Of a stretch of DNA of 64,000 bases, positions 1-64,000 are shown piece by piece. Position numbers and translations under genes: made by a program. Source of the DNA: a virus; IMG/VR virus record IMGVR_UViG_3300028393_000062, positions 1 through 64,000 of that record; one strand, 5' to 3'. The notes beneath the pieces were generated by a model. The model was not told the origin of the DNA. It was given only the letters and a program-made list of their open reading frames with translations, and made no database searches. The first letter of the stretch is position 1, and every line of letters starts with the position of its first letter.

Positions 1-2440
1 TATTGCCAGTGGTATTTGAGCCAAGTGCACTACATCCAACGGCTGTGTTATTATTGCCATAGGTGTTGGAATAAAGAGTGCCGTATCCAATGGCTGTATT
101 ACTATTGCCAGTAGTGTTAAGACGTAGTGCGCTGCATCCAATGGCTGTATTAAAACAACCACTGGTATTTGAGCCAAGTGCGCCGCAGCCAACAGCAGTA
201 TTATGGTTACCGTAAGTATTGGTCCTTAGGGAACCAAACCCAATAGCGGTGTTACTAATACCGGTAGTGTTTGCACTTAATGAAAAACAACCAAAAGCTG
301 TGTTATTGCAACCAGTAGTGTTAGAACATAATGATTTATAACCTTTGGCATTGTTGTTATTTCCATAGGTATTGCATTTAAGTGCATTATATCCTTGTGC
401 ATTATTGTTATTACCAATTGTGTTATTTTTTAGAGCCATTACGCCTATAGCAACGTTGGCGCAGCCACTAGTATTGCAGTTAAGTGCATTATTACCAACA
501 CCAACATTATTGCAGCCACTAGTGTTTGACTGCAAAGCATTTGCCCCAGCTGCAAAGTTATCGGTACCTCCTGTAGTACCGTAAAGTGCACTGGCGCCAA
601 AAGCTATATTATTAGAACCACCAGATTTAAGTGCATAACTGCCAATTGCAATATTATTAAAACCTGTAGTGTTACCACATAATGCGTTAGGACCAGCAGC
701 AAAGTTGTTAGTGCCAATGGTGTTGTTGTAGAGTGCACCAGAACCCAATGCAATGTTGCCACATCCGGTGGTGTTTGAACACATGGCAAAGCAACCAATT
801 GCAATGTTATTTGAACCAGTAGTGTTTTTAGTTAGAGAACTACACCCAATTGCAACGTTATTACATCCAGAAGTGTTTGCACATAGAGCAAATGGTCCAA
901 TAGCAACGTTAGTACAACCAGTAGTGTTGTTTCTTAAAGCATTGTAACCTTGGGCAAAGTTATAGCTACCAATGGTGTTGGCGGCCAATGCAGCACACCC
1001 CGATGCAAAGTTGCCTACACCAATTGTATTTCCGCATAGTGCAGCGTAGCCAACCGCGTCGTTATTACTTCCAGTAGTGTTAGAAAACAATGCCAAACAA
1101 CCAATAGCAATGTTATTTGATCCAGTGCTAGTTGTATTACCAGCACAACAACCAATACTTGTATTTCCATTACCTGTAGTATAACCAAATACCGTACCTA
1201 ATGTTGTTGGAGTCGCCGCACTCACACCACTGGTATTAACTAATGTGTTGTTTACATACAGGCCGTTGTTATCAACACGAATGCGTTCACAAGTGCCAGC
1301 ACCTAATAACAATGTACAAACACAACCAGCAGCAGCTGGTAGTGAACCAATGATGGTATTATTGTAACCAGTAGTGATCAAACATCCTGAACAAATACCA
1401 ATAGCAATATTACCGCTACCAGTGGTATTACTGTTTAAAGCCTTATACCCCTGAGCTATGTTATTACACCCAGTTGTATTATTAATTAGTGCATATACCC
1501 CGTCAGCAGTGTTGTAACATCCAGTGGAATTGTTATAAAGTGCGCATAGACCAATAGCAGTATTACCAATACCAGTAGTATTACAATAAAGTGCAGAAGT
1601 ACCAATAGCAACGTTGCAACTACCAGTGCTATTGTTATAAAGTGCAGTTGATCCTAGCGCGACATTATAAGTTCCTAGGGTATTTGATCTAAGTGCATAA
1701 TTGCCAATCGCAGTATTATTACCAGTGGTGTTGCAATAGAGTGTCTGGGCACCTATGGCTACGTTATTGTTGCCAGAAATGTTAGCAAATAAAGAATTAA
1801 CACCTAAACTAACGTTATAACAACCAGTATTATTATAATAAGAAGCGGTATAACCTATTGCTACATTATAAAGACCGTATGAATTACAATAAAGTGCGCT
1901 TTGACCAATTGCAGTATTGGCACATCCAGTGGTATTACTAGTAAGTGCGTTGGCACCAATAGCGGTGTTAAAATTACCAGTGGTGTTATTTCTAAGTGTA
2001 CTTGCACCAATGGCCGTGTTGTAATTGGTGGTGTTGCAATATAATGCTTGATATCCAATGGCAACGTTATTACAACCGGTATTATTATAAAATAAAGTAT
2101 ACTGTCCTATACCAACGTTATATGCGCCATATAAATTTCTGTTTAGTGCACATAGGCCAATGGCGGTATTACACGAGCCAGTGGTGTTGCAGAGTAGTGA
2201 ATTGAATCCAATAGCGACGTTATTATTGCCGTAGGTGTTGCCGCAGAGTGCATTGTTTCCAATAGCCGTGTTATATGCACCAGTGTTGTTATTTTTAAGT
2301 GAACTAATGCCAATAGCTGTGTTATTGTTACCAGTAGTATTATTTTGTAGTGAATTAATACCAATGGCAAAGTTATTGCAACCGCTGGTAACAGCAAACA
2401 TTGAACAGCAACCAATGGCAATATTACTTAAAGAACTAGT
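1..2440 (-). repeat. YadA-like 51-bp (17-residue) repeat arrays
   Basis: Degenerate tandem repeats with a 51-bp period, for example from 968 to 1019, read in frame on the minus strand as NTTGxxNxAIGxxALxx. I estimate about 44 units in two blocks (about 1-1180 and 1330-2440). The block between them (about 1190-1310) is non-repetitive. The plus-strand ORFs over this region are shadows of the repeats. Confidence 0.85.
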
Positions 2441-3235
2441 GTTAGCACTAGTGCCGCCTCCACCTATATACACGCTGCATTGAGCGTTTAAACTAACTAC
2501 CCCTTGACTTCCTTGAGCACCGACTCCTGGCGCACCTTGAACTCCTTGGCTACCTTGAGCGCCCACTTGTCCCTGTGTTCCTTGAACGCCTTGAAGTCCT
2601 TGGTTACCTTGAACACCTTGAAGTCCTTGGTTACCTTGAACACCTTGAAGTCCTTGGTTACCTTGAACACCTTGTAGTCCTTGTGCTCCTTGAACGCCTT
2701 GTGTACCAGTACCAGACGAACCTTGAACGCCTTGAAGTCCTTGGTTACCTTGAACGCCTTGAAGTCCTTGTGCTCCTTGAGCGCCTGCTTGTCCTTGTGC
2801 TCCTTGAGCGCCAGTACTTCCCTGGGGTCCAGTACCAGGTGCTTGGTATTGTAGTGTGTTGGGTGTTGAACTCATTGCCAACACCCAACTTGCTGTAGTA
2901 GCATTTACAGTTGGAAACGTTAATGAAGCGGGGTGATTTAAAGCAGTTCCGCTTCCCAATGTTAGAGTTGAGGTACTTGCTGGTTGAGTAATAATTACAT
3001 TATTAAATGTTGTAGCAGTCACAGTACCGTTGACAAATATCCCGCCATTGACACTTAATTTGGCGCCGCTTTGAGCACTGGTGTATCCAAGGTCAAGATT
3101 ACCGCTGGTATCTAATCTAAAATATTCAGTATTATTGGCACTAAATGTGATAGGCAAACTGATGACATTAAACGTGCCAGTAGTGATTGCTCCAGCAGAG
3201 TTTTCTATAAACGTTAAATTACTAGCAATTGACAT
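1..3235 (-). CDS. Collagen-like/YadA-like tail fibre (3' end outside window)
   Basis: Probable receptor-binding or decorating fibre. The frame is open from an ATG at 3235 (AGGA just upstream, late box at 3258-3265) to the left edge, giving at least 1078 residues without a stop. In order it has an N-terminal region of about 135 residues (MSIASNLTFIENSAG...), a Gly-X-Y collagen-like stretch (about 2512-2845 in DNA, units such as GVQGNQGLQ), then two long arrays of a 17-residue repeat of the form NTTGxxNxAIGxxALxx. These arrays are separated by a non-repeat break of about 45 residues (about 1190-1310). The repeat resembles the trimeric YadA-type head beta-roll. Cysteine is very frequent in the repeats (about 48 by my reading), unlike in neighbouring fibres. 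It is the last gene of the fibre locus seen here. The fibre class is confident; the receptor and the C-terminus are unknown. Confidence 0.85.
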   Translation of the reverse strand, partial: MSIASNLTFIENSAGAITTGTFNVISLPITFSANNTEYFRLDTSGNLDLGYTSAQSGAKLSVNGGIFVNGTVTATTFNNVIITQPASTSTLTLGSGTALNHPASLTFPTVNATTASWVLAMSSTPNTLQYQAPGTGPQGSTGAQGAQGQAGAQGAQGLQGVQGNQGLQGVQGSSGTGTQGVQGAQGLQGVQGNQGLQGVQGNQGLQGVQGNQGLQGVQGTQGQVGAQGSQGVQGAPGVGAQGSQGVVSLNAQCSVYIGGGGTSANTSSLSNIAIGCCSMFAVTSGCNNFAIGINSLQNNTTGNNNTAIGISSLKNNNTGAYNTAIGNNALCGNTYGNNNVAIGFNSLLCNTTGSCNTAIGLCALNRNLYGAYNVGIGQYTLFYNNTGCNNVAIGYQALYCNTTNYNTAIGASTLRNNTTGNFNTAIGANALTSNTTGCANTAIGQSALYCNSYGLYNVAIGYTASYYNNTGCYNVSLGVNSLFANISGNNNVAIGAQTLYCNTTGNNTAIGNYALRSNTLGTYNVALGSTALYNNSTGSCNVAIGTSALYCNTTGIGNTAIGLCALYNNSTGCYNTADGVYALINNTTGCNNIAQGYKALNSNTTGSGNIAIGICSGCLITTGYNNTIIGSLPAAAGCVCTLLLGAGTCERIRVDNNGLYVNNTLVNTSGVSAATPTTLGTVFGYTTGNGNTSIGCCAGNTTSTGSNNIAIGCLALFSNTTGSNNDAVGYAALCGNTIGVGNFASGCAALAANTIGSYNFAQGYNALRNNTTGCTNVAIGPFALCANTSGCNNVAIGCSSLTKNTTGSNNIAIGCFAMCSNTTGCGNIALGSGALYNNTIGTNNFAAGPNALCGNTTGFNNIAIGSYALKSGGSNNIAFGASALYGTTGGTDNFAAGANALQSNTSGCNNVGVGNNALNCNTSGCANVAIGVMALKNNTIGNNNNAQGYNALKCNTYGNNNNAKGYKSLCSNTTGCNNTAFGCFSLSANTTGISNTAIGFGSLRTNTYGNHNTAVGCGALGSNTSGCFNTAIGCSALRLNTTGNSNTAIGYGTLYSNTYGNNNTAVGCSALGSNTTGN
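2512..2845 (-). repeat. Collagen-like Gly-X-Y repeat tract
   Basis: Read on the minus strand this tract gives a run of Gly-X-Y triplets, mostly GVQ, GNQ, GLQ, GAQ and GSQ. The part at about 2580-2690 is a near-perfect 27-bp tandem repeat encoding GVQGNQGLQ several times. Such tracts form triple-helical spacers in many phage fibres. This one links the N-terminal region to the YadA-like repeats. Confidence 0.85.
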
Positions 3236-3257
3236 CAGTGCATCCTAAACAGTAGTG

Positions 3258-3265
3258 TATTTATT
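3258..3265 (-). promoter_or_regulatory. T4-type late promoter box AATAAATA
   Basis: The minus strand reads AATAAATAC, 22 bp before the ATG at 3235. It matches the TATAAATA late-box family that recurs in this window and would give a short leader carrying AGGA. Confidence 0.55.
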
Positions 3266-3271
3266 ATAAAA

Positions 3272-6200
3272 TTAAGCCTGTGCTTCTCCCCAACGTAGAA
3301 CTAAGTTTGTTTGTAAACTTGGTCCAGATGTTAGGTATACATTGATAAACAATGTGTCGGGCCCATTTGGATAACAACCTCTACCACCTAAGGGAGTATT
3401 TGTAAGTTCTTTTAATGCTGACAAGTCCAAAGAATCTTTGTTGGCAGGACTGGAAATAAACGAGAAAATAGTTTCTCCAGGAACTGCCCAAGAATTTCTA
3501 TAACCCGTAATTCTTGTTCCACTAGTAACGAGACTTAAAATTGGTTGTGTTAAAGTAATAGTACCAGCACCAATACTTTGAATTAAACTGTTTCCAGCAA
3601 CACCTGCACCTGCTGCGGATATAGTAACAACAGCATCGCCAATGGCCATACTGGCAGTACTATTAACTTGCAATACATAGGTTCCTGTCGAAGCATCGCT
3701 ACTCAATTGTGTGCTATAACTAGCAGCACCATCAAAATTGATAGAGCTTGATGGAGCAATTTGAGTAAAACTTGGTTGTCCAGAACCTAATATATTACCA
3801 CCTTGCACTGAACCATTCAAACTGTACCAAGTAATATTGGTAACTGTATTTGGAAAATTACTTGGGTTAATTACACCTTCAATTACAATCGCTTGGTTAG
3901 CCGATGCTGCACCAGCAGTGTTTTCAATTGATTGTAACAACAATTGAGAACGGTTAATCAAGTCCCTAACTCCTAAATCACCTACTGTAGCATTACTAAC
4001 ACTGGGTGCTAAACGAATAGCAAACGCTGTAGTTTTTTTAGTAGACACAGTAATGTTTGGTGCTTGATAACTGAAAATGTAGCCACGATCTTGATCAAAT
4101 CCGCCATCTGTTAGGAATGCACTTCCCCAATGACTAATAGTTGGAGTAGCAGTTTGGCTTGCTAATATAACTCCAGTACCAGCTGTATGAGTAGCAGCAG
4201 ATCCAGCGGTATAATTTTGTACTGCGCCAATTACCCAAGGGGTTAATGCACTGGCACGGGTCAATCCGTTAAGTGTATTTGTGGCGGTAGTCTTACTAGT
4301 ATAACTAATCAATTCATTATCAACATATACAGTACCAGTGCTAGGAAAAAATGCAACATTGGTCAATGTCATCGCAGTAGTACCAACTGCATCCATTGCT
4401 ACCGCTAAAGAATCCTTGGCGCCTTCATTGATAACTTCGTATCTTACAGGTTGGTTTCCTGAACGCATATATGCTTCTGTATTAATGTTACTGTTTTTCA
4501 TACGGTGCACAGTAATGTATTTGCCCTCTGGGCCGCGCAACATCCAATCAATAAATCCTGCTCCATACCAAGTCCATTGTAAACCAATCATCTGCAATTT
4601 CCAAGGTAATAAATTGTATCCACTAGGATTATAAACACCCCCAGTCCCGTCGCAACGATCAACGTTCCACTGACTTTGTGGAACTATAATATCTTGAGTA
4701 CGAACCATTTTAGCGCCGTTTGTTGATGTACTCCCGCGGTAGTCAGGATTAACAGTCATATAAGTTGCACTGGTAATTGATGTTACTACGTGACTCATAC
4801 CTTTGATAACAACACGATCGCCTGCATATAGTTGATTTTGAAATTGTGTGTAGTTTCCAACAATTAAATTAATATCGGGCGTGACTGATACAGTACCTGC
4901 TGTTTGAAATGTACTAGATCTTTGACCAATTGCCATTTGTATCCCATCATATTGCCAATACATTCCATTTTGATCATCATACGTACCAGCACGAATAGTA
5001 GCACCGTGCCAACTTGTATGGTATATATAGCAGCCTACCCCAAATGCTCCATTGGTGGAACCCAAAGTTGTCGATGCCGTTACTGTAAAAGTACGTTCAT
5101 CAGTTATTGATACCACTGTATATACCCCATTATATCCAGCGGTAGTAACACCTGCAACCCCCATTACTGCGCCAGCTTGTAATCCGTGATCCAAGTCGTC
5201 TGTAACTATAGTAATAGTACTTCCTGGCGTTGTACCTGATGCAGTTATACTGCGAATATTGTAATTTGGAGCAAAAAGAGCCGCAGTATTATAGTTAATA
5301 GCCTTACCAGATTGATAACGTATGTATTTTTTACTCATACGAACTGCTTGCGATGAATAGTTTGGTCCGCCTGCTCCCAAACTTACACCACCGTCAAATG
5401 GCCTATGTTGATAAAAAGCATCTGATCTACCATATATTACACCAGTTACTGTTCCCGTAATGGTGCCAGTGTTTCTAGCAAGATATGTCAATGTTGTCAG
5501 CGATGGAACTGATTGAATATAAAACGGACCTTGACATAAGATGTTGTTATTTGTCCCGCTATCGCTAGTAATTGCTGCGTAAATACTTTGTCCAGGAACT
5601 AAGCCGTGATTTTGAGCAAATGTAACTGTCACTGTTCCAGTAGTGGTAGCACCGCTGCCAGATACAGAAAAGGTAGTTGTGCCAATAGCAGCACCAGTAT
5701 AAAATCCTCCCCTACGAACAATAGTATAGCTAGTGGATATATTTGTATTAGTCGTTGTGCCAACTTGTGCTCTAGCATAATAATTAAATGACATAGAAGA
5801 TGGTACTGCGTTAACAACAAATGAACCTTGCGCTCGAGCCGCACCAGTTACTGTTGTATCTAAATTTTGTACAGTAATAGCAGTGCCTGTTGAAAAATTA
5901 TGTGGATTTTGTGTAGTGACTGTGATTAAACTTTCTACCTTTGTGTTTAAGCCGCCACCACTGGCATCAGTAATCATGGATGTTACATTCAAATCAGTTC
6001 CAGGTATTTCATAAATGCCAGGATACCCACGGGCAGTACTGATAGTTTGCCATTTGGTAGGCTGTAATCCATATTCAAAGTCAGCATCAAGCATACTTTG
6101 CGGAGTAGATGTGCGGGTACGCTCAAAAGCATCTGTCCCCATTTCCCAAGGGCGGGTAACAACAGCACCGTCACCCCGCTCAGTGAATACTTGCAAGATA

Positions 6201-6478
6201 TCAGAACTTGTCATTCCGGTAGTATTATACCCCAAAGTAATAGTGGTCACGCCATCAGTATTTTGCAAAGCCTGCGGAAATTGTGTTGTATTTGCTCGAT
6301 TGAAACTCACGGTGGTACCCACATAGCTCAAATCAGCAAAATTATAAATTATTGTGTTGCGTGTGACATTGGTAATGATCAATATTTGACTTAAATCATA
6401 AAATCCAGGAATTTGTACCGTTCCAGCACCTGCTGCGCCAGGCGTAAACACATAACTTCTTACTAATTGCTTTGCCAT
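3272..6478 (-). CDS. Conserved virion structural protein (tail/appendage)
   Basis: A 1068-residue protein. The N-terminus (MAKQLVRSYVFTPGAAGAG...) and a segment near residues 110-170 (RPWEMGTDAFERTR, SMLDADFEYGLQPTKWQ, RGYPGIYEIPGTD) resemble, from memory, a large conserved structural protein of aquatic T4-like phages. It has no signal peptide or obvious membrane segment and is rich in Thr, Ser, Gly and Asn with beta-type composition. AAAGGA precedes the ATG. It follows the 6494-11269 fibre gene by 15 bp and is probably co-transcribed with it. It lacks the GGVGIGG modules of its neighbours, so it is more likely a connector, baseplate-proximal or adhesin-carrying protein than a plain fibre. 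The exact role is unknown. Confidence 0.7.
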   Translation of the reverse strand: MAKQLVRSYVFTPGAAGAGTVQIPGFYDLSQILIITNVTRNTIIYNFADLSYVGTTVSFNRANTTQFPQALQNTDGVTTITLGYNTTGMTSSDILQVFTERGDGAVVTRPWEMGTDAFERTRTSTPQSMLDADFEYGLQPTKWQTISTARGYPGIYEIPGTDLNVTSMITDASGGGLNTKVESLITVTTQNPHNFSTGTAITVQNLDTTVTGAARAQGSFVVNAVPSSMSFNYYARAQVGTTTNTNISTSYTIVRRGGFYTGAAIGTTTFSVSGSGATTTGTVTVTFAQNHGLVPGQSIYAAITSDSGTNNNILCQGPFYIQSVPSLTTLTYLARNTGTITGTVTGVIYGRSDAFYQHRPFDGGVSLGAGGPNYSSQAVRMSKKYIRYQSGKAINYNTAALFAPNYNIRSITASGTTPGSTITIVTDDLDHGLQAGAVMGVAGVTTAGYNGVYTVVSITDERTFTVTASTTLGSTNGAFGVGCYIYHTSWHGATIRAGTYDDQNGMYWQYDGIQMAIGQRSSTFQTAGTVSVTPDINLIVGNYTQFQNQLYAGDRVVIKGMSHVVTSITSATYMTVNPDYRGSTSTNGAKMVRTQDIIVPQSQWNVDRCDGTGGVYNPSGYNLLPWKLQMIGLQWTWYGAGFIDWMLRGPEGKYITVHRMKNSNINTEAYMRSGNQPVRYEVINEGAKDSLAVAMDAVGTTAMTLTNVAFFPSTGTVYVDNELISYTSKTTATNTLNGLTRASALTPWVIGAVQNYTAGSAATHTAGTGVILASQTATPTISHWGSAFLTDGGFDQDRGYIFSYQAPNITVSTKKTTAFAIRLAPSVSNATVGDLGVRDLINRSQLLLQSIENTAGAASANQAIVIEGVINPSNFPNTVTNITWYSLNGSVQGGNILGSGQPSFTQIAPSSSINFDGAASYSTQLSSDASTGTYVLQVNSTASMAIGDAVVTISAAGAGVAGNSLIQSIGAGTITLTQPILSLVTSGTRITGYRNSWAVPGETIFSFISSPANKDSLDLSALKELTNTPLGGRGCYPNGPDTLFINVYLTSGPSLQTNLVLRWGEAQA

Positions 6479-6493
6479 TTTATTCTTTATCCT

Positions 6494-9400
6494 TTACATA
6501 GCCATTGCTACAGCCATTGCTGTAGCGTAACTTTTAACATTTACACCGCTTACTTGCAAATTGCCGGTGACATTTAATGTTCCATTTATTGTGCCACCAC
6601 TACTACTTATCGCGTTGGCAATGCTCACTGAATTAAAACTAACCACACCAATTACAGTTCCATTACTTGGAATACTGCCAAATATAATGCTTGTTCCATT
6701 GGTAGCACTATATGTAGTTGGCATTTGTAGTATGCCGTTTTGAAATACCTGTACTGTTGCTGTATTATAATTGGTGGCAAATGTTGTGGTCGTTCCGTTA
6801 CTAGTATACTGATTGAATATATAAGCCCGTTGGGCACTTACTGCGTATCCCTGTTGACTTACCACCTGCACAACGTCGCCACTGTTTCTAGGAGTTGATA
6901 ACACAATAGTACTACCATTAGCGGTATAATCGCCCGCGGTGGCACTTAAACTAATACCGTTAACAAATACTTGTTGCTGGCCAACTACATATCCGCCACT
7001 AATAGCAAATGTTGTCGAATTTGCTGAAGATATGAATGTTTGAATAGTAGTTGGCAACAGTTGAGAACCGTTGGTATAAATGTTGGCGGCATACAAATTA
7101 CCGCCAATTCCTACGCCGCCTGCTACAGTAAGTGCACCAGTGAGAGTACTGGTACTGCTGGCAGTGCTGGTTAAAATTATTCCGCCAGTTTTGAATGTAC
7201 CATAGCTACCTTTAATAGTGCTGGTTGAATCTTCAATGCCACTGCCATACCACTCTAAATATTTTGAATCATTGGCCAGCACAAGTGCAGCATTTTGATC
7301 ACCGGCACTATAGTAATGGAATCGTAGACCTATATCTTTGCCATCATCTACAGTCCAAACGGTGCCAGTACTGGGATAGTGCAGTTCAAGAATGTTGTCA
7401 GTATATACAGTATTGGTTGATAATACATACGTGGTTGTGCCACTGAATGTGACACTGTTGTTGAACACTGCTGGGCCTGTTACATATAAGGACTGGCCAA
7501 TTCCTACACCACCAGCCACATAAAGCGCATTGTTTTGAACACTACCTGTGCTGGCCAATGTGCTTAATACGGTGGCGGTACCTTGAGCTTGTAAGTTTTG
7601 TACAGTTACTACTTGTGTGCCAGGATTGACCAAAAATGTACTGGTTGTGTACTCAGGCATATATACGCCAGTGGCATTATTTGCACTTACAAATACTGGG
7701 TAATATGAACCTGCAGAAATTTGTTGTGTGGTCAACACATTATTAGCATTGGTAGAAGTGCCTGCACTTAATCCACTTACTGCTTGCCAAGTTGCAGTGT
7801 TTATACCCGCAGTTAATACATAACCATTTGTACCCAAAGGAATAAACGCCGTAGCACCAGCAGCAGTTTGCATTAGTATGCTACCTGTGGCGCCACCTGC
7901 AATGTTAGTAGCAGTTGTTGCAGTACCAGTCAATGCTCCAACAAATGCTGTAGCTGTTACAATGCCGCCAACAAATAAACCACCGTTAATGCCAGCACCG
8001 CCTATAACTTGTAACGCACCTGAGTTAGTAGATGAGGCATTAGCACTTCCAGTAACAATATGATTAGTTGATGTAACTGTGCCACCAACAAACAAACTGC
8101 CGCCAATACCAACACCACCAACAACTTGTAGGGCACCTGAATTGGTGCTTTGGGAATCAGTCGTATTAGTGGAGGTAAAAATACCACTTATTGTTTGACC
8201 GCCGTTGACTGCTAATTTTTCACCGTAATTGAACACGGTTGTGTTAATTCCCACACTACCAGAGAAATAGTTAGGTGCAGTACCAGACGAGTAAATGTTC
8301 CATTTGTTTACACCAGATGTAGCGGGAATTTGACTTGCAAATCCGTATACGTTTGTAGCAGTGATTGAACTTGGATCAGATGCTCTAAACCCAAAGTGGT
8401 TGGTAAAGCGTACATCAGCGGCAGCATTTCTACCAGGATTTTCGCTACTGAATCCATACCAAGATGTTACTGTGCCACTAGTTGCAGCAGCACTCATATC
8501 AATACGTGCAAACGCTCCATACATAGTTCCATATGTTGCAGTATTGGTTAGTGTTGGTAAGAACAACTGACCATAATAATTGGCAATAGTTGCAGTACTA
8601 ACTGGTGCTAGAGTGTGTTGGTAATTGAACGCATAGATATTATTGGTAGTTGTTGTTCCAACCAATGTGCCAGTAGCCACAATAAATCCAGGTGTTGACT
8701 GAGTGTAGTTACCACTCATCAATATAGGATTATTTGACGTGCTGCCTAATGTTATTCCATTGTTAACTGTTGTGGTTCCTGAACCAAGCACCGGGCCGAT
8801 GTTTATGTTGGTAGTGGATCCAGTAGTGCCATTAGTGCCAATGTTGACTGTTTTGGTAGAGGCTGAGGCAGTAGCACCACTAGCAATGCCCACTGCTTGA
8901 GCAGCAGTTGACTGGCCAATTGTTATGTTACCAGTGGCTGCTGTACCACCTACACTTAACGCTCCTGATGATTGACCAGTATAGAAACTCAATGCACCAG
9001 TGCTGAGTCCCGTAAATAATGACGCAGCAGCACCACTCTGACCCACGTTAATAGTATTGTTATATGTTGTGATATTTCTGCCAGCATAGATATCATAGTC
9101 AGTGTATAAGATATTGGTAGCACCTTTGACTCTAACTAAGCCATTTAAAATAATGTTGCTTGCAGATGTTTCTGGATTAACAAATGAGGCTTGAGTGTTG
9201 GTAGAATAACGATATATGGCTGTACTACCAACCATAAATGCATAATTGGTTGCAGTATTGTTAATATATAGGCCCAGCATGGATCCATTTTGTAGCCCAA
9301 CAAAAAATTTATCGTAGTATACTGCTGTAGTTACATCCCACGGGGTACTTAATCTATATTCTGATACGGAATCGTTAGTTGCGCCAAGAATATACATTCT

Positions 9401-11269
9401 TGTACCATTATTGTTAAAACTTAAACCTTGCGGACTAGTATCTTCAGCTGTAATATATTGTCTAGAATATACCACGGTACTGGTATTAACAACGTATGGT
9501 GTGGATAAGGTATATTGATATACCCTACGTACCGTAGTACCTATCACATAAAAATTTCCACCAGTATTATCATAAGCACAGGCAGTAGGAGTGGCTTCAG
9601 CTGCTGGAATTCCTTGATCGCCAATGGCAAATCTTATTGAACTTACTAGAGTGGCACTAGAAGGATCCCAAGGTGTTGCCAATGTAAAATAATAAGCCCT
9701 ATCTTCACTAGCGGCGCTGCCAACAGTGGCATTGGCTACAGCAGTATTACCAACAGTGACCATGCTGGTGCCGTCTGGGCTAAATGTAATTCCAGCAACG
9801 GCTGTATCAACTGCGGCCAGTGAGTAGGTTGTACCTGATGTAACTGATCCAGTTAATGTCCAAGGTGTGCCTAACGTCCATTGAAAAATAGCATTAGTTG
9901 ATATACCAAACATTTTGGTACCATCTGGCTTAAAGAAAATGTCTTGATTAGTGACAGTTGATGTATAGGTTGACGTACTATCATATACCCAAGCTGCTAC
10001 TGTATCTGAACTGGCAGAAATATTAGTTCGTTGAATATAGTGATTACCGCTATATAAATCTCCCCCAATACCAACACCACCTACAACTTGTAACGCACCT
10101 GAGTTGGTTGAAGTTGCCGAAGTTGTCCCTGATAATGTTAATGTGTTATTATAAGTAGGAGCATTTATACCGTTACTTACTAATATATTGCCAGCAGTGC
10201 CTGTACTTACAAATGATGTTATACCTGGAGAACTTTGATAATGTAGTTGTCCAGGAGTTCCACTTGCAATATTTGATGCTGTTGTAATGCTACCAGAAAA
10301 TGTTCCAGATATTGTACCACCAACAGTTAAATTACCGCCAATGCCTGCGCCGCCCGTAACAGTTAATGCACCTGTAGTAGTGCTACCAGAATTTGTGCTG
10401 GCAGCAATATTTAAAGAATTGGCAAAATAACTGTTACCAGTTACACCAATACCGCCTTGTTGTATTACTAAAGCAGCATTTCCAGCACTGGTTGGGGCAA
10501 AGTAATTATTGACGACAGTGCCTTGATTAACTGCCGCGCTACTATTTTGATTTAACGTTACTGTTGGAAAGAATAATAAATTTTGAGTCTGTGTATTTGC
10601 CGCAATTGCACTACTTAAAGTAACTGTTGGCACAAATGTTAATGCTGTGCCAGTTGATACGTTAGTGCTTGTATTGCTGATAGTTACTGATATGTTTGCA
10701 GTAATACCAGTAACATAAGTACCAGTAACAACTCCTGAACCTATAACAATTTGATTAACTGCAACGTTTGTAGTTGTGCCTATGTACAAAGTATTAGTAC
10801 CAATAGACGAGCCAGTAGAATTATAAGTTACTGGCAGGCCCGTATTACTGATACTAGATACCAAAGTACCATAGGTAATACCAGTGCCACCAACACCAAA
10901 ACTTGTTGACAGTCCATAAGTTGAAGTTAATGCAACTAAAGTTGATGCTGTTGTGGCGGTATATGTTGGTTGATAAGTTGAAAATCCTGCAACAAAACTG
11001 GTTACAGTAGTGTTGGCAGCAATATTGGATCCAATGATCAAACCACCAGTGCTTAGGTTAGCAGGAACTTGTGTCAAATATAATACTGTGCCAGCAGAGG
11101 ATTGTGAATAACCAATAGTTAATGGCGCAACTAGACCTGCGATACTGGCGGTATTGCCAACGTTTATAAGTCCAATATTAATGCCATCAGAATTTTGATA
11201 GGCCATTGTGCCCAAATCAGCGTTGCTGGGCAATTGATAAGGTTCTTGGCCTACTAACTTATATGTCAT
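6494..11269 (-). CDS. Large modular tail fibre protein
   Basis: A 1591-residue fibre. It starts MTYKLVGQEPYQLPSNADLG and carries six recognisable copies of the locus-wide module GALxVxGGxGIGGxLxxGG, spread from about residue 310 to near the C-terminus. The N-terminal third is rich in V, T, S, N and G and beta-like. The middle (about residues 400-700) holds repeated phrases (FSPDGTSMVTVG, FNNNGTRMYILG, DVTTAVYYDKFFVG) like beta-propeller blades. The C-terminus has two similar blocks (FVNGISLSATAGDYTANG; FQNGILQMPTTYSATNG). Only one Cys was noticed, in contrast to the 1-3235 protein. The 11283-11597 gene is 13 bp upstream in the same transcript direction. The assignment as a fibre is firm; specificity cannot be read. 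Confidence 0.8.
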   Translation of the reverse strand: MTYKLVGQEPYQLPSNADLGTMAYQNSDGINIGLINVGNTASIAGLVAPLTIGYSQSSAGTVLYLTQVPANLSTGGLIIGSNIAANTTVTSFVAGFSTYQPTYTATTASTLVALTSTYGLSTSFGVGGTGITYGTLVSSISNTGLPVTYNSTGSSIGTNTLYIGTTTNVAVNQIVIGSGVVTGTYVTGITANISVTISNTSTNVSTGTALTFVPTVTLSSAIAANTQTQNLLFFPTVTLNQNSSAAVNQGTVVNNYFAPTSAGNAALVIQQGGIGVTGNSYFANSLNIAASTNSGSTTTGALTVTGGAGIGGNLTVGGTISGTFSGSITTASNIASGTPGQLHYQSSPGITSFVSTGTAGNILVSNGINAPTYNNTLTLSGTTSATSTNSGALQVVGGVGIGGDLYSGNHYIQRTNISASSDTVAAWVYDSTSTYTSTVTNQDIFFKPDGTKMFGISTNAIFQWTLGTPWTLTGSVTSGTTYSLAAVDTAVAGITFSPDGTSMVTVGNTAVANATVGSAASEDRAYYFTLATPWDPSSATLVSSIRFAIGDQGIPAAEATPTACAYDNTGGNFYVIGTTVRRVYQYTLSTPYVVNTSTVVYSRQYITAEDTSPQGLSFNNNGTRMYILGATNDSVSEYRLSTPWDVTTAVYYDKFFVGLQNGSMLGLYINNTATNYAFMVGSTAIYRYSTNTQASFVNPETSASNIILNGLVRVKGATNILYTDYDIYAGRNITTYNNTINVGQSGAAASLFTGLSTGALSFYTGQSSGALSVGGTAATGNITIGQSTAAQAVGIASGATASASTKTVNIGTNGTTGSTTNINIGPVLGSGTTTVNNGITLGSTSNNPILMSGNYTQSTPGFIVATGTLVGTTTTNNIYAFNYQHTLAPVSTATIANYYGQLFLPTLTNTATYGTMYGAFARIDMSAAATSGTVTSWYGFSSENPGRNAAADVRFTNHFGFRASDPSSITATNVYGFASQIPATSGVNKWNIYSSGTAPNYFSGSVGINTTVFNYGEKLAVNGGQTISGIFTSTNTTDSQSTNSGALQVVGGVGIGGSLFVGGTVTSTNHIVTGSANASSTNSGALQVIGGAGINGGLFVGGIVTATAFVGALTGTATTATNIAGGATGSILMQTAAGATAFIPLGTNGYVLTAGINTATWQAVSGLSAGTSTNANNVLTTQQISAGSYYPVFVSANNATGVYMPEYTTSTFLVNPGTQVVTVQNLQAQGTATVLSTLASTGSVQNNALYVAGGVGIGQSLYVTGPAVFNNSVTFSGTTTYVLSTNTVYTDNILELHYPSTGTVWTVDDGKDIGLRFHYYSAGDQNAALVLANDSKYLEWYGSGIEDSTSTIKGSYGTFKTGGIILTSTASSTSTLTGALTVAGGVGIGGNLYAANIYTNGSQLLPTTIQTFISSANSTTFAISGGYVVGQQQVFVNGISLSATAGDYTANGSTIVLSTPRNSGDVVQVVSQQGYAVSAQRAYIFNQYTSNGTTTTFATNYNTATVQVFQNGILQMPTTYSATNGTSIIFGSIPSNGTVIGVVSFNSVSIANAISSSGGTINGTLNVTGNLQVSGVNVKSYATAMAVAMAM

Positions 11270-11282
11270 ATCCTATTCTCTA

Positions 11283-11597
11283 TTATGCCCAAACTCTATG
11301 TGGCGTTGCTGGAGCACTAATTAATGGTAATGCTGCCTGTTGTTGTTCTGTTAAATTACCACGTATATTGGCGTGAAAGCCTTCTATTGGATGATACTCA
11401 GGAAATGAAAATCCATTGTTGTCTAAGGTCATATTTCCTGTAGGTTTATAAATTGTACCAATGATATCCAACGCAATACCTTTTGGAACATTGAAAGTAC
11501 TATTGTCAGGATTATTTACGGTCATTGCTAGATCCAAATTTAACAATAATTCCCATAGTGTTTTTTCATCTGTTGTTTTTAAATAATAATCGTTCAT
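11283..11597 (-). CDS. Small conserved protein between fibre genes
   Basis: A 104-residue protein (MNDYYLKTTDEKTLWELL...). The C-terminal part, with FSFPEYHPIEGFHANIRG and the terminus TPHRVWA, resembles small proteins commonly encoded beside tail-fibre genes of many phages. I know of no firm function for that family; a fibre-assembly or minor-virion role is inference. It sits 3 bp after the stop of the 11601-12908 gene and 13 bp before the 6494-11269 fibre, so it is translated within a fibre operon. No membrane segments or cysteines are present. Confidence 0.65.
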   Translation of the reverse strand: MNDYYLKTTDEKTLWELLLNLDLAMTVNNPDNSTFNVPKGIALDIIGTIYKPTGNMTLDNNGFSFPEYHPIEGFHANIRGNLTEQQQAALPLISAPATPHRVWA

Positions 11598-11600
11598 ATT

Positions 11601-12908
11601 TTAACTCGTTATAGTTTGTAATTGTGCGTCTGCCAACTTTTGTGGCCAGTAGATAAATCTTTTTATGTGGCCATTAATGCCACCGTTTCCGTTGGGTAAT
11701 GCACCGAGGCCCAATCTATCTAATGTAGGAAGTCCTGGAATTGAACCACTTTGACTTACGCTTCCGTTAAATGATCCAGATATTGCAGTTTGATTATAAC
11801 CAAAGGCCGCTTTAACAAGTGCTCCGCTAGCAACGTTGGCATTTACTGCGTTTAAGTAAGCTGCGCCTCTCCATACCGCCACCTGTGTGCCGCCAGAGGC
11901 CGTGACGTATATGTACTGGATTGTGTTATTTTGATTGCTGTTAGCATCGCAAAACGCTAGAACACGCGGATAATCTGTCTTAGCGGTGCTATAGGTGTTG
12001 TCTGCTTCAATATAAAAACTTCCCTGTGTGCCATTAAAGAAATTATTATAACTTTGTCCAATTATTGCACAAGTTTCGTTCAGCCTAGATGCTTGCGCTG
12101 AACCAGTAGGAATGAGTGTTGTTGGAAAATAGCCAGCTTCAAATTGGGCGCCCCAAAGATACACACTGCCAGTGCCAGCACCGTAAGTTCCTATATAAAA
12201 TGTTCCACCATTTGATGCTGTTGAAAATGTTCGCGTAACACTGCATCTATACCATCCATTAGGGTATGGAGTAATGACTGAAGTGTTACCTGTAGCATTG
12301 GCAGTAATTTGTCCAGTTGCTAGATTAAATGTAGTTTGAAAATACGAAGGACTAGTAATATAATCAGGTATTTCAAAAACCAAAGTGCTTGTGGTGCCTG
12401 CTTTACCAAATATGCTTTTTGTGTAAGTTGTTCCAGATGAAGCAACGGCAAACGTACCATTTAAATAAGAATTTGTTGTTCCATTTGCATTGACATAAGA
12501 TGCTGTTTGGTATCCGTCAGGAGATATTGCTGCATTATCGATCACAGTATCCAACCCCCCAGATTTTCCCCAAAGGGAAAATGCCGATGAATTAGTATAA
12601 AGATTAGTACGAAATTCTTCTATTAATAATCCCTTGCATTGCCCAGTTATAGGATCATAATCAAACCTAGGTTGATTAGATGGGGAATAAGAAATATAAC
12701 CATTTGCACCAACAAATGTGGCGCTACTTGCACGGGAAAAAGATATTCTAGAATCTAATGATGTAGATCTAGTGAAGTTTAAATCAAGGGAAGGTTTGGC
12801 AGTTGTACGTGCTACACTAGTTGTCACTAAATTACTAGCCAAAGATATGGTTGCGGTACTTTGTACCACAATGCCATTCTTGACTATAAAGTCATTCTGG
12901 TTTGCCAT
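11601..12908 (-). CDS. Tail fibre/adhesin with one ligand-binding-like beta module
   Basis: A 435-residue protein. The N-terminal motif DFIVKNGIVVQSTATI (about residues 6-21) is shared with two neighbouring fibre genes. The rest is one beta-rich module beginning LDLNFTRSTSLDSRISFSRA and including PRFDYDPITGQCKGLLIEE and RTNLYTNS, ending with FIYWPQKLADAQLQ. This module type recurs in phage tail proteins and looks like a jelly-roll/CBM-type domain, so carbohydrate binding is likely but inferred. It is a paralogue of both halves of the 12959-15721 protein. A consensus late box abuts the preceding stop codon (12951-12958), and a palindrome (12926-12939) lies in the leader before AAAGGGA and the ATG. 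Confidence 0.75.
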   Translation of the reverse strand: MANQNDFIVKNGIVVQSTATISLASNLVTTSVARTTAKPSLDLNFTRSTSLDSRISFSRASSATFVGANGYISYSPSNQPRFDYDPITGQCKGLLIEEFRTNLYTNSSAFSLWGKSGGLDTVIDNAAISPDGYQTASYVNANGTTNSYLNGTFAVASSGTTYTKSIFGKAGTTSTLVFEIPDYITSPSYFQTTFNLATGQITANATGNTSVITPYPNGWYRCSVTRTFSTASNGGTFYIGTYGAGTGSVYLWGAQFEAGYFPTTLIPTGSAQASRLNETCAIIGQSYNNFFNGTQGSFYIEADNTYSTAKTDYPRVLAFCDANSNQNNTIQYIYVTASGGTQVAVWRGAAYLNAVNANVASGALVKAAFGYNQTAISGSFNGSVSQSGSIPGLPTLDRLGLGALPNGNGGINGHIKRFIYWPQKLADAQLQTITS

Positions 12909-12925
12909 CTCGCTTCCCTTTCCAC

Positions 12926-12939
12926 GTAACGGCCGTTAC
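12926..12939. promoter_or_regulatory. 14-bp perfect palindrome in a 5' leader
   Basis: The sequence gtaacggccgttac is a perfect inverted repeat between the late box at 12951-12958 and the ATG at 12908. It could be a dimer-binding site, or a short hairpin in the leader of the adhesin gene next to its Shine-Dalgarno sequence. Nothing in the sequence shows which. Confidence 0.45.
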
Positions 12940-12950
12940 ATTGTATTGTT

Positions 12951-12958
12951 TATTTATA
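12951..12958 (-). promoter_or_regulatory. T4-type late promoter box TATAAATA
   Basis: An exact TATAAATA on the minus strand, placed directly next to the stop codon of the upstream gene (12959) and 42 bp before the ATG at 12908. Confidence 0.65.
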
Positions 12959-15721
12959 TTAAATTACGGTAAGCGATTGTGTTACAGTGTTTGCCAACTG
13001 TTCAGGATAATATACAATTCGTCTAATGTGGCCGCACCAAGCAGCATCGCCATTGCCTATTCTTAAGTTATCGACAAGTTTTGGCAGTATTGTGGCTGTG
13101 CCAGTTGCTGAATTTGTATAATTTAAGGACGACATTTGGTTGCCACTACTATAAGATAGTGCAAATTTAAATGTAGTATTGGTAGTAATATTTCCAACTA
13201 GAGGTTCAAATCTTGAAACATAAGAGTCATCTGCAATTTTAGGATACGCAGAATTTCCTACTCGGTAAAATCCAATTTTTTGACCATATGCTTGTGATAT
13301 AGACACTGGCCATCTATAAAGAACTGGGGTTTCAGATACGACCGAGGCTGCATCTGCTTCTAGGTATAATGTTCCTTGATTAATATTAACCCAACTATTA
13401 AAGTTTGGTCCACTCATTGTTGCTAGATCTAATATCCTTGTTGCGGTAGCAGATCCTGTAGGGATATAACTTGTTACAAAATTTCCTTGCTCAATTTGTG
13501 CGCCCCAAACATGAATAGTGGAAGTATTAGTTTGATCCGCTATAAAATATGCACTATAAGTACCACCCAATACGTTAGTAAATGTTGTGCTGAATCTTTG
13601 CCAATTAGAAGTCAAATTTCCAGTATAATTTATTACTGACCTTACTGTTGTGGTTGTTGTAGAAGTATTAGAATATGCAATAGATAATATAGTTCCAGAC
13701 GGCGGAACTGTTCCTGAGTCTAATCTTGCCCAAACACTGGCTGTATAAACTGTGCTAGAAGAATAAGTAATACTCCTTGCCAGATATTCGTTGCCGCCGC
13801 TGCCATTTCCAGTGACGCTGGCAGCAGTAGAGGATCCGTCTGGTGCAATTGCTGTTCCTATGTATGTGCTGTTAACCCCATAACTCCATAAACTTGGTGT
13901 CATTTGACCAGAATAAATTGCTAAATTAGTTCGTTGTTCTTCCATCAACAATCCCAAACAAGTACCTGTGCTGGTAGTACTGTAATCAAATCTTGGAACG
14001 TTGTTGCCGACATATTTTATATAACCATCAGGTCCAATTAATGTTGCTCCGCTGGCACGATTAAATTGTATTCTTGGATCTAATACACCACGTAAGAAAT
14101 TCAAATTAAGACTAGGCTGCTGTGTTGGTCGAGTTAAGTTAGTAATATATAATTTATCTACATCAGGCACTTCTAAATTATTACCAATAACTACACCTTG
14201 TTTAACAACAAAGTTAGCTGTAGATGCCGCACTTGTTTTAATAATAGAAGAACTTGCAAAATCTCGATCAGCAAAAGTAGTTGTAGTAGTCAACGCTTGT
14301 ATTTGGCTAGGAGACAAAGTAGCAGGCCACCATTTGATTTTTCTCACCCAACCGTCCAAATAATAGTTGGGACCACCACCACAATTCTGATTTCCAATTA
14401 ATAAAGTATTACAAGGCTGTAAAAAATTATTGTAAACTATGGTATTGCTAGATGTTGAAATTGCGCCTGTGGTGCCAGGGACAAGGAGTCCATCAGTCAT
14501 ACCGTAAGTAAAATTTGAGTCCCAGGCAATAACTGACCTATAAATTTGCCCTGCGGTTATGTAGGTGCCATTATAGGGCCAAGAATTAACGTTGGAATAG
14601 TTGCTTTGATTTCGGCCAAGGTCGGGTACAGCAGCCGCGTTAGATGAGGCAGCATTGATGCCAATGCCATAACCATTATAGCCAGCAGCAGCAGGATTAG
14701 TGAATCCAGTAACTCCTAATAATCCAGCAAGTGTTGTAGCAGATCCTTGAATTCCCTCCATCCATTCTGCAAATAATGTTCCGTTATTTTGATTCCAAAC
14801 ACTAGTTATGGACTGTCCCGCTATCTTAGCATCGTCATTACTTCTAGTTACTTGAGAAGCAAAAGTTGGAATATAACTAGTACCATAATTTGCTTGCCAA
14901 GTTGTAAACTGTGCAGTTTCCACTTGAGCACCCCACGAATAAATTCCGCTAACCCCGTCACCTGCAAATACAGTATTATTACTGTTATCTACTGGCTGAA
15001 AGGCAAACACATAGCTACCTGTTGTACTACTTGACAATGCAGTAACTGCTATTCTATACCAATTATTTGCGTAAGGCACTATTGAAATAGTAGAACTATT
15101 AAGAACGCTTATTACAGACCCTGTAGATAGATCAATAACTGCACCATAGTTAGTATTAGAAAATGCAGTATTTCCAAAATTCACCTGTGCCCGTGAATAC
15201 CCCCCAGATTTTAACCAAATTGAACCTATATAATAAGTGCTAGTTGTCCCGCTCCAGTTTTTATAAACAATCGAACTACCCAAAGTTGTTGGTTTTAAAA
15301 TAAAAGTTGCAGATTGAGTGCCATCTGGAGCGACAGCAGCATTGGCAGTTGGCAAATAATTGTTAGGTGCGGCGTTCATTGCCCACTGTGTTTGATCCTG
15401 ACTGTAGGAAATAAGATTTGTTCTTTGTTCTTCTATCAACAAACCTCTAATTGTTCCTGTATTAGAGGGACTGTAATCAAATCTAGGTTGATTATTACTA
15501 ACATATTTTATAAAACCATCTGACCCAACATAGGTAGCACCACTTGCTCGAGTAAATGATATTCTAGAATCTAATTGACCGTTTAAGAAATTTAAATTTA
15601 AAGTAGGTTGGCTGGCATTATCGTAAGATATTGTTTGAATATTTTCCAATGTACTAATAGTCGCAGTGTTTCTCACCACAATACTGTTTTTGACTTTGAA
15701 GTCCGTTTGATATGTTGTCAT
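12959..15721 (-). CDS. Tandem-duplicated tail fibre/adhesin (two ligand-binding-like modules)
   Basis: A 920-residue protein that reads as two homologous copies of the 435-residue neighbour joined head to tail. Copy one has DFKVKNSIVVRNTATI at about residues 7-22, then LDSRISFTRASGATYVG, PRFDYSPSNTGTIRGLLIEE and RTNLISYS. Copy two begins near residue 497 with NFVVKQGVVIGN, then LDPRIQFNRASGATLIG, PRFDYSTTSTGTCLGLLMEE and RTNLAIYS. Each half ends with an IKWWPATL or IVYYPEQL phrase. Divergence between the copies is considerable, so the duplication is not recent. Jelly-roll/CBM-like ligand binding is inferred. A late box precedes it (15749-15756), after the terminator of the upstream gene, so it starts its own transcription unit. 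Confidence 0.75.
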   Translation of the reverse strand: MTTYQTDFKVKNSIVVRNTATISTLENIQTISYDNASQPTLNLNFLNGQLDSRISFTRASGATYVGSDGFIKYVSNNQPRFDYSPSNTGTIRGLLIEEQRTNLISYSQDQTQWAMNAAPNNYLPTANAAVAPDGTQSATFILKPTTLGSSIVYKNWSGTTSTYYIGSIWLKSGGYSRAQVNFGNTAFSNTNYGAVIDLSTGSVISVLNSSTISIVPYANNWYRIAVTALSSSTTGSYVFAFQPVDNSNNTVFAGDGVSGIYSWGAQVETAQFTTWQANYGTSYIPTFASQVTRSNDDAKIAGQSITSVWNQNNGTLFAEWMEGIQGSATTLAGLLGVTGFTNPAAAGYNGYGIGINAASSNAAAVPDLGRNQSNYSNVNSWPYNGTYITAGQIYRSVIAWDSNFTYGMTDGLLVPGTTGAISTSSNTIVYNNFLQPCNTLLIGNQNCGGGPNYYLDGWVRKIKWWPATLSPSQIQALTTTTTFADRDFASSSIIKTSAASTANFVVKQGVVIGNNLEVPDVDKLYITNLTRPTQQPSLNLNFLRGVLDPRIQFNRASGATLIGPDGYIKYVGNNVPRFDYSTTSTGTCLGLLMEEQRTNLAIYSGQMTPSLWSYGVNSTYIGTAIAPDGSSTAASVTGNGSGGNEYLARSITYSSSTVYTASVWARLDSGTVPPSGTILSIAYSNTSTTTTTVRSVINYTGNLTSNWQRFSTTFTNVLGGTYSAYFIADQTNTSTIHVWGAQIEQGNFVTSYIPTGSATATRILDLATMSGPNFNSWVNINQGTLYLEADAASVVSETPVLYRWPVSISQAYGQKIGFYRVGNSAYPKIADDSYVSRFEPLVGNITTNTTFKFALSYSSGNQMSSLNYTNSATGTATILPKLVDNLRIGNGDAAWCGHIRRIVYYPEQLANTVTQSLTVI

Positions 15722-15748
15722 TGGATATTATTTGTTTTACCTGTTGAA

Positions 15749-15756
15749 TATTTATT
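15749..15756 (-). promoter_or_regulatory. T4-type late promoter box AATAAATA
   Basis: The minus strand reads AATAAATA 27 bp before the ATG at 15721. It lies just past the intrinsic terminator at 15776-15800, giving a clean boundary between two fibre transcription units. Confidence 0.55.
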
Positions 15757-15775
15757 CGTTTAAAAGACACCGTTA

Positions 15776-15800
15776 AAAAAGGGGCACCTAGCCCCTTTTT
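15776..15800 (-). terminator. Rho-independent terminator
   Basis: A perfect 10-bp stem (aaaaaggggc / gccccttttt) with a 5-nt loop, followed on the minus strand by a T run. It lies 17 bp after the stop codon of the 15817-19569 fibre gene. Confidence 0.9.
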
Positions 15801-15816
15801 GTTGAATAACTTTACG

Positions 15817-18800
15817 TTATGTAGTGATACCTAAACGCGACACTTTAATAGTCATTGCAGTTGCAGCAGGACTTGGAGTAAATGTCAGTGTTACTGTGCC
15901 AACTGTGCTGGTGTTGTTGGCATCAAATGCACCTAATTCGCCTTGGTTAGTACTAATACCATATTGGTTCATATATACGTTTGTCCAATCAGTAAACACT
16001 GTCATTTCTGTAACGTGAACTTTTCCACTGTCAACAATTTGTATAACATATCTAGCAGTTCTATAACTACTGGTTGTCCAGCTATCCAAAGTAACTGTGC
16101 TAGATCCTGCTAGTACGGGACTAGTATAAGTAGCAAACGCAGTATTTCCGCCTGAGAACGTATAAATTGGTGTGCCAGTAGCTGCACTTTGTAATCCAGC
16201 ATAAACAGTTCCACCAACGTTTACTGCTCCAGTTATGCCTGCACCACCAGCAACAATTAATGCACCAGATCCAGTTCCGTTAGATACTGCACCACTATTA
16301 GCAACTAATTGACCGCTGGAAGTTGTAATACCAGAAACAAGTAAGTTGTTAGCGCTTAATTGATTATTGTTTAAGTTATATGTTAATCCAGAAGTTGCAG
16401 TTGTAATACCTGGAGTAAATTGGAATAGAACCTGTTGCGCGGAGAAACCACCAATGTTGGTTGCAGTTGTAGCATTTCCTGCTGTTATGCTACTTGAAGC
16501 TGCCCAGGTTGCAGTAGTTGCCCCAGCAGTCAATACATAACCGCTTGTTCCCAATGGGATAAATCCAGTAACACCAGGACTTACTTGAATTGGAATACTA
16601 CCTGTAGCGCCGCCTGCAACGTTAGTAGCAGTTGTGGCACTGAATGCAAAAGTTGCAGTAGTAGCAACACCAGTTAAGGCACCGTAGAATGTTGTAGCAG
16701 TTACCAAACCGCCAACATATAAACTACCAGCAATACCAGCACCGCCAGAAACTTGTAGTGCGCCAGAATTAGTTGAACTTGCATTAATTGTGCTTGGAAC
16801 GGAAACTACGCCAGTTGCATTTAACACCAAAGTGCTAGTAGTTCCTATACCGCCAGTGTAGAATGTTAAATTACTACCTGTATTAACACTAATACGGCCG
16901 TTGTTAGCAGCATAATCAACTACAATACCACTGGTAAGCGCAGTGACATATGTACCACTTGCATAAAATCCGGCACCAGCAGTAACTGAACCGCCGGCGT
17001 TTACGTTAAGACCAATACCAACACCGCCTGCAACTTGCAATGCACCGCTAGTTGTGTTGGTTGCGTTTGTTGTTCCAGTTAAGACTTGATTGGTAGCAGT
17101 AACTGTCCCGCCAACAACTAATCCCAATCCAATACCAGCACCACCAAAAACTTGCAATGCGCCAGTATTAGTTGAGCTTGCGTTAGTAGTTCCATTAATA
17201 ATATGACTTGTTGAAGTTACAATACCTCCAACATACATACTACCAGCAATACCAGCACCGCCATAAACAACCAGTACACCTGTATTTGTTGAACTTGCTA
17301 TAGTGTTAGCTGGATTGATAGTCATTGCCAACTGGTTAAGCAATACAGTGGCACTTGTAGCCGCAACTACAAACTTGATGTTGGTTCCAGTAGTTGTTGT
17401 TCCAAATGCCAAATCACCGTTACCAGCAACAGCATTTGGTCCAACCATGATATAACCATCATTTGGACTTAATATTTGCCCTAAGCTATATGGTTGAGTG
17501 CCGTCCCAATTGCTATTGGTAATGCCCATGTCAATGTAGCCGTTGTTAGTACCAACGTTATCTGCACTTACTACAACATCAGCACTAGACTTTGTACCAG
17601 TGTTTACGTTTTGAACGTTGACTTCCATGTAACCATTAAAGTTACCTGTAAATTGTGCCATTGTTTGTGCAAATGGTGTATATCCCAATACACCTGCATA
17701 CAATGCGCCATTACCAGTTGCATCGCCATAGAACTGAGCATTTGTACCAGTAAGGTTATTAATAACAACGTTAGTACCAGTAATGTTACCTTGTACGTTT
17801 AAGTTACCAGTGATCCACGTATCACCGGATACCTTTAATGATTTGTCAACACCAACACCACCCTGTACATATAGCGCATTTGCTGAATTAGAGCTTGTAC
17901 TTGCATTTAAACTTGTAATAACTGCGGTGGTAGCTGTTAAGTTTTGTCCAATAGTAACACTACCATTTGGCACGGTTAGTGCAACACCAGTACCAGTAAC
18001 ACTAACGTTAACAAATGTACCAGTTGTACCTTGAATTGTATCTAAACCAATTCCGTCCAAATAAATGTTGCCAGCAACGTTAAGGTTTCCGCCAACCCAC
18101 ATATCTTTAGTTACAGTTGCTCCACCAACAACTGTTAGTGCGCCGCCGCCAGTACTTGTAAAGTTTATAGCATTATTGTTACTATTTGCTACAATGTTTG
18201 TAGCGGTAAATGTAGTACCATTAAAAGTTAAACCAGCACTGAATGTTGTTTGACCAGGATTTGTTTGATACGGAATTTGATCTTTTAAACCAGCAGCAAT
18301 ATTACTTGCTGTACTAGCATTACCTGCACTCAATCCACTTGGTGATGTCCAAACAGGTATACCGCCAACCAAATATAACAATTGACCGTTTGTGCCAGAC
18401 GATACAAATGCCGTCACATTGGCATTAGATTGGTAAACAAGTTGGCCAAGGCCGTTTGTTGTACCACCATATAAATTAGCACCAGTCCCAATTGCGCCTG
18501 CACCTGGGCCACCCAAGTATCCAATGAAATTACTTGCAGTTACTGCGCCGCCGACAAAAGCTCCGCCAGCAACACCAATGCTACCTGCTACTTGCAAGGC
18601 GCCTGTATTAGTAGAACTTGCAGCGGTTGTGGCATTAATTTTTAAACCGTTGGCAGTATACCAGTAGCCCGGAGTTGTTCCGCCATCATATAAGAATGTA
18701 GCATAGGCCTGTGATGTTACTGTATTACCAATTTGTAAACCAGATCCGGACGCTAGTGCGGCACTAGTAGTACCAGACGACAGTGTTAATACATTATCAA

Positions 18801-19569
18801 CAGTGGCAATATCGTGTTTATTAACAATAAACTGTGTACCGTCGACATATAAGTCTCCTGCCAAAAAGGTATTTCCGCCAACCCATAATTGACCAGCAAT
18901 GGCAGCACCACCGCTGTTAGTTACTTGTAAAGCACCTGTTCCATTCGCAGCGCCGGTGGGATTAGAACCTTGACTTATTGTTACAATACCGCCTATACCA
19001 GCAGAGCCTGTAACTGTTAAACTAGTTGCAGAGAATAAAGTAGCAGTTACCGCAGCAAGTGTACTTTGACCAGTAACATTTAGTGAACCGCCAATTGTTT
19101 CATTGCCTGTTACAGTTATACTGGTAGCAGAGAATAAAGTAGCAGTTACCGCAGCAAGTGTACTTTGACCAGTAACATTTAGTGAACCAGTAATACTTTC
19201 ATTACCATTAACTGTTACGCTAGTAGCGGTGAATAGTGTAGCAGTTACTGTAGAAAATATACTTTGACCAGTAACAGTAACACTGGTAGCTGATAATAAA
19301 GTAGCAGTTACCGCAGCAAGTGTACTTTGACCAGTAACATTTAATGTACTATTTACAGTAACTGGTTGATTGACCGTTAACGAGCCATATAGTGTAGTAG
19401 GACCATATATACTTGCAGTTGTACCAACAATCAAGTTGGCTGCAATAGCCGCTCCGCTATTTACTTGCAGAGCACCAGATTGCGCGGTACTCGAGGTAAC
19501 CGCACTCGTACCTTTTATAACCACGCCTGCTTGCGTTATAAAATCTTTGCCAATTGATGTTAGTGCCAT
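15817..19569 (-). CDS. Large modular tail fibre protein
   Basis: A 1250-residue fibre. The N-terminus contains DFITQAGVVIKGTSAV, the same motif as in the 11601-12908 and 12959-15721 proteins. It has about ten copies of the GALxVxGGxGIxGxLxVGG module over its length. Between residues about 60 and 190 it has short repeats of NVTGQSTLAAVTATLFSATS, visible in DNA as near-identical blocks around 19020-19340. The C-terminus (ITAGN..., then TPIYTFSGGNTAF and a beta-rich end, SRLGITT) resembles the end of the 19588-20649 protein (KILRTGLSS). AAGGA precedes the ATG, and a strong terminator (15776-15800) closes the gene. The fibre role is confident; its position on the virion is unknown. Confidence 0.8.
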   Translation of the reverse strand: MALTSIGKDFITQAGVVIKGTSAVTSSTAQSGALQVNSGAAIAANLIVGTTASIYGPTTLYGSLTVNQPVTVNSTLNVTGQSTLAAVTATLLSATSVTVTGQSIFSTVTATLFTATSVTVNGNESITGSLNVTGQSTLAAVTATLFSATSITVTGNETIGGSLNVTGQSTLAAVTATLFSATSLTVTGSAGIGGIVTISQGSNPTGAANGTGALQVTNSGGAAIAGQLWVGGNTFLAGDLYVDGTQFIVNKHDIATVDNVLTLSSGTTSAALASGSGLQIGNTVTSQAYATFLYDGGTTPGYWYTANGLKINATTAASSTNTGALQVAGSIGVAGGAFVGGAVTASNFIGYLGGPGAGAIGTGANLYGGTTNGLGQLVYQSNANVTAFVSSGTNGQLLYLVGGIPVWTSPSGLSAGNASTASNIAAGLKDQIPYQTNPGQTTFSAGLTFNGTTFTATNIVANSNNNAINFTSTGGGALTVVGGATVTKDMWVGGNLNVAGNIYLDGIGLDTIQGTTGTFVNVSVTGTGVALTVPNGSVTIGQNLTATTAVITSLNASTSSNSANALYVQGGVGVDKSLKVSGDTWITGNLNVQGNITGTNVVINNLTGTNAQFYGDATGNGALYAGVLGYTPFAQTMAQFTGNFNGYMEVNVQNVNTGTKSSADVVVSADNVGTNNGYIDMGITNSNWDGTQPYSLGQILSPNDGYIMVGPNAVAGNGDLAFGTTTTGTNIKFVVAATSATVLLNQLAMTINPANTIASSTNTGVLVVYGGAGIAGSMYVGGIVTSTSHIINGTTNASSTNTGALQVFGGAGIGLGLVVGGTVTATNQVLTGTTNATNTTSGALQVAGGVGIGLNVNAGGSVTAGAGFYASGTYVTALTSGIVVDYAANNGRISVNTGSNLTFYTGGIGTTSTLVLNATGVVSVPSTINASSTNSGALQVSGGAGIAGSLYVGGLVTATTFYGALTGVATTATFAFSATTATNVAGGATGSIPIQVSPGVTGFIPLGTSGYVLTAGATTATWAASSSITAGNATTATNIGGFSAQQVLFQFTPGITTATSGLTYNLNNNQLSANNLLVSGITTSSGQLVANSGAVSNGTGSGALIVAGGAGITGAVNVGGTVYAGLQSAATGTPIYTFSGGNTAFATYTSPVLAGSSTVTLDSWTTSSYRTARYVIQIVDSGKVHVTEMTVFTDWTNVYMNQYGISTNQGELGAFDANNTSTVGTVTLTFTPSPAATAMTIKVSRLGITT
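19020..19340 (-). repeat. Near-identical tandem blocks in a fibre gene
   Basis: Blocks of about 65-110 bp containing gcagcaagtgtactttgacc recur around 19050, 19155 and 19315, with a related diverged copy at about 19255. They encode repeats of NVTGQSTLAAVTATLFSATS. The high DNA identity marks recent amplification inside the 15817-19569 gene. Confidence 0.75.
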
Positions 19570-19587
19570 TTCAACTTCCTTGTTTTA

Positions 19588-20649
19588 TTAAGAACTTAGT
19601 CCCGTTCTTAGTATTTTTAAAATCTTTTCTGAGTCTTCATAAGGCGTAAAATACAAATTTACATTATTTGTTATAATATCCAATGACGCAGAAAATTCCC
19701 CTAATTCTTTCACTGATGATAATACAGCATATTCAGTTGCATATATTGTACCCATATTATCTATCAATAATAATATCTCAATTACTTGGAATTGTGCACT
19801 AGGACCAGTACCACTATCAATCTGTATCAAATATTTTGCAGATCTAAAAGTGCTATAAGGGTAATAATCCACAACTACCGTTGCTGTATTATTTACCATA
19901 ATTGACATAGAATCAAAGATTGCATCTGCAATCTGAACACTTTCTGAGTTTATTCGACCTGCCACCCCTAAGCCGCCAGCAATTGTTACGGCCCCTGTAG
20001 TACTTGATGTGGATTGAGTGGTATTAGAAAACGATATCTGCTGGTCAGACGTTGCGCCACGCTCTGTTACGCTTTGTAATGTACTAATGTCACTAAAATA
20101 TACTACCCCTGTATCAGTTGCGGTAATTAAAATATCAGTACCGGCTCCAATTTGGCCCGCAAACGTTGAAGTGGTTAAAACCGTGTGTCCTTGGACAAAA
20201 AAATCGCCGCCAATCCAAAGATCGCCGCCAATACCAACACTGCCAGTAACAACTAATGCACCAGTTGTTGTTCCCGTAGACCCGCTATTATTACTAATAG
20301 CAATTGGGTTATTTGTTGTTGAACCTCGATTTGTAACTGATTGCAGAGTACTAGTATTCCATACAGTAACAACACCAACGTTTGCACTTACAGCAGTATC
20401 TGTACCAGCATATAGTGCAGTAACAGCTCTAGTTATTAAGGTGCTAGACGTTATAACCACAGATCCATTAACGGTGATTGTACCACTACCAACTGATATA
20501 GTAGAAGTTCCGGTACCCACAGTAATTGATTTGGGATTTTGTGCTGCTTGAACCTGTATGGCCCAAGCATTTCCATTCCAAATATAAGTTTGGGTACCTA
20601 ATGTGTATGTATCGCCTAGGGCAGGGTTTGAGGGAAATCCTAATGACAT
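19588..20649 (-). CDS. Tail fibre protein, shorter paralogue
   Basis: A 353-residue protein starting MSLGFPSNPALGDTYTLG with QTYIWNGNAWAIQ, an N-terminal pattern (GDxYxxxxxxYxWNGxxW) common in aquatic phage fibres. It carries two GALxVxGGxGIGG-type modules (near residues 135 and 215) and a C-terminal beta domain similar to that of the 15817-19569 protein: YRTARYVIQIVDSG there corresponds to FRSAKYLIQIDSGTG here. Gene order and the shared C-terminal domain suggest the two arose by duplication of a common fibre scaffold. The intergenic spacing is only 18 bp on the downstream side, so co-transcription is likely. Confidence 0.75.
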   Translation of the reverse strand: MSLGFPSNPALGDTYTLGTQTYIWNGNAWAIQVQAAQNPKSITVGTGTSTISVGSGTITVNGSVVITSSTLITRAVTALYAGTDTAVSANVGVVTVWNTSTLQSVTNRGSTTNNPIAISNNSGSTGTTTGALVVTGSVGIGGDLWIGGDFFVQGHTVLTTSTFAGQIGAGTDILITATDTGVVYFSDISTLQSVTERGATSDQQISFSNTTQSTSSTTGAVTIAGGLGVAGRINSESVQIADAIFDSMSIMVNNTATVVVDYYPYSTFRSAKYLIQIDSGTGPSAQFQVIEILLLIDNMGTIYATEYAVLSSVKELGEFSASLDIITNNVNLYFTPYEDSEKILKILRTGLSS

Positions 20650-20662
20650 AGTTTAAACTCTT

Positions 20663-22729
20663 TTATAATATTGTTATTTGTAACCAAAACTTATTTCCAC
20701 CATCGTTAATCCATTGATAATAAGCAAGGCTATTTAAATCAATCCAAATGTCTCCAACGTGATTGGTAGCAGTAGTAGGGGGTGTGGGGGATACGCTCAC
20801 TTTTGGAGAATATAGTAGATAATTTTCTTGATTATTACCATCACGACTACGAACATTACCTTTTACTCCGATGCCGCCGGCAACTGTCAATGCTCCAGTA
20901 GTAGTACTAGTACTTGCAAGGGTTGATGTAATTGTTGCTTTGGTAACAGATAGTTTGCTGTCAGAGGTATCGTAACTAAGATTGCTATCCCCGTCAATTA
21001 GACTAAAATCACCAATTACTTCTGCTAGTGCTGGATAATATAATGTGCTTGGCAATACATTTTGAACAAAAATATTGTACGTATTAGTTGACGTAGATGC
21101 AGTATGTGCATTAATTCCGCCAGATGCACCTTGATTGTAACTAACTTCATTAGTAATAGTATTATAAAACAACACATAATTAGTTGCAATTGAAGGTAAT
21201 CCGCCAATATACATATTACCTTGAATGCCAACGCCGCCAACGACTGTTAGTGCACCAGTGATACTACTGATACTAGTAGTACTTGACAAAATTTCTAAAG
21301 TTTGAGATTGTAAATCTAAGAAATGCCCATCCCTAGGTTGGGTAGATCCAATAAACATATTATCTATATTTCCAGGGTGCAAAGATTGTGGATAGATAGT
21401 AACTGTACCGCCAGCTTGTGGTTCAATATTTACACTGCCGTCGATGGGGCTTAATGTTACTGTACCCGGTCCCTGGACAGATAAATTTTTACCAATATAT
21501 AAACTCTTGCTAATTCCAACACCGCCATAAACATTTAATGCGCCAGTGCTAGTTGCGTCAGTGGCTTCATCACCTAAGCCAAGGCCCACATTTGTGTCTA
21601 GTTCTAAATATCCACCACCATTGTAATAAATGGCTGAGCCAATGCTAATTTGACTATCTAACCCGTCAACTAATCTGTTTCCACCAAGAGAAATATTAAA
21701 ATTACCGCGGGTCATATTGCCCACATCTTGATTTCCTATGAAAAAGTTATAACTACCAGTTGTAAATTGATTAGATACTTGATGTCCTATAAAGAAATTA
21801 CTGACGCCTTCATAAAATTTTGAAGCTGCTCCAGTACCAATAGCAATATTGTTTTCAGTAGTCCACGTTCTTGACACAGTACCACTATTAACATATGAGT
21901 GGGTAGTACGAATTGGTGTTACTAAATTTGGATCATAGATTGAGAATAATTCAAGCGTATTATTATTAACAATATTTACAAGATAATGGTTTCCATTTAA
22001 CTCCGTAGTCCCAACTACATTATTAATAACTACTTCAGTTCCAGTAGATAATCCGTGGCCCGCAACGGTGACTAATGTAGTAGTACCTGTTGCAATAGCA
22101 GAAATATTTCCTATTAATACCGATTTAATTGTACCAGCTGATTGTAAACTGTTGTTACCAATAGCAATAGTATTAACAAGATTAGTCCCTGTTCCCAATG
22201 CATAACTGCCAAGAGCAATTGTGTTTAAAGATTTGTTGATACCAGCTAGTGTATTATAACCAATGGCAATGCTATTTTCCCCGTCAGCTATTGTTTGACC
22301 CTGCGTACTAGCAACTCCACGCATTACAATATTGTTATATCCTTGATACCCTTGTCCAATTTGTAACCCATTGACATAAATGTCTTTACCAGTGTACAAA
22401 CCGTCTGCAATACCAATACCGCCCTGAACAACTAATACTCCAGTATTGGTACTGGTGTTAGCTTGCGAGCCAGAAACAATAACTGTACTAGTTCCTGTAC
22501 CTAATAATTGAATACTATGAGAAGGAACATTGCTATATATGGTACTTGAAGTAAATTGTAGATCACCTAAACTACTAACAAAGGTGGCTTTTGAATTTGA
22601 ATCAGTAATTAATGTATAACCAGTACTTGTCGTTGGGGTTGGGCCAAGTTTGTATTGAAGAGTACCTACATTTGCATAGTCTGTTGGCGAACTTTTGTTA
22701 AGTTTTGATCCGCTTAATAATGATGGCAT
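20663..22729 (-). CDS. Tail fibre with GGVGIGG modules and YadA-like segments
   Basis: A 688-residue protein. It contains four GALxVxGGxGIxxxLYIGK modules. Between about residues 150 and 370 it has irregular YadA-like phrases (NSIAIGYNTLAG, NTIALGSYALG, NTIAIGNNSLQS, NNIAIGTGAASK, YNFFIGNQD). These resemble the Cys-rich fibre at the left edge, but here they are not cysteine-rich and the period is irregular. The C-terminus has GDIWIDLNSLAYYQWIND, similar to the N-terminal pattern of the next gene's product. It mixes the two repeat types that dominate this locus, so it may be an evolutionary bridge between them. GGAT lies before the ATG. Probably a minor fibre. Confidence 0.75.
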   Translation of the reverse strand: MPSLLSGSKLNKSSPTDYANVGTLQYKLGPTPTTSTGYTLITDSNSKATFVSSLGDLQFTSSTIYSNVPSHSIQLLGTGTSTVIVSGSQANTSTNTGVLVVQGGIGIADGLYTGKDIYVNGLQIGQGYQGYNNIVMRGVASTQGQTIADGENSIAIGYNTLAGINKSLNTIALGSYALGTGTNLVNTIAIGNNSLQSAGTIKSVLIGNISAIATGTTTLVTVAGHGLSTGTEVVINNVVGTTELNGNHYLVNIVNNNTLELFSIYDPNLVTPIRTTHSYVNSGTVSRTWTTENNIAIGTGAASKFYEGVSNFFIGHQVSNQFTTGSYNFFIGNQDVGNMTRGNFNISLGGNRLVDGLDSQISIGSAIYYNGGGYLELDTNVGLGLGDEATDATSTGALNVYGGVGISKSLYIGKNLSVQGPGTVTLSPIDGSVNIEPQAGGTVTIYPQSLHPGNIDNMFIGSTQPRDGHFLDLQSQTLEILSSTTSISSITGALTVVGGVGIQGNMYIGGLPSIATNYVLFYNTITNEVSYNQGASGGINAHTASTSTNTYNIFVQNVLPSTLYYPALAEVIGDFSLIDGDSNLSYDTSDSKLSVTKATITSTLASTSTTTGALTVAGGIGVKGNVRSRDGNNQENYLLYSPKVSVSPTPPTTATNHVGDIWIDLNSLAYYQWINDGGNKFWLQITIL

Positions 22730-22741
22730 TGTGTTATCCTA

Positions 22742-23137
22742 TTATGCGTTGGCAGTTTCTAATATACTCAATACCAACTGTAATTGTCCATTAACATCGG
22801 CGTAGGCTTGAATACTGTCCAACTGTTCAACAATCAATTTACCAGTTAATGGACTACCAGCATCAGCAGATGGAATAGCATAGTTCAATACTAAGGTACT
22901 GGTAGTTTGTGCTGTTTGACCACCATTACCTTGTGCGTCAGCCAAAATTGGACGATTTCTAAAATGACTAAAACTAACGTAATGGGTCGCAGTATCCAAA
23001 TTTGATACTTGTGCCATCAAAATAATTGCCGTAGTTCCAATAGGCGCAGTATAAACAGTGGCCGTTGAGCCACTTTTCCAAGTACTTTGCAGTTTTGCAG
23101 TTTTAGTTTTAAATGTGTTTAATGGTAATTGTGCCAT
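22742..23137 (-). CDS. Small virion protein of the fibre locus
   Basis: A 131-residue protein starting MAQLPLNTFKTKTAKLQSTW. It has a beta-sandwich-like pattern (TAIILMAQVSNLDTATHYVSFSHF, then LVLNYAIPSADAGSPLTGKL, then LQLVLSILETANA) and no signal peptide. I believe similar small proteins occur next to large structural genes of aquatic T4-like phages, but I cannot name one. It sits between two large appendage genes, with AAGGA before its ATG and 10-12 bp gaps on both sides. A trimerising or tip-joining subunit is possible; that is inference only. Confidence 0.6.
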   Translation of the reverse strand: MAQLPLNTFKTKTAKLQSTWKSGSTATVYTAPIGTTAIILMAQVSNLDTATHYVSFSHFRNRPILADAQGNGGQTAQTTSTLVLNYAIPSADAGSPLTGKLIVEQLDSIQAYADVNGQLQLVLSILETANA

Positions 23138-23147
23138 TTTTTATCCT

Positions 23148-26100
23148 TTATAGAGCTTCAATAGCCAATATGAACGGTGTCATATTGGCAAATAGTGATT
23201 GTGTAAATGTTCTTCCTGATATAACACCAGTAGCTTGACTAATAACTAGATTTGGACCAATTCTAAAATCACCGTTTTGATCAGTGCTGGTAAAAAATAC
23301 CTTTCCGCTGTTCAACTGAACAGTTTCACGTTTCTGAACTGGGTCAGACTGTCCTACCTGAGGCAATGCTCCGTAGTTACTGCCGGCTCCAACATATTCA
23401 AACACATAACCACTTGCACTGATATAACTTCTTTGATAGAAATTAACAGTGGAGCCGTCTTTGAATAGTTCAGTATCTGTAACTGCCTCTCCTAATTCAA
23501 CAATGTGATATGTCCCAGGTCGACTCCAGTAACTTAACCCAGAGTAAATCATGTTATAATTACCGCCAGTTTCTAAATCATAGATCAACTGTTGGCAAAT
23601 TAGTTCTACATCTCGCTGACATTTTAACTTTTGACCAGTACTATTACTTCCGTCTAAAAGTCCAGGGTATGTGGCCTGTGTGTATGCGTATACTTCAGCA
23701 CCAATTAGAAGTATATTTTCCCTAATCAATGTAATAGCATCAGCTGCACCGTTTGGAATTACGCCATTTTGTGTAATTGCATTAGATGGAACTACACTTA
23801 GTGCTGCATTGATATTAGTAGCTGTGATAATTGCTGTCAAATATCCAAATCTCAAATCAATAAAATCTTTTGCTAACGCACCTGTTGATCCAAAGTTAGA
23901 TTCAAATGTTTGAGTAACAGTATTACCAGCACTTCTGTCAATTGCAGTATTATTAATAATACTATCAATTGTTAAATTCATACGGCGCAATGCATCTGCG
24001 TGTTGAGTAATTTGGCTTACTGCTGGACCTTGATATTTTGGATCATTATTTGCTGTTAAAATATTAGTGCCTAACTTGTACGGATTATCAGCCACTGTGC
24101 TAGTTTGTACTGTATAATAGGCGTTTCCACAGAAATACAAAGTAAAATATCCGTTGTTGAACGAAAAATTAGCACCGCTAGTCAATGGGTGATTTAAAGA
24201 AATACTATTAAAATTAATATCAGTTACATAAGTACCTGTAGCACAATACCAAATGCCTTGTGCAGGATTTGTATAGTAAGTGGACGTGGAATTTCCGTGC
24301 GTATCAACAGGATTTCCAAAATCATCGTGCAAATAACTAAAGTGATCGTAAGGATATCCAAATTGATCCACTATATAGAGTTTGTTATTGATATAAACGT
24401 CTGTCGTATCAATGTCCACAAGATTAATAGTACCTGCAACTAATGTTCCTGTATTAGGTTTGGCATTTAAAAATCCTTCTAATACAACACCATTGGCTGC
24501 TAGTTCAGGACTGTTATACTCACTTAAATAATGATCAGGGGGCACAACTTCCATGACCAAACTAATATGAGGCCTATTAGCAGTATCAGGTACAAATACT
24601 TCAACAGTGCCTCTATTCGGCCAATATCCATTTGGATAATATTGATCCAAACCGCTATTAGTATCCCCTGCAACTAATGGATTAAACGGATAAGCTCTAA
24701 ACAGAGGATTATAAACAGTTCCACTAAATGCTCGTTTACCATAACCTTTAGCAACTAAACATAAATCTCCAAAGTTGGCATTACTGTTAACAATACTAGC
24801 AATGCCACCGTTGTCAACTTGTACACCCACTGATGAGAAAATTGTGAACACAGAAACTAACTGTGCATAGCCATTGTTGGTAATATGAATGCCAACGCCG
24901 CCTTGTGTTAATTGTGTAAACGCATCATAAACAAACGACTGGATAGGACTACGGTCGCTGATAACAGCACCGTCTACTAATGATCCGCCCATACCACCAA
25001 TTGGATCAACTTTACGCTGATCCCAAGATGACTCACTACCAGTTTGCTGTAAACTCAATTTGTTAACTTGTAAATCTTGTAATGGGTACACATGAGTATC
25101 GCCAAAGTATAAACTTGCGTTATTTCCAAAACCTATTGTAGGTTGATTTAAGCCTATTAGGTACTGTGTACTACTCAACGTTCCAATATAAGTAACAACC
25201 GGACTAAATTTGACATCGAGTCCGTTTATGCCAGTCAAAGCATACAATCCGCTTCCAGCATATACTGGGGGTGCGGCAGATACACCATTGTTGATGATAT
25301 TACTAATAATTCCATAATTTCGAGCTACGGCTTGTTGTGGCATATAATTGCCGCCATAGCTGAAGAAAGTGTTAATAGTCTGAGTTGAAATTGTTCCAAT
25401 TTGAGGAGTAACTGGCGTATTTGCAATAATTTGTTGACTAATTGCACTAATATATGATATAGCCGCAGTAGTAGTTGTTAATTCGTCAGCAATATAATTA
25501 TAGCCTTGATTCCAATAGGCCAAACCTGCTTCAATACTCTTCTGATTTCCGCCCAATAAAATATCTTGACTAACAGCATCCACCATTAATCCAACATCTC
25601 GATAGCAATAACCTTGATCATAATAGAATGTACCAGTATTATAGGTATTATTAATATATGCCAAAGTCTCTGCAACTAAAAATGATTTGTTAGCTTCAAT
25701 AATATTGTATGCATTAATAACATTGATATTGGTATCTGCGGTCAAATTAATTGGAGTATAAACATATCCATCTGGACCATTAAGCAGGATATTAGTTAGT
25801 GTAGATATACCTTTATTGATTAAAGGAACTACACTTGAATTTGCCAAAGGTAAATTTGTTATTGGCGATACTTTTGCTTGCAAAGGAACATAGGAATAGA
25901 CATTAGATGTTACGATAGTATTAATAACTGTATTTAAGAAACTAAATGCAGCCACAGTGGCTGGAGTTTCGCCAGGAATATAACTACTACCAGGATCTTG
26001 TGAATAATAACTTAAACCACTTTGAATTGCTTGACGATTTCCGCCGTGTAATAAGTCAAATGCTACACTATTAACAACATAACCTAGATCTCTACGATAA

Positions 26101-29000
26101 GTTGTTCTAGCGTTGTTTTCATCTAAGAAACTGGGATTTAACGAATCAATATATGCAATAACTTCATCTTGCATATATCCCACATTTGCTAATAATGAAC
26201 TGTACGCATCTTTTACATTATACAAATTGCTTGGTTTTCCGTTAGGTATAATATGATCAGTCCAACCAGTAGTATTTCCACTCAAAATGCTTGTAATAAT
26301 ACTAAACTCGCTATTTAGAATTGCAACTTCAGCAACAGTAGCAGATTGATTTCCAGTATTTTGCACAGAATTAGAGTAACGTGGGAATCCTAAAAGTGCA
26401 TCAGTAGCAGAAGTAACATTTTGTATTATTTTAACAGCAATCTTTTGCAAATATGAAACCGCAGCAGTAGCTGTAGTAAGTCCACTGCTGTAGGCAGGAG
26501 ACACATATCCGCCCTTGGTAAAATATTGTTTACCTGCAAATGTCATTTGACTATACGTTGATGTTGAATATAGTAAATCAGAAGCAATACTATCAACGAT
26601 AATACCCGTGTCTCTTGCACATTTAATTTGGTTGTATGGGAGATAACCTGGTCCGCCACTAATTAAATTTTGATTTATATAATTAATAGTATTTTCTTGA
26701 ATAAATGTTCGATTAGCTTGCAATAATATTTCAGCACTAACATAAGCTGCATCAGGACCTTGACTATTATAAATTGCAGGGGCAGCAGATGGCCCATTAT
26801 TAATAATGGTAGTAATAATATTAAACAAATTATCAATGCTAGGTACTGCAACTGCACCGCCTATCATTACAGTATTTCTAACTTGATTAATAGATGGTAA
26901 ATTTTCAACTGGTAATAATACTGTACAGGTAGTATTGACAACTACTTTTTGAAGTAATGAATTTAAATAGTTGATAGCATTGGTTGTTTGAATTTCTCGA
27001 CCAGCAATTAAACTAACAACACCGTCAAAATATGACTTTCCTACTTCAATGCTTTTTTCGTTTCCGCCAAATGCAACATCATATGAAACATTTTCAACTA
27101 AAATTCCAACATCTCTATAGAATAATGCTTGATCATAAACTAATGTTGGATAAGTTTGATTCAAATAAGAAACAACTTGCCATTGCAAGAATGGCTTGTT
27201 GGCTAACATTAATGTACGAGCATTAAAGAATCCAGGATTTTGATGCCCACTATCAATACTTTGTCCTAACTGTATACCAGTGGCATTAGTATATACCCAA
27301 CGATCTTGAGTATCATCCATAATGTATGTATCATACAAGTTAGGATTTGTTATTCCTAACAGTTCAGAAGATGTTGCAAGCACAGTTATATAATTTGTTA
27401 ATGTTTGCAATGAACCAGTATATTGAGTACTACTACTATTTGTACGTCCTGTATTAATAAACCCATTAATTGGTAAATTATTAAAGTTTACAACAATTGA
27501 AGTTGTATTTGCAACCCAAGTCCCTGTTCCTACCGCAAAAGGAACTTGCACAGTTTCATCAGGCACAAACATTGTGCCATCATTTAACCAAGGACCAGAT
27601 ACGTTTGTACAGTTTTGAATATAAGGACTGTGGAATAAATCAATCCGTTGTCCTTCTGGCAATGGAGGGAACGCCGTAGCATAAGCACCTCTATTAAATC
27701 CATTAGCATATTGTCCTGGTAGTAAACCGCTACGACCATTTAAGAATTGCATAAATGCCAAATAACATCCGCTATTCATATGGAACAAGTCTTGTGTTTT
27801 GTTGATAGGTTCAACTCCAGTTGTACGTAGATCAGAACCTACGATACTTGTGTATGGCTTTAATTGAATTGGATTATTTTCTAAATAGTGACCTGGTGCA
27901 ACACGAATTTGTGTGCCTGATTGATAGTAAGGACTGTTAATTGCACCTGTAATAGTACGGCAAGCACGGCTAGCATCTTGTGCTCGGCCATCATTAGTGT
28001 CGTCGCCGTCCATTGTAACGTATAGGATGTTTGTAACAACTGGCGCAGTACCAATTGGATTAGAACCGCGAGCACGAATCTCACCAAAAATATCAAGGAC
28101 GCCACCATTGCCTGTATCAGGATAAGCGATACCGTTGTTAGGTGATACGTTGATATTTCCTGAACTATTGCCAAGGAATTGAGTGTAAATTTTATTTAGA
28201 TAGCTGGTCGCCCAAGTAGCACTAGAACTACCAATTGTTCCAGTAGCTGTATTGCCTGGATATACGCCGCCGCCTACGTAAACATCTTTGGCAATTCCAA
28301 CACCGCCATCAATAATTACTGATCCGCTGTTTGTCGCAGTAGTTGTTGCCGTAGATGTAATATGTAAGTTATTAAGAGTTAATCTTCCTAAACTAGGATT
28401 ATATGTAATATGTGTACGTGCATCTAGCGGTACATCAGTTACGCCAATAGCATCTCCGTAAAGATAATTAAATCCTAAATCTTGTAAATTTTGTGCCCCA
28501 GTGCTGCCGTTATGGGGAATTAATTTATTTGTAAATGCTGGATAAAATTCATCATTTACATCAGTGGATAATACCAATAATTGCGAACTAGTTGTGGCAG
28601 TGGATGCTTGACTAATTCTGCCGTAAATAATTCCACCTACAGACAAATCTTGTTCAATTCCAACTCCACCAGCAAAATATGTAGAAGCTTCTTGCCTCTC
28701 AACAGTTGTACTAAACAGAGCCGTACCGCCTGGTGGCAAACCATAACCATCAATAACTGATACTACAGTGCCGCCAACTGTTAATGACCCGTTGACATAA
28801 CTTTTTGCATATGGATTACAAATAGATCCAACGTTTTGACCATTTGGAAAACTAGTATAGCCGTTGATAACAGTTTGCCCAGTAATAAAAATACTGGTGT
28901 TAACAATATTAATAGACCCTGGATTATTTCCCGGCTGCGGAGCTGGCAATGGACCGCTACTTGGTGGTCTTTGGGTTGTACCTGATGTTCTTCCTGCCAT
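23148..29000 (-). CDS. Giant appendage protein with five internal repeats
   Basis: A 1950-residue protein. The Pro/Gly-rich N-terminus (PPSSGPLPAPQPG) is followed by two GGVGI-type modules. At about residues 325-400 a parallel beta-helix-like segment (DGDDTNDGRAQDASRACRTI, IRVAPGHYLENNPIQLKPY) resembles pectin-lyase-fold proteins. Five copies of a helical-looking repeat follow, near residues 627, 793, 966, 1131 and 1792, with the pattern RDxGxxVDxxxxDxLxGGN and then GLxYW. A second beta-rich region lies between the fourth and fifth copies. Large proteins with this mix are known among structural proteins of cyanophage-like myoviruses. AAAGGA and a late box (29018-29025) precede it. A long side fibre or whisker-type appendage is likely. 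Confidence 0.7.
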   Translation of the reverse strand: MAGRTSGTTQRPPSSGPLPAPQPGNNPGSINIVNTSIFITGQTVINGYTSFPNGQNVGSICNPYAKSYVNGSLTVGGTVVSVIDGYGLPPGGTALFSTTVERQEASTYFAGGVGIEQDLSVGGIIYGRISQASTATTSSQLLVLSTDVNDEFYPAFTNKLIPHNGSTGAQNLQDLGFNYLYGDAIGVTDVPLDARTHITYNPSLGRLTLNNLHITSTATTTATNSGSVIIDGGVGIAKDVYVGGGVYPGNTATGTIGSSSATWATSYLNKIYTQFLGNSSGNINVSPNNGIAYPDTGNGGVLDIFGEIRARGSNPIGTAPVVTNILYVTMDGDDTNDGRAQDASRACRTITGAINSPYYQSGTQIRVAPGHYLENNPIQLKPYTSIVGSDLRTTGVEPINKTQDLFHMNSGCYLAFMQFLNGRSGLLPGQYANGFNRGAYATAFPPLPEGQRIDLFHSPYIQNCTNVSGPWLNDGTMFVPDETVQVPFAVGTGTWVANTTSIVVNFNNLPINGFINTGRTNSSSTQYTGSLQTLTNYITVLATSSELLGITNPNLYDTYIMDDTQDRWVYTNATGIQLGQSIDSGHQNPGFFNARTLMLANKPFLQWQVVSYLNQTYPTLVYDQALFYRDVGILVENVSYDVAFGGNEKSIEVGKSYFDGVVSLIAGREIQTTNAINYLNSLLQKVVVNTTCTVLLPVENLPSINQVRNTVMIGGAVAVPSIDNLFNIITTIINNGPSAAPAIYNSQGPDAAYVSAEILLQANRTFIQENTINYINQNLISGGPGYLPYNQIKCARDTGIIVDSIASDLLYSTSTYSQMTFAGKQYFTKGGYVSPAYSSGLTTATAAVSYLQKIAVKIIQNVTSATDALLGFPRYSNSVQNTGNQSATVAEVAILNSEFSIITSILSGNTTGWTDHIIPNGKPSNLYNVKDAYSSLLANVGYMQDEVIAYIDSLNPSFLDENNARTTYRRDLGYVVNSVAFDLLHGGNRQAIQSGLSYYSQDPGSSYIPGETPATVAAFSFLNTVINTIVTSNVYSYVPLQAKVSPITNLPLANSSVVPLINKGISTLTNILLNGPDGYVYTPINLTADTNINVINAYNIIEANKSFLVAETLAYINNTYNTGTFYYDQGYCYRDVGLMVDAVSQDILLGGNQKSIEAGLAYWNQGYNYIADELTTTTAAISYISAISQQIIANTPVTPQIGTISTQTINTFFSYGGNYMPQQAVARNYGIISNIINNGVSAAPPVYAGSGLYALTGINGLDVKFSPVVTYIGTLSSTQYLIGLNQPTIGFGNNASLYFGDTHVYPLQDLQVNKLSLQQTGSESSWDQRKVDPIGGMGGSLVDGAVISDRSPIQSFVYDAFTQLTQGGVGIHITNNGYAQLVSVFTIFSSVGVQVDNGGIASIVNSNANFGDLCLVAKGYGKRAFSGTVYNPLFRAYPFNPLVAGDTNSGLDQYYPNGYWPNRGTVEVFVPDTANRPHISLVMEVVPPDHYLSEYNSPELAANGVVLEGFLNAKPNTGTLVAGTINLVDIDTTDVYINNKLYIVDQFGYPYDHFSYLHDDFGNPVDTHGNSTSTYYTNPAQGIWYCATGTYVTDINFNSISLNHPLTSGANFSFNNGYFTLYFCGNAYYTVQTSTVADNPYKLGTNILTANNDPKYQGPAVSQITQHADALRRMNLTIDSIINNTAIDRSAGNTVTQTFESNFGSTGALAKDFIDLRFGYLTAIITATNINAALSVVPSNAITQNGVIPNGAADAITLIRENILLIGAEVYAYTQATYPGLLDGSNSTGQKLKCQRDVELICQQLIYDLETGGNYNMIYSGLSYWSRPGTYHIVELGEAVTDTELFKDGSTVNFYQRSYISASGYVFEYVGAGSNYGALPQVGQSDPVQKRETVQLNSGKVFFTSTDQNGDFRIGPNLVISQATGVISGRTFTQSLFANMTPFILAIEAL

Positions 29001-29017
29001 TTTATATTCCTTTAGAG

Positions 29018-29025
29018 TATTTATT
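29018..29025 (-). promoter_or_regulatory. T4-type late promoter box AATAAATA
   Basis: The minus strand reads AATAAATAC 17 bp before the ATG at 29000, leaving a leader just long enough for the AAAGGA ribosome-binding site. Confidence 0.6.
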
Positions 29026-29028
29026 GGA

Positions 29029-29571
29029 TTATGTGATCTGAAGTTGAATTGACTTCAAAGAGGGCACAGTTTTATGTGGCCAATGAGGATGACTTTGATA
29101 CCTCACTGTAATTCCAAAACTTGGATCACTAATCGTCTCTCTTGTTAAATTTTTAACACCCCAATTGTCGGATACTCCGCCATAATTAGTAATTGGTGCT
29201 AATAAACTTGCTCCTGATCTAGGATCTATAATGCCTGCTGGTTTATTGTTACCAATCAACTCCCCTTGATACGTAAGTTGAATAGTATCATCTACAATTC
29301 TGCCACCGCGGTCCATAATAATTATTGCTGATATACCTGTTATAACATCAGGCAAATTATTAAAATTAAAACCGGTACATTCTAAATACCAAGTCTTATA
29401 AGTTAGGTCAAGTTTTGGACTACGTGCAATATGATATAACGGTGCCACTGTTTCTATATTAGCCAACGGATCAGAAGAAAGATATGCAAAATTTACATCT
29501 TGCCAAGCAATATTTTGTTCTGCTTCGGCATATTGTCTGATAGTGGAAGGACGGGACAACGTAGTAGTCAT
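29029..29571 (-). CDS. Unassigned virion-locus protein
   Basis: A 180-residue protein (MTTTLSRPSTIRQYAEAEQN...). Its mixed hydrophobic and polar segments (YLECTGFNFNNLPDVITG, AIIIMDRGGRIVDDTIQLTY) suggest a compact beta-rich fold. No catalytic motif, signal or membrane segment is visible. It lies between the capsid cassette and the fibre locus on the late strand, so a structural role (neck, tail terminator or fibre connector) is plausible but unproven. A GGTAAATA box sits 4 bp before the ATG with no separate Shine-Dalgarno beyond AGG, so its transcript may have almost no leader. Confidence 0.6.
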   Translation of the reverse strand: MTTTLSRPSTIRQYAEAEQNIAWQDVNFAYLSSDPLANIETVAPLYHIARSPKLDLTYKTWYLECTGFNFNNLPDVITGISAIIIMDRGGRIVDDTIQLTYQGELIGNNKPAGIIDPRSGASLLAPITNYGGVSDNWGVKNLTRETISDPSFGITVRYQSHPHWPHKTVPSLKSIQLQIT

Positions 29572-29575
29572 CCTG

Positions 29576-29583
29576 TATTTACC
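29576..29583 (-). promoter_or_regulatory. Degenerate late box GGTAAATA next to the ATG
   Basis: The minus strand reads GGTAAATA, CAGG, then ATG (29571). It matches the AAATA core but not the 5' part of the late box. The distance to the ATG equals that in front of the gp25 gene. Confidence 0.3.
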
Positions 29584-29609
29584 TAAATTATTTACTATGC
29601 ATTAAATGA

Positions 29610-29633
29610 AAAAAGGCTCCGAAGAGCCTTTTT
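29610..29633 (-). terminator. Rho-independent terminator with UUCG loop
   Basis: A perfect 10-bp stem (aaaaaggctc / gagccttttt). The loop reads TTCG on the minus strand, a stable C(UUCG)G tetraloop, and is followed by T residues. It lies 15 bp after the stop codon of the 29649-31076 gene. Confidence 0.92.
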
Positions 29634-29648
29634 ATAATCGTCAAACTA

Positions 29649-31076
29649 TTAAGCGTTTTGGATTTTTACAGTGCCAAGTACGCCGGTAGATGGAGCAGTG
29701 GCAGTGCCAAATGTCCAACCAACGTGCTGCGGTTCGTTGCCCAATGGACCGCCTAATGGGAAATCAGGAGTACCATCACCTTTTGGATAAACTGTTGCAC
29801 GGTGTGTAGTTAGTTTAGTAACCCAATAGTTTGCAGTAGTAGTATGGTCAGTAGCAGTAATATATGCTTCGCCAACAGCTGGACTATTACTAGCGACTAA
29901 TTTAACTGTAGCAATACCGTCTGCGGTACGAACTTGATAACGGCTGCTACCTTTTTGCTTGATAATATCACCAATCTTTGCGCCAGCACCAGTTGTATTG
30001 GCATAGATGATAATAGCATTTTCTTGATTAGTTGCAGCATTTTGATCAGTACCTACATTATTACCAGAACCTAAGAAGCCGCCACTGTCAGTTGTTAATA
30101 CTGCGGCGCCTGTTGCGCGAACTTCGCTACCAGACACTGTTGAGAATGTTGGAAGTGCGTCTGCTACAGTAGTATAACCAGAACCTTTTTGTGCAATTTC
30201 AACAGTCTTAACACCGTAGTATACATCCATCTGAGCAGCAACACTTGGAGTTGCACCAGATACTCTAGTTACTGATACGTGTGCTGGACTAACTGCTGTG
30301 TAGTCACCTGCTGTTACTAGTTCAATGTCACCAATGCCCCATACAACATTAATACGAGCGCCGGAACCGTTTGTATCACCAGAACCTTGTCCGTATGCTG
30401 GATAACCATTGTGCTGACCGTCAGCACCTGCTGTACTACGTGTGTTATCACTTGTTAGGTCAAAGTATGCTGGAGGAGTGCCTGTACCTGTCCAACGTCC
30501 GCTAGCGGCCACTGTTCCACTAATAAACGAATGATCATTGCCTGCGGTTGTGCCTGTTGTTGCTGGGAAAATTCTAAATGGGCTTGCCCAGTTTGTGCTG
30601 TTACCACCGTTGCTATTGTAACTATCAAGTACAATAGATTCTGTGCCATCGTAGTTGTTATTACCTTCACCTTCGGTATCTTTTGAAGGGTCAACTAAGA
30701 ATGATTGAACACGTAAACTTGTTACGCGGAAAGTTGCCGTGGTGCCTGTGCCTGCGATACTAAAAATATCGCCAACTTGATATCCTTGACCTGCTGCCCA
30801 CACTGTTGCTGTTGTTGCTTGAACATGAGTTACTGAACCTGTGGCTTGTACTCCGCCCGGAATATCAGGTGTAGAAAATGTAACTGCTGGAATACGTGCT
30901 AAGTAAGAACCAATATTACCGCTGCCAAAGTCGACGTTAGCAACACCTTCGCCGCCGATGCCGTCATCTCCGCCGCGTCTGGTAATATTGCCGTTTCCGT
31001 CTTTAGTAACGCCTTGGGCACCACCGGTACCAATGTTGCGATTACCAAAATATTTTTTATTTAAAGGACGTCCCAT
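29649..31076 (-). CDS. Probable capsid-associated or decoration protein
   Basis: A 475-residue, Gly/Thr/Ser-rich protein starting MGRPLNKKYFGNRNIGTGG. It has two phrases, GYQVGDIFSIAGTGTTATF (about residue 98) and GSGYTTVADALPTFS (about residue 298), of a type repeated in phage virion proteins. The many beta-like segments lack enzymatic motifs. It is the first gene after the major capsid gene, with its own late box (31166-31173), AAGGAGA ribosome-binding site and strong terminator (29610-29633). Such insulated, strongly expressed monocistronic wiring suggests a high-copy virion component such as a head decoration or fibre protein. The name is inference. Confidence 0.6.
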   Translation of the reverse strand: MGRPLNKKYFGNRNIGTGGAQGVTKDGNGNITRRGGDDGIGGEGVANVDFGSGNIGSYLARIPAVTFSTPDIPGGVQATGSVTHVQATTATVWAAGQGYQVGDIFSIAGTGTTATFRVTSLRVQSFLVDPSKDTEGEGNNNYDGTESIVLDSYNSNGGNSTNWASPFRIFPATTGTTAGNDHSFISGTVAASGRWTGTGTPPAYFDLTSDNTRSTAGADGQHNGYPAYGQGSGDTNGSGARINVVWGIGDIELVTAGDYTAVSPAHVSVTRVSGATPSVAAQMDVYYGVKTVEIAQKGSGYTTVADALPTFSTVSGSEVRATGAAVLTTDSGGFLGSGNNVGTDQNAATNQENAIIIYANTTGAGAKIGDIIKQKGSSRYQVRTADGIATVKLVASNSPAVGEAYITATDHTTTANYWVTKLTTHRATVYPKGDGTPDFPLGGPLGNEPQHVGWTFGTATAPSTGVLGTVKIQNA

Positions 31077-31165
31077 TTTATTTTCTCCTTAAGAAATTAT
31101 GACGTTTTAGGTCATACGCGGTTGGATTTCCGCATAAGATTTACCCAATGTAAATCGTACTCTAT

Positions 31166-31173
31166 ATTTATGT
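31166..31173 (-). promoter_or_regulatory. T4-type late promoter box CATAAATA
   Basis: The minus strand reads CATAAATA 89 bp before the ATG at 31076, between the capsid terminator and the next gene. The leader of about 80 nt is long compared with other late genes here. Confidence 0.55.
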
Positions 31174-31195
31174 TGTATATTATTTTAGTCAACAA

Positions 31196-31219
31196 AAAAC
31201 CCTCCGAAGAGGGTTTTTG
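31196..31219 (-). terminator. Rho-independent terminator after the major capsid gene
   Basis: A perfect 10-bp stem (aaaaaccctc / gagggttttt) with a UUCG loop on the minus strand and a T-rich tail, 24 bp after the capsid stop codon. Same design as the terminator at 29610-29633. Confidence 0.92.
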
Positions 31220-31243
31220 TTTTTAGTAAGTCTAATTAATAGA

Positions 31244-32422
31244 TTACTGGAAGCTAACTGTAGCAGAGTTAATTTGAACTTTGCTTAGGTAGTCAGCAGC
31301 GTTACCTAAAGAACTAGCAGTATTATTGAGTTCCACATATCCATAACGGGTTAGGAAGCCAACAACTGGTTCGAAGGTAGCTGGGTCAAGAACAACACCG
31401 GAACTCATCAACGGAATGTATGGGCAATAGAACGCAGCAGCATCTGCTTCGCTAGTACCTTTGTATCCAACCAATACTTGGTTGCTGTCGTTGCCTAGGT
31501 CGTTCAAGTAAGCGTCAACATAAATCTTCATAGCGCCATTCAATGTACCAACAAACTTGGTGTTAGTTGGAGCTTCGAATGTACCTTCTGTAGTACGAGC
31601 AAAAGCGCTAGTAGTAGCAGATTGTAGAATTGTCAATGCTTGGTTAGAAACAACAGCCCAGTTACCAGCACCACGACGTGTACGCTGAGCAATTAAGTTA
31701 GCAACACGGTTGATTTGGATAGCTAGAGCAGCGTGCTCGTCACCGACGAATGTAGCAGTACCGCTAACTAAAGATTGATCATAAGTTTGATCAACTGTAG
31801 CCAAGCTACGTAGACTGTACAAGATTTCTTGGTCGATTTCAGCAGTAATTTCTTGTGCTAAAGCAGCCATGATTTCTGCTTCGATGTCAATACCTTGTTG
31901 GGCTTGTGCATCTTGAGCAGCTTCAAAAGTCCAGCGAGCGCTTAGTTTACGAGACTTAGCTTCAACTGGTGCTTTCAAGATTTGGATGCTCATTCTGTTA
32001 CCAGGAGTTCCTTCAAGTGCACTTGTAGAAGCAGCACCTGGATTGCCATCATTGGCGTTACCAGAATATGCTTGAGCAATCTTGAATGGGCTCAATGCTT
32101 CTTCACCAGCTACAACGTTAGCTGCGGTATCAGCGTAGCGAACACGTAGAGTGTGAATTTGACCAACTGGACCAGTCATTGGCTGAACGCCGATGATTTC
32201 GTTGGCGATAACTGTTGGCATAACACGACGGATAACAGGAAGAATAACACGGTTAAGTGTTGCAATGTTACCAGCGGAAGTACCACCAGAGGTTGCGCTT
32301 TCAGCCAAATACTTACGTGTGTTTTCTAAGCATACATTCATGCTTGCACGACGAGTACCAGATAGGCCTTCAAGCAGAGCGTCTTTGGTCTCTGACCATC
32401 TTTCATTTAATAGTTGTGACAT
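31244..32422 (-). CDS. 23: Major capsid protein gp23
   Basis: Forms the hexameric shell of the head. The 392-residue protein starts MSQLLNERWSETKDALLEGL with a helical delta-type N-terminal region, likely trimmed by gp21 on maturation. It then has RVILPVIRRVMPTVIANEIIG and QPMTGPVGQIHTLRVRY, both typical of the T4 capsid family, and later ARWTFEAAQDAQAQQGIDIE and the C-terminal YCPYIPLMSSGVVLDP and RYGYVELN. It is clearly shorter than T4 gp23 (521 residues), so the insertion domain is probably reduced. AAGGAGA precedes the ATG. It follows the scaffold gene by 24 bp and ends at a strong terminator. No clean late box lies in the gap, so expression probably comes from upstream. Confidence 0.95.
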   Translation of the reverse strand: MSQLLNERWSETKDALLEGLSGTRRASMNVCLENTRKYLAESATSGGTSAGNIATLNRVILPVIRRVMPTVIANEIIGVQPMTGPVGQIHTLRVRYADTAANVVAGEEALSPFKIAQAYSGNANDGNPGAASTSALEGTPGNRMSIQILKAPVEAKSRKLSARWTFEAAQDAQAQQGIDIEAEIMAALAQEITAEIDQEILYSLRSLATVDQTYDQSLVSGTATFVGDEHAALAIQINRVANLIAQRTRRGAGNWAVVSNQALTILQSATTSAFARTTEGTFEAPTNTKFVGTLNGAMKIYVDAYLNDLGNDSNQVLVGYKGTSEADAAAFYCPYIPLMSSGVVLDPATFEPVVGFLTRYGYVELNNTASSLGNAADYLSKVQINSATVSFQ

Positions 32423-32446
32423 TTTATTTGTCTCCTTGAATATAAA

Positions 32447-33544
32447 TTATTTTAAACCCGCCAATTTGCGGATATCTAAAATGTTGTCTACTGAGCCTAC
32501 CTCGGCTTTATTTGATTCACGATTTCCAGTTACGGCAGCACCTTCACTTAGCATAGTCTTTTTAGGGCTAGTTCTATGTGATTGTCCTTCCATCACTGCT
32601 GGTAGGTATTTGTCGAAAGATTCATTAAGTTTTTGTGTCTGTACAGACTCCAAAAGTTCTTTCATAATCTCTCTCTTATCGGCACCTAATGGAGCCAACA
32701 ACTCGCTCATAACAGCTTTGCGTTCCATCAAATCTTTAGTAACGCGAAGATCACGTTTTACTGATTCAACAAGGTTTGCTTTTTCTGCTACGACCTGTTT
32801 TGCTTCTGCTAATTCTTGTTCCTTACGTTTGATAATCTGTAACAATTTACTTGTTTCAGATTTTTCATTTAAGTAAGAACCAGCAAATTCTTGTGCAAAT
32901 GCTTCATAAATCTTACGACCAAAGTCATTATTACGTGCGCCGTCGATGTCTTCTTTCAATTGCTTGATTTCAGTTGTCAACTTCTTAGTAACCGTGCTTT
33001 CAACAACCTTAGCGGCACGTTGAATGAAACTCTGCTTAATTTCACCAAACTTGCTTTTAGCTTCGCGGACTAACTTAACTTTCGTTTCAGCTAGATCACG
33101 TTTGTCTGTGGCAAATTCACTGATCTCTTTAGCTAGAGCGTGAACTACGAATTGCTCTAACTTGCCAAAATTCTCGCTGACTTTTTGACGGTCACTTTGA
33201 AATTCAACTAATTCTTTTCCTAACTGCTTGATAACAAAACCTTCTAACTTTTTAGCATCTTCAGCAATACGTTGTTTGTATGCTTGCTTTGCTTCAGCTA
33301 GTGCTTTTTTGTCTTCATGCAATTCTCCCATCTCAGCGGTCAAGCGGTCACTTAACATCTTGTCGATTGCTTCTACCATCATGGTTTTATCATGATTGTA
33401 TTTTTGTGCAAACTCTTCACGAAGTTCAGCTGTTACTTGGTCGCGTGTTTCTTGAATTTTAGTCGCAAATGCAGCTTCAACAACTTGAGTTGTCTCTTCT
33501 GTCATTACGCCTGACTCAACTAATTGTTTGAATGCGTCCAACAT
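32447..33544 (-). CDS. 22: Prohead scaffold core protein gp22
   Basis: Scaffolding protein that shapes the prohead and is then degraded by gp21. The 365-residue protein is almost entirely charged helix or coiled coil (AEMGELHEDKKALAEAKQAY, KQLKEDIDGARNN, IIKRKEQELAEAKQVV) with very few aromatic residues, as expected of the family. It is longer than T4 gp22 (269). The N-terminus MLDAFKQLVESGVMTEET is a typical gp22-type start. GAGGAGA precedes the ATG. It lies between the protease and capsid genes, the conserved 21-22-23 order. The C-terminal LDIRKLAGLK may be the capsid- or portal-contacting end, which is inferred. Confidence 0.9.
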   Translation of the reverse strand: MLDAFKQLVESGVMTEETTQVVEAAFATKIQETRDQVTAELREEFAQKYNHDKTMMVEAIDKMLSDRLTAEMGELHEDKKALAEAKQAYKQRIAEDAKKLEGFVIKQLGKELVEFQSDRQKVSENFGKLEQFVVHALAKEISEFATDKRDLAETKVKLVREAKSKFGEIKQSFIQRAAKVVESTVTKKLTTEIKQLKEDIDGARNNDFGRKIYEAFAQEFAGSYLNEKSETSKLLQIIKRKEQELAEAKQVVAEKANLVESVKRDLRVTKDLMERKAVMSELLAPLGADKREIMKELLESVQTQKLNESFDKYLPAVMEGQSHRTSPKKTMLSEGAAVTGNRESNKAEVGSVDNILDIRKLAGLK

Positions 33545-33560
33545 TGTTTTCTCCTCGGGC

Positions 33561-34190
33561 TTAATTTAGACCTTTAATAATATTCAAGAGACTCTCTTGA
33601 AGATATTTCTGGGCCTTTGGATCTTCTTTTACTTCTTGTGCTACACGGAAAGCCCTAGCACCGCCACGAGCATTCATTAAATGTTCGTAAACTGGTGTAG
33701 GGTATGCTCCGGGTGCGCTTGGTTGAGCAACTACGTCTACTGTGATAATCTCGAAATCGGATACATGGCCGTTCATGTCGTTAACATTGCCACTACCACG
33801 AGAACTTACGCCAAGTTTTACACCTGCTTCGAGCATAGTACGTACTAAGTTACCCATTGGAGTAGGAAGGATTTTCATCTTTCCATATCCATTAGGACCT
33901 TCCATCCACATTTGAGTAATCATATGGGATACGCGGTCCAAATTCACCTTTAAATCATCAGGATGATCCACTTCACCTAATACACTATAACCATTTTTAA
34001 TTTGGTCCATTAGTGTACTAACTGCACGATCAATTTCATCTACTGGGTAGATTCTTTGATTTGCATTACGTATGCCACCTTGAATGGCAATACCTTTTAG
34101 ATAAAGATTTTTGCCATCTTTGTCATCCGACTCCATAACGATGCCAGATTGATCAAAGCTAAGATGTTCACGTAAGTAAGAATATTTCAT
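33561..34190 (-). CDS. 21: Prohead core protease gp21
   Basis: Serine protease of the prohead core that cleaves capsid, scaffold and core proteins during head maturation. At 209 residues it is close to T4 gp21 (212). GEVDHPDD (His76) and GVSSRGSG (Ser129/Ser130) match the His and Ser of the herpesvirus-assemblin-like fold of this family. NANQRIYP near residue 44 is also typical. It is placed directly before gene 22, with a 16-bp gap. GAGAAA precedes the ATG weakly, so translational coupling to the upstream gene is likely. Confidence 0.95.
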   Translation of the reverse strand: MKYSYLREHLSFDQSGIVMESDDKDGKNLYLKGIAIQGGIRNANQRIYPVDEIDRAVSTLMDQIKNGYSVLGEVDHPDDLKVNLDRVSHMITQMWMEGPNGYGKMKILPTPMGNLVRTMLEAGVKLGVSSRGSGNVNDMNGHVSDFEIITVDVVAQPSAPGAYPTPVYEHLMNARGGARAFRVAQEVKEDPKAQKYLQESLLNIIKGLN

Positions 34191-34203
34191 CCTGTTTCTC
34201 TAA

Positions 34204-35217
34204 TTATTTTGTGTGCTGTGGTAAAAACTGACGCTTGGTAGCTGGATCAATACTTGTCTGTCCAGCTTTGTCACCTGTACCAGAACCTACTGGGCCGGCA
34301 GTCTTTCCACCTTGTGGCCAGCCTGTTTCTTTCTTAGCATAACCTTTAGTATGAGCACCTGGCTTGCTGTTAGCTTCCCACTCTTTACCAGTAAACTGCT
34401 CACCCTTTTCTGGGTTAATGCCTTTGCTTACTTTTGGAGGAGTTGTTCCAGTGTTAGTACCTTCAGCAGTACCTTTTCCACCTAGGATGTTACCAGCATT
34501 GGCGCCTGTTGTAGGCTTGCCTTTACCAGAACTAACTGGGCTCTTACCTGCGGATGGCTTGCTTTGGCGTTCGCCAGTTCCGGCACCTGCGTCATCACCG
34601 TCAGTCTTTTGAGCAGTACCATAGTTATGGCCAACTTTCTCAACGTACTCACGTGTCATACGACGACCTTCCATGAAGCCCATTCCTTCGTCTTCATCTT
34701 CTTCGTCGCCAAATTCTTCTTCGCCGTGTTCTTCACCATCCATACCCATTTCAGCTTCTTCGCCGCCTTGAGCACGTTCTAATTCAGCAAACGCAGCTTC
34801 TAGTTCTTCAATAGCATTCTTAATGTCCATGATCGCAGTGTCTTCTTGACCTTCATGATCGTGTTCATCATCCATACCATCGTGTTCTGGAGCATCAAAG
34901 TTGTCGCCGTCGGCGGAAATTTCTCCACCAAAGTCATCTGTGGCATCACCTGTTTCATCAGCATCCATCATATATGAATCTTCTAGATCCATACTTTCGT
35001 CTTGTTGATCTTCGTCGTCTTCTTCTTTAGACTCATCCATTTCTCTTTCTTCGTCATCCATGGACTCGTCCATGTCCTCATCTGCTTCTTCTTCAGCGAT
35101 AAGGTTTTCATAAATCTCTCTAGACTTCTCTACAACGATTTCGTGGAAAAGTTCATTTGCTTTTTCATGATCTTCGTTGACTAGAAAGTCTAACAATTGT
35201 TCAAATTTTGTTGACAT
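34204..35217 (-). CDS. Acidic prohead core protein (gp67/gp68-like)
   Basis: A 337-residue protein of three parts. The N-terminus (about 1-40) is a helix resembling the gp67 start (ANELFHEIVVEKSREIYENL). Next comes an extremely acidic tract (about 41-180, dominated by D, E and M). The third part, about 190-337, is Gly/Thr/Lys-rich and probably disordered (SKPSAGKSPVSSGKGKPTTG). T4 gp67 is only 80 residues but has the same helix-plus-acidic design and the same position before gene 21. The long basic tail makes this protein bipolar, so it may bridge the core and DNA or the shell (inferred). AGGAGA lies before the ATG, and the 183-bp leader region holds two hairpins. Confidence 0.7.
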   Translation of the reverse strand: MSTKFEQLLDFLVNEDHEKANELFHEIVVEKSREIYENLIAEEEADEDMDESMDDEEREMDESKEEDDEDQQDESMDLEDSYMMDADETGDATDDFGGEISADGDNFDAPEHDGMDDEHDHEGQEDTAIMDIKNAIEELEAAFAELERAQGGEEAEMGMDGEEHGEEEFGDEEDEDEGMGFMEGRRMTREYVEKVGHNYGTAQKTDGDDAGAGTGERQSKPSAGKSPVSSGKGKPTTGANAGNILGGKGTAEGTNTGTTPPKVSKGINPEKGEQFTGKEWEANSKPGAHTKGYAKKETGWPQGGKTAGPVGSGTGDKAGQTSIDPATKRQFLPQHTK

Positions 35218-35264
35218 AATATTAATTTCTCCTATAAGGGTAGCGGCAAGGCTGTGTTGTATTT

Positions 35265-35286
35265 ACACGGTAGAAGAATTCCGTGT
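35265..35286. promoter_or_regulatory. Hairpin in leader of prohead core gene
   Basis: A perfect 6-bp stem ACACGG/CCGTGT around a 10-nt loop, about 50 bp before the ATG at 35217. There is no T run, so it is not an intrinsic terminator. Confidence 0.5.
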
Positions 35287-35293
35287 GCGTAAT

Positions 35294-35319
35294 AGGCTGA
35301 AAACCGGGGGTTTTGGCCT
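35294..35319. promoter_or_regulatory. Two-part hairpin in leader of prohead core gene
   Basis: An inner stem AAAACC/GGTTTT with a 3-nt loop, capped by an outer AGGC/GCCT stem, adjacent to the 35265-35286 hairpin. No T run follows on either strand, so a leader-RNA structure is more likely than a terminator. The remainder of 35320-35400 is AT-rich with only a weak ACTAAATA box. Confidence 0.5.
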
Positions 35320-35400
35320 TAAAGTGACAGAGTTTAACTCTATATTGACTGTTTTTTGTTAAAAATATTTAGTTTTATAAAGTACGAGTAATAGTATACG

Positions 35401-36009
35401 TTATTTACGACAAATGTATTGTCTATCATAATGAAGTTGATCAACTAATTGATCGCCATTTAAATAGACCGAATACCCTACTTGAACTATTAATTTATAT
35501 ACTTCTATCAAATCAATTGGATGATGTGTTTCTAAAGATATTAAAATATTATTATTTTTTAAAGTTTCTTGAGCACCTTCTAATACATATTGTTCAGCAG
35601 TTTCTACATCAATTTTCATTCCAGTAATATTTGTTATATTATGGATAGCACAATATTCGTCTATTGTGATTGTATCAACTTCTTCATAATTTTCAGATTC
35701 GTGAGTTGTACTTACATTAACAAGACCTAAATTTATAGTAAATCCTCCCCAATCTGATCCTACTTCATATTTTGGACCGTATAACTTTACTTTACTATTG
35801 CTGTTTGATACTGCAATTTTTTCTGTAACAACATTATCTAAACCAGTTACGGCATTTACTAAAGTTCCGTAAGTCAGCTTGGAAGGTTCAAATGCATAAA
35901 CTTTTGTAGCTTTTGTTGCCATGCGGGGAGTATAATAACCTACACTTGCGCCAATATCAAAAAATACTCCAGGTAGAGCAGTGTCAATCATATATTGATT
36001 AGTATCCAT
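35401..36009 (-). CDS. FkbM-family SAM-dependent methyltransferase
   Basis: A 202-residue class I methyltransferase. SAM-binding motif I is FFDIGASVGYYT (residues 16-27), with an acidic FEPS at about 41. The FkbM hallmark appears as MKIDVETAEQYVLEGA (family pattern KxDVEGxE). ISLETHH follows near the C-terminus. FkbM enzymes usually O-methylate sugars or similar hydroxyl groups. It lies inside the head cassette, between the 36021-36266 gene and the acidic core protein, with AAGGATAATT before the ATG and 11 bp from its neighbour. No T4 head-assembly step needs it, so this is an accessory gene inserted into a conserved operon. Candidate substrates are host surface glycans or a phage or host small molecule; none is shown by the sequence. 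Confidence 0.88.
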   Translation of the reverse strand: MDTNQYMIDTALPGVFFDIGASVGYYTPRMATKATKVYAFEPSKLTYGTLVNAVTGLDNVVTEKIAVSNSNSKVKLYGPKYEVGSDWGGFTINLGLVNVSTTHESENYEEVDTITIDEYCAIHNITNITGMKIDVETAEQYVLEGAQETLKNNNILISLETHHPIDLIEVYKLIVQVGYSVYLNGDQLVDQLHYDRQYICRK

Positions 36010-36020
36010 AATTATCCTTA

Positions 36021-36266
36021 TTACATTTGTGCTGCTTCAGGAGGAGGAGCAGCATACATTTTTCTAACTAAACCAAGTTCTTCCCTATGTTCTTTATCAT
36101 GAGCCTCACTAGCCTTACGAATATCGTTAATCATTTTTAAAGTCAAACGAGTCTTTCTTAAATCTTTTTGTTTAAGAATACTGGTATCGTGTTGGCTTTG
36201 ATAGCGATTATCTTCTTCTGGACCTGCTTGATCTCTGTCAAAATAAAGGAATTCTCTTAGTATCAT
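36021..36266 (-). CDS. Small charged protein after the portal gene
   Basis: An 81-residue, strongly charged, helical protein (MILREFLYFDRDQAGPEEDN...; KDLRKTRLTLKMINDIRKAS). I recall similar small ORFs directly following the portal gene in non-enteric T4-like phages; no function is established that I can name. Position suggests a prohead-core or portal-assembly helper, taking the place of T4 genes 67/68. A CATAAATA late box overlaps the portal stop codon and ends only 5 bp before this ATG. No Shine-Dalgarno sequence intervenes, which points to an almost leaderless late transcript or to coupling from gene 20. Confidence 0.65.
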   Translation of the reverse strand: MILREFLYFDRDQAGPEEDNRYQSQHDTSILKQKDLRKTRLTLKMINDIRKASEAHDKEHREELGLVRKMYAAPPPEAAQM

Positions 36267-36271
36267 ACGAG

Positions 36272-36279
36272 TATTTATG
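36272..36279 (-). promoter_or_regulatory. Late promoter box CATAAATA, 5 bp from a start codon
   Basis: The minus strand reads CATAAATA, CTCGT, ATG. The box overlaps the stop codon of gene 20. With T4 late geometry, transcription would begin at or beside the ATG. Confidence 0.45.
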
Positions 36280-38032
36280 CAGGAGCGCCTTCGCCGCCAG
36301 GTGCAGCACCTGGGCTTCCGCCAGCAGTTGGCACCGGGCTTGCACCTTCATCTCCCTCGTCCCCTGCCATATTTTCTTCTGGAGTGGGTGCACTTAATCC
36401 GCCAATATCTCCAGCCATATTGTTGGCAGTGATACCTGCACTACGAAGTTCACTTGAAGCACTTAGATATTGATCTTCGTCAACATTTTCTTCTTTCCAC
36501 TGTGTTTCGTTTTGTGCAATTTCTTCTCTTGTTAATCCCAAGAATCGTTCCAAAGCAAAACGTTTACTGACGAAAGGTACAGCAACCATAGTGTTAAAAG
36601 TATTAACACGAGCGGTATCCATTTCCGCTTGTCTATAGGATGCAAAGTTTTGCGGAGGATTAAACTTGATATCAAATATGTTGCTGTCAACGTTGATTCC
36701 TTTGCTATGAATGTACAATTTGAATTCAGTGTCAAAGGGCTCGTTAATTAATGATTGTAGTCGCTCGCAATATTTGTTGAAACGTAATTCCTGAATAAAG
36801 GCTGTTCCAACTCGTCCGTCATTAAAGTTGCTTCCTCCATCGTCGCTGCCAGTTGGTAAGTAACTACTAGGGATACGAAGAGCCCTAAATAACTTATTAG
36901 TAAAATAACGAAGGTCATCAATTTCTCCTAAGTTTTGTCCACCTTGTAGCAATGTAACATCACTACCTCGGCCTTCAGCAGTACGTGGGAAGAAATAATC
37001 TTCGTTGATACTTAATGGATTATAACTAGCGTCAATTAAACTTTGACCGCCGCCGCCCATACTGGGAATACGGCGTTGGTTAATTTCATTTTTTACACGC
37101 TCAACAAAGCTCATTGCCAAGTGACTGGGCATATTGCCCACATCAATATGGAAAATTCTACGCTCTGGCGCACGTTGTATACGATAGATTAGAATAGCAT
37201 CTTCTAACAATTCTTTTTGTTTGAATACTTTGAAGATACTTTCCATCAAACTATTACCAAATGGATAGTTGTTGTCCAAGCCTTCACTCATAGAGATATG
37301 AATAACGTGGCGTGCATCAATAGCATATTGATTTTGATTTTCAGCAAATCTGCCACCAGCAGCAGTTGTTGGAAATGAACCAGTCATTCCTCTGCCGCCG
37401 CCTGCGCCGCCTTGGCCACTGCTATATGCGCCTCCGAACTGACTACCGCCACCACTTTGATTACTAGGTTGAATAGCAGTTGTACTCAATGCTTCAAAGT
37501 TAGGATTAAAATCACGAATCATATATTGTTCAGGCTTTTTGCCTTCTGATTCGTTTACAATAATTTTATCTACTTTAGCCGGATCTACATACATCCAAGC
37601 CTGTGTTTCTGGGTCACGGACAAAGAAACTATCACCAAACTTAAATGCATTTCGTACGATTTTAAACATACGAATAGGGAATTTGTTTAACTTACACCAC
37701 TGTTGTAGATACTTTTTAATGATCTTAATTTCAGTTGTAGTGGCTTGTTCTTTAAATTTAATTTGAAATGGAGTTCCGTTTTCTTCATTTAATTGGCAGC
37801 AAAACTCTGCTAAAATATCAAATGCAGCATTAACTTCACTGTCGCTATCCATAGTATCGTACTGACCATAACGTTCTAATCTGTTGGGATGTCCAGCATA
37901 AACGTCAGGCAAGTAACTGCTATAATTCGAACGGCTTGGATTATTGCCACTCATATTCATACTGGCAGAGCCACTGATAGGGCTCATTTTGCCTGCTAAA
38001 TTAACAGGCGTGAAATATTTTTTCCAACTCAA
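36275..38032 (-). CDS. 20: Portal vertex protein gp20
   Basis: Dodecameric portal through which DNA is packaged and ejected, and the initiator of prohead assembly. The 585-residue protein (T4 has 524) has SDSEVNAAFDILAEFCC, IYRIQRAPERRIFHIDVGNM, FPRTAEGRGSDVTLLQGG, NLGEIDDLRYFTNKLFRAL and RIPSSYL, all strong gp20 signatures. A Gly/Ser-rich loop near residues 200-230 and an acidic/Pro/Gly C-terminal tail are extra. The start is TTG at 38032: GGAGA lies 7 bp upstream and no in-frame ATG fits better (the next Met is about 14 residues in). An exact TATAAATA late box lies 23 bp upstream (38056-38063). It heads the head cassette. Confidence 0.95.
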   Translation of the reverse strand: MSWKKYFTPVNLAGKMSPISGSASMNMSGNNPSRSNYSSYLPDVYAGHPNRLERYGQYDTMDSDSEVNAAFDILAEFCCQLNEENGTPFQIKFKEQATTTEIKIIKKYLQQWCKLNKFPIRMFKIVRNAFKFGDSFFVRDPETQAWMYVDPAKVDKIIVNESEGKKPEQYMIRDFNPNFEALSTTAIQPSNQSGGGSQFGGAYSSGQGGAGGGRGMTGSFPTTAAGGRFAENQNQYAIDARHVIHISMSEGLDNNYPFGNSLMESIFKVFKQKELLEDAILIYRIQRAPERRIFHIDVGNMPSHLAMSFVERVKNEINQRRIPSMGGGGQSLIDASYNPLSINEDYFFPRTAEGRGSDVTLLQGGQNLGEIDDLRYFTNKLFRALRIPSSYLPTGSDDGGSNFNDGRVGTAFIQELRFNKYCERLQSLINEPFDTEFKLYIHSKGINVDSNIFDIKFNPPQNFASYRQAEMDTARVNTFNTMVAVPFVSKRFALERFLGLTREEIAQNETQWKEENVDEDQYLSASSELRSAGITANNMAGDIGGLSAPTPEENMAGDEGDEGASPVPTAGGSPGAAPGGEGAPA

Positions 38033-38055
38033 AGTAGATTCTCCGACTTATACGT

Positions 38056-38063
38056 TATTTATA
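38056..38063 (-). promoter_or_regulatory. T4-type late promoter box TATAAATA
   Basis: An exact TATAAATA on the minus strand 23 bp before the TTG start of gene 20, in the 58-bp gap after the tape-measure-like gene. Probably the main late promoter of the head cassette. Confidence 0.7.
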
Positions 38064-38090
38064 GACTTAGTACAGTGGCAGCATATTTCA

Positions 38091-40319
38091 TCAACGGCTA
38101 CCTAATCCGTTAGGGTAAGCAGATCTGCCAGTCCCTTGAGGAGTGTTAATTATTACAGGCTGCTGCGGATTATTTTTACTCTCTTCGTAGTGTTCTTGTG
38201 CTTGTTTTAATCGACGATCGGCAATTGCATTTGCAATTTGCTGTTCCGCGTGCAGTTTCTGCAAAAGTTCTGCTTCAGGAGTTAATTCTTTTTTCTTCTT
38301 GTTGCTATCACTTTTTAGTGATGCGCCAATTGCATCCCAATTTTGAAATAATCCTACCCCAGCACCTAATGCGCCGCCCACCGCTGCGCCAACTAGATTT
38401 CCAATTACAGGAAAAACAGTTCCCAATTCTGCACCCAACGCTGCACCAGTTAATGCACTTGATGCGACATCTGTGTATGCTCCTGCTGTTGGGTGATCGT
38501 TTTCTTTCAAATAATTAGCACCCATACCGAGTCCTAAACCAGCTATTCCAGCACCAGCAATAACCCCTGGAGTTATTTTAGAATTATATCGTCTTCCGCC
38601 AGCGGCCTTTGCTTCTGCTTCAAGTCTTGCCGCACGTTCAGCGGCATTTTCTGGATATCGGCCATTTGCTGTTTCTCGTGAAAGACTGTTGCCCCCTGTT
38701 CCACTAAGACTACGTAGAACAATCACATACATAGGATTATTAATACTTCCCAAACTTGAAAATTTATTTAAAAAACTTGTTGCGCCAGCACTTAATGCTG
38801 AATCTGCTTTTCCGCGTAATTGTAAGTATTTCAAAGTGCCATAAAAAGCCAGCAATGCTCCACCTATTAGGTAAAATCTATCAGCAACTGTTTTTAAGAC
38901 AAGAGAAATTCCCTGCATAGGATAATACAATGCGCTCAGCAATGTATTGCCTATCTTCTTAAATTCCAATTCAGTATCAGCAGCAGTTTTAGCCTGTGAA
39001 TTATTTTGTGCAATTTGTTTACGAACAGTTGCTTCTAACTGTTTTGCACTGCCTTCGGCAGTGTCGGCACCTTGTTTTTGCAATTGTATAGCACGCAATC
39101 CGGCGCCGCTAACAGTTTGATTAGTATATGATAACACATCGCCAGCAGTGCCTATTCGATTGACCCCATCTACTACGCCTTCATTAAAATTTCCAAGTCC
39201 CCGTTCTACGCCTGCCAAAGTACCTGTAGCACTTCTTGCTTGATCCGCCATTTGGTATACACCGTTAGCGGCTTGTCCAAATATTCCAACAAATTGCCTA
39301 GCATCTTTAGTTATTGGAGGGAGCCCTGCTATCCTTGACATATATGCATCTTGGGCACCTGCAATACCAGACATTGCCGCTGCCTGCCTACCTACTTCAG
39401 CGCGAACTTTTTGTTCTTCTGTCATATTAGACAGTACTCGTTGATAAGCAGCGTTTGCAGCCGCTTTCTTTTGTTCTTCTTCTTGTTGTTTTCTACTGAT
39501 ACCACTAAGTTGGGTTAGTTTATCAAGTTCAGTAAGATATTCACCTGTTGCTGCGGTAATGCCATTAGTGTTTAATAATTCTTCTTTTGATCTCCCACCA
39601 GTAGCATTTATAAATGATAACATCCCTTTGCTGACATCTTCAGTAGAATATCCCAGAGATAAAAGTTTTGAACCAACTTCACTAGTAATCAATGAATTAT
39701 TCAAAATTGCAAATGAGCGAACTCCGTCATCAACTGTACCGCCCATCTTTGCAAATGTAGTGCCATTATTTCTTACAATTTCAGTAAATTCTTTTAGCGA
39801 CAAGTATGAATTTGAAGCAGCCAATCGCATATCATAAAGACTTCCGCTAAAATTTGCACCCACAGAAGTTAATTCTCGATACGATGCTATGCTTGTTTCT
39901 TGAAATTTGGCAAGGGCTGAAAATGCGTTAAGAACATACTCAATTCTTTGAGGAAACAAACTGGCCATGGATCCTAGAACACTGCTAAGGCCTGCAGATC
40001 CTTCAATCAATTTTCCAGTAACACTCATCAAAGACATGAAAGTAACTTTCAATTCTTTTGTTTGTTCTTTGGCATTAGATAATTCATCCCCGGCCTGTTT
40101 ACTGTTGGTTGTTACAGAGGTTAATCCCTGACCAACTTGTGCCACAGTAGCAGGATCAAGTCCTGCTTTGGAGGCCAACGACATGGCACTTTTTATACCT
40201 TCTTCAGTTTTAGCAGTGGCTGCTAACAAAGCTCGAAGAGTTGCTTCCGTAGCAGCATTGTTAAGGGACACATCCTTAATTCCATCTGCTCCAACTATTT
40301 GTCCAGTAACTGTTGCCAT
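38091..40319 (-). CDS. Putative tail tape-measure protein
   Basis: A 742-residue protein with long helical, Ala/Ser-rich regions in the N-terminal 450 residues. Charged helices (LSGISRKQQEEEQKKAAANA) are followed by hydrophobic stretches near residues 470-500 (LLSALYYPMQGISLVL, FYLIGGALLAFYG) and a Gly/Ala-rich hydrophobic block near 585-660 (AGIAGLGLGMG, NLVGAAVGGALGAGVGLF). The C-terminus is charged. This layout fits tape-measure proteins, which fill the tail tube and may contact the host membrane. T4 gp29 is about 590 residues, so this would imply a somewhat longer tail. There is no clear gp29 sequence signature that I can point to, hence moderate confidence. It is divergent from the gp26-like gene, with late boxes on both strands between them. 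Confidence 0.6.
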   Translation of the reverse strand: MATVTGQIVGADGIKDVSLNNAATEATLRALLAATAKTEEGIKSAMSLASKAGLDPATVAQVGQGLTSVTTNSKQAGDELSNAKEQTKELKVTFMSLMSVTGKLIEGSAGLSSVLGSMASLFPQRIEYVLNAFSALAKFQETSIASYRELTSVGANFSGSLYDMRLAASNSYLSLKEFTEIVRNNGTTFAKMGGTVDDGVRSFAILNNSLITSEVGSKLLSLGYSTEDVSKGMLSFINATGGRSKEELLNTNGITAATGEYLTELDKLTQLSGISRKQQEEEQKKAAANAAYQRVLSNMTEEQKVRAEVGRQAAAMSGIAGAQDAYMSRIAGLPPITKDARQFVGIFGQAANGVYQMADQARSATGTLAGVERGLGNFNEGVVDGVNRIGTAGDVLSYTNQTVSGAGLRAIQLQKQGADTAEGSAKQLEATVRKQIAQNNSQAKTAADTELEFKKIGNTLLSALYYPMQGISLVLKTVADRFYLIGGALLAFYGTLKYLQLRGKADSALSAGATSFLNKFSSLGSINNPMYVIVLRSLSGTGGNSLSRETANGRYPENAAERAARLEAEAKAAGGRRYNSKITPGVIAGAGIAGLGLGMGANYLKENDHPTAGAYTDVASSALTGAALGAELGTVFPVIGNLVGAAVGGALGAGVGLFQNWDAIGASLKSDSNKKKKELTPEAELLQKLHAEQQIANAIADRRLKQAQEHYEESKNNPQQPVIINTPQGTGRSAYPNGLGSR

Positions 40320-40343
40320 TGTTTTTCCCGAGTTTTCTGCGTA

Positions 40344-40351
40344 TATAAATA
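40344..40351 (+). promoter_or_regulatory. T4-type late promoter box TATAAATA (plus strand)
   Basis: An exact TATAAATA 54 bp before the GTG start at 40406. It faces the minus-strand box at 40386-40393, so the two transcripts would overlap at their 5' ends. Confidence 0.6.
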
Positions 40352-40385
40352 CTGTATAAGATAAAGATTATTCTTATCTACTAGT

Positions 40386-40393
40386 TATTTATT
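40386..40393 (-). promoter_or_regulatory. T4-type late promoter box AATAAATA (minus strand)
   Basis: The minus strand reads AATAAATA 66 bp before the ATG at 40319. It lies beyond the plus-strand box, giving crossed promoters for the divergent gene pair. Confidence 0.5.
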
Positions 40394-40405
40394 CGGAGAA
40401 ATTCT

Positions 40406-41302
40406 GTGCAACCAACCAATGTTCAATTCCCATCGTCTGCCGCATCATTGCCTATTTCAAATCCGCTGGCCATGTATATGCGTCAGCCTAAGATTTACTT
40501 TAGATTACCCAGCAGTGGAAATTTTTGGCCCAAAGGCAGCATTGAAATTCCAGAGACTGGACAGTTACCGGTATATTCAATGACTGCCAAAGATGAATTA
40601 TTATTGAATGTACCAGATGCATTAATGAATGGGCAAGCTGTTGTTGATGTAATACAAAACTGTATTCCCAGCATAAAAAATGCTTGGCAGGCTCCCAGTA
40701 TTGACATTGATGCCATGCTTATTGCCATTAGAATTGCAACATATGGAGAAATGATGGATACACCCGTGACATTTAAAAATGATATTGTAATGGATTATCA
40801 AATTGATCTGCGCACTGTATTAGATAATTTGATTCAATCCATATCCTGGGATAATGCAATAGAAATTAGTAGCGAACTTACTGTATTTGTCAAACCCCTC
40901 AACTATAAACAACTAACTGAATCGGCATTACAAAGTTTTGAAACTCAAAAAATTATGCAGTTGAGTAACAATGATTCAATAAGTGAAGATGAAAAAGTCA
41001 AAATGTTTAAAGAAAGTTTTGCTAAACTGACTAATTCTACAGTGGGTATGGTATCAGCTAGTATTAGTCATATTGACACATTACAGGGTAGTACAGATAA
41101 TCCCACTTTTATTAAAGATTTTATTGACAATGTGGACAAAGATGTTTTTAATAAAATTCAAAAACATTTAGATAAGTTAAAAGATATAAATTCTATCAAA
41201 CCAATGACTGTACCTGTAACTGATGAAATGCGAGAAAAAGGCATTTCAGGCGACTCAGTTGAAATTCCATTAGTTTTTGACGCATCAACTTTTTTCGTAT
41301 GA
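40406..41302 (+). CDS. 26: Baseplate hub/assembly protein gp26-like
   Basis: A 298-residue protein. The N-terminal part contains KIYFRLPSSGNFWPKGSIEI, YSMTAKDELLLNVPDALMNG, and CIPSIKNAWQAPSIDIDAML followed by AIRIATYG. This is the pattern of the T4 baseplate protein family that includes gp26 (LPSKG near the start, then xMTxKxE, then RxxxYG). T4 gp26 (about 208 residues) helps assemble the baseplate hub; the extra C-terminal helical region here is unassigned. The start is GTG, chosen because CGGAGAAA lies 5-6 bp upstream and the only nearby ATG is out of frame. It overlaps the next gene by 4 bp (ATGA-type), implying coupled translation. Confidence 0.7.
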   Translation: MQPTNVQFPSSAASLPISNPLAMYMRQPKIYFRLPSSGNFWPKGSIEIPETGQLPVYSMTAKDELLLNVPDALMNGQAVVDVIQNCIPSIKNAWQAPSIDIDAMLIAIRIATYGEMMDTPVTFKNDIVMDYQIDLRTVLDNLIQSISWDNAIEISSELTVFVKPLNYKQLTESALQSFETQKIMQLSNNDSISEDEKVKMFKESFAKLTNSTVGMVSASISHIDTLQGSTDNPTFIKDFIDNVDKDVFNKIQKHLDKLKDINSIKPMTVPVTDEMREKGISGDSVEIPLVFDASTFFV

Positions 41303-41526
41303 GGCTTTTGTATCTTGATGCTGCTGGTATTGAACGCATAGTAAAAGAATACGACAGCAATACAAGAGCCTTAAAAGAAGAATTATTAAGAATTTGCTGG
41401 TTTATGCGTGGCGGGATTGGTTACAACGACAGTCATATGCTGACCGTTGAAGAAAGAACTTTGATCAGCAAAATTGTAGAAAAGAATTTGGAAACCACAA
41501 AGGAAAGTGGTTTGCCTTTCTTTTAA
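41299..41526 (+). CDS. Small baseplate-assembly candidate (gp51 position)
   Basis: A 75-residue helical protein (MRLLYLDAAGIERIVKEYDS; then LRICWFMRGG; ending ETTKESGLPFF). It starts inside the last codons of the gp26-like gene, so the two are translated together. In T4-like phages a small gene after gene 26 is often annotated as gp51, a hub-assembly catalyst. The WFMRGG phrase reminds me of that short family, but I cannot confirm it and leave the symbol empty. Its stop overlaps the stop of the convergent 41523-42380 gene within the tetranucleotide TTAA. Confidence 0.6.
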   Translation: MRLLYLDAAGIERIVKEYDSNTRALKEELLRICWFMRGGIGYNDSHMLTVEERTLISKIVEKNLETTKESGLPFF

Positions 41527-42380
41527 AGAACAATTCCTAAGAAACGACTGAACCCTACATTTTCCATAGTTTTCTTTTCAGTATCCACTGCCTTTGCTTC
41601 ATTGTCTGCACGATCCAATCCGTCACGAATTGATTGACGTAGTGCAGGACCATTTTTTTCATCGTTGTATGTTGCTTTATAATATTCAACTATTGTTTCT
41701 GCATTAATTACAGGAGCATTTCCAGTAGATACCGATTGTGCCCCTGTATCAAATGAGGGGATGCCTTGGTTTGAAGGCTGACCACTTACACTATTTGATG
41801 CTGTTTGATTGCCCATAGTCGAAGGCTGTCCAGCAGGTTGAGAAGTTTGTTGTTGTGATTGAGCAACTGCTGAAAAGATATCATTAAGTTGTTGTTTGTT
41901 TAATGGGGAATTTTCTTGTATTTTTGAGAGTTTGTCTTCATTCATGCCAGGAATACCTCTAGATCCAAATTTCTGAGGCACAGGTTCCTCTTTTGGAGGT
42001 TTAGGCGTCATACCTGCTTGAGCAGTTTGTGCAGCCTTTTTAAATTTTTGTTGTTGTGTTTGCGAAGCTGCTGATGATGTTGTAGTATCTACTTCTGTAG
42101 GTAATTTGGAACGAGCAGCATCAATAGCACGAGATCCGTATCCCAGTTGTTTAAGAAATTCAATAACAGAATCACTATCTGATGTCTTATTGTGTTGTTT
42201 TAACCAATATGTAAATTTAGTTAGCATTTGAGACACAGTACTACTTTGTTGATAAACATTTTTCGCACCCTGCACGGAGCCTTTGACGTTTCCAACAACT
42301 TTTCCTATTCCTTGGCTAACACCTGCAAGGCTTATTTCATCTAGAGATAGATCTTCGAGTATAATGTCATTAAGTTTCAT
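41523..42380 (-). CDS. Hypothetical late protein, low-complexity
   Basis: A 285-residue protein with no recognised family. The first 25 residues (MKLNDIILEDLSLDEISLAG) form an acidic helix of the kind found at the start of several phage internal or scaffold-associated proteins. The middle is Gln/Ser/Pro-rich (TTSSAASQTQQQ; QSQQQTSQPAGQPS) and probably disordered. The C-terminus is helical and charged. The family is not identifiable by eye. A CATAAATA late box (42403-42410) lies 22 bp upstream, so it is expressed late although it sits beside the early-type 46/47/55 cluster. A virion-internal or assembly role is possible but unproven. Confidence 0.6.
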   Translation of the reverse strand: MKLNDIILEDLSLDEISLAGVSQGIGKVVGNVKGSVQGAKNVYQQSSTVSQMLTKFTYWLKQHNKTSDSDSVIEFLKQLGYGSRAIDAARSKLPTEVDTTTSSAASQTQQQKFKKAAQTAQAGMTPKPPKEEPVPQKFGSRGIPGMNEDKLSKIQENSPLNKQQLNDIFSAVAQSQQQTSQPAGQPSTMGNQTASNSVSGQPSNQGIPSFDTGAQSVSTGNAPVINAETIVEYYKATYNDEKNGPALRQSIRDGLDRADNEAKAVDTEKKTMENVGFSRFLGIVL

Positions 42381-42402
42381 GGGTATTCCAAATTTGATAT
42401 TT

Positions 42403-42410
42403 TATTTATG
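42403..42410 (-). promoter_or_regulatory. T4-type late promoter box CATAAATA
   Basis: The minus strand reads CATAAATAA 22 bp before the ATG at 42380 and 5 bp beyond the perfect hairpin at 42416-42435. It separates the late gene from the structured stretch. Confidence 0.6.
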
Positions 42411-42836
42411 TAAGGAAATGAGCATTCGCTCATTTGTTCTATCGCTCACGCTCAGAACATTTTAAGTCGAAGACTAATAATATTATCCAGATTAATCGCT
42501 CACACTTTGCCCAGACAAGGGCAAAGAAACATTATCCGAGTTGAACCATGTCACTTAGTGTTACTGCATTACAGAGGCGGTCATCCGGTACCTCGAGCAG
42601 CGTCTTTATACGACGGCGGCTTATGTATATACACTAACATATACATAAACGTAGGGAATACTATCCCTTCATTTTGCTTATTCTTTATCTTCAAACATCT
42701 AAACCGCAAGCATTTGCGATCTTCGTCCTGTTAAGGATAGTAGATGAGTGCTCACTTCAGCGGTGAGTCTTCCGTCCCCGTTATTATCCGGTTGTCACTA
42801 GGCACCCGTGCTAAGCCGGTGCGAGCCAATCCTGAA
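42411..42836 (-). ncRNA. Hairpin-rich stretch without a gene; candidate structured RNA
   Basis: This is the only gap over 300 bp in the window (42381-42836, 456 bp). It is visibly richer in G and C than its surroundings. Perfect stems: 42416-42435 (8 bp, 4-nt loop), 42505-42526 (8 bp, 6-nt loop), 42621-42648 (10 bp, 8-nt loop), 42705-42718 (5 bp, tetraloop), 42751-42767 (5 bp, 7-nt loop). A 7-bp long-range pairing joins ACTATCC (42660-42666) to GGATAGT (42735-42741) around one of them. The motif ATTATCC occurs at 42482, 42531 and 42783, and CGCTCA at 42427, 42443, 42449 and 42497. It follows the GIY-YIG gene at the end of an early-type transcript. No tRNA, tmRNA, RNase P or intron core could be recognised. 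The strand is inferred from the flanking genes. Confidence 0.5.
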
Positions 42837-43259
42837 TTACTTTTTTAAAATGTGGGAGCCATGAACGCGGACCGAGATTTGTCCATTGTAGTAGTCTGTA
42901 GATTCAAGTACTTTGCGGTCGAATTGTTCACGGGCCTCAATGTAACTACATTCACTTTTACTTTTGCAGTAATATAATATCTCTCTTTTGAAATTTTCTT
43001 TGCCTATTTTTGCTATATCTGCTGTTAACTCTAGACTGGACCCGTAATATTCCTGCCAGTCAGATTCGATTTTGCTTCGAATTTTCTTCTTTTTCTTTGT
43101 GCCATTCTTTAATGTTACAGTCTTATATGTGGTCTTCGCAAACTTTGCGAGTTTCTTTCCTATATATTTTCTGCCATTTGTCAAATTTGTAATCAAATAG
43201 ACAAACCCCGCGCAATCATCGGGAAGTTCGTTTACTATTTGATCCTGGTACGTCCACAT
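42837..43259 (-). CDS. GIY-YIG family endonuclease
   Basis: A 140-residue protein with a GIY-YIG nuclease core: GFVYLI at residues 18-23 and KYIGKK at about 31-36 stand for the two name-giving strands. YIEAREQFDRKVL follows in the C-terminal half, carrying the conserved Glu-rich helix. A lysine-rich insert (LKNGTKKKKKIRSK) lies between them. There is no obvious extra DNA-binding domain, so this is a minimal nuclease. Such proteins in T4-like phages include free-standing homing endonucleases (Seg-like) and others of unknown role. The start overlaps the 43216-43554 gene by 44 bp. Directly downstream lies the hairpin-rich gap 42381-42836. Nuclease activity is likely; mobility is inferred. Confidence 0.85.
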   Translation of the reverse strand: MWTYQDQIVNELPDDCAGFVYLITNLTNGRKYIGKKLAKFAKTTYKTVTLKNGTKKKKKIRSKIESDWQEYYGSSLELTADIAKIGKENFKREILYYCKSKSECSYIEAREQFDRKVLESTDYYNGQISVRVHGSHILKK

Positions 43260-43554
43260 TCTGTTTTACTGGTTTTGGTTTTTTCTCACCAGGTGGCCTA
43301 CCTAACGGAGCCGGAGATATAATATGTTGTGTCTCTTCGGCCAGTTTTGACAAACGAATCATTTCATATTGTATGGAACGCATTCTTCTCATATGTCTAC
43401 GTAATAAACCACCAGGGTTATTTCTTATCTTTTTAAAAGACAAGAACGTTGTATGGTAGTTATGCAATTCAATCATTAGGCCTAAAAATTCTGAGTATAA
43501 TTTCTTATACTGTTCCAATTCTTCATTCACTTGTGGAGTATGAGGTGAAACCAT
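43216..43554 (-). CDS. Small helical protein overlapping gene 46
   Basis: A 112-residue protein. The first 70 residues are helical and charged (EELEQYKKLYSEFLGLMIEL, then YHTTFLSFKKI, then RMRSIQYEMIRLSKLAE). The tail is Pro/Lys-rich (PLGRPPGEKKPKP) and probably disordered and nucleic-acid-attracting. The start lies 32 bp inside the end of gene 46 and the end overlaps the GIY-YIG gene by 44 bp, so all three are translated from one message. I do not recognise the family. The position suggests a recombination- or replication-linked accessory role, by context only. Confidence 0.6.
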   Translation of the reverse strand: MVSPHTPQVNEELEQYKKLYSEFLGLMIELHNYHTTFLSFKKIRNNPGGLLRRHMRRMRSIQYEMIRLSKLAEETQHIISPAPLGRPPGEKKPKPVKQNVDVPGSNSKRTSR

Positions 43555-45289
43555 TTTCTTTTACTACCCTAAGTACATTGTTAACACGACCTACCAACTC
43601 GTCCTTGTGGGAGATTAGGTAAATGTTCTTGTTTCGTTCGCGAGCCATTTTCTTTAATACTGCCAGTGCACTTTCTACACCAGCACTATCCATACCAGCA
43701 TCAACCAATTCATCAATAAACAGCAAGTTAATACTTTGATACAGGCCTTCCCATACATCACGGAATGCAAAACTCATACTCAAAATCAATCGATTACGTT
43801 CACCACGTGACAAATTATCAAAGTCTAAGTCTTGTCCCAACTGTGTAATCTCTACATTCAAATCGTTTTGGAATATAACACGATGTGGTAGACCCAACTT
43901 GTCAATATAGTAGCCCAGTCGCTTGTTCAAGTAACTTAAATTCTGATCAATAATCTTTTTACGGACAAAACTATCTTTGTTAGTCAACAGTTTCAACAAG
44001 AATTCTTGATGATCCTTAAGACTTGTTAGATTATTAATTGTGTCCCAAATGATTTCTTGTATTGCAGACTTTTTAAGTTCGTCAACTTGTTCAGCATATG
44101 GGTTTACATCATCTGCTCTCTCAGTTAACTTGCGTTCTAAACTGTCTAAATTATTTTTGTGTCCCAGTGCTTCTGCTTCTGTGTCGTAGAATGTTATGGG
44201 TCTGCGAGGTTGATCACCTGTACCCAGTTCTTCTACAACTTTAAGATAATCTCCACTGACTTTATCAAAGTAAGTTAATGCATCAGCCAAGTGTTGATTG
44301 GCAGTTGCAGTCATTTCTTCGTGTTTATGATCGTGCAGTTCCTGTTCACAAGCGTGACAAGTCTTATTACCTAAACTGGCCAGTTCCTTTTGATACTTCT
44401 TAACAGTTTTGTCAGCCTGACTAACTGCGGACTCTAGCGTAGATTTTTGTTTATTAAGATTATTAATCTTAGTATTGTTTTCTTCCCACACCTTTAACTG
44501 AGCGTGTGCTGCCAATTCTTGTTCAATGTCAACTGTAACTAGGGTTTGTATACTGTTTACAAGTGACGTCAAGTCAGTTTCCTTCTTGCTTTCCCACGCT
44601 TTACTCTTTAATTCAAGTGAATTAATGCTGATTTGAATGTTATCATTGGCACGTTTGGTAGCATCGATCCTAGCAGTTTCTTCTACAATACTATCTTTTG
44701 TAGTTTTAACAGATGCTTTTAGTATCTCTGCCTTTTCACTCAGCAATGTAATACCCAGCAGTTGCTCGATAACTTCACGCTGATCAGCAGCCCGCATACT
44801 TAGGAACGGCTCGGTATAAGTGTTTAATGCCACAAGATGTTTGAACATTGTATGTGACATTTCCAACATCTGTTCAATGGCCTTTTGTGTTTCACGGCTA
44901 TCTCCCTGACTGTCGTCCTCCGAATCTTCAGTTTTTAGTTGGTTATCGTTTACAAACAGTTTAAGTACATTGGGTTTACGCCCGCGCTCAATACGATATT
45001 TGTTACCATTCTTTTCAAACTCCACTGTGACTAACATATTTTTACCGTTAGTCTTGTTAATCAAGTTTTCTTTCTTGATATTAGTCAGTGCTTGTCCATA
45101 CAATGCATAACTTAGTGCATTGATAATTGTAGTTTTACCTGTTCCATTACGTGATCCAGTATCGTCGCCACCTAAATCCAAGTTGGCGCCCAGTACTAAA
45201 GTTAGTTGTTCTTGTTTAAAATCCACGGCTTGGGTTTGCGCACCCACGCTCATAAAATTCTTTACGGTTAAATTATTGATATCAAACAT
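43523..45289 (-). CDS. 46: Recombination endonuclease subunit gp46 (SbcC/Rad50-like ATPase)
   Basis: ATPase subunit of the Mre11/Rad50-type complex that processes DNA ends for recombination-dependent replication. With the start used here it has 588 residues (T4 gp46 has 560). Walker A is GSRNGTGKTT (residues 45-54). A coiled-coil middle carries the zinc hook CHAC. The ABC signature is LSRGERNRL, Walker B is INLLFIDELVDAGMD, and the H-motif is YLISHKDE. I chose the ATG at 45289 (MFDINNLTVKNF), which follows the gene 47 stop by 1 bp. A longer ATG at 45340 would add 17 poorly conserved residues and overlap gene 47. Confidence 0.95.
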   Translation of the reverse strand: MFDINNLTVKNFMSVGAQTQAVDFKQEQLTLVLGANLDLGGDDTGSRNGTGKTTIINALSYALYGQALTNIKKENLINKTNGKNMLVTVEFEKNGNKYRIERGRKPNVLKLFVNDNQLKTEDSEDDSQGDSRETQKAIEQMLEMSHTMFKHLVALNTYTEPFLSMRAADQREVIEQLLGITLLSEKAEILKASVKTTKDSIVEETARIDATKRANDNIQISINSLELKSKAWESKKETDLTSLVNSIQTLVTVDIEQELAAHAQLKVWEENNTKINNLNKQKSTLESAVSQADKTVKKYQKELASLGNKTCHACEQELHDHKHEEMTATANQHLADALTYFDKVSGDYLKVVEELGTGDQPRRPITFYDTEAEALGHKNNLDSLERKLTERADDVNPYAEQVDELKKSAIQEIIWDTINNLTSLKDHQEFLLKLLTNKDSFVRKKIIDQNLSYLNKRLGYYIDKLGLPHRVIFQNDLNVEITQLGQDLDFDNLSRGERNRLILSMSFAFRDVWEGLYQSINLLFIDELVDAGMDSAGVESALAVLKKMARERNKNIYLISHKDELVGRVNNVLRVVKENGFTSYSTSE

Positions 45290-45290
45290 C

Positions 45291-46304
45291 TTATAGGTCG
45301 TTGTAAATTTGTAAAAGTGTGTTTTTGTCAAATTGGCCATTCTCTAAGTTAACTAAACTGTCAGTGACAATTTGATCAACGCTTTCAAATAGGCTGTCGG
45401 GGTTTTCATCTACAGTACCATCCAAGTTAACTTTATCTTGGATTAGACTAATCTCTCTAATATCATAGTCTTGCACAAACTTTTCTTTTAGGAAGTTGGC
45501 TTCTTCAAAGGTAATATCAATGTCCAGATTTACCTTTAAGTGCATCTTACCCTTCATAATATTGTCTGTATCATCGAGTAGTTGGCTTAATTTAAGTGTA
45601 CGGAACTTGGGACAGTTGGGCCAATTAACAAATTGTGGCTCGCCTCCCCATTCTAAAATCATCATACCACGGTCATCGTCCCACGAATCTGCAAAATTAT
45701 GCGGGAAGGCATTGCCAATATACCAAATTCGTTCTTTGTTTTGACGTTTGTGGAAGTGTCCACTAAACACATAGTCCTGATGTACAAAGTGTCCCGGGCT
45801 TAGTTCGCCGTGATCGGGCATTTGCACCATAGCATTCATATAGAATAAGGGCAATTCAAAATGCCCAAACATATATTTGCTTTTGATTTTACCTAAATTC
45901 TTCCATTCCTCGCCCACTAGCCAAGGTACAAGGGTGACATCATCAAGTGTTGTAACACTATCTACGATTGTGACACCTGGAATGTGCCGACCAAAGGCAC
46001 TGGAATGAATGTCACGCTTGTCTTTGTAGAACAGATCGTGGTTACCTGGGAACCAAAAGAACTGTTCAAATGCTGCGCCTAATTTTTCTAATAGGCTAAT
46101 TGATGTATTGAGGGTGAATAAGTTGAGACTATTTCTATTGTGCGACCAGTCGCCCATAAAAATACAAGTTTCGCAATTGGCTTTTTTAGCCTCGCTGATA
46201 AACCAGTCTACAAATTCTTCACAATCTCTTAAATGTGTTGTTGAATTGGATTTAAGTCCAACGTGAAGGTCGGTAAAAACCGCTACCTTTTTAAATAGGC
46301 TCAT
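45291..46304 (-). CDS. 47: Recombination endonuclease subunit gp47 (SbcD/Mre11-like)
   Basis: Nuclease partner of gp46. Its 337 residues compare with 339 in T4. The calcineurin-like metallophosphoesterase motifs appear in order: FTDLHVG (about 10-16), MGDWSHNR (about 50-57), PGNHD (about 91-95), GHFEL (about 150), SGHFHKR (about 185-191). These provide the two-metal site. AGGAGA precedes the ATG, and a sigma-70 promoter (46325-46353) lies immediately upstream, so the gene can be transcribed by unmodified host polymerase before late transcription. Gene 46 follows after 1 bp. Confidence 0.95.
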   Translation of the reverse strand: MSLFKKVAVFTDLHVGLKSNSTTHLRDCEEFVDWFISEAKKANCETCIFMGDWSHNRNSLNLFTLNTSISLLEKLGAAFEQFFWFPGNHDLFYKDKRDIHSSAFGRHIPGVTIVDSVTTLDDVTLVPWLVGEEWKNLGKIKSKYMFGHFELPLFYMNAMVQMPDHGELSPGHFVHQDYVFSGHFHKRQNKERIWYIGNAFPHNFADSWDDDRGMMILEWGGEPQFVNWPNCPKFRTLKLSQLLDDTDNIMKGKMHLKVNLDIDITFEEANFLKEKFVQDYDIREISLIQDKVNLDGTVDENPDSLFESVDQIVTDSLVNLENGQFDKNTLLQIYNDL

Positions 46305-46324
46305 TAATAAATTCTCCTATTTTA

Positions 46325-46353
46325 AGTATAGCGGTCTGTATTACAGAAGTCAA
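46325..46353 (-). promoter_or_regulatory. Sigma-70-type promoter of genes 47/46
   Basis: On the minus strand: -35 TTGACT (46353-46348), 17-bp spacer, -10 TATACT (46330-46325). It lies in the 50-bp gap between genes 55 and 47, 21 bp before the ATG. Consistent with early or middle expression. Confidence 0.8.
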
Positions 46354-46354
46354 A

Positions 46355-47272
46355 TTAAATATCTTCGTTTTCTATTTCTTCTTCTTCAGATACTGTTTCG
46401 CTCTTAGGTCTACGCATATTTTTATATAGTTCTGCCTGTCGAGCAATTTCTTCTGCGTACCCTTGACTGTTTTGACGAGTTAAACTTGGAGTCAAGCCTG
46501 CTTCTTCTAACAAGTCATCACGGATATTTTGACTCTTTTTCTCAATATTAAGAATACGAGTAAAGGAGTTGGTCACTGCCGCTGTGTAATATGCAAATGG
46601 ATTTTCTGATTTGGATTCATCAAACTGTAATCCAATGTGGCTTAGTTGTAGGATAGCCTGTCCTTTCATTTCATCAACATAAGTATAACCGCGCCAGTTA
46701 CTACGTTGGGCATATCGTTCACTTAGTTTGATAAACATCTTGCCAAGATTTTCTGTAATGCGTCCGTGATCCTTGCTAAAGTGCCCTTTGTCTACTGAAC
46801 CTTTCCAATGACTCTTGCCCACGCATATCAATTCGTCCTGATCATTAAACTTCCAATGTTGGAAAGGAGGAAAGTTTACTTTGTCGTGACTGTCGGCAGT
46901 ATTTTTAACAGTTTTCTTACGCCCTGGAGCAAGTGGTATATGGTCAAATGTCATAATACGGATCACTATATCCGTTTTGGCAATTGTTTTATAGTCTGCT
47001 GTACATTCTGCAAGTTTGATTTTCTTGTCACCACTTGCTCTTGCTGCTGCAAATGCCAGTAGGCCTAATCTTTTGGCTTGAGCCCTTTTAGCATCTGCTA
47101 TTGTTCTAATGTTAATCTTATCTAAACTGGATAAAATAATATCGTGTTGTTGATATTCTGGCTGAGTAAAACTTGAGAATGAACATTTGCTACGATGTAT
47201 TTCTGCTAACAAGTCTTTATTGTTTAAGTATTTTACCTTTCTACCAGATGGTGCGATGGATATTGTAGTCAT
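46355..47272 (-). CDS. 55: Late-transcription sigma factor gp55-like
   Basis: Phage sigma factor that would direct host RNA polymerase to the TATAAATA late boxes. The 305-residue protein has a region-2-like segment near residues 225-262: ENPFAYYTAAVTNSFTRILN followed by IEKKSQNIRDDLLEEAG. This closely follows the NPFAYFTQ...RRIxxEKKQ pattern of T4 gp55. It is well above T4 gp55 in length (185). The extra N-terminal region of about 120 residues (with FTQPEYQQHDIILSSL and TIADAKRAQAKRLG) is unassigned, and the C-terminus is very acidic (SEEEEIENED). It is transcribed from a sigma-70 promoter (47303-47330), with a consensus late box further upstream, suggesting self-amplification. Confidence 0.85.
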   Translation of the reverse strand: MTTISIAPSGRKVKYLNNKDLLAEIHRSKCSFSSFTQPEYQQHDIILSSLDKINIRTIADAKRAQAKRLGLLAFAAARASGDKKIKLAECTADYKTIAKTDIVIRIMTFDHIPLAPGRKKTVKNTADSHDKVNFPPFQHWKFNDQDELICVGKSHWKGSVDKGHFSKDHGRITENLGKMFIKLSERYAQRSNWRGYTYVDEMKGQAILQLSHIGLQFDESKSENPFAYYTAAVTNSFTRILNIEKKSQNIRDDLLEEAGLTPSLTRQNSQGYAEEIARQAELYKNMRRPKSETVSEEEEIENEDI

Positions 47273-47302
47273 ATTGTTGTTTTTATTTTCCCTATGTCTT
47301 TA

Positions 47303-47330
47303 AGTATAGCACAGAATTGGCAAGTGTCAA
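47303..47330 (-). promoter_or_regulatory. Sigma-70-type promoter of gene 55
   Basis: On the minus strand: -35 TTGACA (47330-47325), 16-bp spacer, -10 TATACT (47308-47303), 31 bp before the ATG at 47272. A near-consensus host promoter. Confidence 0.85.
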
Positions 47331-47354
47331 CCAAATCTTATTATCTTAGCACAT

Positions 47355-47362
47355 TATTTATA
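47355..47362 (-). promoter_or_regulatory. Consensus late box TATAAATA upstream of gene 55
   Basis: The minus strand reads CTATAAATAA, 83 bp before the gene 55 ATG and upstream of its sigma-70 promoter. A plus-strand GTTAAATA (47364-47371) abuts it and may be the weaker late box of the divergent 47394 gene. Confidence 0.55.
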
Positions 47363-47393
47363 GGTTAAATAGTGTATCAAGGAATAATTATTT

Positions 47394-48236
47394 ATGGCTC
47401 TCAAACCCAGTGCATATCAAGAATATATTGCCAAACAATATGAAAACGCTCCAGTAGTGGGTGCATATGCGGACAATTTTGCCAATTCAGTATTGGGAGA
47501 TGCAGCAGCGTTGAATTTTTCGCAATCTGCTAGTACTAATAATAGTATTGTGGGCGGTGGGGGAACCGCTGATGGGAAAGTATCCGCAGGGGCCAATCCC
47601 GCAAAAAATCTCGATACTAATTTTATAATATCAAATCGAAAAAAAGATTTACGAGTTAGAATAAAAGTTCCAACGTCTTATCAACATTCTGATACCAATG
47701 CTGGTAAGGCACAACGGGGAATTATATTTCCTTATACACCACAAATTAGCATTGAATACAAGGCTGAATATTCTTCTCAAAATCCCTTGCACAGTAATTA
47801 TACATTTAATTTTTACAAAAACAGTTCAATCAGTGATATTGGTATCCAAGGTGTTTTTACAGTACAGAACGATCGAGATGCATTGGCATTGCTATCCACC
47901 ATACATTTATTACGGGCTTTGACTAAAGGAAGATTTGGTTTTAGTGATGAATTGAGAGGTGCTCCGCCGCCAATTTGCAGATTATTAGCTTATGGTGATT
48001 ATATGTTGGATAATGTTCCTGTTTCTATTGCAAGTTTCAGGCATGATTTACCAACTGATGTGGATTACTACCCCTTATCAAAAAATGCTCAAGATAATGT
48101 TTTTGGTGAGGCTTTAGTTCCTATCAAAAGCACTATCATTGTAAATTGTAAAATAATGTATAGTAGGGAAGAGATGCTTAGTGCCACCGTTCCCAAATGG
48201 TTCGGCGGCGAAACCCGCAAACGAGGTCTTCTATAA
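47394..48236 (+). CDS. Tail-tube cap/baseplate protein, gp48/gp54-like
   Basis: A 280-residue protein. The central segment IIFPYTPQISIEYKAEY, PLHSNYTFNFYKNSSISDIG, GVFTVQNDRDALALLSTIHL and LRALTKGRFG is, from memory, typical of the baseplate-tube junction proteins (gp48/gp54 group) of T4-like phages. They cap the hub and start tail-tube polymerisation. PPPICRLLAYGDYMLDNVPV and DLPTDVDYY follow, as in those families. The first 80 residues are Ser/Ala/Gly-rich. It leads the plus-strand baseplate operon with AAGGA before the ATG, and its stop overlaps the gene 53 ATG (TAATG). I cannot separate gp48 from gp54 by eye. Confidence 0.6.
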   Translation: MALKPSAYQEYIAKQYENAPVVGAYADNFANSVLGDAAALNFSQSASTNNSIVGGGGTADGKVSAGANPAKNLDTNFIISNRKKDLRVRIKVPTSYQHSDTNAGKAQRGIIFPYTPQISIEYKAEYSSQNPLHSNYTFNFYKNSSISDIGIQGVFTVQNDRDALALLSTIHLLRALTKGRFGFSDELRGAPPPICRLLAYGDYMLDNVPVSIASFRHDLPTDVDYYPLSKNAQDNVFGEALVPIKSTIIVNCKIMYSREEMLSATVPKWFGGETRKRGLL

Positions 48237-48535
48237 TGGCTCAATACAGTTCAAAAAGTCCATATTATTCCACATCAGCAGGTCTAGGATATCTTGATGT
48301 TATAAATTATCGACCTGTGCCTACTTCAACTGATGATATACTATACACAATTCCTAAAATTTATGAATTTAGACCCGACTTATTGGCCTATCACCTATAC
48401 AATGATGTTGAATTATGGTGGGTATTTTCGGCCAGGAATCCAACAATACTACAAGATCCTGTATTTGATATGATTGTGGGCGTTCAGATTTACTTGCCTC
48501 AGTTGACACTAATGAAAACAAGTTTAGGAATATAA
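48236..48535 (+). CDS. 53: Baseplate wedge protein gp53
   Basis: A 99-residue protein starting MAQYSSKSPYYSTSAGLG. The diagnostic segment is YEFRPDLLAYHLYNDVELWW followed by VFSARNPTILQDPVFDMIVG and VQIYLP, typical of gp53-type wedge subunits that lock neighbouring wedges together. T4 gp53 is 196 residues, so this is a compact version. The start at 48236 overlaps the preceding stop (TAATG); an upstream ATG at 48197 lies inside the previous gene and is not needed. The next gene begins 1 bp after its stop, so translation of the three genes is coupled. Confidence 0.8.
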   Translation: MAQYSSKSPYYSTSAGLGYLDVINYRPVPTSTDDILYTIPKIYEFRPDLLAYHLYNDVELWWVFSARNPTILQDPVFDMIVGVQIYLPQLTLMKTSLGI

Positions 48536-48536
48536 G

Positions 48537-51380
48537 ATGGCTGGTCCTAATTTATCCGTAAGTACCGATTCATCTGGTAAGATACATTATTATAATACTC
48601 CACCAGGTACTTCAACACCTCTCGAAATATCCAAAATGTCTTATGACGCAGCACAACAAGCAGTTGCCAACACCAATTTGAATAAAAGGGATAGTGTCCA
48701 GCAGCGCCAACTTCTTGCAAAAACTTTGCCACAGGGTCCTGAAGAACAAAAAAGAATTGAAGATGAAAAGGCTGCACAGGCACTTGCAATTGGTAATAGA
48801 GACAAGTTTTTACAAGAAAATTCGGCACCATCGGGAGCTGGCCCAGCTAAACTTGGCACAAATGTATTGAACAAATATAGATCATTTAATTATAATTTTA
48901 CAATTGCATCTCTAACTTTTGATCAATTTAATAATTTTGCAAATTACAAAATTGAAAACACTGACGATTTAAAATATGTAGTGTTGTCTTCCAAAGGAAA
49001 AAATAGGCCCGAAGCAAACAATGTAGTTCAAGACTCTGAAAATAAGGTGCTTAATGCGCCAACAAGTGCAGATATAACTGCTTTTGATGCAGTCTTACAA
49101 TCACAAAGAGCTGCCCAAGCAGCCGCTATTGCAGATAACAACCCCAAGTTGGCCAAAGCCATTGGTGAATCTATTAATCAAATTGTAATAGATCAATCAA
49201 AAGCAGTATACGCAGCCCAACAGGCCGTAGAAAAAGAAACTGGGACGTCTTATGTACCTGTTACCACTAGTGAAGTCATACAGGAATATAATAAAAATAG
49301 TTCTGGCAGATTTGATATGTTCATTGACGATGTTGAAATCAAAGCAGTAATTGCTAGTAATCAACAAACTACCACTGCCATTGGTTACGAAATTAATTTT
49401 ACTGTTATTGAGCCCTATAGTTCATTTGGTTTTTTTGAGGCGTTACAGGCATCGGCCCTAGCGGCGGGTTATTACAGTTATTTAGATTGCAACTTTGTGT
49501 TAGCAGTAGATTTTATAGGATATAAAGATGATGATACGGGAGGTAAACCTGTACCAATTATAGATCCTTCAGTCAATCAACCAGCAATTCGGTTTTTTCC
49601 TATTACTATTTTTGACGTACAAACAACAATTACTCACGAGGGAACCAAATATATTTGCAAATCAGTTCCCAGCGCATATGGTGCAATTACTGAGGAGGAA
49701 ACTGCTAAAACATCTATGAGCCCAGAGGGCAGTAACGTTAAGGCACAATTAACAGATTTAATGCAAAAAATGACCCTAGCGGCCAAAAACGCTGCTATAC
49801 AAATTGGTAATCCAAATTGGGATACTTATAAAGTAGAATTTCCAACTATTGCAGAAAATGGTACAGTTTCTGAAAATGTTGACAATGAAATTGCAGCCTA
49901 TGAATTTGACCCCACATTTAGTACTGATAGCATGAAACCACAGGAAATTGAACAACTGGCTGCAACAGACCCTCGTCGCCTGTTTGTTTCACCATCTGAT
50001 CCATCAATTCCCACTAAAGAAAAAATTGAAGCTATAATTTTTAAAAGCAAATATATAACCGATTTAATTAAAGCATCATACGATGGAGGAAACATTGACA
50101 GTTTTGTCAATGCCGCCCGCCAAGCCAAACTGTTTAGAGTAGTATTGAAAAAAACAGTGGATAAGGATAAAATAAATTGGTTAACTGGACGTCATTCAGT
50201 CATTTGGACTTATCAAGTTATTCCTACTCGAACTGCTTACCATAGAGTACCAGGCCAATATAATAATATTACAAGTATAGATGATATTAAACCACTTGTA
50301 TTAAGAAAATACGATTATATCTATACAGGTTTGAATACTGATGTATTAGATTTTAAAATTAATCTTAATTTTGCATATTATTCTGTAATAAATCCAACAC
50401 TTGGCGCTGATCAACAACCTGGTTCTCAGCAGGGCGATGCTGCAACTGGCAACACTAATCCAAAATTACCTTTTAGCAAAGCTCCAACTAAAGCTGGCCT
50501 TCGTGCAATTCCATTTGCACCCTGGAGAAGCCCGCCATATGTATTGGAGGAAAATCCAAAAGCAGCGCCCACACCAGGTGATGCTATACTAGCAAACGTG
50601 AATATATTTCATCAAAATTTAATGGATTCGCCTACATCATTAGTTGAGGGAGAAATAACTATTTTAGGAGATCCTTATTTTCTTATTAGTGGGGGATCTA
50701 ATAATTACATATTGCCCAATAGTATACAAGGACAATATGCAGGCAACGGCGAAGCCGCAGCACTAGCTGGCGATGTGTATGTTCAATTGAATTTTTACAA
50801 TCCTGGGGATATTGGGGCTAAGGGAGTAATTGATAAACAACTGACTGGTTTTAGTGGTATATTTCAAATCATTGAAGTAAACAACGTATTTAAAAACGGA
50901 GCATTTACTCAAGTACTACAATATGTTCGTGTACCTACTCCAATTGACGACTACATCAAATCTGGATCTAAAGTTGGCCTAAGTAGTACTGTTGCTCCGT
51001 TAAATGTACGTGGAGATGATTCATCTCCGCCTGCTGCACATCCAGCAACCTCATCAGATGGTGTTGTAATCACGCCTACTTCCTCTGAGAATAAACCACC
51101 TCAGGCACCACAAGATAAAACAGCATTATATCAAGGATTTACAGCAGGCGGCAATCCAATATCTAAAGCAACTATTGATTATGCTAATTTGGCAGCTGGC
51201 CTTAAAAATCCATTTGCTCAAGTGCAAGCAGCCGTAACAGATTTACAAACAACAGTCAATTCTGCAGGAAATCAAATAACTGGTGCAATACGTTCTGCAG
51301 AAAATCAAGTAACGGGCGCAATTTCCGCCAAGGTGGCTACAGTTACTGGCCCGTTATCTAATATTATACAAAAAGGTTAA
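48537..51380 (+). CDS. Large baseplate hub candidate
   Basis: A 947-residue protein of unclear family. The first 90 residues are Gln/Ala-rich and helical. A structured region follows (YNFTIASLTFDQFNNFANY). Then come GRFDMFIDDVEIKAVIASNQ with YEINFTVIEPYSSFGFFEAL, and later ITILGDPYFLISGG and SGIFQIIEVNNVFKNGAF with QVLQYVRV. These fit hub-type beta domains (the gp27/gpD superfamily has such dimer-like barrels). The C-terminus is low-complexity with NSAGNQITGAI / RSAENQVTGAI repeats. Lying between genes 53 and 5, it occupies the place where T4-like genomes need a gp27 equivalent. Hub function is inferred from position and these phrases. Confidence 0.5.
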   Translation: MAGPNLSVSTDSSGKIHYYNTPPGTSTPLEISKMSYDAAQQAVANTNLNKRDSVQQRQLLAKTLPQGPEEQKRIEDEKAAQALAIGNRDKFLQENSAPSGAGPAKLGTNVLNKYRSFNYNFTIASLTFDQFNNFANYKIENTDDLKYVVLSSKGKNRPEANNVVQDSENKVLNAPTSADITAFDAVLQSQRAAQAAAIADNNPKLAKAIGESINQIVIDQSKAVYAAQQAVEKETGTSYVPVTTSEVIQEYNKNSSGRFDMFIDDVEIKAVIASNQQTTTAIGYEINFTVIEPYSSFGFFEALQASALAAGYYSYLDCNFVLAVDFIGYKDDDTGGKPVPIIDPSVNQPAIRFFPITIFDVQTTITHEGTKYICKSVPSAYGAITEEETAKTSMSPEGSNVKAQLTDLMQKMTLAAKNAAIQIGNPNWDTYKVEFPTIAENGTVSENVDNEIAAYEFDPTFSTDSMKPQEIEQLAATDPRRLFVSPSDPSIPTKEKIEAIIFKSKYITDLIKASYDGGNIDSFVNAARQAKLFRVVLKKTVDKDKINWLTGRHSVIWTYQVIPTRTAYHRVPGQYNNITSIDDIKPLVLRKYDYIYTGLNTDVLDFKINLNFAYYSVINPTLGADQQPGSQQGDAATGNTNPKLPFSKAPTKAGLRAIPFAPWRSPPYVLEENPKAAPTPGDAILANVNIFHQNLMDSPTSLVEGEITILGDPYFLISGGSNNYILPNSIQGQYAGNGEAAALAGDVYVQLNFYNPGDIGAKGVIDKQLTGFSGIFQIIEVNNVFKNGAFTQVLQYVRVPTPIDDYIKSGSKVGLSSTVAPLNVRGDDSSPPAAHPATSSDGVVITPTSSENKPPQAPQDKTALYQGFTAGGNPISKATIDYANLAAGLKNPFAQVQAAVTDLQTTVNSAGNQITGAIRSAENQVTGAISAKVATVTGPLSNIIQKG

Positions 51381-51392
51381 AGGTAATCAAAT

Positions 51393-53552
51393 ATGGCAAT
51401 TGGAAAAATTCCTTCTAGTTTAATAGCAGGCAGTCCAACTAGTAAACAAAGTACTGGACCATATCTTGCAGAAGTGGTCAATGTAATTGACAACACACAT
51501 ATGGGAAGCCTCGAAGTAGTATTGCTCCGAGGCACAACACCTGATATCAATGATCCTGGTGCAAGAATTGTAGCACACTACTTGAGTCCTTTTTACGGTT
51601 CAACATCTGTAAGATATGAAGGCAATAATGCCAAAGATTATAATGATGTTCAGAAGAGTTATGGTATGTGGTTTGTGCCGCCAGATGTTGGCACAACCGT
51701 TATGGTTATATTTGTTGCAAACAACTACAATCAATGTTATTGGATAGGTTGCGTGCCTGATCGAAATCAAAATCATATGGTACCAGGCATTGCTGCATCT
51801 GAACTTACCAATATGACATCAGAGCAGGTCAACAAATACGGCACAAAAATTTTACCAGTTGCGGAATATAACAAGAAAACGGAAAAACTTAAAAATACAG
51901 ATGTTGATAAAATTCTTAGACCAATTCATCCATTTGCAGATAGATTATTGGCACAGGGCCTGTTACTAGATAACATTCGTGGTGTTACATCAAGTAGCGC
52001 TCGTCGACCTATACCAAAAGATGTTTTTTATGCAAATTCAGCATTCGGTATTAGCACACCTGGCCCAGTTGATCTAAATGGCAGAAAAGGAATTGTTGGA
52101 TCTGGCAAGGGTAGGGAGATACCAATTAGTAGATTGGGTGGTAGCACATTTGTCATGGATGACGGTGATGAAAACGGTAATAACGAATTAGTTAGAATAA
52201 GAACTAGAACTGGCCATCAAATTTTATTACATAATAGTCAAGATTTAATCTATATCGCCAACGCGGCCGGCACTGCCTGGTTAGAAATGACTAGCAGTGG
52301 GAAAATTGACATATATGCGGCTGATAGTGTTAGTATACATAGTGAAGCAGATTTTAATTTTCGCGCCGAACGAGATATTAATTTAGAAGCCGGTAGGAAC
52401 ATTAATATTGCTGCTGGCGGTGACTGGCAAGTTGACGTCACTAATAATTTTATTGTAAATGCCGGTCGAGACGGCACACTAACATTTAGTGGTGACACTG
52501 ATATACATTCAGAAGGCACTTTAATAATGGATTCGGCTAGTCCTGTTCATTTGTCAGGTACTAGTTTATATATAACATCTCAACAAGATTTAAATTTGGT
52601 AGCAGGAACTACAATGTATCAAACTGCGTCAACTGACATCAATGTGCTTGCTACTGAAAACATTATTCAAAATGCAGTAATTATAAGTGTTAATTCTGCT
52701 CCAGGCACTGAGGGTACCAAAGCCTCTTCTGCTGCTATTGCTTCTGCAATACCTACACAAGAATTGCCAGGAACATCTGTGGACTATCCTTGGACTAACA
52801 GTAATTTTTACAAGGGTAAAAATATTGATTCTATAATGAATCGTGTACCAATGCACGAGCCTTGGAGCCAGCATGAAAATATTAACCCTGTTCAGTTTAG
52901 TGCTGCTGCAACTGATGTGACCAATCGTAGTGGATTTGGTACAACTTCTAGACCGGGCGTCGCATCATCTATAGATTACTCAAAAGCGCCCAATGTTCAA
53001 GGTAATCCACCAACGTCAACTGGAGATACCAAAATTGATAATTTGTCAGCATTTTTGTGGATGATTCGTAGTTGTGAAGGCACTAGTGGCCCACTAGGAT
53101 ATAGGACAATGTGGACTGGGGCAACTTTTGATCCTGAAAGTCCGACATATGTATCAACAAACAAATATGATAAATCTTTTGATGGACAACCTAACAAGGC
53201 ATATCAATGGAAAGATCATCCAAACCTTCCTATAGTTGCACCAATTAGTGGTAAGCCAGTCATATCAACTGCCGCAGGTGCGTATGCGTTCTTATATTCA
53301 ACTTGGAAAGAATGCCAAGCAGCATTAAATCTCCCAGACTTCACCCCATTGAGTCAAGACAAAGCCTGTTTATATTTGCTGAAGCGTCGCCGTGCAATTG
53401 ATGATATTGAAACTGGAAATTTTACGAGTGCTGTCAATAAATGTAATAGAATATGGGCAAGTTTACCAGGTAGTCCGTATAATCAGCATCCAAAAGATAT
53501 TGGAACAGCATTAGCGTTATATAAACAGGCCGGCGGAATCGCGCTTGCATAA
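51393..53552 (+). CDS. 5: Baseplate central spike gp5 with C-terminal GH104-like lysozyme domain
   Basis: Cell-puncturing spike. The 719-residue protein has an OB-fold-like N-terminal domain (about 20-130; MWFVPPDVGTTVMVIFV, then CYWIGCVPD). A triple-stranded beta-helix needle follows at about 260-440 (ADSVSIHSEADFNFRAERDI, NLEAGRNINIAAGGDW). The C-terminal domain at about 545-719 has LSAFLWMIRSCEGT with Glu562, AGAYAFLYSTWKECQAALNL, RIWASLPGSPYNQ and LALYKQAGG. This last domain closely follows the phage lambda R endolysin (lytic transglycosylase, GH104), whose catalytic Glu lies in the equivalent SEGT motif. In T4 gp5 a different lysozyme domain sits before the needle. AAAGGTAA precedes the ATG. 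Confidence 0.9.
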   Translation: MAIGKIPSSLIAGSPTSKQSTGPYLAEVVNVIDNTHMGSLEVVLLRGTTPDINDPGARIVAHYLSPFYGSTSVRYEGNNAKDYNDVQKSYGMWFVPPDVGTTVMVIFVANNYNQCYWIGCVPDRNQNHMVPGIAASELTNMTSEQVNKYGTKILPVAEYNKKTEKLKNTDVDKILRPIHPFADRLLAQGLLLDNIRGVTSSSARRPIPKDVFYANSAFGISTPGPVDLNGRKGIVGSGKGREIPISRLGGSTFVMDDGDENGNNELVRIRTRTGHQILLHNSQDLIYIANAAGTAWLEMTSSGKIDIYAADSVSIHSEADFNFRAERDINLEAGRNINIAAGGDWQVDVTNNFIVNAGRDGTLTFSGDTDIHSEGTLIMDSASPVHLSGTSLYITSQQDLNLVAGTTMYQTASTDINVLATENIIQNAVIISVNSAPGTEGTKASSAAIASAIPTQELPGTSVDYPWTNSNFYKGKNIDSIMNRVPMHEPWSQHENINPVQFSAAATDVTNRSGFGTTSRPGVASSIDYSKAPNVQGNPPTSTGDTKIDNLSAFLWMIRSCEGTSGPLGYRTMWTGATFDPESPTYVSTNKYDKSFDGQPNKAYQWKDHPNLPIVAPISGKPVISTAAGAYAFLYSTWKECQAALNLPDFTPLSQDKACLYLLKRRRAIDDIETGNFTSAVNKCNRIWASLPGSPYNQHPKDIGTALALYKQAGGIALA

Positions 53553-53555
53553 CCT

Positions 53556-53563
53556 AATAAATA
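53556..53563 (+). promoter_or_regulatory. Late promoter box AATAAATA, 4 bp from a start codon
   Basis: TAATAAATAC is followed by ATT and the ATG of gene 25 at 53568. The box lies in the 15-bp gap after gene 5, with no Shine-Dalgarno between. A transcript from it would start at or beside the ATG. Confidence 0.45.
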
Positions 53564-53567
53564 CATT

Positions 53568-54005
53568 ATGGCATACAAATCAATCGAAATTACCAACGCC
53601 CGTGCAGTATACAAACAACCTCCTAAAACTGGTCATTTTTATGTAGGTTTTAGCAGTGTGGATATCGCCAACACCAATTCCAAATTATATGATTTAGATT
53701 TGATCAAACAAGATCTAATCAATCAATTTAATACTCGCAAGGGCGAACGATTAATGAATCCTGCATTTGGTTCAATAATTTGGGATATTATAATGGAGCC
53801 GTTAACTGACGAGATTCATGATATTATTGAACAAGACCTAACGACAATTTGTAATAGTGATCCTAGAATAGTCCCAACCCTAATCAAAGTTACTGATTTC
53901 ACTGCTGGATTTTTAATTGAATTAACCATACAACTAGTTGGAAGCGATCAATCCACAAATATGTCATTGACTTTTGATCAGCAAGTTGGCCTTTCAGTAC
54001 AATAA
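53568..54005 (+). CDS. 25: Baseplate wedge protein gp25
   Basis: Wedge core subunit that joins the wedge to the sheath. At 145 residues it compares with 132 in T4. It has the gp25-like fold signatures: DLIKQDLINQFNTRKGERLM, NPAFGSIIWDIIMEPLTDEI and then EQDLTTICNSDPRI, with the conserved RxGxR...PxFGS core. It is intact in length and placed between spike gene 5 and wedge gene 6. No ribosome-binding site is visible and a late box lies 4 bp from the ATG, so translation is leaderless or coupled to gene 5. Confidence 0.92.
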   Translation: MAYKSIEITNARAVYKQPPKTGHFYVGFSSVDIANTNSKLYDLDLIKQDLINQFNTRKGERLMNPAFGSIIWDIIMEPLTDEIHDIIEQDLTTICNSDPRIVPTLIKVTDFTAGFLIELTIQLVGSDQSTNMSLTFDQQVGLSVQ

Positions 54006-54025
54006 TGTACACGGTTTATAGCCGT

Positions 54026-54033
54026 AATAAATA
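54026..54033 (+). promoter_or_regulatory. T4-type late promoter box AATAAATA
   Basis: GTAATAAATACGG lies 18 bp before the gene 6 ATG at 54052, just after a small hairpin (ACGG/CCGT, 54010-54025). Confidence 0.6.
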
Positions 54034-54051
54034 CGGTATAGATAAAATAAT

Positions 54052-57000
54052 ATGACTATTCCAGCAACAAATTCAAAACTACTTATAACTCAAGACTGGG
54101 TAAAAATTTATCAGTCTTTCCCTTACGCAGAACTTCAGAGTTATGACTTTAATACAATTCGTCGTGTATTAATTTCTTATCTAAAAGAAAACTATCCCGA
54201 AGATTTCAATGACTTTATTGAAAGTAGTGAGTATATTGCACTAGTTGAATTGATTGCATACATTGGACAGAATTTAAGTTTCCGTATTGATTTAAATGCC
54301 CGTGAAAATTTTATATCAACTGCACAACGTCGTGATAGCATACTAAATCTAGCAAACTTAATTAGTTACAAACCCAAGAGAAATATACCAGCTAGTGGTT
54401 TATTAAAGGTATCCTCTATTTCAACTACTGCTAATGTATTTGATTCCACAGGTGTTAACTTATCTAATACCACTATTTCTTGGAATGATGCTACAAATCC
54501 CAATTGGTATCAACAATTTTTATCAATTATCAATTCTGCAATGCCAGGCGGTATGACCTATGGAACACCGTCAGCATCTGCGGTTATTGGCGGCATTGTT
54601 ACTCAGCAGTATGTTGTTAACAGTTCTAATACAGACGTTCCAATTTACAGTTTTTCAAAGAATATTAATGGAACCAGTATGAACTTTGAAATAGTTCCTG
54701 CTACGTTCCAGGGACAAAATTATGTCTATGAAGATACGCCAATTCCTGGCACTAATTTTAAAATGCTGTATCAGGATGATAATCAAGGTGCAGGCAGTGC
54801 TAACACTGGATTTTTTGCGTTATTCAAACAGGGGTCAATGTCGGCCAGCGGATTTAACATAACCAATCCTGTACCTAACGAAGTTGTTGGCATCAATGTT
54901 GACGGTATTAATAACACTGATACTTGGTTGTGGCAGTTGTCTTCTAATTTTAGATATACTTCTCTATGGTCTCAAGCACCAAGTATTGCTGGAAATAATG
55001 TTATCTATAATAGTTTAAATCAAAATTTGCGTAATGTATATAGTGTTACTACACGGGCCAATGATCAAGTTGATTTAAACTTTGCAGATGGTAGTTTTGG
55101 TAATTTGCCCAATGGTAGGTTCCAGTTTTTCTATCGCCAAAGTAATGGATTAACTTATACCATTAAACCCAATCAAATGGCCAGTGTAGTTGTATCTATA
55201 CCATATGTTGACAAATCTGGATTGAATCAATCTTTAACATTAATATTAAGTTTAGAATATACCGTCAGTAATAGTGCTGGCACCGAATCAATTGCCAGCA
55301 TTAGACAAAATGCACCTCAGCAATATTATACGCAAAATCGTATGATTACCGCTGAAGATTATAATATTGCTCCGCTAACTTATACCAGTAACGTGGTTAA
55401 AATTAAAAGTGTTAATAGAATCAGTAGCGGTATTAGCAAATATTTTGATTTAAGTGATGTCAGCGGAAAATATTCTAGTACAAACATTTTTTGTGACGAT
55501 GGTATTTTAGCAAAGAATACAACTACACACGGATTTACATTTAGATTTAATACAATAAATGATATTTGGGCCGCAGTTAAAACTAAATTAGAACCATATA
55601 TTAGCAGTCCTGAATTAAAATCATACTATTTGGATATTTTTAGAAAATACGCCCCAGTTACATCTGATTTAAATTTTATTTGGACAACTGTTAAAACTAT
55701 TTCTAGCCAAAGTCAAGGATATTTTGTTAACCTAGCTGGCGCGCCAAGTGCAGTGGGGACAGAATATTCTTCATTGCCTAATTCTTTATATTATATTGGC
55801 CCTGGGACATTAATCAAATTTACTGCTCCAAAAACAGTAAACGGAGCAACTCAGTACTTCTTACCAGACGGTACTATTACTACAGTCCCTGCATATAATA
55901 CTATAAGTTATATTTGGTCCACTGTCCAACAGGTAATTGGTTCTGGTTCTAATAACGGCCTTGGGGCATTAAACGACGGCTCTGGCCCCATTGTACTCAC
56001 CAATTCAGTTCCTAATGGCGCAGTACCTGTAGAAATTATTCCACCTTTTAGCAACATTTTAAATTATAATTTTGAATCTAGCATAGTTAACCTATGTGCT
56101 AATCAACAGACTTTTGGGCTGAGATTTGATTCAACACTACGTTCTTGGATTATAATTCAAAATTCAAATCTTAATAGTCAAGCAGTTGCTGGTAATATTT
56201 TTACCTACGAGGGCGACGGTACAAATAAACAATTAGACGCCAGTTGGTTAGTATTGTTTACGTGGGAACCATCAAATCAATCCTATTCTGTATCTGTGAA
56301 AAATACTCAATATATTTTTCAAAGTGCCAATGAGACTGGATTTTATGTAGACACTTCCAATACAAATTTTGATTATGTTAACAATGTGGTAGTCAAAGAT
56401 AAAATTACGGTATTATCAGTAAATTCAAACCCTAGTAGTTTGTATCCTAATAATGGGCCTATGGGCATTGACTACACTTGGCAAATTGATTCTGCTGATG
56501 TTGAAGCAGATGGGTATGTGGATCCTTCCATTGTGTTTGTGAGCCCTTATAATCATTTGGATAGTAGTAAGTTTAGCCAAATTGCTCATCCAGATGCATT
56601 TAATAATATTGTTGGCACTGGCAGTACTGTTGTTATTAACGGTAATACATATCCAGGCCGCAGTGGATTAAAATTCCAATATCAACACAATCCAAGTAAA
56701 GAAGTTAGAATTGATCCTGCCAAGAGCAATATTATTGATGTTTATATGTTAACAACAGATTATGATAATGCATTTAGAACTTGGCTACTAACTGGGGTTG
56801 GATCTAAACCAATACCACCAACTAGTTTTGCTCTTGAAAGTAATTACGCAGCAGATTTGGAACCTATCAAAGCAGTAAGTGATCAAATTATATATCAACC
56901 TGCTCAGTATAAAATTTTATTTGGCCCCACTGCTGACAAGAATTTACAAGCAACTTTTAAAGCAGTTGTAAGTAACAACACCATTTTAAGTAACACTGAT

Positions 57001-57282
57001 ATTACCAATCAAATATTAAACGGTATTAATAATTTCTTTATATTGAGTAATTGGGATTTTGGAAAAAGTTTCTATTTTAGCGAGCTGTCAACATACATAA
57101 TGAATTTACTAACGCCCAATATTACTAACTTTGTAATTGTTCCAGCCAGCAGTGGATTTGGTAATTTGTACGAAGTAACTTGCCAAAGCAATGAAATTTT
57201 CATAAGTGGTGCTACGGCAGATAACATACAAGTTATTTCTGCTGCAACTGCCGCACAATTAAATATTAGTGCTGGAAAATAA
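54052..57282 (+). CDS. 6: Baseplate wedge protein gp6
   Basis: Forms the inner iris of the baseplate. The 1076-residue protein is much longer than T4 gp6 (660). The N-terminus, with DFNTIRRVLISYLKENYPED, FNDFIESSEYIALVELIAYI, then GQNLSFRIDLNARENFISTA and QRRDSILNLANLISYKPKR, is a very strong gp6 signature. The C-terminal part (YQPAQYKILFGPTADKNLQ; NFFILSNWDFGKSFYFSELS; IMNLLTPNI) matches the family's gpJ-like end. The extra length lies in the middle beta-rich region. It has its own late box upstream, and its stop is 1 bp from the next ATG. Confidence 0.92.
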   Translation: MTIPATNSKLLITQDWVKIYQSFPYAELQSYDFNTIRRVLISYLKENYPEDFNDFIESSEYIALVELIAYIGQNLSFRIDLNARENFISTAQRRDSILNLANLISYKPKRNIPASGLLKVSSISTTANVFDSTGVNLSNTTISWNDATNPNWYQQFLSIINSAMPGGMTYGTPSASAVIGGIVTQQYVVNSSNTDVPIYSFSKNINGTSMNFEIVPATFQGQNYVYEDTPIPGTNFKMLYQDDNQGAGSANTGFFALFKQGSMSASGFNITNPVPNEVVGINVDGINNTDTWLWQLSSNFRYTSLWSQAPSIAGNNVIYNSLNQNLRNVYSVTTRANDQVDLNFADGSFGNLPNGRFQFFYRQSNGLTYTIKPNQMASVVVSIPYVDKSGLNQSLTLILSLEYTVSNSAGTESIASIRQNAPQQYYTQNRMITAEDYNIAPLTYTSNVVKIKSVNRISSGISKYFDLSDVSGKYSSTNIFCDDGILAKNTTTHGFTFRFNTINDIWAAVKTKLEPYISSPELKSYYLDIFRKYAPVTSDLNFIWTTVKTISSQSQGYFVNLAGAPSAVGTEYSSLPNSLYYIGPGTLIKFTAPKTVNGATQYFLPDGTITTVPAYNTISYIWSTVQQVIGSGSNNGLGALNDGSGPIVLTNSVPNGAVPVEIIPPFSNILNYNFESSIVNLCANQQTFGLRFDSTLRSWIIIQNSNLNSQAVAGNIFTYEGDGTNKQLDASWLVLFTWEPSNQSYSVSVKNTQYIFQSANETGFYVDTSNTNFDYVNNVVVKDKITVLSVNSNPSSLYPNNGPMGIDYTWQIDSADVEADGYVDPSIVFVSPYNHLDSSKFSQIAHPDAFNNIVGTGSTVVINGNTYPGRSGLKFQYQHNPSKEVRIDPAKSNIIDVYMLTTDYDNAFRTWLLTGVGSKPIPPTSFALESNYAADLEPIKAVSDQIIYQPAQYKILFGPTADKNLQATFKAVVSNNTILSNTDITNQILNGINNFFILSNWDFGKSFYFSELSTYIMNLLTPNITNFVIVPASSGFGNLYEVTCQSNEIFISGATADNIQVISAATAAQLNISAGK

Positions 57283-57283
57283 T

Positions 57284-60200
57284 AATGTCAACTGCTACAA
57301 TTCAAACAGTAAATTTACTACCCTCATATCTTCAAACTAGTAAAAACTCTAAGTTTTTAGCAAGTACGATTGATCAATTGATTCAACCTCCACAATTGGA
57401 GAAATTGAATTCTTATATTGGATACGAGCCGCCTGTAATATCTGTTGTTACTACTCAAACTGTTACGACTTCTTCGTATGAATTAGTTGCATTGCTTAAA
57501 CCAGCAGATATTGCTGGAACTTATTTTTCAACAGAATTAGTTGCACCTAGAAAAGAGGGGCAATTTTCACAAATTGCACAATTTAATGCTGACGATGCTT
57601 TCCAAGGACCATATAATTTGGGGTTTGATTGGAATATGTTTGGTACAATATATAATCAAGTATATATTGGTACTAACGGGTATTTGACATTTGGAGGTGG
57701 CGACGTAAAGTATACACCTTTAACAGTTGGAGCACTAAAGTATCCTGCTATATATGTAGAATATACTGATTTATGGGAAGGTTACGGTCCGTCTGGTCAG
57801 CCATTATCGACTGGCGAAACTCCAGGAATTAGGTATGCTACTGGGTCTATTGGAAATTTTAAATATTTTAGAATGCGTTTTCAAGGATCGCATTATATCC
57901 AGAGAAATCAAACTCCCGTTATTCCTGCATATGATTACGAATGTACATTGTACTCTGACGGTGTTAACCAATATGTAGAAAACATTTACGAGATGATCCC
58001 AAGTACTGTTCACGGATTGGGCACTAATGATATTGGGGCAGTGTTTGGAATTGCTAACCCACAAAACAGCATACCACCCACTACTCCTCTTATTCTTCCT
58101 TCCCAGAGTGTTCCAAATAATACTAGTCACGTGTTTTATAGCACACAAAATGGGGGCAAATGGTATTATTCTGGACCAGGAAGTTTTGACCCGTTTGCAA
58201 AACAAGGTATTTTAATTTCCAATACTCAAACGTATATTCTTACTACTAAAAATAATTATATTACTAGTACTTCTACCTATGTTGATATTTCAAAATTACC
58301 AACTTGGAAATTGGGCGATACTTATATAAAAGAATCCAGCGATTTAAGGCAAGCGTATCAATTGGAACCTGCATTAATTGCATACGACAAAAATTTAAAT
58401 GTGACTACTGTTGTATCAATTGATGATTTAGCAAACGAAATTACAATTAAGGGCGGCATTGCTGATAATTTTGACAGACTATTTAGAAGTGATGTTTATT
58501 CTTTTGATCCTAAAATTGATTGGGATAAATTAACCAACTATCAAAATTACTATTGGTTGCCAACTGGTCCGGCATTAATTGATATCTCCTCTGATAACAT
58601 TGATGTTGATAATGATATTATTGGGAATACATCTTATACATTTACTGTTACTAACTCTACTGCTACATTTTCTTTGTTAAATGGTATGTTGATTAGTTTT
58701 AGTGGACATAATGTATCACCTGCATACAAATATCAAGAATTTATTGTAGAAGGTACTGGCACGTCAATTACATTGTTGCCACTAAATTCTTTAATCACTC
58801 CCGAATCAGTAGCAGCCCCTGCAGATGAAACTTTTGATACATATGGATTTAGTATATGGCCTGGCCGACTTCCGTTTGTGCCTGAGTATGTAACAATTAA
58901 TAGATCTAGCAAAGATTCAAATCCTTGGTCAAGGTATAATCGCTGGTTCAGTTCTAATGTAATTGAATCTAGCGAGTTAGCAAATGGTCGACCAATTACA
59001 TATCCTACTAAGCACCGTGCAAAATCCCCCATTGTTGAATTCAACGCAGATATTCAATTGTTTAACTTTGGGTCTATATCTATTGGCTCTGTTGATATAA
59101 TTGATACAACAACAGTTGATGCATTTACAACAATTGAAGGATCTACTTCATTTGCAACTATTAATGAATCTTCTATACAAATTGATGGCATTGCATTAGA
59201 ATACGGTCAACGCATCATATTTTCTGCTGACAAAAATCCAGTAGTAAGTAGTACAATTTATTCTGTAGATATTGTAAACATTAATGGAACGCCTACATTA
59301 ATATTGGTGCCTTCATCTAATCAAATCGCCGCTGGTTCATCTGTGGTAGTTACCAAGGGCACAGTTAATGCAGGCACTAGTTGGTACTTTAACGGTACTG
59401 CTTGGGTATATTCTCAACAGCGCACTCATTTAAATGAGGCACCACTGTTTGATTTATTTGATGATTTGGGGCAAAGTTATTCAAACAAAAATTATTATAC
59501 CAGTAATTGGGGTGGTAATAAAATATTTGGATATAAGACAGGCATCACCAATTCATTGTTTTACAATTATTTTGCCAATGGCTCTATTGTTGTAACAGAG
59601 CCAAATCAAACTATTAGATCTATCCCAACAAGTGCAACCTATTTTAAAGTTGGCAATGAATATTTTAATACTTGGGGATCAAGAACTGCGCCCCCTATTG
59701 AAATTACAAGTGCGGGCTATTACGATGTTCCATTAAGTTTAACTAATAATCCATTAAACAGTGGACTATCAAATTTAACATTATCAGATTTAACTGAACA
59801 CGCCGCTGCTAAGAATAGATTAATTGCTAGTTACAATCCCGTTGCATTTGCTATGATGTTTGAAGGCAAAATTGAAAATAGTGTCATAGATGCTATTACA
59901 AAATCTGCAGATGCATACAATCAATTTAAATTCTCATTGCTAACACAGGCTGCTAACATCAACAGTCTAACTGATCCTGTATCTGCATTAGATGAAATTT
60001 TAACTATAATCAACTCCAGTAAAACTTCAACAAGTCCTTATTATTTGTCAGATATGTTGGCATTTGGCGTTGATAAAAAAGTTATTACTTATACTGTAAA
60101 CAACTTAACACGAACTAGTTATTCCATATCTTCAACGTTTGACTTATCTGCTCCTAATACTCGTAGTGTGTTAGTTTACCTAAATGAAAAACAATTAACA

Positions 60201-63200
60201 TTCGGCGTTGATTATATATTTGACGTAATTGACAATATGGTAGTTATGTTAACTGCGTTATCTTTGGGCGATGTTTTAACCATTAACGAGTACAACAACA
60301 CCAATGGAAGTTTTGTCCCTCCTACGCCTAGCAAGTTGGGATTGTATCCTGTATCTGTCCCGTCAATGTATGTAGATTACACATATGTAACACCAACAAA
60401 AGTTATACAAGGTCACGATGGTAGTATTATGGTTGCATTTAACGATTACCGTGATGCAATTATTTTAGAGTATGAGCTACGTGTTTACAATAATATTAAA
60501 GTAAAGTATCGTCCTGAACTATTTGATATTAATAGCGTTACTCCAGGTGCATTTAGAAATACTGATTATAGTCTTGATGAAATTACTAAAATTGTAGAAC
60601 AAGATTTTATTCGTTGGAGCGGCATATATGGAATTGATTACGTTAGCAATCCTACGTTTAACAATGCTGAACCACGTACTTGGAACTATACAGGATCTCT
60701 CAACACATTATTAAATGTGTCAGTAAACGGATCTTGGCGCTCAATTTTTAAATATTTTTATGATACTGATCGTCCCGCAACACATCCTTGGGAAATGTTA
60801 GGATTAGTATCTGAACCTACTTGGTGGACAGATTTGTATGGACCTGCTCCCTATACATCTGGTAACACACTCATGTGGGGTGACATTGAAGCAGGTCGAA
60901 TTAATGGAGTTGTGAATCAATTCTATGCTCGTCCTGGATTGAGTTCCATACTACCCGTAGATTCAAACGGTAATCAATTAGACCCTACCACAGTTCCATT
61001 AATTGTTAATACTACCCCGTATAACATTAGACAAAGCTGGATTATTGGAGATCAAGGTCCTGCTGAAACGGTATGGCGTCGTAGTAGTTTTTGGCCATTT
61101 GTTGTCCAACGATTATTAGCATTAACTCGTCCTGCAAATTACTGCACCCTAATGTATGATCCATTCAATATGAATGTTGATCTCGCTGGTCAATGGAGTT
61201 ATGGTGCTAACCATACTTTGCCACAATTGGCATCTATGCCAATTCACGGTGAGAATGGAATTGCAACAACTGGCTATAGTGTTTTTGTTAGTGAAATTGG
61301 TCAACAGCGTACAAAAAATTATATTGCAGATTTACGTCAAGATTTGACATACGTTAATTTTCAATTATTTCACAAAGTTGGTGGATTTGTAAATCCAGAT
61401 ACCCTACAAATTATACTTGATGCATACGAGCCAACTACTATGGATGCCGGTGCCATATTACCTAAACAAAATTATAAATTAATTTTGAATACCAGCAATC
61501 CTATTCGAAGCATTGGCATTAGCGGATTGATTATTCAACGTATTAACGGCGCATTTGTAGTTACTGGATACGATCGACAAGATCCATATTTTACATACTA
61601 TACTCCTATAAGAAATGCTAATACACCTACTATTACTGTTGGTGGCGTTAGTGCAGAATATGTTAATTGGGCACCTGCTGCCACAGTTGGCTCACGTGGA
61701 TTAACTTCTGCTGACATAACATCCGCTGTGTCTGCTCCAACAACTGTATTTTACCAACAAGGGCAAATTGTTCGTTATGGTAACAATTACTATAGAGTAC
61801 AAGTAAGCCATCAAGCAGAAACTGCATTTAATTCAAGCCTGTATCAATTACTAACCGTATTACCAACAACTGGCGGTGCAACTGTGCAAACTGCATCTAA
61901 ATTTAACTCAACACCAAGTTATGCACCTTATGGCCAAACATACAACACCATACAAGAAGTTTATGATCTTATTATAGGGTACGGGGCTTGGTTAGCAGAT
62001 CAAGGATTTGTTTTTAACGAATTCAATACTACATTAAACTCAGTAGTGGATTGGAATTTAAGTGCTCGCGAATTCTTGTACTGGAGCACACAAAATTGGA
62101 TCAACAACAGTATTATTTCCATCAGTCCATTTGCTGATCAGTTGACTTATCAATACAGTGATTCAGTTGTTGACAATGTTTTTGATAGTTTTTATGATTA
62201 CAGCATATATCGTTCAGATGGTACACCGTTTCCTAAAAAGAATTTGTTCATTGCTAGAGAAAGTGGCCAGTTCACAATTAATACTATTAATACTGGTGAC
62301 GGAATTTACTATGCGCGATTGAATTCAGTACAAAAAGAACACGGAATGATATTTGACAACACTACAGCATATAGTGATGTGATTTATGATATTGAAACAG
62401 GTCAGCGCCAACACCGTATGAAATTAGTGGGATTTAGAACTGCTAACTGGAACGGTGACTTTTTTGCACCAGGCTTTGTTTATGACCAAGCTAAAATTGT
62501 AACTTGGGCCCCTAATACCTATTACACGGCTAGTGATGTTGTACAGTTTAATGGTCAATTCTATAGTGCCAAGATGAGTTTAGAAGGTAGTAAGATATTT
62601 GATCATACCAAATGGACTTTGTTGGGATCAAAGCCTGTTGCAGGATTAATTCCTAACTTTGATTATAAAATTCGTGCATTTAACGATTTCTATAGTTTAG
62701 ACATTGACAGTTTTGATGCTGCTCAACAACGTACTGCCCAACAGTTAACTGGTTATGTTCCTCGCGACTACTTAAACAATATCTTTACTGATCCTATTAG
62801 TCAATATAAATTCTATCAAGGATACATTAAAGAGAAAGGCACTAAAAATCCTATCAATAAATTATCCAAGGCTAGCATTAATAATTTAAACAGTAAAATT
62901 GATTTTAATGAAGAATGGGCGTTCCGTGTTGGACAATACGGGTCATTCACTACTTATAAAGAATTTGAAACTCCTCTAGTTGAAGGTAAGTTTGCAGAAA
63001 ATCCTCAGATTATCAGTTTCGTTAACACCGTACCTGAATTATTTAAAGATTTAGTTTATTATGTAACACCTGACAAATTGACTATTGGAAAAGGTACATT
63101 GCCAAGTTTTGTCACCACAAGTTCCAGTGCTAGTTCGTTTAAATTATTAAATGCAGGATATGCACAATTGGATGACGTTACTAATACAGCATTCAATACC

Positions 63201-64000
63201 AATAGTTTAATTACATTGGCCAATAATACTGCATTGAATGTTGGCGATACAGTTTGGGTAAGTTCTACTAATACAGGTGATTGGGATATATATAGATATG
63301 CATTTGTCCCTGCTGGAATTACCAATGTGGCCGTTGAAGTTGCATACAGTTCTATCATCTTTACTACTGCTGGGTCTCACGGATTAAAAGCAACTGATCT
63401 AGTATCCATAACTAATATTGATAGTTCAGTTAATGGCATATATCAAGTTGTATCAGTTATTGGTAACACTCAATTTACAGTGTCTAGTTCATTATCGTCT
63501 GTCAATTTTATATTTCCAACAACTCCAGGAACATTGTTTACATTTAAAAGTTCTAGATTTTCATCATATGATAATATGCCCTCAGATCAAGAATTATTCC
63601 AGTATCCTCCAGGAACAACTATTTGGATTGATTCTGGTAATCTAACAGATAACAACGGATGGGCAGTTTACGAAAAAGTAAATAATTATTATAAAACCAA
63701 AGTCAATAGTTTTGGAACTACTTCTGCATTATCTTCTAACCAAGCATTGGGATATAGTATAAGCAAACGAAAAGGAAATAATGTAGTAGTGGCAGGACTT
63801 CCTACTTACAACGATACTTCTGGAAATTCTGGTAGGGTATCATTGTACACTAAAAATGGTAACAATCTACAATTCCTATTAAACTATCCATTATCAAATA
63901 CACCGTTACCCAATACAGAATTTGGATACAGTGTAATTTATGACGATATTGAATTTAATCTCACTACCTATGGATTAATATTTGCTGGAGCACCAGGTGC
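57284..64000 (+). CDS. Giant baseplate wedge protein, gp7 position (3' end outside window)
   Basis: The frame is open from the ATG at 57284 to the right edge: 2239 codons and no stop. It follows gene 6 by 1 bp, the place of gene 7 in T4 (gp7 has 1032 residues), so a wedge role is likely. Near residues 100-165 a NIDO-like segment appears (LGFDWNMFGTIYNQVYIGTN, then GYLTFGG). The middle contains blocks typical of large wedge proteins of aquatic T4-like phages (GQRQHRMKLVGFRTANWNGD; SYGANHTLPQLASM; WIIGDQGPAETVWRR). From about residue 2140 phrases such as LGYSISKRKGNNVVVAGLP, GRVSLYTKNGNN and FGYSVI...LIFAGAPGA resemble FG-GAP beta-propeller blades. Which of these parts belong to gp7 proper is unknown. 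Confidence 0.7.

Follow-up and report, generated by a model that had tools for sequence, protein, structure and literature searches.

Large, pseudoknot-rich RNAs of unknown function, among them GOLLD and ROOL, are carried by phages, and GOLLD combines a constant 3' part with a less conserved 5' part (PMC12286853). A smaller motif, Polynucleobacter-1 (Rfam RF01718), dates from 2010, when Weinberg et al. reported it from Burkholderiales and from fresh water and marked it as possibly cis-regulatory (PMC2864571); a literature search by its name has returned this paper only. The DNA analysed here, referred to as the window, comprises the first 64,000 nt of a 67.7-kb virus record (IMGVR_UViG_3300028393_000062). 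With chance ORFs set aside, positions 42381-42836 form its sole gap of more than 300 bp, as the initial annotation had reported. Comparison with homologues shows that the minus strand of this gap, from 42836 to approximately 42416, specifies an RNA of about 420 nt with conserved structure and with RF01718 membership in its 5' third. The RNA resembles GOLLD and ROOL in being large and pseudoknot-rich, and GOLLD additionally in its constant 3' and less conserved 5' parts. Unlike them it is shorter, carries twin 7-mers and has no tRNA in the window. Identity with either was rejected, with no Rfam match at the gathering level in the window, nor at E values up to 10 in the gap. The initial annotation was right that phages of this kind carry such ornate RNAs.

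The Rfam match to RF01718 (91.9 bits, E 2e-18, gathering score 37) spans the full model, positions 1-141 of 141, and conserved, covarying structure runs about 280 nt beyond the end of the model. It is therefore the boundary of RF01718, not membership, that is in question: the gap RNA has about three times the length of the Rfam model, and databases so far list only its first third. The family that had gone unrecognised in the earlier reading can thus be found with Rfam, though the match covers only 135 of the ~420 nt. The 5' third of the gap RNA matches Polynucleobacter-1 end to end, and this family has Burkholderiales members as well. Where Rfam stops after 141 positions, the gap RNA has about 300 nt more with a 3' module, and the Burkholderiales matches are likewise followed by some 300 nt with this module. 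A weak cow-rumen-2 hit to the gap (23 bits against a cut-off of 66) was set aside, reappearing in only one of 19 other sources.

Several properties of the gap sequence had been put forward from the letters alone. The gap is indeed richer in G+C (0.423 against 0.385), as are about 16% of equal-sized stretches, and the five perfect stems listed (42416-42435, 42505-42526, 42621-42648, 42705-42718 and 42751-42767) were recovered position for position. The minus strand folds better than its shuffles (z -2.5, 0/100), and so does the plus strand (z -2.6). Since both strands beat their shuffles about equally, fold energy cannot tell the strand, which is the minus strand as decided by Rfam and the homologues. 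The repeat counts (ATTATCC three times, CGCTCA four times) are correct, but mean little by themselves, as a 7-mer occurring three times or a 6-mer occurring four times arises in 12-14% of shuffles. Two of the three ATTATCC copies are, however, the twin sites described below, the most remarkable part of the RNA. A proposed 7-bp long-range pairing (42660-42666 with 42735-42741) is not conserved, its seven pairs forming in 9/89 to 108/130 homologues. A protein-coding reading was rejected, as no open frame dominates among the homologues. Blastn searches with window-type RNAs against cultured phages gave short matches at the late-gene start only, or nothing.

Homologues of the whole RNA have been found at approximately 150 viral loci by two routes. 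Searches through homologues of the adjoining SegE gene gave 80 viral loci, of which about 50 hold a gap homologue, mostly full-length, and a search with a pattern internal to the RNA, which makes no use of SegE, added over 100 homologues. An alignment of 131 distinct viral sequences over the whole gap (mean identity 65%) was examined with a tree-aware script of our own, modelled on the idea of R-scape, in which the substitutions of each column are re-placed on the tree as the null. In this alignment 40 column pairs covary at E<0.05, most of them standard pairs and spread over the whole length. An independent count used 59 diverse sequences and a named structure whose 91 pairs include those of the pseudoknots. 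Standard pairs make up 82.8% of its cells, against 37-44% in slid controls, a level reached by 0/500 shuffles, and double changes number 844 against 142-202 when slid. Helices 3, 7, 15 and 17 of this structure are mis-registered or weak and are not claimed. The stems, whose lack of covariation had been named in the initial annotation as grounds for giving up the RNA, thus covary strongly, and the large structured ncRNA it suspected is supported by Rfam, homologues and covariation together.

As shown by these comparisons, the predicted fold is conserved and has three parts (Table 1). A 5' domain is followed by a compact core with pseudoknots and then by a 3' module, in which two identical 7-nt sites flank a hairpin ahead of the terminal hairpins. 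In the core, a long hairpin (42638-42650/42619-42631) has a loop, 42631-42637, that pairs with 42555-42561, 70 nt downstream, while the loop (42580-42584) of a bulged hairpin at 42574-42594 pairs with 42610-42614, 26 nt upstream of that hairpin; a helix of 42597-42601 with 42563-42567 closes the core. Of the two terminal hairpins, the last (42428-42435/42416-42424) is 95-97% paired, with changes on both sides, and the other is 69% paired.

Table 1. Coordinates of the predicted RNA, its parts and its neighbours in the window.
Feature	Position	Strand	Basis or remark
Whole structured ncRNA, ~420 nt	42416..42836	-	Starts at SegE stop codon; homologues and covariation
5' domain, RF01718 Polynucleobacter-1	42693..42827	-	Rfam 91.9 bits
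Pseudoknot of RNA 5' end 42831-42835 with hairpin loop 42757-42761	42757..42835	-	Covarying pairs, E 0.02-0.03; 89% of cells paired
Helix 42741-42746/42696-42701 around hairpin 42716-42721/42702-42707	42696..42746	-	E down to 2e-7; 99-100% paired
Core	42555..42650	-	Pairs covary at E down to 7e-9; those of the pseudoknots mostly 97-100% paired; common to 121Q-type RNAs
Twin site copy 1, ACUC-GGAUAAU	42531..42537	-	Identity covariation with copy 2
Hairpin between twin sites	42505..42526	-	Conserved UUUGCCC/GGGCAAAG
Twin site copy 2, AAUCU-GGAUAAU	42482..42488	-	As copy 1; distant relatives have this layout with different 7-mers
Two 3' terminal hairpins, 42454-42457/42437-42440 and 42428-42435/42416-42424	42416..42457	-	Covariation
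SegE-like GIY-YIG nuclease gene, directly 5' of RNA	42837..43259	-	PF19835, E 1.6e-34
gp46 and gp47 homologues (SbcC/SbcD-like), same cluster	43523..46304	-	PHROG 77 and 100
T4-late-like box CATAAATA for downstream gene	42403..42410	-	Sequence; 23 nt ahead of ATG at 42380
Downstream gene with own late box, outside RNA	41523..42380	-	Variable between relatives
Converging 75-aa gene and gp26-like baseplate hub gene bounding the slot	40406..41526	+	PHROG 150; same slot in 121Q and GAP32

The 3' module contains two copies of one 7-mer. Columns 303, 304, 307 and 309 of the 131-sequence alignment covary with columns 354, 355, 358 and 360 by identity and not by pairing, with each column pair identical in 130 of the 131 sequences and about 50 substitutions reconstructed as one and the same change on the same branch (25, 6, 9 and 10). 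Within the RNA, no other column of this alignment behaves as a standard-pair partner of the twin sites, and the flanking DNA is enriched neither in the RNA's own 7-mer nor in the complement of it. Mutual pairing of the two copies was discarded, as two copies of one sequence cannot pair in register and G>C and G>A changes break the helix suggested by alifold. Gene conversion was likewise rejected as the origin of the identity, since the identical tract stops sharply and its flanks are not homogenised (columns 300-302 are identical in 0-1 of 131 sequences and column 310 in 12 of 131). The layout of ACUC-N7, hairpin and AUCU-N7 recurs with ACAUGAA, AGUUGAA and ACAUAAA, the first of these in a type B RNA that follows SegE at four loci, has another 5' part of 300 nt with the same 3' module, and has no Rfam match. 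In Burkholderiales genomes the module recurs downstream of RF01718 matches with the twins AACAAAA, AGCGAAA and GGCGAAA, and AGCGAUG was read by eye. In type B and Burkholderiales RNAs alike, the twins are identical within a pair and differ in sequence from those of the window. It is rare in evolution for two separated sites to covary by identity where no complementary partner exists, and this signature points to a concrete, findable partner in trans.

In the window the RNA lies after a minus-strand early cluster and ends ahead of a T4-like late box, in agreement with the initial annotation. Nearly all loci in which the gene order is visible keep gp47-gp46-(variable)-SegE-RNA, with a SegE-RNA spacing of 0-70 nt in nearly all of them. 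On the 3' side of the RNA there are differing genes or, in more than 20 loci, the converging 75-aa gene at the RNA 3' end. No fixed promoter precedes the window-type RNA across its homologues, as would fit a 3' trailer. We infer that the RNA is the 3' trailer of the gp47-gp46-SegE operon, transcribed as the end of its message. The window gp46 has its nearest counterparts in PA5oct, Atu_ph07 and similar jumbo phages, and RNA-bearing contigs are up to about 350 kb long, so that the window phage would probably be a jumbo T4-like phage. At three loci an insert of 790-870 nt separates SegE and RNA. The protein encoded at 42837-43259 falls in PHROG 447, 'NAD synthetase', whereas Pfam gives a SegE GIY-YIG nuclease; this odd name stands on many phage records.

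A second set of RNAs, one copy of which occupies the corresponding slot, is present in cultured jumbo phages. In 121Q, GAP32 and XaC1, an unannotated gap of ~800 nt follows gp46 and endonuclease VII, and in 121Q and GAP32 the gap is followed by a small gene and then by a baseplate hub or hypothetical gene. The XaC1 gap matches 40 records, mostly at three to five places each, and searches of whole records have shown several copies per genome, with model R2 finding four in 121Q. In 121Q, GAP32, CBB, BF, XaC1, Munch and others, these sequences represent an unlisted structured RNA family of about 670 nt. In 30 aligned copies, all 13 significantly covarying pairs are standard. Together with the window RNA they have in common the motif CCGUUG...GAC...GG-CAA-CC, a GUUG/CAAC pseudoknot and a hairpin loop paired downstream, giving a core of two crossing pseudoknots with the same topology and motif. 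Their twin sites are a 6-mer, CGUCAR, identical in 28 of the 30 copies. The independent model R1 (R2 was built from both families) has eight matches in the 121Q-type loci, all correctly placed, but at E values of only 0.17-4.8. Homology of the two RNAs is suggested by modest scores (best R1 E 0.17), by the shared motif and topology and by synteny. Like the window RNA, the 121Q-type RNA has the gp46-gp26 slot, the core topology and motif and a twin-site module; unlike it, it is ~670 nt long, has several copies per genome, its own promoter, a different 5' part and the 6-mer. This promoter, an extended -10 element, TGNTATAAT, lies at a fixed distance in nearly all 121Q-type copies, whereas the window family has no fixed site. 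The several copies per genome and the position-fixed TGNTATAAT mark the 121Q-type RNAs as stand-alone ncRNA genes. In CBB, a promoter class TGAAACG/TATA has been reported before DNA-synthesis genes (PMC5259590); this class resembles TGNTATAAT. The CBB and MIJ3 papers do not mention an ncRNA.

In our preferred reading, to which we give a probability of roughly 55%, the product of the gap is a large ncRNA that acts in trans, serving as a scaffold or decoy with two copies of a single partner docked at its twin sites. This reading draws on the RF01718 match, on homologues reached both through the neighbouring gene and through the RNA-internal pattern, on covariation, on the lack of a dominant open frame, on the variable or converging gene downstream, on the several 121Q-type copies with their own promoter and on the identity of the twin 7-mers. 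The RNA would be transcribed as the 3' end of an early or middle gp47-gp46-SegE message, or from its own promoter in the 121Q-type phages, and would persist, or be trimmed, as a discrete RNA. The partner docked in two copies at the twin sites would be sequence-specific and may be a protein, of the phage or of the host, or a further nucleic acid. It would probably act in the phase of DNA replication and recombination, a timing taken only from neighbours and promoter type. The 5' domain may be exchangeable, with core and module as the common machine. More tentatively, and at somewhat below even odds, these RNAs may constitute an unrecognised superfamily of large trans-acting RNAs in jumbo T4-like phages and bacterial mobile elements, with a pseudoknotted core in common and a module of two sites, where the identical 7-mers evolve in concert as both dock one partner, the RNA joining or titrating two copies of it. 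What had been a small, little-studied Rfam motif would then belong to a jumbo-phage superfamily of large ornate RNAs. Cultured E. coli phages, 121Q among them, have several copies of unannotated members, which makes the function testable in laboratory strains, and the finding bears on why phages carry large ornate RNAs.

The position of the RNA, nearly always directly 3' of SegE and, in the window type, without a fixed promoter of its own, would also suit an element of the 3' UTR that acts in cis to stabilise or control the gp46-SegE message. This reading is unlikely, since the 121Q-type copies, with a promoter of their own, are spread over several unrelated loci, Burkholderiales copies adjoin integrase and DUF6641 genes, and the elaborateness of the fold goes far beyond what a stabiliser would require. 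That the element acts on the gene beyond it, as a leader or riboswitch, was suggested by the possibly cis-regulatory label of 2010 (PMC2864571) and by a gene start often 7-30 nt beyond the RNA. The downstream gene, however, is variable, with its own late box in the window, or convergent in more than 20 loci, so that the RNA is not a leader. This reading is largely refuted by synteny and is hardly tenable.

The neighbouring nuclease and the twin sites have each invited a further explanation. Structured RNAs next to an endonuclease gene are known from HEARO, the omega RNA of IscB, and the gap RNA likewise adjoins such a gene. Tight linkage to a SegE-like gene, and a small nuclease with no evident added DNA-binding domain, could accordingly suggest an RNA cofactor or guide of the GIY-YIG nuclease, with the twin 7-mers as guides. 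We consider this quite improbable, as the nuclease linkage, unlike that of HEARO, is not obligatory: in at least 11 loci SegE is followed directly by an ORF, without the RNA, and 121Q-type and Burkholderiales RNAs have no adjoining SegE. The 7-mers, moreover, are too little varied for guides, and the sites are not guide-like. As strictly identical direct repeats of 7 bp, the twin sites bring recombinase overlap regions to mind, and one Burkholderiales copy lies between integrase genes. A DNA-level element, with the twin 7-mers serving in recombination or protein binding and the RNA fold as a secondary matter, is nevertheless very improbable, given base-pair covariation all around the sites, no integrase seen in the phage slot, a spacing of ~50 bp that is short for excision, and no enrichment of further 7-mer copies in the flanks.

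Other gaps and RNAs were also observed. In Phosso (PV764938, 229.8-230.8 kb), a 1-kb unannotated gap lies beyond gp46 and a resolvase gene, without a match to Rfam or model R2. In PA5oct (MK797984, ~75.9-77.0 kb), the gap beyond gp46 is annotated as mini-ORFs, has a TTGACA-17-TATAAT promoter and shows no match to RF01718 or model R2. Partial copies occur at 12.9 kb and 246 kb, and 11 Pseudomonas phages carry the sequence, which is possibly another large ncRNA. One viral contig (3911-4304 and 8395-8551) contains a tmRNA, a tRNA and an RF01718 RNA, the last with a good promoter 52 nt upstream; it is perhaps an element integrated at the tmRNA gene. In the window itself, a second Rfam RNA of this phage, freshwater-2 (RF02980, Cis-reg; 70.6 bits), lies on the minus strand (31074-31155) at one edge of a gap of 167 bp.
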